A stretch of 32,010 bases of DNA from Gemmatimonadota bacterium (lineage in GTDB: Bacteria > Gemmatimonadota > Gemmatimonadetes > Longimicrobiales > Gaopeijiaceae), in contig DQPL01000083.1 in assembly GCA_015664885.1 (NCBI GenBank), positions 1 to 32,010 on the forward strand, written 5' to 3'. Made by a program: the position numbers and the translations under genes. This document shows, in pieces, positions 1 to 32,010 of the stretch. Within the stretch, counting starts at the first letter, position 1. Every line of letters begins with the position of its first letter. Below the pieces are notes generated by a model that saw nothing but the letters and a program-made list of their open reading frames with translations, made no database searches and was not told where the DNA came from.

Positions 1-582
1 CAGTCGACGGTATCGAGTTGGCCGTTCCTCGTGCAGCTGACGCTGGCGATGCTGGTCGCCGACCTCTTCCAGTATGCGGCGCACCGATCGTTCCATGCCA
101 ACCGCTTCCTGTGGCGCTTCCACGCCGTGCACCACTCGATTCGGGCGGTCGACTGGCTCGCGGGCTCGCGGCTGCATCTCGTCGACATCTTCCTCACCAG
201 GGCGTTTTCCTATTTGCCGCTCTACGTGCTGGGCTTTTCGATGCCGGTGTTCTACGCCTACGTGGCGATCGTCGCGCTGCAAGCCGTGGCCGCGCATGCC
301 AACATCCGCATCCCGTTCGGACCACTCAAATACCTGCTCGTCACCCCGCAGTACCACCACTGGCACCACTCCGACGACCCGGACTTCTACGACAAAAACT
401 TCGCCATCCACTTCCCGCTCATCGACAGGTTGTTCGGTACCTACCATCTACCAGGTGATGAGTGGCCCGAGAGCATGGGGCTGGGAGAGGAGCAATTCCC
501 GAAGGGGTATCTCAGGCAGCTGGTCTACCCGTTCCGAAACGATCCCAAGACTGCGGACGTGGTGGATCCCAGCGGGAGGTAG
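1..582 (+). CDS. Sterol desaturase / fatty acid hydroxylase family protein (5' end outside window)
   Basis: Integral-membrane di-iron oxygenase family that hydroxylates or desaturates lipids at the membrane. The frame is open from base 1, so the start lies to the left of the window; 193 residues are visible. Three histidine clusters that bind the two irons are present in the usual order: HRSFH (bases 82-96), HAVHH shortly after, and HHWHH (355-369). Hydrophobic stretches lie between the second and third clusters, as expected for membrane helices. The tail after the last cluster (about 70 residues) has the usual FGTYH-type end of the catalytic domain and then a polar extension. The substrate cannot be read from the sequence: sterol, carotenoid and fatty-acid members share these boxes. 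No partner gene is visible downstream, where the next gene is on the other strand. Confidence 0.85.
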   Translation, partial: QSTVSSWPFLVQLTLAMLVADLFQYAAHRSFHANRFLWRFHAVHHSIRAVDWLAGSRLHLVDIFLTRAFSYLPLYVLGFSMPVFYAYVAIVALQAVAAHANIRIPFGPLKYLLVTPQYHHWHHSDDPDFYDKNFAIHFPLIDRLFGTYHLPGDEWPESMGLGEEQFPKGYLRQLVYPFRNDPKTADVVDPSGR

Positions 583-711
583 GCCGATGGCCGACACCTA
601 CGGTCGGCTGTGGGAGGGCGAACAAGTGAATGGCTGCGGGCGGGAGCCAATTCCAGGGGTTGGTGACCGGTCCGGAACAGGAACGGCCCCCGCGCCGCAA
701 GCCAAATTTCG

Positions 712-1488
712 CTAGTGTCGATCCCGAGGGATGCCGATCGAGATGCCGATGCGGTACGTCATCAGGTTGGCCTCACTGCGATTCGGGAAGATCGTGATGT
801 CCCCGTTCGCGTGATCCACGATGTCGCCCTCCGTCAGGAAGTCGGCGATCCCGTTCTCGTGACGCTCCACACCGAAGTCGATTGAGACCGGCTTCGAGCC
901 GTTGGAGATGCGCAGGCGTATGCCTGCCGCGGCTCGCCAGGCAGCCACCACGTCCGAGAGATGTGTGGTATTGCCAAAGTCATGGTCGTCGTCGTAGCCG
1001 CTCAGCGAGGAGTTCGTGAACCAGTACGAGAAGCCCATCATGCCTCGCACGTAGGGTTCGATCGCCCCCAGCGGTAACGCGAGTTCAGGCCCGATCCCGC
1101 CGAACGCGATGTTGTTGGTAGTGGTCAGGTCCAGCCCGATGCGGCATCCATAGGGCAGCGCCATGCAGTAGCTCTGCCGTTCGTGTCCATAGATGAGAAA
1201 GCCAAGGTCTGCGACGATGCGGAAGAGCCCGAAGTCGTTGACGGGGATGCCGACACCCAACTGTCCACCGAACCCCTCGTCGAAATACGCGCCCAGCTCG
1301 CCCACCGGCTCTGCCGCTATGAACGAGATGCCGAAGTGTGCTTTGGGCCCTCGGTCGTGTCGGTCACGTTGGAATCGCTGGCCCTCGATTTCGGGGGCCA
1401 AGTCGGCCGCGCCTACCTTTCCGGGCCGCCCGAGGCCAGCTTGATTGCCGAGCCCCCCCTCACTTGGAGACCACCAATGCTCGATCAC
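712..1488 (-). CDS. Outer-membrane beta-barrel-like protein, N terminus apparently truncated
   Basis: The part from about residue 50 to the end alternates polar and hydrophobic residues with many glycines and aromatics (HFGISF, YVRGMMGFSYWF, LMTYRIGISIGI), as in small outer-membrane beta-barrels. Two cysteines (C108, C115) could pair in a loop. No function is recognised. The first 50 residues look non-coding: rich in G, R and P, with no signal peptide, although a barrel protein would need one. I also read the other two minus-strand frames upstream and found no signal sequence there. The chosen start overlaps the 5' end of the divergent DinB-like gene at 1477, which has a good ribosome binding site, so the true 5' end of this gene has probably been lost. 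It may be a decaying copy. Confidence 0.55.
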   Translation of the reverse strand: MIEHWWSPSEGGLGNQAGLGRPGKVGAADLAPEIEGQRFQRDRHDRGPKAHFGISFIAAEPVGELGAYFDEGFGGQLGVGIPVNDFGLFRIVADLGFLIYGHERQSYCMALPYGCRIGLDLTTTNNIAFGGIGPELALPLGAIEPYVRGMMGFSYWFTNSSLSGYDDDHDFGNTTHLSDVVAAWRAAAGIRLRISNGSKPVSIDFGVERHENGIADFLTEGDIVDHANGDITIFPNRSEANLMTYRIGISIGIPRDRH

Positions 1489-1968
1489 GTGACCTATCTC
1501 TACGGCTTCAATCTCGAGTTCGCGGAGAGGCTAGTGAAGGACCTCTCCGACGAGCAGATGGCCGCGCAGTCCGGCGGCGTGATCAATCATCCGGCCTGGT
1601 CGCTCGGGCATCTAGTGGTCGCGGCCGACCATCTGGGCCAGCTGTTGGGACTCGAGTCGACCCTAGCCGAGGGATGGGGAGAGACCTTCAAGACCGGCGA
1701 GGAGCCGTCGGACGATGCGTCGTACTACCCGAGCAAGGAAGAGATCCTGGGGGCACTCAGGCAACAGCACGCGCGGAACGTCGAGGTGGCGAAAAGCACC
1801 GATGCCTCCCGGTTCGCCGAACCCCACCCAAACGAAGCGACTCGGGACCATTTCCCCACGGTCGGGGACATGGTCGTCTTCCTAATGACATCCCACGAGA
1901 TGGACCACCTGGGCCAGATCGCTGCATGGCGCCGTGCCATGGGTCTTGGGCCGGCGGAGCGGGACTGA
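1477..1968 (+). CDS. DinB-like domain protein (putative metal-dependent four-helix-bundle enzyme)
   Basis: A 163-residue protein of the DinB/YfiT-like superfamily, four-helix bundles that usually bind a metal through three histidines and include thiol-S-transferases (bacillithiol, mycothiol). Visible motifs fit: HPAWSLGHL near the N terminus, where the first ligand sits at the end of helix 2, and the C-terminal HEMDHLGQI, the typical HxxxHxGQ helix with two ligands. Length is normal for the family. The start is ATG 1477, preceded by GGAGA at 1466-1470; the frame is open further upstream, but that stretch is only the antisense of the minus-strand barrel gene. Substrate unknown. Confidence 0.85.
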   Translation: MLDHVTYLYGFNLEFAERLVKDLSDEQMAAQSGGVINHPAWSLGHLVVAADHLGQLLGLESTLAEGWGETFKTGEEPSDDASYYPSKEEILGALRQQHARNVEVAKSTDASRFAEPHPNEATRDHFPTVGDMVVFLMTSHEMDHLGQIAAWRRAMGLGPAERD

Positions 1969-2013
1969 GTCGATCGCGGCGCGTCCGCCCCCACACCTGA
2001 CTCTTTGCGTGGA

Positions 2014-2051
2014 TGTAGACACCCTACACCCTAAGATGTAGACGTTCTACA
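2014..2051. promoter_or_regulatory. Tandem palindromes upstream of padR-family gene, likely autoregulatory operator
   Basis: Two inverted repeats with the same half-site lie just before the PadR start codon. The first is TGTAG-N5-CTACA (2014-2028) and the second TGTAGA-N3-TCTACA (2037-2051). Their centres are 23 bp apart, about two helical turns. The second ends 17 bp before the ATG, between any promoter and the ribosome binding site. PadR repressors bind palindromes as dimers and commonly repress their own genes, so an operator role is a good inference; the protein-site pairing itself is not shown by sequence. Confidence 0.65.
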
Positions 2052-2068
2052 CCTCGGGGGACGAAGAG

Positions 2069-2431
2069 ATGGCGGAGCAACGGCAACCTCTGGCCCGCGT
2101 CGAACTGCTTCAAGGCACGCTCGATCTCATCATCCTTCAGACGCTGCGTTGGGGTCCCCGCCACGGTTATGGCCTCGCGCACATTATTCGCGCGACGTCC
2201 GAGGACGCACTCCAGGTAGATACAGGCTCGCTCTACCCGGCGCTCCACCGCCTGGCGCGCAAGGGGTGGATCGAGGCCGAGTGGGCCAAGTCGGAGAAAG
2301 GGCAGCGAGTGCGAGAGTACCAACTCACCGATGATGGTCGGGAACAACTCCTCGCCGAGCGCACGCGTTGGGAACAACTTTCTCAGGCCATGACCCGCAT
2401 CCTTGCTCCGCCCCAGGAGAGCGGAGCATGA
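2069..2431 (+). CDS. PadR-family transcriptional regulator
   Basis: A 120-residue winged-helix repressor. The PadR core is clear: GTLDLIILQTL at residues 17-27, HGYGLAHII, and the wing/recognition region GSLYPALHRLARKGWIEAEW, followed by the REYQLTDDGREQL strand and a short C-terminal dimerisation helix, as in the short PadR-s2 subgroup. Start ATG 2069 has a G-rich stretch (2056-2060) at suitable distance. In Gemmatimonadota and Acidobacteriota such PadR genes sit immediately before ADOP-type (FtsX/MacB-like) permeases; here the stop codon overlaps the next start as ATGATG, but the permease that follows is only a stump. Two palindromes directly upstream suggest autorepression. The ligand is unknown. 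Confidence 0.92.
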   Translation: MAEQRQPLARVELLQGTLDLIILQTLRWGPRHGYGLAHIIRATSEDALQVDTGSLYPALHRLARKGWIEAEWAKSEKGQRVREYQLTDDGREQLLAERTRWEQLSQAMTRILAPPQESGA

Positions 2432-2631
2432 TGGCCTTCTTCAGCCGCTGTTGCCGCGAGATGGAATTGGACGAGGAGATCCGCACTCATCTGCGCATGG
2501 CCGTCGCCGAGCGCATGGCGCTGCGAGTCACCATCGCGAGCGAGAGCAAGGACGAAAGCGGCGAGGCGGTCTCGCGGGCTCGACCGTCTGCCAAGGAGAT
2601 CGAGCGGGTGCTGGCGGCGGACAAGGCTTAG
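2428..2631 (+). pseudogene. Vestigial N terminus of an ADOP-type (FtsX-like) permease
   Basis: The first 30 residues (MMAFFSRCCREMELDEEI, then RTHLRMAVAERMA) match the cytoplasmic N-terminal helix that begins Acidobacterial duplicated orphan permeases, with the characteristic ELDEEIRTHL core. A normal ADOP protein is about 800 residues with eight membrane helices and two MacB periplasmic domains; none follows here. After residue 28 the sequence no longer resembles the family, and the frame stops at residue 67. The start overlaps the PadR stop (ATGA), the standard arrangement for an intact PadR-ADOP pair, so this is most likely the remains of a deleted permease. A new small protein is possible but unsupported. 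Confidence 0.65.
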
Positions 2632-2679
2632 CCACACACCCTTGCTGCTCCACCGCCGGCGCGCCCATCTTCGCCGGCC

Positions 2680-2913
2680 ATGGACGACAACGCCCCGCGC
2701 CGATCCCACTTCCTCCCTCGCACTCGTGATGGGTGGACCGCCACGATTGCGTTTTTAGCGCTCTTCGTGCTCGCGATGCCGCCCATCACGCACACGGTCC
2801 TGAACCGCTCGGACCCGTGGGTCCTCGGGCTACCGTTCTTCTACGTGGCGCTGCTCGCGGTGTACTCCGCGTTGATCCTTGTGCTCATCTGGGCGTTCCG
2901 CCGTGGCGTTTAG
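2680..2913 (+). CDS. DUF3311 small membrane protein, symporter partner
   Basis: A 77-residue protein with two hydrophobic segments (about residues 20-36 and 47-72) separated by a short polar loop containing NRSDPWVLGLPFFY. This fits DUF3311, a family of very small membrane proteins that almost always precede a sodium:solute symporter gene. Here the symporter starts 39 bases after the stop, in the same frame. It probably acts as an accessory subunit of that transporter; the mechanism is not established. The C terminus is a short basic tail (FRRGV). Confidence 0.8.
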   Translation: MDDNAPRRSHFLPRTRDGWTATIAFLALFVLAMPPITHTVLNRSDPWVLGLPFFYVALLAVYSALILVLIWAFRRGV

Positions 2914-2952
2914 CTCCGCTGCGGCGCGAGACGCCGCGCTGGCTTCTTGCTG

Positions 2953-4449
2953 ATGGAAGCTTGGGTCGTCGCGACTGGCATGATCGTTCTCTATCTGGTT
3001 CTCACGATCGTGCTCGGTATCGTGGCGAACCGGCGCTTGACTGGGGACATGGAGGACTTCCTGCTCTACGGGCGGAAGGCGGGCTTCGTCGTGCTTTATT
3101 TGACGGTCGTCGCGTCTTTCCACTCCTCGTTCGCGTTTCTCGGCTCCGGTGGTTTCTTCTATACACACGGTGTCGGATTCTGGGCGGCGGGTACCTGGAC
3201 GTTGCTGGTGGGCGCCATCACTTATGTGATCGGCACGCGCATCTGGGCGTTGGGCAAGGCCTTCGGATACATGACGCCGGCCGACTTGCTCGCCGACTTC
3301 TACGAGTCCGATGCAGTGCGCGTTACGGTCGCGATCGTTTCGGTCGTCTTCACGATTCTGTACATCCAGGTCCAAGCGCAGGGGCTCGGCTACATCCTCA
3401 ACGTGGCGTCCGGCGACCGGATCAGCTTCGAGGCGGGCACGTTGATCCTGCTCATCGTCGCGGCGGTGTATCTGATGGCCGGCGGCCTCAGGGCGGTCTA
3501 CTGGACCGATGTCCTGCAGGGGATCTGGATGTACGTCGCGGTCTGGCTGGGGGCGATCGTACTCTCTTATGAGCTCTTCGGAGGTCCGCTCGAGCTGTGG
3601 CGAGCGGTCTCGGAACAGCGGCCAGACCTGCTTTCGCTGCCGGGACCGAAAGGCTTTTTCACACCGGGCATGTGGATCGGGATGACGATTACGCTCTCGT
3701 TCGGCATCGTCTTCCAGCCGCACATGATGATCCGGTACTACACGGCGGTCGACGCGAAGACCATCAAACTCCTCGGTGCCACGACTCCGATATACCTGAT
3801 GTCGCTGTACCTCCCGGCGGCCTTGGTGGGGTTGGGTGGTGCGATCGTCATGCCCGGACTAGAGGGCTCGGAGGCCGACCGTATCTTTCCGTTGCTGCTC
3901 TTCACGCACGCCAATCCATGGCTTACCGGTGCGATTCTCGCGGGCGCGATTGCCGCGGCCATGTCGACACTCGACTCGATTCTGCACGCGAACATGACGG
4001 TGCTCACGCGGGACGTGTACCAGCGATTCATGCGGCCGAACGAGACTCAGGGCCACTACATCAACGTAGGACGCGCGATCGTGGTCGGCCTGCTGGTGGT
4101 GGGCTATCTGCTTTCAGTGGGCACGAGCGATTTCCTGGTCGTGCTCGTCACGCTTTCAGGGGCTGGTGCGCTGCAGTTGATGCCGGCGATTCTCGGCGTG
4201 TGCTTCCCTGGCGGTCGCACGCTTACCCGCGCGGGCGTGGTCGCGGGGATCGCGGCGGGACTCGTCACACTGTATGTCACCCTCGTGGTATCGCCACATC
4301 CGCTCGGCATGCACGGCGGGCTCTGGGGCCTGCTGGTGAACACCGCCGTCGCGTTGAACGTGTCGGCCTACACCACCCCGCCATCGACGGAAACCATCGA
4401 GCGCGTGCACGGTGAAGTGGAGCGCTTTGTCTACGGAACGGAGGAATGA
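2953..4449 (+). CDS. Sodium:solute symporter family transporter
   Basis: A 498-residue inner-membrane protein with a dozen or more hydrophobic segments, the size and pattern of the SSS (LeuT-fold) family that couples solute uptake to the sodium gradient. Family signatures include the early YGRKAGF loop after helix 1, the GGLRAVYWTDVLQG stretch after helix 5, and AAAMSTLDSILHA, equivalent to the conserved sodium-site region of helix 8. I chose ATG 2953; TTG 2947 is also possible and neither has a strong ribosome binding site. It follows a DUF3311 gene and its stop overlaps (ATGA) the start of a secreted S51 peptidase, so a role in taking up peptides or amino acids released by that enzyme is reasonable but inferred. 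The substrate cannot be read from the sequence. Confidence 0.9.
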   Translation: MEAWVVATGMIVLYLVLTIVLGIVANRRLTGDMEDFLLYGRKAGFVVLYLTVVASFHSSFAFLGSGGFFYTHGVGFWAAGTWTLLVGAITYVIGTRIWALGKAFGYMTPADLLADFYESDAVRVTVAIVSVVFTILYIQVQAQGLGYILNVASGDRISFEAGTLILLIVAAVYLMAGGLRAVYWTDVLQGIWMYVAVWLGAIVLSYELFGGPLELWRAVSEQRPDLLSLPGPKGFFTPGMWIGMTITLSFGIVFQPHMMIRYYTAVDAKTIKLLGATTPIYLMSLYLPAALVGLGGAIVMPGLEGSEADRIFPLLLFTHANPWLTGAILAGAIAAAMSTLDSILHANMTVLTRDVYQRFMRPNETQGHYINVGRAIVVGLLVVGYLLSVGTSDFLVVLVTLSGAGALQLMPAILGVCFPGGRTLTRAGVVAGIAAGLVTLYVTLVVSPHPLGMHGGLWGLLVNTAVALNVSAYTTPPSTETIERVHGEVERFVYGTEE

Positions 4450-5357
4450 GCATGCTTGGGAAGACGGCTCGGTGCGGACATTCGGCAGTGGTAGTTGCCT
4501 TCATGCTGACGATGTCGACGCCGGCATTCGCGCAGCAACGGGTGGCGCCCCCTCAGGTGGGGCCCGAGAACGGATCGCTGGTGATCGTGGGCGGCGCGCT
4601 CCGTTCGCCGGAGATCTATCAGCGCTTCCTCGAGCTGGCGGGTGGGCCCGACGCGCACATCGTCATGATCCCGACGGCCGGCGGAGCCGAGGAATACGAC
4701 CAGTACTATCAGGGCCTGAACCGCTGGCGTGAGAACGGCGCTCGCAACATGACCGTGCTGCACACGACGGATCGCTCGGAGGCCGATACCGACGAATTCG
4801 TGGCACCACTCAAGACCGCCGACGCGGTCTACTTCTTCGGGGGTCGACAGTGGCATCTGGTAGACGCCTACGCCGGCACCAAGGCCGAGGAAGAGATCCG
4901 GAAGGTGCTCGACCGCGGTGGGGTGATCGGCGGATCGTCCGCAGGCGCGTCCATCCAGGGCTCGTTCCTGATCCGGGGAGACACGCGCACCAATACCATC
5001 ATGATGGGTGACCACCAGGTCGGCTTCGGGTATTTGCGTGGCGTGGGCATCGACCAGCACGTACTCAAGCGGAACCGCCAATTCGACATGATCGAGGTCA
5101 TTGAGGCGCATCCGGAGTTGCTCGGCATCGGGCTCGATGAGAACACGGCCATCGTCGTGCGAGGCGACAACTTCCAGGTGATCGGTGAGTCCTATGCGAT
5201 CATCTACGACGCCAGGACTACGACCGGTGCGGACGGCAAGTTCTACTTCTTGGCGCCGGGGGATCGCTTCAATCTCGCGACGCGCGAGGCCACGCGGGCG
5301 GCGACCACACTACGTGCGATCGACAACGTGCAGAAAAAGCCGTGGGGAGGTCGCTGA
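4446..5357 (+). CDS. Secreted cyanophycinase-like peptidase (family S51)
   Basis: A 303-residue protein beginning with a signal peptide (hydrophobic core VVVAFMLTMS, cleavage likely after AFA near residue 29). The mature part has the class-I-glutamine-amidotransferase-like fold of family S51: GSLVIVGGALRS at the start, HIVMIPTAGG, YFFGGRQWHL, and the nucleophile elbow GGSSAGA with Ser165 as predicted catalytic serine. Known S51 members are dipeptidase E and cyanophycinase, which hydrolyse aspartyl or beta-aspartyl-arginine bonds. The GIGLDENTAIVV block near the C terminus is typical of the cyanophycinase branch. Export plus direct overlap with a sodium symporter gene suggests extracytoplasmic peptide degradation with uptake of products. 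Whether the substrate is cyanophycin is not shown. Confidence 0.87.
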   Translation: MSMLGKTARCGHSAVVVAFMLTMSTPAFAQQRVAPPQVGPENGSLVIVGGALRSPEIYQRFLELAGGPDAHIVMIPTAGGAEEYDQYYQGLNRWRENGARNMTVLHTTDRSEADTDEFVAPLKTADAVYFFGGRQWHLVDAYAGTKAEEEIRKVLDRGGVIGGSSAGASIQGSFLIRGDTRTNTIMMGDHQVGFGYLRGVGIDQHVLKRNRQFDMIEVIEAHPELLGIGLDENTAIVVRGDNFQVIGESYAIIYDARTTTGADGKFYFLAPGDRFNLATREATRAATTLRAIDNVQKKPWGGR

Positions 5358-5366
5358 GCGAGGACG

Positions 5367-6110
5367 ATGGTGGGTTTCGTCGACCGTCTCATCTTCTTCC
5401 CTCCCTCCTCGTCCTATGACGAGCACGCGCCGGGGCTGCTTCGGTTGCAGAGCGAGGCCAGGGACGAGATCGCCGCGTTCCACCACGAGACGCCGGGCGC
5501 CGGCATTACGGTGCTCTTCGCGCACGGAAACGCGGAGGACTTAGGGCACGGCACCGGCCACGCGGAGCGATACGCGCAACTCGGCGTCTCCGTCCTCGCT
5601 TTCGAATATCCGGGCTACGGCCTCAGTTCTGGGAAGCCGACCGAACCAGGCACGTACGCAGCAGCGGACGCCGCCTATCGATACCTGCGAGAGCAGGTGG
5701 GTCTCGAATCGGGGGCGATCATCGCCCATGGACGCTCGCTCGGGGGTGGGGTGATGGTCGACCTCGCGAGCCGATTACCGGTCGGCGGACTGATCATCGA
5801 GAGCTCCTTCGTGTCGGTGTATCGAGTGGTCACGCGTGCGCCGCTTCTGCCCGTCGATCAATTCAAGAGCCTCGCCAAGTTGAGCGATGTGGCGGCGCCG
5901 GCGCTGGTCATTCACGGGCAGTGCGACGAGGTCATCGCGCCGTGGCACGGACGGCGACTCTTCCAAGCTTTGCCAGAGAGTCGGCGTTCCTCGCTGTGGG
6001 TCGAGAGGGCGGGACACAACGATCTCGCCCAGGTTGCCGGCCAGTCGTATTGGGATGCGCTCGCGGCCTTCACCGCCAGCGTCGACGACGCCTTGCGAGC
6101 CACCTCATGA
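5367..6110 (+). CDS. Alpha/beta hydrolase, ABHD17/BEM46-like
   Basis: A 247-residue alpha/beta-fold hydrolase with no signal peptide. Visible features in order: VLFAHGNAED (oxyanion-hole HGN motif), FEYPGYGLSSG, the nucleophile elbow GRSLGG with Ser124, GQCDEV with Asp187, and ERAGHND with His217, giving a complete catalytic triad at normal spacing. The HGNAE, YPGYG and GRSLGG signature is that of the BEM46/ABHD13/ABHD17 group, whose eukaryotic members include depalmitoylases; bacterial substrates are mostly unknown. It starts 9 bases after the S51 peptidase stop, so it is probably co-transcribed with the symporter-peptidase unit and might cleave esters or thioesters linked to the same nutrient. 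Confidence 0.87.
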   Translation: MVGFVDRLIFFPPSSSYDEHAPGLLRLQSEARDEIAAFHHETPGAGITVLFAHGNAEDLGHGTGHAERYAQLGVSVLAFEYPGYGLSSGKPTEPGTYAAADAAYRYLREQVGLESGAIIAHGRSLGGGVMVDLASRLPVGGLIIESSFVSVYRVVTRAPLLPVDQFKSLAKLSDVAAPALVIHGQCDEVIAPWHGRRLFQALPESRRSSLWVERAGHNDLAQVAGQSYWDALAAFTASVDDALRATS

Positions 6111-6198
6111 GTCGCCAAGTCACTGCTTCGGACGCCGCAGTTCGAACTTTCCTGAATGAGGCCCCTATGGTTGCAAACCCGCCTTCGCAGAGCCCGAC

Positions 6199-6541
6199 AT
6201 GAGTGCCTTCGAACGCCTCATCGACGTTCTGCATCTCTTCGTGCAAGCCGACCGCGCATGTGTCATCGGAAGAGGAGCTCGTGCTCGAGGAGCTCACGGG
6301 ACTCATCACGCAGTACGTCTCCGGCTCGGACGGTGATCCCAAGATGTATGAGGTGGTGATCGTTCCGCAGAGCGATGAGCAGACGGAAGCCGTGCGATCG
6401 TTGCTACCGGGTGTCGCCTCCAAGAGTGCCCCAGGCGGCACGGTCTTCTCCGCCGGTCGTTTCTTTTCCCAGCGCTACGCGGAAGCTGTCTGCGACAAGT
6501 ACATCGCACTGGGACTCTTCACCGCAGCGGTGGACCCATGA
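6199..6541 (+). pseudogene. Small protein of unknown function with an apparent frameshift
   Basis: Two overlapping frames together look like one protein of about 113 residues. From ATG 6199 the first frame gives a natural start (MSAFERLIDVLHLFVQADRA). After about base 6260 the next frame takes over with VSSEEELVLEELTGL, then YEVVIVPQSDEQTEAV and VFSAGRFFSQRYAEAV, ending at 6541. The alternative is to start at 6203 in the second frame, but its first 19 residues (SNASSTFCISSCKP) look like out-of-frame translation. A single-base indel in about 6241-6262 would join them. No known domain recognised. The end overlaps the DUF1684 start (ATGA), so it would be the upstream partner of that lipoprotein gene. 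Confidence 0.5.
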
Positions 6542-7518
6542 GTTGGACCGCCCGCCCGACCGCCCGGCACGGTAGCGCGTTGCTCAGTCTGCTGCTTGCT
6601 ACCGTTGGCTGTGAGCGTCCACCCGAGGAGATCTCGTTCGATGTCGCGCAGCACCGAACTGAGATCGAGGACTTTCGCGACGCGCGCGTAGCCGAGCTCG
6701 AAGCTCCAGACTCATGGCTGGCGCTCATGGCGCTGCACTGGATCTCCGAGGGAGAGACCACGATGGGCTCAGATCCCTCGAACGATCTCGTGCTGCCTGC
6801 CGGCAAGGCAGCTCCTTTTGTCGGTACGGTGACACTCGTGGGCGAAGTCGTGCGCTTCGTCGCGGCCGACGGCGTCCGCGTCACCATGGGGGTCGACTCG
6901 ACGCTGAACCTGCAAGCTGGTTCGGGCGCCTTTCCTCCGGATATCCGGGGGGATCCAGTGGTAACGGAAGCCGAGCTGGGCTCGGAAGGAAGCAAGTACA
7001 CCGTTCTACGCCACGGCGACATCAATTGGATCAGGATACGCCGGGGGGCTCAATTCGCGTTGCGCGTAAGGGACAACACCAACGAGGTGTACGCCCAGTT
7101 CCATGGCATCGACCGCTATGACACCGACCCGGCGATGAGGCTTACCGCCGAGTGGGTGCCCCAAGACGAGATCGTTTCCGTACCCAACGTGCTGGGCACG
7201 GTATCCGAGGTGCCATCGCCGGCCCACCTCGCGTTCTGGATCGATGGAGAGCGGCACACATTGGACGTAACAGGGGAGCCCGATTCCGAGCAGTTCATGA
7301 TGGTCTTCGCCGACGAGACCAGCGGGCAAACCACCTACGGCGGCGGACGCTACCTGTGGATCCAGGCACCGGATGAGCAGGGAAGGGTGGTGCTCGACTT
7401 CAACCGCGCGTACAACCCACCCTGCGTCTGGACACCGTTCGCCACGTGCCCGCTACCCACGCGCAACAACCGCCTCACCGTGCCCATCGAAGCTGGCGAG
7501 ATGGACTGGGCCCACTGA
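6538..7518 (+). CDS. DUF1684 domain lipoprotein
   Basis: A 326-residue protein of family DUF1684. The N terminus has a hydrophobic stretch ending in the lipobox LLATVGC, with Cys25 as the likely lipidated residue, so the protein should sit in an outer or inner membrane facing the periplasm. The family block is unmistakable near the C terminus: FADETSG, TYGGGRYLWI, DFNRAYNPPC, then FATCPLP and NRLTVPIEAGE. Two conserved cysteines in that block may pair or bind a ligand. The function of DUF1684 is unknown. The start overlaps the preceding small frameshifted gene, and the next gene (symporter small subunit) begins 60 bases downstream. Confidence 0.9.
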   Translation: MSWTARPTARHGSALLSLLLATVGCERPPEEISFDVAQHRTEIEDFRDARVAELEAPDSWLALMALHWISEGETTMGSDPSNDLVLPAGKAAPFVGTVTLVGEVVRFVAADGVRVTMGVDSTLNLQAGSGAFPPDIRGDPVVTEAELGSEGSKYTVLRHGDINWIRIRRGAQFALRVRDNTNEVYAQFHGIDRYDTDPAMRLTAEWVPQDEIVSVPNVLGTVSEVPSPAHLAFWIDGERHTLDVTGEPDSEQFMMVFADETSGQTTYGGGRYLWIQAPDEQGRVVLDFNRAYNPPCVWTPFATCPLPTRNNRLTVPIEAGEMDWAH

Positions 7519-7578
7519 GTCGGCTAGTCTGCCCCGCCGATACACTTCCAACACCACACTCCCAACGCTAGAGGACCC

Positions 7579-7860
7579 ATGCCCGAGGACACGACTGCTC
7601 GCCACAAGGAGTACTGGCGCCGCAACATCCGCTACGTCGGAATGCTGCTCGCCGTTTGGTTTTTGGTGTCCTTTGGCTTCGGCATACTGCTCGTTGAGCC
7701 GTTGAACTCGGTCAATCTGCCCGGCACCGCGTACCCGCTCGGCTTCTGGTTCGCGCAGCAGGGTGCGATCTACGTGTTCGTGGTTTTGATCTTCGTCTAT
7801 GTGAAGCTCATGAACGGGCTCGACCAGGAGTTCGGCGTAAGCGAGGAGGACGGAGCGTGA
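7579..7860 (+). CDS. DUF4212 sodium:solute symporter small subunit
   Basis: A 93-residue membrane protein with two hydrophobic helices (about residues 20-40 and 58-76). The N-terminal KEYWRRNIRY motif and the LNSVNLPGTAYPLGFWFAQQ loop mark the putative solute:sodium symporter small subunit family (DUF4212). Members always accompany a VC_2705-type large subunit, as here, where the stop overlaps the next start as GTGA, implying translational coupling. GAGGA at 7571-7575 lies just before the ATG. It is distinct from the DUF3311 partner of the first symporter in this window, so the two transporters belong to different branches. Confidence 0.9.
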   Translation: MPEDTTARHKEYWRRNIRYVGMLLAVWFLVSFGFGILLVEPLNSVNLPGTAYPLGFWFAQQGAIYVFVVLIFVYVKLMNGLDQEFGVSEEDGA

Positions 7861-9539
7861 CCGCCCAGCAATGGACCCTCGCGCTCGTGGTGGCGTCCTT
7901 CGCGCTTTACATCGGCATCGCGATCCGGTCCCGCGCCTCCACTACCAAGGAGTTCTACGTGGCGGGAACGGGCGTGTCTCCGCTCGCGAACGGCATGGCG
8001 ACCGCGGCCGATTGGATGAGCGCGGCATCGTTCCTCGGGATGGCGGGCCTGATCTCGTTCATGGGATACGACGGCTCGGTCTATCTCATGGGATGGACAG
8101 GGGGATACGTGTTGCTGGCGCTGTTGCTGGCGCCTTACCTGCGCAAGTTCGGGGCCTTCACCGTGCCGGACTTCGTAGGCGATCGGTACTACTCGCAGAC
8201 CGCGCGCATCGTCGCGGTCGTGTGCGCGATCTTCATCTCGTTCACCTACGTCGCCGGCCAGATGCGAGGCGTGGGTATCGTCTTCGGGCGCTTCCTCGAA
8301 GTGGACATAGACGTTGGTGTGTACATCGGCATGGCGGTCGTCTTCTTCTACGCCGTGCTCGGTGGCATGAAAGGAATCACCTATACGCAGGTTGCTCAGT
8401 ACTGCGTATTGATCTTCGCGTACCTCGTGCCGGCGATCTTCCTGTCGATCATGGTTACCGGCAACCCGATTCCGCAGCTCGGGTTGGGAGGAGTCGACCT
8501 GGCGTCTGGAACGCCACTGCTGGAGCGCCTGAACGGCCTCAACACCGAGTTGGGATTCACGGAGTACACGTCGGGCACGAAGTCCATGCTGGACGTCTTC
8601 TTCATTACGACCGCGCTCATGGTCGGCACTGCCGGCCTACCGCACGTCATCATCCGCTTCTACACGGTGCCGCGCGTACGGGACGCCCGCGTCTCCGTCG
8701 GCTGGGCACTAGTCTTCATTGCGCTGCTCTATACCACCGCGCCGGCGATCGCGGTGTTCGCGCGCACCAACCTCATCAACAGCATCTCGGAGACTCCGTA
8801 TTCGGAGGTCCCAGAGTGGTTCACCACGTGGGAGGATACGGGCCTGCTAAGGTTCGAAGACCTCAACGGGGACGGACGAATCCAATTCGTCGGGCCCAAC
8901 TCTCCCATGGAGAACGAGCTTACCGTAGACAATGACATCATCGTGCTCGCGAACCCCGAGATCGCCGAGCTGCCCAACTGGGTGATCGGGCTCGTCGCGG
9001 CGGGTGGTCTGGCGGCTGCTCTATCAACCGCGGCGGGTCTCCTGCTCGTGGTGTCGTCGGCGGTTAGTCACGATCTGCTGAAGCGGTCCCTCATGCCCGA
9101 AATCAGCGAGCGCGGAGAGCTTCTTGCGGCGCGCCTCGCAGCCGCAGCCGCAGTGCTGTTTGCGGGCTATCTGGGGACCCATCCACCCGGCTACGTCGCG
9201 CAGGTGGTCGCGTTTGCCTTCGGCCTGGCGGCGTCGTCTTTCTTCCCGATCATCATTCTCGGCATCTTCTCGAGGCGCACCACCCGGGAAGGCGCGATTC
9301 TCGGCATGATCTCGGGCATCGCGCTCACGGGGGCGTACATCGTGTGGTTCACGCTCATGCATCCCGAGCTCAGCAACACCGACAACTGGTGGTTCGGCAT
9401 CAGCCCGCAAGGAATCGGCACCGTGGGCATGTTGCTCAACTTCGCGGTGACGATGACGGTATCACGGTTCACACCTGAGCCACCCGAACATGTGCAGCGA
9501 ATGGTGGACTCGATTCGAGTGCCGAGGAGTGTAGCCTAG
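7857..9539 (+). CDS. Sodium:solute symporter, VC_2705 / acetate-permease-like large subunit
   Basis: A 560-residue inner-membrane SSS-family transporter, related to the cation/acetate symporter ActP. Early motifs EFYVAGTGVSPLANGMATAADWMSA and the FTVPDFVGDRYYS loop are typical. The late AAALSTAAGLLLVVSSAVSHDL segment is the conserved sodium-binding helix. A hydrophilic insert of about 60 residues between the middle helices carries an EF-hand-like loop, DLNGDGRIQF, starting at Asp335. The GTG start overlaps the DUF4212 stop. Members of this branch are thought to carry short-chain carboxylates such as acetate, but the substrate here is inferred only from family. Confidence 0.92.
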   Translation: MTAQQWTLALVVASFALYIGIAIRSRASTTKEFYVAGTGVSPLANGMATAADWMSAASFLGMAGLISFMGYDGSVYLMGWTGGYVLLALLLAPYLRKFGAFTVPDFVGDRYYSQTARIVAVVCAIFISFTYVAGQMRGVGIVFGRFLEVDIDVGVYIGMAVVFFYAVLGGMKGITYTQVAQYCVLIFAYLVPAIFLSIMVTGNPIPQLGLGGVDLASGTPLLERLNGLNTELGFTEYTSGTKSMLDVFFITTALMVGTAGLPHVIIRFYTVPRVRDARVSVGWALVFIALLYTTAPAIAVFARTNLINSISETPYSEVPEWFTTWEDTGLLRFEDLNGDGRIQFVGPNSPMENELTVDNDIIVLANPEIAELPNWVIGLVAAGGLAAALSTAAGLLLVVSSAVSHDLLKRSLMPEISERGELLAARLAAAAAVLFAGYLGTHPPGYVAQVVAFAFGLAASSFFPIIILGIFSRRTTREGAILGMISGIALTGAYIVWFTLMHPELSNTDNWWFGISPQGIGTVGMLLNFAVTMTVSRFTPEPPEHVQRMVDSIRVPRSVA

Positions 9540-9551
9540 GTCCTCCGCCCA

Positions 9552-9890
9552 CTAGTCCTCATCCGGCAATCGGCTCATGGAGCCCAGGTCCAATTGCCTC
9601 CGGTTGAAAAGGCGCACATAGAGGATGGATGCGAACCACCCCACCGTGCCGAGCAAGGTGTCCATGAGGAAGCCGGGTACGCGGTCGCGCAGCTTGTGGC
9701 TGGACAGCACAATTGCCAGGAGCACCAGGAGAACGAGTGGGATGGTGATCATCACCTCGAGAGGTATCGCGGTCACGATCGACGGGACCAATAGACAGAC
9801 CGAGAAGACGGCAACCGGCAGCGCAATGATTGCTCCCGCGGGGGGCACTGCGATACCTCGTCTTCCCACCCACCGACGTGAACGTGGCAA
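9552..9890 (-). pseudogene. Membrane-protein C-terminal fragment, possibly Nramp-like
   Basis: Read leftwards, the frame encodes hydrophobic helices (PAGAIIALPVAVFSVCLLV, then PLEVMITIPLVLLVLLAIVL) followed by LLGTVGWFASILYVRLF and a polar tail. The layout resembles the last helices of an Nramp-type divalent metal transporter, but the match is weak and the family is uncertain. Only about the last 95 residues look coding; the first 15 (rich in R and G) run into the 5' end of a plus-strand fragment facing it, and there is no convincing start codon. It is therefore best read as a 5'-truncated relic whose beginning was lost at about base 9845. Confidence 0.45.
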
Positions 9891-10186
9891 CCGGCCTACC
9901 GTACAACGAGACGGTCGGAGTGGACGCCGGCGAACGCCAGATCCGTGTCACGGTCAGGGAGGGAGATCGCTGGTCCGACATCGTGTGGGTCTACCACTTC
10001 TCGACGGACTTCGATCTACTCCGAGTCACGCCGGGAGACTCGTACTGGCCCGCCCATCGGCTGCTCGAATTGGAGCGGAAGCTCGACCACACCGCCGAGT
10101 CCTGCCCCGGGCGGGTGGCGCCCCTGGTGATGTCATGGAGCACCGAGGAGGGCTGGACCGAGCTGAGAACGACCGCCGATTCGTAG
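9830..10186 (+). pseudogene. C-terminal fragment of an unrecognised protein, 5' end lost
   Basis: From about base 9850 the plus frame reads like a real soluble protein (YLVFPPTDVNVATGLPYNE, VTVREGDRWSDIVWVYHF, LLELERKLDHTAESC) with normal codon use, ending at 10186. The first few residues overlap the opposed membrane-protein fragment and no ATG or ribosome binding site is present, so the N terminus seems missing. No domain recognised; the single cysteine near the end and the acidic, tryptophan-rich strands give no function. Its stop lies inside a hairpin that separates it from the convergent aquaporin gene. Confidence 0.45.
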
Positions 10187-10200
10187 CATGCTGTGCTACG
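10182..10200. terminator. Hairpin between convergent genes
   Basis: CGTAGCA (10182-10188) and TGCTACG (10194-10200) form a perfect 7-bp stem with a 5-base loop. It lies between the end of the plus-strand fragment and the end of the minus-strand aquaporin gene. There is no run of T on either side, so intrinsic termination is uncertain; it could serve both directions as a weak or protein-assisted terminator. Confidence 0.4.
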
Positions 10201-10209
10201 CCATCTAGG

Positions 10210-10854
10210 TCAGCCTTCCGAGCCCTCCGGGTTCTGCATCCGGAACACCGGCACAGCCAACGCGGCGCCGACCAGGGGCCCGATGATGTAGAACCACAGG
10301 TTCCCCATCGAGCCATCGCCTAAGACCACGTCCACCAGGACGGGTCCGATGCCGACTGCCGGGTTGAATGCGCCACCCGAGACGGGGCCGACCGCATACG
10401 CGCCCGCGAGCACTGTGAAGCCGATGGCCAGACCGTAGTAGGGGTTCCCCTCCGTCGCCTTGGACGTGGCCACGTTCAAGATCACGAGCGCGAGCGCGAA
10501 CGTGAGTAGGACTTCCGCGAGCAGGACGGGGATCGCGCCGTAGTCGGCTCCGGGGGCGGGCGCGAAGGTCGAGCCCGTGATGAGAAGAACGGCTCCCCCC
10601 GCGAGCAGCGCGCCCAGAATCTGCGCAGCGATGTAGGGGAGCAGATCGGATCCGTCGAGCGCCCCTCGTAGAAAGATCGCAACGCTCACCGCCGGGTTGT
10701 AATGCGCTCCGGAGATGTGACCGCCCATATAGACCATCACCATGAGTGTGCACCCGATCGCTACGGGCGCCGCAGCCAGTCCAGCGACCGCGGTCATGCC
10801 GATCGTGAAGACGAGAAAGAACGTACCGATCAGTTCAGTTACATACCGGCGCAT
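10210..10854 (-). CDS. Aquaporin / MIP-family channel
   Basis: A 214-residue channel with six hydrophobic helices in two repeats. Both pore motifs are present: HYNPAVS (Asn53-Pro54-Ala55) after helix 2 and AFNPAVG (Asn164-Pro165-Ala166) after helix 5, and helix 1 begins with the conserved TELIGTFFLVF. In most aquaporins the second NPA is followed by the arginine of the ar/R selectivity filter; here that residue is valine, so the pore may be wider or carry something other than water alone. The start ATG 10854 faces a divergent beta-propeller gene across 141 bases. Water, glycerol, ammonia or other small neutral solutes are possible. Confidence 0.9.
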   Translation of the reverse strand: MRRYVTELIGTFFLVFTIGMTAVAGLAAAPVAIGCTLMVMVYMGGHISGAHYNPAVSVAIFLRGALDGSDLLPYIAAQILGALLAGGAVLLITGSTFAPAPGADYGAIPVLLAEVLLTFALALVILNVATSKATEGNPYYGLAIGFTVLAGAYAVGPVSGGAFNPAVGIGPVLVDVVLGDGSMGNLWFYIIGPLVGAALAVPVFRMQNPEGSEG

Positions 10855-10934
10855 GAGTCTTTAGGTTGGGGAAGCGGGCTGGCTTTACGGTGCGACCGCG
10901 CCGACGTCGGTGAGAGAAGCACCCACTTGGGCTT

Positions 10935-10977
10935 CGAGTTGTATCTACACTTATAGTCTCCAAGTCACCGCAACTCG
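10935..10977. promoter_or_regulatory. Inverted repeat in divergent intergenic region
   Basis: CGAGTTG (10935-10941) and CAACTCG (10971-10977) are perfect 7-bp inverted arms 29 bases apart, in the 141-base region between the divergent aquaporin and beta-propeller genes. The AT-richest part of that region (about 10941-10958, TATCTACACTTATAG) lies between the arms and is where promoters for either direction would be expected. Whether the arms form a hairpin or a regulator site is unknown. Confidence 0.25.
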
Positions 10978-10995
10978 ATCGGAGCGATACACTCG

Positions 10996-12189
10996 ATGGT
11001 ACAGTCTCAGTCAAGTTCGCGCATGCTCGCAGCCCTTTTCACCGCAATCCTGGTACTCGTACCATCACACGCGAGGGCACAGGCCACGCTCGGCGCACCT
11101 ACCGCGGTGTTCCCGGAGGACTTTGGAACGATCGGGTCAGTTCGGGAGCTCCCGGACGGCCGGGTGCTCGTGGCTGACCCGCTCAGCAATGCGCTTTATG
11201 CGCTCGACATGGATGCGGGCACCAGAGTCGTCATCGGCCGGGAAGGGGAGGGTCCCGAAGAGTACCAACAGCCGGACGGCGTCTGGGCTCTGCCCGGAGG
11301 CTCGACTCTGCTGGTCGATCTCGGCAACGGCCGACTCACCACCCTCGATGCGGATCTCGCCTTTGTCGACACAAGGCCGATCGCGACCGGTGATCCCGGC
11401 CCCAATGGTGACAGCCCACTGGTGGTGGTCCTTCCGCGAGCAGTAGACGCATCCGGCCATGTCTATGTGCAGGCCATTGGAGTCGGTTTCGGCGGACCGT
11501 GGGCCGACTCCGTGGGGATTCTTCGCATCGCAGGCATTCGGCAAGCCATCGACACCGTGGCAAGGGTGAAACGGCAAGACGTGAGGCGCAGCGAGTCCGG
11601 CGGCGCGAACAACCGTAACGTACAGATCAGCCCGATCCCACTCTCGCCTCAGGACGCCTGGGGCGTGGCCGCTGACGGCTCGGTCGTTGTGGTGCGGACT
11701 GGCGACTACAGCCTCGAGTGGTTCGGCACGGATGGCACGACGGTCCGTGGTGCCCCGCAGCCGTTCGATGCGGTGCGCATCCGTACTGCGGAAAAGGAGG
11801 AGTACCTCGCAGCGCAGGGACGCAGCGGTGGTGGCATCGGAATCAGGATCGACATCAGCAACGGCGAAATACAGATGGGCTTCCAACGGGGTGGCGGGGG
11901 AGGGAGCCCGCGCGAGATCGACCAATACGATTGGCCGGACAGGAAGCCCCCGATCTACTCGGGTACCGTGCTCGTCGATCCGCTCAACCGGGCCTGGGTG
12001 CGTCGACATGTCGAGGCTGGTGAACCTTCCACGTACGACATCTTCGACCGCGCCGGCTCCCTGACCGCGACGATCACGATCGACAACGGCAATCGCGTCA
12101 TCGGCTTCGGAAACGGATGCGTCTACGTGGTCAGGTACGACGAGTTCGACCTGAACTACCTGGAGAGGTACGCGTTGCCGTCGACCTAG
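10996..12189 (+). CDS. Secreted six-bladed beta-propeller protein
   Basis: A 397-residue protein with a signal peptide (basic start, core MLAALFTAILVLV, cleavage likely after ARA near residue 28). The mature part has repeated blades such as IGSVRELPDGRVLVADPLSNALYALDM and WALPGGSTLLVDLGNGRL, the NHL/6-bladed beta-propeller pattern common in secreted proteins of Gemmatimonadota, including the GREGEGPEEY motif that follows the first blade in this group. A glycine-rich low-complexity stretch (GFQRGGGGGSPRE) lies near residue 300. These propellers bind ligands or partner proteins; no catalytic residues are evident. It appears to be a single-gene unit: a hairpin follows the stop. Confidence 0.75.
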   Translation: MVQSQSSSRMLAALFTAILVLVPSHARAQATLGAPTAVFPEDFGTIGSVRELPDGRVLVADPLSNALYALDMDAGTRVVIGREGEGPEEYQQPDGVWALPGGSTLLVDLGNGRLTTLDADLAFVDTRPIATGDPGPNGDSPLVVVLPRAVDASGHVYVQAIGVGFGGPWADSVGILRIAGIRQAIDTVARVKRQDVRRSESGGANNRNVQISPIPLSPQDAWGVAADGSVVVVRTGDYSLEWFGTDGTTVRGAPQPFDAVRIRTAEKEEYLAAQGRSGGGIGIRIDISNGEIQMGFQRGGGGGSPREIDQYDWPDRKPPIYSGTVLVDPLNRAWVRRHVEAGEPSTYDIFDRAGSLTATITIDNGNRVIGFGNGCVYVVRYDEFDLNYLERYALPST

Positions 12190-12210
12190 ACGGTCTCTGA
12201 ACAGGTAGGA

Positions 12211-12229
12211 CACGCCACTCACAGGCGTG
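12211..12229 (+). terminator. Candidate terminator hairpin after beta-propeller gene
   Basis: CACGCC (12211-12216) and GGCGTG (12224-12229) form a perfect 6-bp GC-rich stem with a 7-base loop, 21 bases after the stop at 12189. No T run follows. The rest of the 228-base gap up to 12418 holds no gene I can support. Confidence 0.35.
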
Positions 12230-12328
12230 GTCGGACCTATGACCAACGAACGTGGGGCGTCGGCTGCTCGGGCCGGCGCTTTCGCGTGTGGCCCCGTTTC
12301 GACGCGGTTCTGGGCGCCGCAAAGGCTG

Positions 12329-12334
12329 TATGAT
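12329..12334 (+). promoter_or_regulatory. Possible -10 element for propeller-amidohydrolase gene
   Basis: TATGAT, close to the TATAAT consensus, lies 83 bases before the GTG start at 12418 in an otherwise GC-rich gap. No good -35 box is seen at 16-18 bases upstream, so this is a weak candidate. Confidence 0.25.
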
Positions 12335-12417
12335 CGGCACACAGTATCGCTTGCGGGTCTCGGCGTCGGTCGGCCTATTGCAGGTCTGGCTTGATCGCGC
12401 CTTTCAGGAGCAGATCC

Positions 12418-15400
12418 GTGACCCGTGGAACCGCATTACGCACCGCTCTCGCCGCACTGATGGCGTGCTCTGCGCTCGGCCTCACGTCCGCGTTCGAGGC
12501 ATCGGCCCCGGTCGACATCGAGGTGACGATTCGCGAGGGCACCAACATGGCGGCCGCGCTCTCGCCCGACCGCCGCACCATCGCGATGGATGCGCTGGGT
12601 CGCATCTGGACCCTGCCGGCGGGCGGTGGTGAAGCGACCGCGCTGACGGACGCCGAAGGGGATGCGCGTCAGCCACACTGGTCGCCTGACGGCGCCCGTA
12701 TCGTTTTTCAGGCCTATTGGGCCGGGACGTACGACGTCTGGGTCGTGGCTTCGGACGGCTCGGGGCTGCGTCAGATTACGTCGGGTCCTTTTGATGATCG
12801 CGAGCCGTATTGGTCCCCGGACGGGAACCGAGTCGTCTTCTCTTCAGATCGAGCCGGTACCTACGACATCTGGGAAGTCACCGTCGGGAGCGGGGCGGTG
12901 CGCCAGCTGACTGATGGTTCGGGCAACGAGTACGCTCCCGCGTACGCGCCGAGTGGGGGGAGTGTCGCGTACGTGGTGGACGGTCCGGGAGTTGGGGTCT
13001 GGGTCCGGTCTTCGACCGGAGAGCACCAGCTGGTCATCGATGCGCAGGATCGTCAGGGGACCACCCTCTTCGCTCCCTCCTGGAGCGAGGACGGCAGGCA
13101 GATCTCGTACAACGCTCAGTCGTACGGTAGCAGCGAGCTCTTTGTTGCGCCGGCGAGCCCGAGCCAGGGTATGGGGCATCGCGTGAGCAGCGCGAACGAG
13201 GACGTATTCCCGTTCCGTGCCTCCTGGACCGGAGGGCGGCTGCTCTACACCGCTGACGGCAAGCTACGTGCGAGGTCCGCCGAGGGTGGTTCTGCGTCGG
13301 ACATCGAGTTCTCGGCGACGGTGACGCTTGACCGCCCGAGTTACAGGAAGGCGCTGCGCGACTTCGACGACACCGGCATTCATGCGGTGCGAGGTATCGT
13401 CGCTCCGTCGGTGTCGCCGGAGGGGGAACGCGTGGCCTTCTCAGCGCTCGGCGACCTGTGGGTCATGCCCATCGGGGACGACCCGGTCCGGCTCACCGAC
13501 GACTCGTTCGTAGAAGTGCACCCGATGTGGTCGCCTGACGGGTCCCGTCTGGCCTACGCGTCGGACCGCTCGGGATCACTCCAGATCTGGATCCATGACG
13601 TCGCTTCGGGTGACTTGCAGCAGCTCACTCAAAACGGGGGAGATCGCCCGGTATGGTCGCCGAGTGGGACCGAGATAGCCTTCTCCGCCCGAGGTGAGCG
13701 GGGCGGGGGCGCGATCAACGTCATTTCGGTCGCTACCGGACGAGAACGGACGCTGCGCGGCGGTTTGAACAATCCTGGTAGAGCGAGTTGGTCGCCCGAC
13801 GGTCTCTATATCGGTGTTTCGGCGCTAGAGCCGTACTCGTCGCGCTTCCGCGAAGGCGTGAATCGCGCGCTGTTGATTCCAGTGCCGAGGATCGCCGCCG
13901 AGGACTCGGACGACGAAGCACCGGCTCAGCAGGTAAACGAGCGCTGGCTCGACTTCCTACCCCACGCGTCGGTCGGCTCGCGATCCACCGACGGCCCGCT
14001 GTTTAGCCCCGACGGGCAGATGATCGCGTATGCGTCGGCGGGCGTGCTCTGGGTTGTGCCAGTCGCACGCGACGGCGAAGCCATCGGGCCGCCGGTCCGC
14101 TTGAACAACGAGCTCACCGCCGACCCGACGTGGGCGGGCGATTCCCGATCGATCGTCTACCTGACGACGGGCACGCTGCGTCGCGTGTGGCTCGAGGACG
14201 GACGCATCGAGGATATCCCGGTCCCACTGACCTGGCGGCGGGAGCTCTTGAGCGACCGGGTGGTGGTGCATGCGGGTGCTCTATTCGACGGCGTTTCCGA
14301 TGAGTTGCGTCGCAACGTAGACATCGTCATCGACGGGAACCGGATCGTACGCGTGGACGCGCATGACGCTGATCTGCACCGTGGCCGGGTCGTAGATGCG
14401 TCGGATGGTGTCGTTTCGCCCGGACTCATCGAGATGCATACGCACGGCGGGCTCTCCTCCGGTGAGCAGCTCGGTCGGCTCTGGTTGTCGTACGGCGTGA
14501 CCACAATCCGCACGCCGGCTGCCGACGCCTATCAGGTGTCCGAGGCGCGAGAGTCGATCGCGATCGGGCGCCGCCTGGGACCGCGAGTGTTCGGCACGGG
14601 GAGCCCGGTGGACGGGAGCCGTATCTACTATGACGGAGGCGGTGGGCTCGCGAGCTCCGCGCAGGTCGAGCTCGTGCTTGAGCAGGCAGGCGCAATGCCC
14701 TACGACGTCGTCAAGACTTACGTGCGTCTGTCCGACGCGATGCAGCGCCGGGTGATTCGGGAGGCACACGCCATGGGGATCCCGGTCACGTCCCACGAAC
14801 TCTATCCCGCGGTTGCGAACGGCGCGGATGGGGTCGAACACGTGCAGGGCACGAGCCGGCGCGGGTACTCGACAAAGGTGTCCAGCCTCAGTCGTAGCTA
14901 TCAGGACGTGGTGGAGCTGCTGGCACGCTCGGGCATGACCATAACCCCGACGGTTGGCATCTACGGCTCCTTCGGCGTGCTCGCGGCGGACGATGCCACG
15001 CTGCTGGACGATCCACGGATTCCAGTTTTCTTCGGCGACTCCATCAATCGTGGCCGGGCGCGCGGAGACCTCGATACCCAGCGACGGATGGTGAGCGATA
15101 TGGCTTCGCTCGGGCGACGCGTGGTTGTGGCTGGAGGCGTCGTCGTGATGGGCACCGACTCCCCGATCATTCCACAGGGCCTCAGCCTCATCGCCGAGAT
15201 GGAGGCGATGGTCCGTTACGGGGGTATGTCTGCCGGCGACGTGATGAGGGCGACGACGTCGGTGTCGGCCGAAGCGCTGGGGTACGAGACAGAGTTCGGT
15301 CGGGTGCGTCCTGGCATGCTCGCAGACCTGGTTGTGTTTGCGGGCGATCCGCTTTCGGATATCCGAAATGTTCGCGACGTGCGTGTCGTAGTGAAGGACG

Positions 15401-15447
15401 GGAGAGTGTACGACTTGGAGACCTTGCTGGAGGGCCCAGCGGGTTGA
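12418..15447 (+). CDS. Secreted TolB-like propeller fused to amidohydrolase
   Basis: A 1009-residue exported protein. Start GTG 12418 is set by AGGAG at 12406-12410, seven bases upstream, and gives a signal peptide (core ALAALMACSALGL, cleavage near AFEASA). Residues about 30-600 hold at least eight TolB/WD40-like PD40 repeats with the WSPDG core (for example HWSPDGARIVF, YWSPDGNRVVF, MWSPDGSRLAY). The C-terminal third is a metal-dependent amidohydrolase: GLIEMHTHGG with His674 and His676, TSHEL, VEHVQG, VVVMGTDSP with the catalytic Asp, and the closing RPGMLADLVVFAGDP. Such fusions are usually annotated as amidohydrolase or prolidase-type proteins and probably act on peptides or other amides outside the cytoplasm. 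Substrate unknown. Confidence 0.9.
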   Translation: MTRGTALRTALAALMACSALGLTSAFEASAPVDIEVTIREGTNMAAALSPDRRTIAMDALGRIWTLPAGGGEATALTDAEGDARQPHWSPDGARIVFQAYWAGTYDVWVVASDGSGLRQITSGPFDDREPYWSPDGNRVVFSSDRAGTYDIWEVTVGSGAVRQLTDGSGNEYAPAYAPSGGSVAYVVDGPGVGVWVRSSTGEHQLVIDAQDRQGTTLFAPSWSEDGRQISYNAQSYGSSELFVAPASPSQGMGHRVSSANEDVFPFRASWTGGRLLYTADGKLRARSAEGGSASDIEFSATVTLDRPSYRKALRDFDDTGIHAVRGIVAPSVSPEGERVAFSALGDLWVMPIGDDPVRLTDDSFVEVHPMWSPDGSRLAYASDRSGSLQIWIHDVASGDLQQLTQNGGDRPVWSPSGTEIAFSARGERGGGAINVISVATGRERTLRGGLNNPGRASWSPDGLYIGVSALEPYSSRFREGVNRALLIPVPRIAAEDSDDEAPAQQVNERWLDFLPHASVGSRSTDGPLFSPDGQMIAYASAGVLWVVPVARDGEAIGPPVRLNNELTADPTWAGDSRSIVYLTTGTLRRVWLEDGRIEDIPVPLTWRRELLSDRVVVHAGALFDGVSDELRRNVDIVIDGNRIVRVDAHDADLHRGRVVDASDGVVSPGLIEMHTHGGLSSGEQLGRLWLSYGVTTIRTPAADAYQVSEARESIAIGRRLGPRVFGTGSPVDGSRIYYDGGGGLASSAQVELVLEQAGAMPYDVVKTYVRLSDAMQRRVIREAHAMGIPVTSHELYPAVANGADGVEHVQGTSRRGYSTKVSSLSRSYQDVVELLARSGMTITPTVGIYGSFGVLAADDATLLDDPRIPVFFGDSINRGRARGDLDTQRRMVSDMASLGRRVVVAGGVVVMGTDSPIIPQGLSLIAEMEAMVRYGGMSAGDVMRATTSVSAEALGYETEFGRVRPGMLADLVVFAGDPLSDIRNVRDVRVVVKDGRVYDLETLLEGPAG

Positions 15448-15453
15448 GACCGC

Positions 15454-16968
15454 ATGGTAGTGCTGAGCGCTGATAGGCGATGGATCCCTGGGCTAGCGTT
15501 GCTGGCTCTAGGGCCTTGGCATGGCCCTTTGGCGGCCCAGAGGATCGTGGGCCGAGTGCTGGAAGGAGGAGGCGGTGGACCGGTCGCCGGACATCGTGCC
15601 GGCGACGGTGAGCGGGATCGTGTTCCACAGCGTCTCCGGCAGTGTCTTGCCGGGAGCGGAGGTGAGGATCGCGGGCAGGTCGGTACGGACGACCTCGGAC
15701 CTCTCGGGGCGCTTCGAGTTGCCCGATGTGCAACCCGGCATACACCGCCTGACGTTCAGCCACCCTTGACTCGACTCCCTAGGGGTGACTCCGGGCTGGA
15801 GCACGATCGTGGCGGAGTCTGGTGATCAGCTCGAGGTAGATCTCGCGGTGCCGCGATGGGAGACGCTCTTGGCGCTCTCTTGTGGCGAGCGCGGCGCGGG
15901 TGCGCTCGTGGGTGTCGTGTGCGTTCGCGAGCGGGACTCGCCATCGCCGGGGCCATCGTGGAGGTCCTCGACGCGGTCGGCCCCGACAACCAGCCCATCA
16001 CCGACATGTCCGATCAGTACGGCGGGTACGTCTTGTGCGATGCCCCGGAGGGCGTGACCCGCGTTCGGGCATCCCGTGGCGGATCACGGTCGGAGTCGGT
16101 GGAAGCGCGTGTTCTGTCTGAGGCCTTTGCCCAAATCGACCTCACGCTTCCGCCCCCACCGGTGCGCCCTTTGGCGGTGCCTGGTGTCCTGAAGCCCGCG
16201 ATCGTGGGCACCGTGCTGGATCGAGAAAGTCGGCGGCCGCTGCGGGATGTCGCGGTCCAACTGCTCGACGAGGACGGCGAAGTCGTCGCCACCGACCTCT
16301 CAACCGCGGAGGGTGAGTTCCGCATGGTGCTCGACGATGGTGTGCCGGTCGCGTACTTGAGCGTCGAGCGCCTCGGATACACAGGCGCGGTGAGTGACGC
16401 GCTGGATCTGAGCGAGGGTACCAAGCGAGTGGAAATCCTGCTCCCGTCCGAGGCCATCGAGATCGCACCCGTTTTGGTGGTCGTCGAGGGCCGCGTGCCT
16501 TCGCTCGAACGCGAAGGCTTCTACGCCAGGGCGACCTCGCGCCCGGGTCTCTTCCTGCGCAGGGACGACATCGACGCCGTCGCCGCCGCGAGAACGAGCG
16601 ATTTGCTCGAGCGTGCACCCGGAGTGCGTAGCTTCACCGATCCGCTCCGCGGCGACCTCAGGAGGCGGATCGTCTTCACGCGCTTGACGCTCGAGAACGG
16701 CGAGCGTTGCTACCCGTCGTTATACGTAGACGGCCAGATGGTTCGGGTTGGGGGCGCGCGAGACACGCCTGATGCGCTCACCATCGAGGGCATCAAGCCG
16801 GAAGCGGGCGAGGAGGTCCCCTCTCTGGACGAACTGATCCCGCCGCACGAGATCGAGGCAGTCGAGATGTACCCGACGCCTGGCCAGGTGCCGCAACGAT
16901 TCACCCGACCCGGAACGCGCTGCGGCGTGATCGTAGTATGGACACGCAGGGGCGACGACGCGCGCTAG
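15454..16968 (+). pseudogene. Broken CarboxypepD_reg / TonB-plug domain protein
   Basis: A gene split over frames. Frame one from ATG 15454 gives a signal peptide (GLALLALGPWHGPLAAQ) and the start of a carboxypeptidase-regulatory repeat (RIVGRVLEGGGGG). At about 15585-15605 the reading moves to the second frame (VSGIVFHSVSGS, RFELPDVQPG), which meets a TGA at 15767-15769 exactly where the family has HPRLD, suggesting CGA to TGA. The same frame continues (LDSLGVTPGWSTIVAESGD) until about 15930, then returns to frame one (GLAIAGAIVEVLD) and is open to 16968. The C-terminal part has another regulatory repeat and a TonB-receptor-plug-like domain (LFLRRDDIDAV, SDLLERAPGV, IEAVEMYPTP, CGVIVVWTRR). 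Intact relatives are surface or secreted proteins of unknown role. From 15856 the last frame could give a 370-residue product, but without signal peptide. Confidence 0.7.
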
Positions 16969-17032
16969 CTCGTGTCGGAAGGACCCCATCCATCCACCGT
17001 CAACGCGACGGCGTACCCGCAGAGTTGATCGA

Positions 17033-18286
17033 TCAGCGCAGCGGCTTACCCGCGACGTACACCTGTTCGAGGGTTTGGGTATTCGTGATGTCGTCCATCG
17101 GCGAAGAAGCGAGCACTAGAAAGTCAGCCCAATTGCCGACTTCGAGTGTGCCGACGTCCTCCAGACCGAGGCATGCTGCCGCCTGGCCCGTGGCCGCGTA
17201 AAGTGCCTGATCCGGCCTAATACCCGCGCGGACCATGACTGCCAGCTCGAGGTGCTCGAAGAACCCCGGGAAGCGAGCGGCCGGCCCGGCGTCGGTGCCG
17301 AACGTGACGGGCGCGCCGGCGTCGACGAGCGTTTTGAGATTCCTTAGAGCCTGCTGAAGTGCTACGCGATAGCCCGCAGCCGCCGGACTCTCCCTCATCC
17401 GCTCCATGAAGGCTGGCTCGCTAACCCGGGCGATTTCTCGCTGGTCCGACAGCTCGGTGAAGAAGTCGTTGTCGAAGAAGCCAGGCCGCTCCGCATATAC
17501 GAACGTGCTGATTTCCCGCGTGAGCGTCGGCACGTAGCACACGTCGTTAGCGATCAGCGCGTTGATGAACGAGTCGTCCACGTCGGTGTCGCGCACCGAG
17601 TGCGCCACCATGCCGGTACCCATCTCGAGCAGCCGCTTCGCATCATCCAGATAGAACAGGTGCGTTGCGACACGCAGGCCTCTCTCTTCACCGACGTCGA
17701 GGACCGCCTGCACGGCGTCCCACGGCATCTTTTGGCTCGCGCCCAGATTGTCGTCGACGCGCAGCTTCAACCAGTCGACGCCGGCGTCGGCCCTCGAGAT
17801 CGCCGCCGCGCGTACCGCGGCTGCTTCGTCCCCTGCGACTACGGCGCCCGATGCGAGCAGTCGCGCACGGGGGTCGGTCGGGGATGCGGCGTCGCGGACC
17901 GCGATGGCCGCTTCGCCATCGCCCAGGCTGTTCACCGTAGTGACACCGTACTTGGCGAAGAGCTCGAGGTCGCCGCGGATGCGGTCTGCCTCACCCGTGA
18001 CCCCCTCAGGCGCCCAGCGGCCGCTCACGTGCGCGTGCACGTCGATGAGACCCGGGATTACGAACTTGCCCTCGAGGCTCACGACCTGCGTGCCGGAGGG
18101 CGCGCTGCCGGTCGAGATTGCGGTGATGCGACCGCCATCCACGACGATGGTGACGCCGGGAACCGGAGCCGACCCGGTGCCATCCCACACGGTCGCGCCG
18201 ACGTAGGCGACGCCCTGAGAGTCAGGAGAAGCACAGCTCACCAACAGGGCGAGCGCGAGAGCCGGGAGAGATCGTCGAGTAGTCAT
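17033..18286 (-). CDS. Amidohydrolase family lipoprotein
   Basis: A 417-residue metal-dependent hydrolase of the imidazolonepropionase/prolidase-like branch. The N terminus is a lipoprotein signal (ALALALLVSC, Cys18 in the lipobox), so it is exported and anchored. Domain order is normal: a small beta-sandwich start (GATVWDGTGSAPV), GLIDVHAHVSG with metal ligands His84 and His86, WLKLRVDD with a lysine likely to be the carboxylated bridging ligand, ATHLFY, VAHSVRD, and FGTDAGP with the catalytic Asp, ending in LEVGNWADFLVL. It is related in fold to the hydrolase half of the plus-strand gene at 12418 but is not fused to a propeller. The physiological substrate (dipeptides, lactams or cyclic amides) cannot be told. 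Confidence 0.9.
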   Translation of the reverse strand: MTTRRSLPALALALLVSCASPDSQGVAYVGATVWDGTGSAPVPGVTIVVDGGRITAISTGSAPSGTQVVSLEGKFVIPGLIDVHAHVSGRWAPEGVTGEADRIRGDLELFAKYGVTTVNSLGDGEAAIAVRDAASPTDPRARLLASGAVVAGDEAAAVRAAAISRADAGVDWLKLRVDDNLGASQKMPWDAVQAVLDVGEERGLRVATHLFYLDDAKRLLEMGTGMVAHSVRDTDVDDSFINALIANDVCYVPTLTREISTFVYAERPGFFDNDFFTELSDQREIARVSEPAFMERMRESPAAAGYRVALQQALRNLKTLVDAGAPVTFGTDAGPAARFPGFFEHLELAVMVRAGIRPDQALYAATGQAAACLGLEDVGTLEVGNWADFLVLASSPMDDITNTQTLEQVYVAGKPLR

Positions 18287-18329
18287 GCCCGCACCTTAGG
18301 TCGCCCGCGCCGGGCACGCAAAGGGCTGG

Positions 18330-18675
18330 CTAGTCCCCTCTTAGGGCCCGTGCGGGGTCCAGCGTGGCGGCGCGCCTGGCCGGTAGGTAGGTTGGCGACC
18401 CCGGAGACAACGACGAGCAGCAAGGTCACTCCGGCGTAGACGACAGGATCGGTGGCTTCCACGCCGACCAAGATGCCGGCTACGAGTCTCGCACCCGCCA
18501 GCGAGATCACGAGGCCTCCGACGACCCCCATGGCCACCAGAAGCATGCCCTGACGGACGATCTGGGCGAGCATATCACGTTCTTGGGCTCCCATAGCCAG
18601 TGGTGTTTCTTCGCATCTCTCGGGCCTCGAGAGGTCATGGTGTGGGAGTGCCGCGCCTGTCCTTCTTGGACGCAA
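18330..18675 (-). pseudogene. C-terminal relic of an ADOP-type permease, with frameshift
   Basis: Minus-strand relic of the last quarter-repeat of an FtsX/MacB-type ADOP permease. Visible are LAMGAQERDMLAQIVRQGM (the family block usually ALGAQRRDVL), two hydrophobic helices (LLVAMGVVGGLVISLAGARL and VVYAGVTLLLVVVSGVA) and VEATDP between them. The usual ending LPARRAATLDPARALRGD is present but in a neighbouring frame, with its TAG at 18330-18332, so a one-base indel lies at about 18400. Nothing of the upstream 700 residues of a normal permease can be found to the right of about 18640. It is not part of the adjacent amidohydrolase gene. Confidence 0.7.
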
Positions 18676-18825
18676 TACCGCCCGCTTCGAGTTGCTAGAT
18701 AGGTACGTGACCCGCGCGCGTTCAAGATTCAGGCTCCTGTGGAGCCCTCAGACTTCTGACGCGTCGGTGTCACAACAACACCGGCGAGTACGTTATACAA
18801 GCACAACGTCCAACGGTGGTCTTAC

Positions 18826-19311
18826 ATGCTTCGTCCGATACGGTCCAAGGGTCTCCAACAGCTGTGTGCTGCGCTCGCCTTACTCGCCACCGCCGCGTGT
18901 GAGTCCCCGACGGCCCCCACCGGTCCCCAGACCGAGCTAGTGGACGAGTACCGGGCGGATGGCATTCTGATGACCGCGAGCGTGCGATTCCTCGGGGACC
19001 ATGAAGTAGAAGTGACGCTCACCGTGATGAACGAGACGGACTTCGATGCCCAGACCGGCATCCTTGGCGGCAACTGCATGTTCCGGCCACGGGTCTACAG
19101 CGAACGCGGCGGGCCGCTGATATGGAGTGCGTTCGACCTCTTCGACGCGTGCCAGCGGCCGCTGCGCATCTTCCAGCTCGGAGGCGGTGCCGAGGAGTTG
19201 GTCTCGCAAGACTTCGAAATCGACGCCGATGACGGCGACTACTTCGTGACGCTCACCATCGAGCACCTGGGGCTGGTGGAGTTGGCGGCCGGGGAGATCA
19301 CGCTGCGTTAG
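18826..19311 (+). CDS. Small lipoprotein, possible BsuPI-like beta-sandwich
   Basis: A 161-residue protein with a lipoprotein signal peptide: LCAALALLATAAC, with Cys24 or Cys25 region as lipidation site, then a proline- and threonine-rich linker (ESPTAPTGPQ). The mature domain is all-beta in pattern (SVRFLGDHEVEVTLTVMNETD, VSQDFEIDADDGDYFVTLTIEH), resembling the BsuPI intracellular-proteinase-inhibitor type sandwich, though this is a weak resemblance. Two further cysteines (GGNCMF and DACQRP) could form a disulfide. Function unknown. The 150 bases upstream contain no other gene; TATACA at 18794-18799 is a possible -10 box without a clear -35. Confidence 0.75.
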   Translation: MLRPIRSKGLQQLCAALALLATAACESPTAPTGPQTELVDEYRADGILMTASVRFLGDHEVEVTLTVMNETDFDAQTGILGGNCMFRPRVYSERGGPLIWSAFDLFDACQRPLRIFQLGGGAEELVSQDFEIDADDGDYFVTLTIEHLGLVELAAGEITLR

Positions 19312-19362
19312 GCGGGGCCAAAGCAGCTGGACGCCCGCGGAACGCTGTCGCGGAGTCCGTAT

Positions 19363-21498
19363 CTAGTACGCTGCCAACTCGATCATCGCCGCGAGCACGT
19401 CGGGGGTTTGCGGCAGGATGGCGTTCTCGACCTGTGGCGCGTAGGCGACCCACGTGTCCATCGACGCTACGCGCTTTATGGGCCCGTCGAGCCATGGGAA
19501 GAGCTCGTCCGCGATGCGGGCCGCGATCTCCGATCCGATGCCCCACGACAGACTGTCCTCGTGCACAATCATGACCTTGTTGGTCTTTTTCACCGAGTCG
19601 GCGATGCGCTCCATGTCGAGCGGCTTCACGGTGCGCAGATCGATCACTTCCGCCTCGATTCCGTTCTGCTCCGATGCCAATTTTGCGGCGTCGAGGCTGC
19701 GTTTGACCAGCGCGCCACACGTGACCACGGTGATGTCCGAGCCCTCCCGTCGGACCTTCGCTTTTCCGAACGGGATCATGTACTCGGGTCCGGGATTGCG
19801 CCCCTTGTTGTAGACCTGGCGGTAGAGGTGCTTGTGCTCCAGGAAGAGCACCGGGTCGTCACAACGGATTGCGGTGCGCAGCAGACCGTTCGCGTCTTCC
19901 GCTGTGGCGGGCATGCAGACGTACAATCCCGGACAGTGCGTGAAGATCGTTTCGCCGGTTTGCGAGTGGTAGATGGCTCCACCCTTCAGGTAACCGCCGT
20001 ACGTGGTGCGGATCACCATCGAAGCCGAGAACGTGCCGTTCGACCGGTAGCGCATGGTCGCGAGCTCGTTCCGTATCTGCATCATCGCGGTCCAGATGTA
20101 GTCGAAGAATTGGATCTCGACGACGGGCCTCAGGCCGCGCAGCGCAAGCCCGATCCCCCGCCCGACGATGTTCGCCTCCGCGAGCGGAGTGTTGTACACG
20201 CGCTCCGAGCCAAACTGCTGCTGAAGGCCATGCGTGACCTTGAAGACGCCACCTTTGCCTTTGACTTGGCCCAACGCCTCCTCACGCGAAACGTCCGCTA
20301 CGTCCTCGCCGAAAAGGAGGATGCGTGGATCACGTTCCATCTCCTCGCGCAGGCACGAGTTCAGGAGGTCGACCATGGTGAGCAACTTGTCGCCGGCGTA
20401 CTGCGGCTCGTCCTCGGTATCGAAGTCCGAGGAAGTCGGGTCCACATCCTCCGAATACAGATGGCGCATCGCCGTGCTGGGGTCCGGCTGCGGTGAAGCG
20501 AGCGCCTCGTCGGCCGCTGCGGCGACCTCGGCTTCGACCTCAGCTTCCATAGCATCGAGCTCCGCGCTGGTCGCGATACCCGCTGAGATGAGCAGAGCTC
20601 GCGTCACCGTGAGGGGGTCGCGGGCCTCCTGCACAGCCAGCTCTTCCTCCGTGCGGTAGGCGCGCTCGTCATCCGACATCGAGTGCGAATACGGCCTCGT
20701 GCAGTGTGCGTGAATGAAGGCTGGGCCTTTGCGCGCACGTGCGTAGGCGATGGCTTCACCTGCCGCCCGATACGAGTCGACGACATCGGTACCGTCACAT
20801 TCGACGATGTGTAGACCCGGGAAGCTGGCCACTAGCTTCGAGATGCTGCCACCGGCTGTCTGCACCTCCACGGGTACCGAGATCGCGTAACCGTTGTCCT
20901 CGATCACGTAGACGATCGGCAGCTCGAGGTTGCACGCCGAGTTGAGCGACTCCCAGAACTCGCCTTCGGACGTCGCGCCGTCGCCGGCGCACACGATGAC
21001 GATTTCGTCGTTCTCGAACTTCTCGACTCGCTCGCGCAGCCCCGGGATGCTCGGAATCTTGGTCGAGGCCTCGGCCGCGCCCACGGCCTGCAAGAACTGC
21101 GTACCCGTCGGTGACGAAGTGTTGGGGATGTTGTAGCGCACGTCGCCGTAGTGGTCTGGCATCTGCCGACCACCCGTGGACGGGTCGGCTTCCGCACCCA
21201 CAGCTTGAAGCAAGTGGTCCAGGGGCTTTTGCCCCAGCGCCAACGTGACGGCGCGGTCCCGATAATAGAGGAAGAACCAGTCGTGTCCGGGCTTACAGTG
21301 CTCGGCAACCGCGACGCCGATGGCTTCGTGACCCGCGCTCGAGATTTGGAAAAAGATCTTGTTTTGGCGCTTGAGACTGATTTCGCGGTCGTCGAGGCGC
21401 CGCGACGTCACCATCGTGCGGTAGAAGCGCAGGAGCTGTTCGGAGGAGAGCCCTGCCAGATCGTGAGCTTCCAGAACCTCTTTCTCTTGGGTCGCCAT
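19363..21498 (-). CDS. 2-oxoacid dehydrogenase E1 component, fused alpha and beta subunits (branched-chain type)
   Basis: A 711-residue fusion of E1-alpha and E1-beta of a thiamine-diphosphate-dependent 2-oxoacid dehydrogenase, which decarboxylates branched-chain 2-oxoacids (or pyruvate) and passes the acyl group to the E2 lipoyl protein. The alpha half (to about 340) has SSAGHEA, the ThDP motif [10 protein letters not shown] (GDG at 172-174) and the closing DNG at 201-203, and SHSMSDD phosphorylation-loop-like residues. An acidic, alanine-rich linker ([18 protein letters not shown]) leads to the beta half, with [20 protein letters not shown], and the C-terminal [11 protein letters not shown] and [15 protein letters not shown] 21498 is preferred over TTG 21525. 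Fusion is known in several phyla, including Bacteroidota. E2 and E3 genes are not in the window, so the substrate is inferred. Confidence 0.9.
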
Positions 21499-21582
21499 AT
21501 CGTCCGAGTTGGGTGTTCCTTTCAACTCAGGAAGATAGCCGGCTGCGGGCCCACCGGCAGGGCTGACGAAGCCCCCACCCTG

Positions 21583-23646
21583 CTAGGCAAGTGATGTCAT
21601 CTGATTCCGGACCTGTTCGGGCCTCGTCACCGGTTGCCGGCAACTGTAGCCGCGGCACACATAAGCGGTGGCAATACCGCCCACGAGGCCGCGCGCATCG
21701 TCGAGCAACGGCACGCCTGTGACGGACTCCTCGGGCGTGCGCCCGACGATGGTGAGGTTTCGCGCGAAACCTTCGTGTGCCGCTTGCACGAGCTCTCGGG
21801 TGGAGTCTGCCGCTCGGTCCCCGATGATCGCTACTTCGATGGGGTCCGCGACGGACCGGTCGGCGGTCGACAGCATCCTTCCAAAAGCGGTGCCGAAGCG
21901 CTTCAACGCCGCGGCCTCCCCCCCGATGATCGCCAGCCCCAGATCGCGGTACCGCGCGTGGTCGAATACGTGCCCAGCGCGCAGCAGCAGCTCGGCGGCC
22001 AAGGAGACTCCAGACGGAGTAGCGTTGTCCATGGGGTCTCGCGGCCGGAAGATCAGGCGCTCACCGTCGTCGGGCGTATCGTAGAGCCGGCCGTCCTCGG
22101 CGCTCAAGAATCGGCCGAGGATGTCTTCGCAAAGCGTTCTGGTCGCAACGAGCCAACGCGGATCGAGTGAGGCCGCATGCAACGAGAGCAACGCGTTGCC
22201 CAGAGCGGCGAAGTCTTCCAAGAAGGCGGGAATCTTGCTCTCACCGTCCTTGAAGACGCGCTGGAGCTCACCCCCTGGGCGCAACTCGGTCCACAGGAAG
22301 TCGGCCGCCTGCGTAGCGATGTCCAGGTAATCCCAGCGGCCGAGCGTGGCACCCGCTTCCGCGAACGCTCGAATCGCCATCCCATTCCAGGAGACCAGGA
22401 TTTTTTCGTCCCTGAACGGTGCCTCGCGGCTTGCACGGGCCCGCAGCAACGTCGTACGTGCGGCGCGCATTCGTTCAGCCAGATCCGACTCCTTGAGCTC
22501 CTCGGAGCGGGCTATGACGGCCAGGTCGTGCGGCAGATGCAGGATGTTCTGCCCCTCGAAGTTTCCGGACGGCGAGACGTCATAGGCACGGTTGAACAGC
22601 TCCGCGTCTTCCGCTTCGGGGGATCCTGCCAAAGCGTCTCGTATCTCCTCCACGGTCCATACGTAGAAGGCCCCCTCCACGCCTTCCGAGTCGGCGTCCC
22701 GCGCAGCGTAGAAGCCGCCTTCCGGCGCGCGTAGGTCCGTCGCCATGTAGTCCAGCGTGTGCTCCGCGACGTCGCGCAGATCTTCGGAAGCGGTGAGTCT
22801 GTACGCGTCGAGATAAGCTCGGGCCAGCAAGGCGTTGTCGTACAGCATCTTCTCGAAGTGAGGCACGAGCCAGCGCTCGTCGACCGAGTACCGGTGGAAT
22901 CCGCCACCCAGATGATCTCGCATTCCCCCAGCAGCCATGCGACGAAGCGTGTGCTCTGCCATTTCCAATGCCGCGGGCTCGCCTGTCCGCACGTGATGCC
23001 GCATCAGCAGCTCGAGCGTCACGGGTTGCGGGAACTTCGGCGCCCGGCCGAACCCGCCGTGCACGGAATCATATTGGCTCGCAAGCCCCCGGTATGCGCC
23101 TTCCAACGCCTCTGTGCTACCGGTGTCGGACTCAGTCGTCGAGCCGTTGGCTTGCTTCAAAGCCTCGATCAGGCGGGTTCCCGCACTGCGCACTTGATCA
23201 GGGCGGTCGCGATACGCGTCCCCGGCCGCTCTCAGGACCTGCGTAAACGACGGCATGCCATGCCGAGGCACCGGCGGGAAGTAGGTGCCTCCGTAGTACG
23301 GTACACCCTCCGGTGTGAGGAACGCGGTGAGTGGCCATCCGCCGCTTCCGGTCATGGCCTGTACCGCCTTCATGTAGATCTGATCGATGTCCGGTCGCTC
23401 TTCCCGATCGACCTTGATACTGATGAAGAACTCCTTCATGAGCGCCGCCACCGTCTCGTCCTCGAACGACTCGCGCTCCATTACATGGCACCAGTGGCAG
23501 GCCGAGTAACCTATGGAGAGCAAGATTGGGCGGTTCTCTTCGAGGGCCCGCGATAGCGCCTCTTCCCCCCAGGCGTACCAATCGACTGGGTTTTCTGCGT
23601 GCTGCAGCAGGTACGGACTCGTTTCTTCGGATAGCCGGTTCGGCAT
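21583..23646 (-). CDS. DUF255 thioredoxin-domain protein (YyaL / SPATA20 family)
   Basis: A 687-residue cytoplasmic protein. The N-terminal thioredoxin-like domain (residues 1-165) starts with the invariant [21 protein letters not shown] and has the active-site-like motif ACHWCHVM (Cys50, Cys53), [10 protein letters not shown], and [13 protein letters not shown]. The rest is an alpha/alpha-barrel like that of N-acylglucosamine 2-epimerases and glycosidases, with [22 protein letters not shown] and [15 protein letters not shown]. The full family length is present. The biochemical role is not settled; human SPATA20 and bacterial YyaL are the named relatives. It is followed on the same strand, 57 bases later, by the E1 gene, so the two may be co-transcribed from the divergent promoter region at about 23700. 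Confidence 0.93.
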
Positions 23647-23709
23647 GCATCAAGCCGGTTTGAAGGAGGCGCCAGGGTAGCGGCATGAACCGTGCACGGA
23701 CAGCAAACA

Positions 23710-23731
23710 TATGTAGCCAACAGCCTACATA
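23710..23731. promoter_or_regulatory. Perfect inverted repeat in divergent promoter region
   Basis: TATGTAG (23710-23716) and CTACATA (23725-23731) are perfect 7-bp arms around an 8-base centre. The site lies 64 bases before the DUF255 start on the minus strand and about 100 bases before the plus-strand small gene, in the most AT-rich patch of the region. CATAAT at 23728-23733, close to a -10 consensus, overlaps the right arm. The TGTAG/CTACA half-sites are the same as those of the PadR operators at 2014-2051, but with spacing 8 instead of 5. An operator is likely; the regulator is unknown. Confidence 0.45.
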
Positions 23732-23834
23732 ATCGTTGTGGTGCCGGAACGGGCTACCTAGATTCGGGCATCGGCTTGCCTGCTGGGGGCCGATCTCCGC
23801 CGCGGAGGACTACGATCTGTCGCTGTACTCGAAG

Positions 23835-24083
23835 ATGGCCGGCCTAGCGCTGAGGCGCCCTCGGACGATCCCCTACATGCTCAGCAACGCATGGGCGTTT
23901 CGTGCTCGTGATTGGTACCGTCGGCCTCCTTTTCTTCCGGTCCCCCCCCGCGCCTACATGCGCTGGCGCATGGAGACTGCGTACGGGGATGCCGGCGCGA
24001 TCCCCAGCGACGAGGAACTCGAACGATACCTACGCTGGACGGCGGACATGAGAGGACAGATGAAGCGGAGGGTGAGTGGCTAG
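23835..24083 (+). CDS. Small conserved protein of unknown function
   Basis: An 82-residue basic protein (from ATG 23835) rich in Arg, Trp and Tyr: LALRRPRTIPYMLSNAWAFRARDWYRRPP, then a linker and an amphipathic C-terminal helix (DEELERYLRWTADMRGQMKRR). No known domain. The frame is open upstream to 23736 and the residues just before the ATG (DYDLSLYSK) look coding, so the true start may be earlier; GGAGG at 23804-23808 lies eight bases before an in-frame CTG at 23817, a possible non-standard start. The stop overlaps the next gene by eight bases, so it is the first gene of the run leading to the dephospho-CoA kinase gene. Confidence 0.6.
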   Translation: MAGLALRRPRTIPYMLSNAWAFRARDWYRRPPFLPVPPRAYMRWRMETAYGDAGAIPSDEELERYLRWTADMRGQMKRRVSG

Positions 24084-24459
24084 ACTGCTCCTGCTCATCG
24101 TGCTCGGTGTCGTATCGGCGTACTACTTCCCGGACTCACGCCAGGCGATTGAGAATGCCGCACGGCCCATCATGGCTCCGATCGTCAAGTGGACTTCTAA
24201 GGGAGAAATGGCCCAGGTGGGATAGCACGTAGTGGAGCACGAGGCATTTGCGGGCAAGCTGCCAGACCGACGCGATTGGTCTGGATGGCTCGACTGGCGG
24301 TATCCGGTCGACGACTACAAGATGGATCCCTGGGGCTCGCGCTATCCGCTGCGCGTCTGGGCCGACTCGGTGGCGATCATCTCCTTGGGACCCGACCGAA
24401 CACGCTCCACGGAAGACGACTTTTCAGTCGTGACGCCGCGACCGCGCAGACGCCGATAA
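24076..24459 (+). pseudogene. Pseudopilin (GspG)-like small membrane protein interrupted by an in-frame TAG
   Basis: From GTG 24076 the frame encodes a short membrane-anchored protein: VARLLLLIVLGVVSAYYFP (one N-terminal helix), then a helix ending WTSKGEMAQVG, where TAG occurs at 24223-24225. The same frame continues without a break (HVVEHEAFAGKLP, DWRYPVDDYKMDPWG, SVAIISLGPDRTRSTEDDF) to 24459. DPWG..Y followed by SLGPD and TEDDF is the C-terminal signature of GspG-type major pseudopilins, where it binds calcium. One nonsense change (for example CAG to TAG) would explain the split of a 127-residue gene. Without readthrough the first part is a 49-residue membrane peptide; GTG 24232 could restart the second part. 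Other genes in this window end normally in TAG, so general amber recoding is excluded. Confidence 0.6.
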
Positions 24460-24502
24460 ACGACGCTCACTGGACCTCGTCGACTCGAGCCTCACACGAC
24501 AC

Positions 24503-25762
24503 ATGCTGAGTGTCGCGTTGACCGGGAACGTTGCATCGGGCAAGTCGACGGTCGCGCAAGTCTGGCGGGCTGCGGGCGTGCCGGTGGTCAGCGCGGACGA
24601 GCTCTCTCGGCGCGCCGTGGAGCCCGGTACGCCTGGTCTTCACGCCGTTCTGGAGGCGTTCGATGAGCAACTGCTGACCGCGGACGGCGAGCTCGACCGG
24701 CCGCGCCTGGGCGAACTGGTATTTTCGGACGCCGAGGCGCTGAAGCGGCTCGAGTCCATCCTGCACCCCATCATCTGGCAGCTACGCGATCAATGGCTGG
24801 CCGACCGGACCGCGGAGGGCGCGCCGCTCGTCGTATCTGAGATCCCGCTGCTCTTCGAGGTAGACCGGCAAGGCGATTTCGACCGTGTGGTGCTCGTCGA
24901 TGCGCCGGACGACGAGCGACTTCGCCGCCTTGTGGAATTGCGAGGCGTCAGCTCAGACGATGCACGCCGGATGATGGCCGCGCAGATGGATCCCGTCGCG
25001 AAGCGAGCGAAGTCCGACTTCGTCATCAGCAACGACGGCGCGCCCGACGAACTGCACGCCGCGGCTGTCGAGGTCCTGCGGCAACTGCGCGACGGCTTGA
25101 ACGAAGAGGCCACGATGCGCATCGACCTGCACTTGCACACCGAGGGCAGCTGGGACTGCCTTTCGGATCCCGAGGCAGTGCTGGAGCGCGCGCTCGCGAA
25201 GGGGCTCGGCCGGATCGCGATCACCGACCACAACCAATTGCACGTGGCGCTGCGCATGGCCGAGGCGCACCCGGATCGGATTATTCCAGGTGAAGAGGTG
25301 AAGACCGCAGAAGGCATCGACGTGATCGGGCTGTATCTGTCCGAACAGATCCCTAAGGGTACACCGGCTAGAGAGACCATCGAACGCATCCGCGATCAAG
25401 GCGGGATCCCATATCTTCCCCACCCTTACGCCGGCGGTAAGGGAGGAGAGGGGCGCTTGGCGGACACCTTGGCCCCCCTCTGTGACATCGTCGAGGTTTT
25501 CAACGCGCGCCTGCACAAACCGCGGCAGAACCAGCTCGCCGAGCAGTTGGCCGCGCGCCACGGACGGTTGATGGGAGCCGGCTCCGACGCGCACACATTA
25601 GGCGAGCTGGGTAGGGCGTACGCCGTAGTGCCGCCACACCCGAACCGACCAGAGGCACTGCTTGCGGCTCTCGAGGGCGGACAGATCGTGGGTACGGCCT
25701 CGTCGCATCTCGTGCACCTTGCGTCCACGTGGGCCAAGGTGCGAAGCCGGTGGGGGCGGTAG
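24503..25762 (+). CDS. coaE: Dephospho-CoA kinase fused to PHP-domain phosphoesterase
   Basis: A 419-residue open frame joining two enzymes. Residues 1-200 are dephospho-CoA kinase, last step of CoA synthesis: P-loop GNVASGKST (8-16), SADELSRRAVEPG, LHPIIW, and EIPLLFE. Only four residues (EEAT) separate it from a complete PHP domain starting at Met205: DLHLHTEGSWDC with the HxH pair, ITDHNQLH, PGEEVKT, PYLPHPYAGG and GAGSDAHTLGE, all metal-binding motifs of the polymerase-and-histidinol-phosphatase superfamily; small PHP proteins of this type hydrolyse nucleotide or aminoacyl-type phosphates. AAGAGG at 25104-25109 lies five bases before ATG 25115, so the PHP part could also be made separately. 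Downstream, 61 bases on, comes a DHH phosphoesterase. The kinase assignment is firm; the PHP substrate is unknown. Confidence 0.88.
   Translation: MLSVALTGNVASGKSTVAQVWRAAGVPVVSADELSRRAVEPGTPGLHAVLEAFDEQLLTADGELDRPRLGELVFSDAEALKRLESILHPIIWQLRDQWLADRTAEGAPLVVSEIPLLFEVDRQGDFDRVVLVDAPDDERLRRLVELRGVSSDDARRMMAAQMDPVAKRAKSDFVISNDGAPDELHAAAVEVLRQLRDGLNEEATMRIDLHLHTEGSWDCLSDPEAVLERALAKGLGRIAITDHNQLHVALRMAEAHPDRIIPGEEVKTAEGIDVIGLYLSEQIPKGTPARETIERIRDQGGIPYLPHPYAGGKGGEGRLADTLAPLCDIVEVFNARLHKPRQNQLAEQLAARHGRLMGAGSDAHTLGELGRAYAVVPPHPNRPEALLAALEGGQIVGTASSHLVHLASTWAKVRSRWGR
25104..25109 (+). promoter_or_regulatory. Internal ribosome binding site before PHP domain
   Basis: AAGAGG sits five bases before the in-frame ATG 25115 that begins the PHP domain (MRIDLHLHT). 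PHP proteins often begin at exactly this motif, so separate initiation is plausible alongside the fused product. Confidence 0.4.
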
Positions 25763-25823
25763 CGGCTTCCGGCGACTTGGAGGTAGCTTCTCTGATCTAT
25801 TCCTCGAGGGTCAGGACACCATC

Positions 25824-26864
25824 TTGAGCTACCGGACGCCACGCGCGCGTGCGGCGATGGTCAACGAGGCCAGGGACGCTCTACTGGCTTCGCGTCGGGC
25901 GATACTCACGACCCACCTGAATGCGGACGGCGACGGGGCGGGTTCGGAAGCGGCCTTGGCCTCGTGGCTACGCGCCAACGGGACCGAGGTCTGGATCATT
26001 AATCCTACGCTTTTCCCGGACTCGCTCAGCTTCCTGATCGAGCGCGAAGAATGGATCGTTCCAGCAGGCTCCCGCCGAGCGCGCGATCTATGCGACCAAG
26101 CCGACCTCGCCGTGGTGTTGGACACGGGTGAGGTGCCACGCATCGGTCGCGTGCGCGATCTCATCCGCGATCTTCCCACTCTGGTGATCGATCACCACCA
26201 AACCGGAGAGCACGCCATCGGGGGCATCTCGTTCCGCGACCCTGAAGCTTGTGCTACCGGGGAACTGGTATGTGATCTGGTGCACGCGGCGGGTGGTCCT
26301 TGGACCGACCACATCGCGCTCGGCATTTACGTAGCTGTCCTGACCGACACGGGGTCCTTTCGGTTCTCCAATTCTACATCCGCGAGCCACCGGATTGCCG
26401 CTGACATGATCGAGCGTGGGGTTGAGCCCGAGAGTGTGTACGCGCGCGTCTATGGTGCTGCGCCTTTGAAGAGATACCAGATTCTACGCCATGCGCTGGA
26501 CACGTTGGAGTGCGACGCAGAGCACGGGATCTCGTGGATGACGGTGCCGTACGAGGTGGTCGACGAGCTCAATGCCACCGCCGACGACCTCGAGGGTATG
26601 GTTGATGTTCCTCGGTCGATTGAGGGGACCCAGGTCGGGCTGCTCTTCCGCAAGACCAGCAAAGGCGATATCAAGGTGTCGTTCCGCTCCAGTGGGCCGG
26701 TGGATGTAAACAAGCTCGCCCGCCGTTTCGGCGGTGGGGGTCATGTGAAGGCGTCTGGCGCGATGGTGCCGGGTCCGCTGGACGAGGCGATCGAAAAGGT
26801 GTTGGGGGCGACACGCAAGGCGGTGTTGCGGGACGCTGCCAAGGGAGAAAACGGGGAAGGATGA
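25824..26864 (+). CDS. DHH/DHHA1 phosphoesterase (NrnA-like oligoribonuclease / pAp phosphatase)
   Basis: A 346-residue cytoplasmic enzyme of the NrnA type, which degrades very short RNA (nanoRNA) and may dephosphorylate 3'-phosphoadenosine 5'-phosphate. DHH domain motifs in order: TTHLNADGDGAGSE (metal-binding D.DG), LAVVLDTGEVPRIGR, the IDHHQTGE core that names the family, and LTDTGSFRFSNS. The C-terminal DHHA1 domain ends with the substrate-binding FGGGGHVKASGA. I chose TTG 25824, with AGGA at 25813-25816, because residues from SYRTPRARAAM onward look coding while those upstream do not; ATG 25857 is the alternative. The stop overlaps the next start (ATGA). pAp arises from CoA-dependent carrier-protein modification, so a link with the upstream CoaE-PHP gene is conceivable. 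Confidence 0.9.
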   Translation: MSYRTPRARAAMVNEARDALLASRRAILTTHLNADGDGAGSEAALASWLRANGTEVWIINPTLFPDSLSFLIEREEWIVPAGSRRARDLCDQADLAVVLDTGEVPRIGRVRDLIRDLPTLVIDHHQTGEHAIGGISFRDPEACATGELVCDLVHAAGGPWTDHIALGIYVAVLTDTGSFRFSNSTSASHRIAADMIERGVEPESVYARVYGAAPLKRYQILRHALDTLECDAEHGISWMTVPYEVVDELNATADDLEGMVDVPRSIEGTQVGLLFRKTSKGDIKVSFRSSGPVDVNKLARRFGGGGHVKASGAMVPGPLDEAIEKVLGATRKAVLRDAAKGENGEG

Positions 26865-27301
26865 TGCAGTCTGGAGCGAAAGAGCGATCGGCAGACCCGG
26901 GTGTTCCGGAGGCGCTGCCCCGGTTGCTCATCCGAGTGCGCGAGCGCCTCGGCGCGGACGCGGTCGACCGGCTGTGGATTTTTCCTCCGGTTCGGCGCGG
27001 ACGACGGGAACAGGGCCTGGTGGCTGTGAGTACTTTTCTGGACGGTGAGGACCGGCGCGTGATAATCACCGCTGCGTACACCGCGGAGCAGACCGGAGGG
27101 GGCGTGACGTTCGAGGCGTCGTTCACTCAGGAAGGCGAGGCGCCGCCCGAGCGCTTTCCCAGCGTGATGGCGGGAGTCGTGCGCCGCAGCGGAGAGGGAC
27201 TTGGGGAAGCCCGCGAAGTGGAGATCCTCGGCTCCGCCGAGAAGTTCGAGCAATTGCTGGAGGAGGTCGATATGGACTTTTTCGAGACGCCACACCCGTG
27301 A
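26861..27301 (+). CDS. Conserved protein of unknown function between DHH and Fur genes
   Basis: A 146-residue soluble protein without signal or membrane segment. The middle (RLWIFPPVRRGRREQGLVAVSTFL, then RRVIITAAYTAE) alternates in beta-strand fashion; the end (EILGSAEKFEQLLEEVDMDFFE) is a helix. It has no cysteine and no motif I can tie to a family. The start overlaps the DHH phosphoesterase stop (ATGATG) and its stop overlaps the GTG start of the Fur-family gene, so all three are likely translated from one message, which is the only clue to its role. Confidence 0.75.
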   Translation: MMQSGAKERSADPGVPEALPRLLIRVRERLGADAVDRLWIFPPVRRGRREQGLVAVSTFLDGEDRRVIITAAYTAEQTGGGVTFEASFTQEGEAPPERFPSVMAGVVRRSGEGLGEAREVEILGSAEKFEQLLEEVDMDFFETPHP

Positions 27302-27798
27302 GTTCGCTGCTAGCGCCGCATCCGTTCATCCGGCTTTTCGGGCGCTTCCTACGCGAACAGGGCCTTCCAGTCACGCACCAGCGCGAAGCGGTCGCGGAAG
27401 TCGTGTTCGCCTCCGACGAGCACCTCTCGGTCGATGACATCGAGCAGGATCTGCGTGCGCGCGGTGAGCGGATCGGGAAGGCGACCATCTATCGGACCCT
27501 CGACCTGCTCGTCCGCAGCCGCCTGGTCGAGGAGCACGATTTCGGCGAGGGCTTCAAGCGGTATGAGCACCGTCTCTCGGTGCGCCCCATTCACGAGCAC
27601 CTCATTTGCCTCAGTTGCGGAAGAGTTGACGAGTTCGAGAGCAATGAGCTCTACGGCGTGGAGAAACGTGTGCGGCGGGAGCATGGATTTGCCCCTGTGC
27701 GGCATCGGCTCGAGATCTACGGCCTCTGCCAGGAGTGCCGTGATGCTGGCGTCGAGCTTCCGAACGAAGGCCTGACCTGCCCGATCGAGACGGTTTGA
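27298..27798 (+). CDS. Fur-family transcriptional regulator
   Basis: A 166-residue metalloregulator. The winged-helix DNA-binding half shows VTHQREAVAEVVFASDEHLSVDDIEQDL and GKATIYRTLDLLV, the usual recognition-helix region. The C-terminal half has the dimerisation and metal-binding motifs HEHLICLSCG (Cys104, Cys107) and YGLCQECRDAG (Cys144, Cys147), the two CxxC pairs of the structural zinc site, with HEH (99-101) as part of the regulatory site. It may respond to iron, zinc or peroxide; the subtype cannot be fixed from motifs alone. Start GTG 27298 overlaps the previous stop (GTGA). No Fur-type AT-rich box was found upstream of the run. Confidence 0.9.
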   Translation: MSSLLAPHPFIRLFGRFLREQGLPVTHQREAVAEVVFASDEHLSVDDIEQDLRARGERIGKATIYRTLDLLVRSRLVEEHDFGEGFKRYEHRLSVRPIHEHLICLSCGRVDEFESNELYGVEKRVRREHGFAPVRHRLEIYGLCQECRDAGVELPNEGLTCPIETV

Positions 27799-27877
27799 CC
27801 GCAGAACTTCTAGCACGGGCAGCTTTGTAGTGCCGAATCGGCGAGACCCGGAAGCAGCCGGGCGTGGAAGTGAGGGC

Positions 27878-28819
27878 ATGGGCCCGTCGGCTCCACCGGG
27901 CTTGCCACCGGAGTTGGCGGATCTGCCGTGGGAGCTGCCGTATTCCTTCCTGGGCCTCGACGAGGTCGGTGGTGCTTTCGAGTCGTCTGCCGGCGTCATA
28001 CTTCCAGTGCCCTACGAGTCCACCACCTCATGGGGGAGTGGAACGCGTCGCGGGCCTCGGGCGATCATAGAGTCCTCGCGACACGTCGAGTTGCACGATC
28101 AGGAGTTCGACTGCGAGCCGGGCAGCGTGGTCGGCGTTCATACGCTGCCTTCTCTCGAGCTCACCCGGGCTGGCCCGGAGCCGGCGATGAAAGAGCTTGG
28201 GCGTGCGTACGGCAGAGTGGCTGACGCGTGCGGTGATCGCTTTCTGGTCATGCTTGGTGGAGAGCATTCGATCTCCTCCCCGGCGGTGCTCGCACAGGCC
28301 ACACGGCATGAAGAGCGGCTGACGGTTCTTCAGATGGACGCGCACGCCGATCTGCGCGGCGAGTTCGAGGGCACGCGTGATTCGCATGCGTCGGCGATGA
28401 CGCGCGTGCTGGAGCGCGCGGACGTGTGCGCGGTCGGTGTGCGAGGCGTCAGCCAGGAAGAGATTGACGTTTCGCGCGCATCAAGCGGCTCGACGCTCAT
28501 CTGGGCTGATGACATGTGGGAGGACGACACCTGGATGGACCGGGCGCTGGATGCGCTGGGGCCGAAGGTCTATCTCACCTTCGACGTCGACTACTTCGAC
28601 CCCTCGCTCGTGCCGTCCACGGGGACCCCTGAGCCAGGAGGAGGCGATTGGTACCGCACGCTCCGGTTTCTCAAGCGGGTCTTCGCGGAACGAGACGTGA
28701 TCGCGGCTGATGTGGTCGAGCTCGCGCCCACGCCGGGGCTGCATGCACCCGACTTCTTGGTCGCGAAGCTGGTCTACAAGATTATCAGCTATCGCTTCCA
28801 GCGCCGCCTGACAGAGTGA
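27878..28819 (+). CDS. Agmatinase-like ureohydrolase (arginase superfamily)
   Basis: A 313-residue enzyme of the ureohydrolase family, which removes urea from agmatine, arginine or similar guanidino compounds. The two-manganese site is complete: GGEHS, DAHAD and FDVDYFDPS, corresponding to His130, Asp154/His156/Asp158 and Asp236/Asp238 of this protein, plus STGTPEPGGG. The sequence between DAHAD and the later strand has DSHASAMTR in place of the usual SHGTPFRR, so agmatine specificity is less certain. Start ATG 27878 is preferred because GGAAG lies seven bases upstream; GTG 27830 would add 16 low-complexity residues. A hairpin follows 15 bases after the stop. Not obviously linked to the Fur gene 79 bases upstream, though on the same strand. 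Confidence 0.87.
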   Translation: MGPSAPPGLPPELADLPWELPYSFLGLDEVGGAFESSAGVILPVPYESTTSWGSGTRRGPRAIIESSRHVELHDQEFDCEPGSVVGVHTLPSLELTRAGPEPAMKELGRAYGRVADACGDRFLVMLGGEHSISSPAVLAQATRHEERLTVLQMDAHADLRGEFEGTRDSHASAMTRVLERADVCAVGVRGVSQEEIDVSRASSGSTLIWADDMWEDDTWMDRALDALGPKVYLTFDVDYFDPSLVPSTGTPEPGGGDWYRTLRFLKRVFAERDVIAADVVELAPTPGLHAPDFLVAKLVYKIISYRFQRRLTE

Positions 28820-28834
28820 CCGACAGCCTTCCAG

Positions 28835-28852
28835 CCGGTGGGTGGCCACCGG
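28835..28852 (+). terminator. Candidate terminator hairpin after agmatinase-like gene
   Basis: CCGGTG (28835-28840) and CACCGG (28847-28852) form a perfect 6-bp GC-rich stem with a 6-base loop, 15 bases after the stop. No T run follows. The remainder of the 184-base gap to 29004 shows no gene. Confidence 0.4.
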
Positions 28853-29003
28853 AGAGTCGCCCCGACTTGAAATTGGGAGCATCGCGGCCGACGTTGGAAT
28901 CGTTCAAGACGTTCTTGGCTCTTGGGGCCATTCTGGTCCGATGAAGCGGCTCCGGGATCGGCCCGGGTGCCGAGTGATGTGGATGCGGGGATAGGGGATC
29001 ATC

Positions 29004-29345
29004 ATGGTGAGAAGCCTTCGGCACGCAGTACGCAGCCTGTTACGGACGCCCGGTTACACGGTCGCCTTCGTACTGACGCTGGGCCTCGGAATCGGCCTCA
29101 ATACGGCCATTTTCAGCGTGGTCAACGGTGTGCTGCTCGCGGGAGCTGCGCTTTTGGTGGGTGGTCTGGCGGCGGCGGCGTTGTCGCGCTTCCTCGTCGG
29201 CCTGCTCTACGAGGTGGAGGCTACCGACCCCTGGACGTGCCTCGGTGTGGGCGTGATTTTGGCGTCAGTGGCGCTGCTGGCTGCCTACGTGCCGGCGAAG
29301 CGAGCCACGCGAATCGACCCGACGGAGGCGTTGCGCTCAGAGTGA
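29004..29345 (+). CDS. Miniature ADOP-like permease with internal deletion
   Basis: A 113-residue intact frame made of the two ends of an ADOP-type (FtsX/MacB-like) permease. Residues 1-45 are the standard start of the first permease unit ([19 protein letters not shown], helix [24 protein letters not shown]). From residue 46 the sequence jumps to the last two helices and closing motif ([47 protein letters not shown]). About 700 residues, including both periplasmic domains, are missing, and the join is in frame near base 29139. It cannot act as a normal permease. It may be a relic or a small three-helix protein with its own role. No PadR gene is next to it. Confidence 0.7.
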
Positions 29346-29358
29346 TCGATCGTCCCAG

Positions 29359-30885
29359 GTGAAGCCCTCAGCCGCCGCGCCGCCGCGGCCCGCCGAGGGC
29401 TTCCCGTGGTCAGAGATCGAACGAGCGACGGGATCTCCTACCTGGCAGGGGAACCGCATACGGCTCCAGTTCGAGGGCTCGAACACCTTCGACGCGTGGT
29501 TGGAGGCGATCGATTCAGCGCAGCGCTTCGTCTACTTCGAGAACTATCTGGTACGTGACGATCGCGTCGGCCGTGCCTTCCGCGAGGCGCTCGTCCGGAA
29601 GGCGCGGGAGGGCGTACCGGTCCTTGTGCTGCACGACTGGCTCGGCTGCTGGGCAACCCCACGCAAGTACTGGAAACCGATGCGTCAGGCGGGTGTGCAA
29701 GTACGCGCGTTCAACCGGCCGGCATTCGGCCTGGGTAACGCGCTGGGCGTGTTGCAGCGCGATCACCGAAAACTCGTCGCCATCGACGGCGAGGTCGCAT
29801 ACGTGGGTGGGTTCTGTGTCGGCAACGAGTGGGCCGGCAGCTCCAAGCAGGCGCCTTGGCGTGACACCGGCATCGAGATCCGCGGGTCCGCCGCCCGGGC
29901 AGCGGCGCGGGCCTTCGAGTCGCTCTGGAGCGAGATAGGTGAGCCAATCGCCCTCGAGCAGGGGCTTCCCCAGCCGTCCGATGCAGGCGAGACCCCTGTC
30001 TGGCTGATCGAGGGCGAACCCGGCAAGACGCGCGTGTACCGAACGCTTCACCTGGCCGCCGCGAGAGCGCGTGAGCGCATATGGATCACCGACGCCTACT
30101 TTGTCGCGCCGCGCTCGATTTCGGAGGCACTCGGGGCCGCGGCTCAGCAGGGCGTCGACGTTCGCATCCTCGTCCCTGCCCACAACAACTGGCCGCTCGT
30201 TGGCAGCCTGTCACGTGGGGGGTACCGGTTCTTGCTGGAAGCGGGCGTGCGCATCTTCGAGTGGCAGGGACCCATGATGCACGCGAAGACCTCGGTGGTG
30301 GACGGTCTCTGGTGCCGTGTCGGGTCGAGCAACCTCAATTCGGCCAGCCTGATGGGGAACTGGGAGCTGGACGTCGGCGTTCTCGATACAGGCTTTGCGA
30401 GGCAGCTCGAGGGTTTGTTCGTCGCTGATCTCGCTTCGTCTGCCGAGATCGTGTTGCCCGGCCGCACAGCAAGCCTGCCAGACGCGGTGTCAAAAGAGTT
30501 GGTGATGCCCACGGCTTCGCTCGACCCGGAGGGGACGCTGCCCGAGCGGTTGGAGCAGCAGATCCGTGCCCTGGGCCAGATGCCGAGACAGATCAACCTG
30601 GCTCCGTTCGTGCGAGCCAGCGCAGCGTTGGGTGAGGCGCTCGCGGGCGACCGCACGTTGGGTCGGGAGGACCGCACCGTACTCGGCACCGTGTCCTTCG
30701 CGATCGCCACGGTTGCGGGCTTCGCGTGGTTCTTCCCCGCTGTGGTGGGGTGGATGGTTTGGGCGGTGGCGGCTTGGTTCGCGGTGACAACAGGGATTCG
30801 TGCGTATCTTCAGGCCCGACGCGCACGGGCGGAGGAGCGCATGGCAGCGCTCGACCGGGAAATCGAACAGGAAAGCGATTCGTGA
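29359..30885 (+). CDS. Phospholipase D family, cardiolipin-synthase-like
   Basis: A 508-residue protein with two HKD catalytic motifs: HRKLVAIDG (His136, Lys138, Asp143) and HAKTSVVDG (His308, Lys310, Asp315), each followed by the expected GG or SSNLN residues. In cardiolipin synthase these join two phospholipids (or act as transphosphatidylase) at the inner membrane. Bacterial Cls enzymes usually have N-terminal membrane helices; here the N terminus is soluble and two hydrophobic helices (about 435-478) lie at the C terminus, followed by a charged helix (RRARAEERMAALDREIEQE). Start GTG 29359 leaves 13 bases after the mini-permease. The stop overlaps the ccdA start (GTGA). Confidence 0.88.
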   Translation: MKPSAAAPPRPAEGFPWSEIERATGSPTWQGNRIRLQFEGSNTFDAWLEAIDSAQRFVYFENYLVRDDRVGRAFREALVRKAREGVPVLVLHDWLGCWATPRKYWKPMRQAGVQVRAFNRPAFGLGNALGVLQRDHRKLVAIDGEVAYVGGFCVGNEWAGSSKQAPWRDTGIEIRGSAARAAARAFESLWSEIGEPIALEQGLPQPSDAGETPVWLIEGEPGKTRVYRTLHLAAARARERIWITDAYFVAPRSISEALGAAAQQGVDVRILVPAHNNWPLVGSLSRGGYRFLLEAGVRIFEWQGPMMHAKTSVVDGLWCRVGSSNLNSASLMGNWELDVGVLDTGFARQLEGLFVADLASSAEIVLPGRTASLPDAVSKELVMPTASLDPEGTLPERLEQQIRALGQMPRQINLAPFVRASAALGEALAGDRTLGREDRTVLGTVSFAIATVAGFAWFFPAVVGWMVWAVAAWFAVTTGIRAYLQARRARAEERMAALDREIEQESDS

Positions 30886-31613
30886 ACGAAGTCAGCATAG
30901 GGCTGGTCGCCGCCTTCATGGCCGGAATCTTTTCGTTTCTGTCGCCGTGCGTATTGCCGCTCGTCCCGAGCTACCTAGCCCTCGTGACCGGGATGAGCCT
31001 CGAGGATCTGCAGGAGGGCGTGAACCGCAAAGCGACCTTCATCCATTCGCTACTCTTCGTGCTCGGTTTCAGCGCGATCTTCATCATACTCGGTGCCTCC
31101 GCCTCGTTCCTCGGGCAGTTTTTCAAACAGTACGAACTGTGGATCGCGCGCATCGGCGGCGTGATCATCATCATCTTTGGACTGCACCTCTCTGGCGTGT
31201 TCAAGCTCGCGCCGCTCATGCGCGAGAAGCGCATCCACGTCAGCGACACGCCAGCAGGCTACCTGGGCACGATCGGCGTGGGCATGGCGTTTGCGGCGGG
31301 CTGGACTCCCTGCCTGGGCCCGGTACTGGGTGCGATTCTCACGTACGGAATGTCCACGGATACGATGTGGGCGGGCGTCGGCCTGCTCACCGCCTATTCC
31401 GCCGGCCTCGCGATCCCGTTTCTGGTGGCATCGCTCGCGCTGGATGCATTTCTCCAGGGGTTCAAGCGCTTCCGGCGCTGGATTCCCGTGGTCGAGAAGG
31501 CGTCCGGCTTGATGCTCATCGGGCTCGGTGTGCTTTTGCTGACCGGCCAGCTGACGGCGCTGACCGCGATGTTGGCGCGCTTTACGCCGGACTGGATCGT
31601 GAACCGCATCTAG
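30882..31613 (+). CDS. ccdA: CcdA-type thiol:disulfide interchange membrane protein
   Basis: A 243-residue protein with six hydrophobic helices, the CcdA/DsbD-transmembrane fold that carries electrons from cytoplasmic thioredoxin across the membrane for cytochrome c maturation or other periplasmic reductions. Both redox cysteines are present in their typical settings: SPCVLPLVPSYL in helix 1 and AGWTPCLGPVLG in helix 4. The GTG start at 30882 overlaps the previous stop, and the longer open frame to the left is only the shadow of the phospholipase gene. No thioredoxin partner or cytochrome gene is in the window, so the electron acceptor is unknown. Confidence 0.9.
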   Translation: MNEVSIGLVAAFMAGIFSFLSPCVLPLVPSYLALVTGMSLEDLQEGVNRKATFIHSLLFVLGFSAIFIILGASASFLGQFFKQYELWIARIGGVIIIIFGLHLSGVFKLAPLMREKRIHVSDTPAGYLGTIGVGMAFAAGWTPCLGPVLGAILTYGMSTDTMWAGVGLLTAYSAGLAIPFLVASLALDAFLQGFKRFRRWIPVVEKASGLMLIGLGVLLLTGQLTALTAMLARFTPDWIVNRI

Positions 31614-31628
31614 CAGCCCGTGGTGGAA

Positions 31629-31662
31629 GCACCGCGGGCGGTGCCAGGCGATCTTGCGCCTG
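31629..31662. terminator. Two adjacent hairpins between convergent genes
   Basis: GCACCG-N4-CGGTGC (31629-31644) and CAGGCG-N6-CGCCTG (31645-31662) are perfect stems placed back to back, directly between the ends of ccdA and the minus-strand ABC transporter gene. There is no T run, but the position suits a bidirectional terminator. Confidence 0.45.
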
Positions 31663-31663
31663 A

Positions 31664-32010
31664 TCAGTCTCCCGACGTAGGCGCCAGCCGCGATTCCAGG
31701 TCTTCCTCGAGCATTTGGCGCCGAAGCAGGCGCGCATACGTCCCGCGAGCGTTGATCAACTCGACGTGCGTCCCTCTTTCCACCAACGCTCCGTCATCGA
31801 GCACCAGAATCTCATCGGCGTGCATAACCGCCGATACACGATGGCTGATGATGAACGAAGTGCGCCGCTTCATCACGGAGCGTAGGTCGTCCAGAATCTT
31901 CGCCTCGGTGTGCGTATCGACCGCGGAGAGCGCGTCGTCGAGCACCAGGATCAGCGGGTCGCGAGCGAGCGCGCGCGCCAGAGTCGCGCGCTGCTTCTGG
32001 CCCCCGGAGA
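31664..32010 (-). CDS. ABC exporter, nucleotide-binding domain C-terminal part (5' end outside window)
   Basis: The end of an ABC transporter ATPase domain, read leftwards and open to the right edge of the window. Visible in order are the signature SGGQKQR, Walker [14 protein letters not shown], and the switch IISHRVSAV, followed by the usual [18 protein letters not shown] and the YARLLRRQ tail that closes fused membrane-ATPase exporters (MdlA/MsbA type). The residue after the Walker B aspartate is Asp rather than the catalytic Glu, as in one half of heterodimeric exporters such as the MdlAB or BmrCD type. A second half-transporter gene would be expected beside it, beyond the window. Substrate unknown. 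Confidence 0.88.

Follow-up and report, generated by a model that had tools for sequence, protein, structure and literature searches.

A dephospho-CoA kinase fused in frame to a PHP phosphoesterase domain in Gemmatimonadota

The window analyzed here, a 32,010-nt stretch of contig DQPL01000083.1 from a Gemmatimonadota bacterium (assembly GCA_015664885.1), contains a single open frame on the plus strand (24503–25762) that starts with ATG at 24503, stops with TAG at 25762, and encodes 419 residues. Its N-terminal part (24509–25042) carries the P-loop GNVASGKS and matches the Pfam CoaE family (PF01121) over residues 3 to 180 (E = 1.2e-49, 168.9 bits versus a cutoff of 27); it also passes the cutoff of the dephospho-CoA kinase model TIGR00152 (147.8 versus 65.55 bits). 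P-loop/CoaE residues G8, G13, K14, and D32 were kept in 40 of 40 fused rows of the alignment. As judged from its sequence and a search of the genome, the N-terminal half is the only detected, predicted dephospho-CoA kinase of the cell. The C-terminal half, residues 205 to 419 (25115–25759), is a PHP phosphoesterase domain, with matches to PHP (PF02811; residues 208 to 254, 32 bits versus a cutoff of 26.4) and PHP_C (PF13263; residues 340 to 394, 49.2 versus 21.3 bits). The original prediction of a complete CoaE in frame with a PHP domain is thus borne out by one frame and three Pfam families above their cutoffs, and the DHH phosphoesterase gene expected next was found 3′ of the fusion as a DHH/DHHA1 gene of the NrnA type (25857–26864, plus strand; start set by inspection).

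An AlphaFold2 model of the whole chain had a mean pLDDT of 91.3, with both domains confident; the relative placing of CoaE and PHP was uncertain (pTM 0.58). In the model, the C-terminal CoaE helix (residues 181 to 202, 25043–25108) leads straight into the first PHP strand, which begins at residue 205. A linker of four residues had been proposed; its shortness held, but its exact length did not, the modeled linker being shorter still. The ribosome binding site proposed ahead of Met205 is present as GAAGAGG (25103–25109) followed by the ATG of Met205 (25115–25117), an element (25103–25117, plus strand) that may be a relic or a weak internal start. In the sister species G116 (locus L081), CTG occupies the place of this ATG, and no start was found in the seven codons ahead of the PHP Asp. 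Among 41 fused rows, 17 had no ATG, GTG, or TTG in these seven codons, while a start together with a Shine-Dalgarno–like motif was found in five, including the window. A second product from the internal start is possible in the window species.

When relatives were searched for the same fusion, the check that the original prediction had called for, both domains were found in one match in at least 60 of 395 Gemmatimonadota genomes among the matches listed, and 59 of the 60 were stop-free. The fused genomes belong to four families (f1, f2, f7, and f9) and include single-contig assemblies (G069, G075, and G124). Each of the 40 fused genomes checked with PF01121 had exactly one CoaE, located at the fused gene. 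Seven of nine loci from Gemmatimonadota metagenome-assembled genomes (MAGs), L002 to L008, were also fused in one frame, and the other two (L009 and L010) had coaE and php side by side in different frames; loci L002 to L009 partly come from the same contigs as the 60 fused genomes (L004, L007, and L008 correspond to G153, G117, and G318). One match across both domains in so many genomes, together with the in-frame MAG loci, exceeds what is expected by chance. The CoaE-PHP fusion is real and does not reflect a sequencing error. The source genome is a 136-contig assembly, but it is extremely improbable that the join stems from a mistake in assembly or sequencing or from a stop codon lost very recently, given that independent assemblies, single-contig ones included, agree on the same frame in at least 60 of 395 genomes and that the internal start is missing in the sister species. 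The original prediction would have fallen if all close relatives carried two separate genes; instead, close relatives, including the sister species, are fused. Of the two options it had left open, the real two-domain enzyme is favored by the fused sister species with its CTG codon and by the single CoaE of the fused genomes. The other option, loss of the stop codon between two genes, fits the likely history, in which a directly adjacent and often overlapping pair changed its fused state repeatedly.

Eighty regions, taken together with the window, gave 78 coaE-php pairs, 41 fused and 37 separate; no pair came from L117 (PHP match only, at a contig edge) or from L159 and L160 (coaE only). Locus L118, truncated where its contig ends, was excluded from the tree and from residue counts, leaving 40 fused and 37 separate rows. 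Locus L102 (genome G110), with an N in the linker and one flagged TAG, was scored as fused in the row counts, as was L121 (genome G166), which has a longer linker and whose two domains appear as two matches in the 395-genome listing. In all 37 unfused loci, drawn from families f1, f2, f3, f7, and f9, coaE is followed immediately by php in the same orientation; these loci were picked by their PHP match and so tell the position of php rather than its frequency. The overlap between the two genes measures 4 bases in 20 loci, 8 bases in 8, and more than that in 2, and the other 7 pairs are separated by no more than 12 bases, as counted with the candidate start nearest a 4-base overlap, a choice that favors overlap. 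In a control, the php frame permitted a 4-base overlap in 28 of the 37 rows, 20 of which show one. Among these 28 rows, which are related and not independent, 10 have ATGA and 9 have GTGA; A occupies only 7.5% of coaE third positions.

A tree of the 40 fused and 37 separate rows, built by a quick method with SH-aLRT support only, requires at least nine changes of state, at least four of them forced by starred branches. Placing all fused rows in a single clade was rejected (AU test, P = 0.0005), and so was one fused clade within family f1 (p-AU = 2e-6), a result of lesser weight because the group was named post hoc. The window sits in a 26-row f1 group (SH-aLRT 83), 24 rows of which are fused. 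Since a single fused clade is rejected, the genes must have been joined and/or split repeatedly; the counts of changes read the same for fusion and fission, and the simpler interpretation is that a coupled pair fused repeatedly. Together, the tree and the gene ends suggest that the fusion arose from an adjacent, often overlapping coaE-php pair through small changes of frame or stop codon and was made or reverted several times. The pairing is dispensable, since all six tested genomes of the f1 genera g2 and g7 keep coaE and have no close PHP (two were confirmed by locus). Genomes G017, G070, and others of these genera (L159 and L160) have coaE without a linked PHP, and other genera of the family have the PHP.

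The PHP half was examined further with respect to fold and metal site. Modeled alone, the domain reached a pLDDT of 95.0 and a pTM of 0.91. A profile search of solved structures returned RNase AM (9etk and 7ug9), BAD_1165 (3e0f), TM0559 (2anu), and Cv1693 (2yb1) at the top, and fold comparison returned PsfC, TM0559, 3e38, BAD_1165, and RNase AM with Z scores that run from 19.5 down to 17.6 and include several ties. The two best fold matches, PsfC (7rty, Z = 19.5) and TM0559 (2anu, Z = 19.4), share just 17 to 21% identity with the domain, and we know of no link between either protein and CoA. Residues H210, H212, D218, D242, H243, E265, H307, E331, N334, R336, D362, and H364 were kept in every row counted, whether fused (40 of 40) or separate (37 of 37). 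Of the eight metal ligands of RNase AM named in PMC9410882, seven are kept, with the D20-D218 correspondence resting on a one-residue gap and chain numbers assumed to equal those of that paper. The eighth, His83, is replaced by Asp273 (25319–25321, plus strand); all 77 coaE-linked PHP rows have Asp at this position, and 15 of the 16 rows from other phyla (alignment A2) have Glu.

The curated cutoffs, the fold (Z up to 19.5), and the tested metal-site positions (77 of 77 rows) all place the domain in the PHP superfamily. As in RNase AM (YciV/TrpH) and the 3′,5′-nucleotide bisphosphate phosphatase Cv1693, the fold is PHP; unlike in those enzymes, an insertion domain is absent, Asp273 stands for His83, and the domain is fused to CoaE. 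The insertion domain of RNase AM, which helps bind nucleotide according to PMC9410882, corresponds to ~85 to 87 extra residues between profile positions 72 and 78–79 in chains 9etk and 7ug9 and was absent from the model of the window PHP domain. The window protein scored 36.4 bits against the RNase AM model NF041577 (cutoff 400) and 59.1 bits against the CehA/McbA metallohydrolase model NF038032 (cutoff 80). By predicted fold and metal site, the half is therefore a PHP phosphoesterase, and by these tests it lies outside the RNase AM/Cv1693 family (NF041577, NF047791). It looks intact, and the kept metal-site positions suggest that it is probably a catalytic, metal-dependent enzyme.

CoaE with a C-terminal partner is already known. 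The mycobacterial CoaE-UPF0157 protein (GrpB; Rv1631, NF002879/PRK03333) likewise has an N-terminal CoaE followed by a partner of ~210 residues. In contrast, the partner here is a PHP domain: a GrpB/UPF0157 domain was not detected at the C terminus with NF002879, which matches only residues 1 to 191 of 419 and scores 183.3 of the 215 bits required. A CoaE with a PHP partner was not found in the open-license papers searched. Where that literature mentions dephospho-CoA kinase together with a Gemmatimonad, it does so in a table of phyla and in connection with a frame-transition cluster of a DNA glycosylase and CoaE.

The same PHP family occurs with other partners outside Gemmatimonadota. No coaE match was found near the PHP in any of 63 loci from other phyla (flanks searched with tblastn at E 1e-4, some of them short). 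In 41 of the 63, the PHP shares its frame with a glycosyltransferase-like region on its N-terminal side, and Pfam confirmed a family-4 glycosyltransferase (GT4) plus PHP in both loci scanned. These GT4-PHP loci are found in Actinobacteria (L058:3960-5693 and 40 others among L018 to L073). They resemble the fusion described here in having the same PHP family as the C-terminal fused domain, but differ in the N-terminal partner and in having Glu rather than Asp at position 273 in all six of their A2 rows. This PHP subfamily, marked by Asp or Glu at 273 and by the lack of an insertion domain, is thus the C-terminal partner of two unrelated enzymes, and its joining to other partners in other phyla points to a recruited module that may act on a different substrate with each partner.

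CoA synthesis ends in an essential step, and to our knowledge little has been described of how bacteria limit or reverse it. An intact-looking phosphoesterase tied to the cell's only detected CoaE, by a join made or undone repeatedly, raises a testable question: is a CoA-pathway phosphate both added and removed on one chain? We tentatively favor, at a little under even odds, a genuine two-domain protein, born of an adjacent pair through repeated changes, whose predicted active PHP domain strips phosphate from a CoA-pathway metabolite; we infer both the substrate and the activity. The PHP half would take phosphate off CoA 3′-phosphate, 4′-phosphopantetheine, or damaged versions of either, which would couple synthesis one to one with clean-up or with control of flux. 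The single CoaE in 40 of 40 fused genomes and the metal-site residues kept in 77 of 77 PHP rows are consistent with this proposal. Against it stand the 63 loci from other phyla, with their lack of coaE matches and 41 glycosyltransferase joins, the six g2 and g7 genomes that keep coaE without a close PHP, and the fact that neighboring genes can fuse neutrally.

Phosphatases that curb CoA synthesis have precedents. Eukaryotic PANK4 likewise unites a kinase part, which resembles pantothenate kinase, with a phosphatase in the CoA pathway, although with another phosphatase family and at another pathway step. PMC9352595 describes it as a pseudokinase plus a DUF89 phosphatase that trims CoA synthesis, with the kinase half inactive in amniotes, and PMC13221220 describes MESH1 as a CoA 3′-phosphatase. 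By analogy, our guess with the best odds is that the PHP domain acts on a CoA-pathway phosphate, as PANK4 and MESH1 do via other domains.

The main competitor to phosphate removal from a CoA-pathway metabolite is that the fusion is real but the job of the PHP domain is unrelated to CoA, the join being a near-neutral by-product of coupled genes that share only expression. We regard this as unlikely but as a reading to be weighed seriously. It is consistent with the adjacency and frequent overlap of coaE and php, with the mixing of fused and unfused states on the tree, and with the glycosyltransferase-joined members of the family in other phyla (41 of 63 loci, Pfam on two). However, php adjoins coaE in 37 of 37 unfused loci across five families in spite of family-specific flanks, which suggests more than chance, in loci that were themselves picked by PHP.

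A more specific form of a CoA-related function is a kinase/phosphatase switch, in which CoaE would add and PHP would remove the CoA 3′-phosphate (or PHP would trim a precursor), so that the balance between CoA and dephospho-CoA would be set on one chain. We consider such a switch doubtful; if true, bacteria would have an equivalent of MESH1 or PANK4 control, one found in these searches only in Gemmatimonadota.

The PHP domain could also dispose of 3′,5′-ADP (pAp) and short RNA, acting like RNase AM or Cv1693 beside the NrnA-like DHH protein and recycling the 3′,5′-ADP derived from CoA. According to PMC8268124, CoA metabolism yields pAp as a by-product, and both NrnA and Cv1693 hydrolyze it. 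RNase AM (7ug9 and 9etk) and Cv1693 (2yb1) are among the closest solved PHP structures. The neighborhood fits as well: an NrnA-like match lies 59 to 352 bases 3′ of the pair in 52 of 78 loci and ~1.8 to 2.2 kb away in another 13. In the remaining 13, some of which reach contig ends, it was not found; these include all eight f3 loci, which have php but showed no nearby match to nrnA (in two, the downstream sequence is shorter than 900 bases), a pattern that argues against this function. Another DHH gene lies 3 to 69 bases upstream of coaE in 15 of the 16 loci of families f7 and f9 (Pfam DHH on one). These 15 loci are L107 to L116, L143, L148, L149, L152, and L157, and all but L114 have the NrnA-like match downstream.

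A separate RNase AM-like gene (NF041577 at E 1e-34 or better, none above the curated cutoff) was found in 28 of 30 fused genomes, 22 of 25 with separate genes, and 24 of 25 with a CoaE match alone among the matches listed, a group in which G001 and G039 carry a PHP of this family at another site. The idea that the linked PHP replaces RNase AM was rejected, as RNase AM-like genes are similarly common in the three groups (80 genomes). The window genome is among those with a separate RNase AM-like gene; with its NrnA-like gene, it already has both kinds of protein that hydrolyze pAp in other bacteria. This gene and the missing nucleotide-binding insertion domain, reflected in the NF041577 score of 36.4 of 400 bits, make plain pAp disposal an improbable role.

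Still less probable is that the PHP half, as a C-terminal partner, mainly helps CoaE to fold or to stay stable, like UPF0157/GrpB in mycobacteria. PMC2765170 reports that the mycobacterial CoaE half is mostly insoluble alone and that a C-terminal GST can substitute, and the very short linker of the AlphaFold2 model would suit such a role. Yet folding help alone does not require the metal-site positions kept in 77 of 77 rows, and related CoaEs occur as separate proteins.

Several minor observations were made along the way. In the window, a 113-residue frame (29004–29345) looks by eye like an ABC-type permease that has kept both ends but lost its middle, a resemblance unsupported by Pfam, where no family scored above its cutoff and the best was a holin family (20 of 28.4 bits). 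A 146-residue protein without a Pfam match (26861–27301) is a neighbor of nrnA and fur in the majority of f1 and f2 loci. In a Chloroflexi MAG (L012:3075-5654), the PHP gene comes after a gene for the large subunit of exonuclease VII, identified by Pfam. Near the actinobacterial PHP, genes for inositol-1-phosphate synthase, CDP-alcohol phosphatidyltransferase, and PAP2 were found in 29, 19, and 17 of 49 loci examined, respectively, with one member of each component named by Pfam. At a guess, the actinobacterial GT4-PHP protein is a candidate phosphatase for phosphatidylinositol phosphate.
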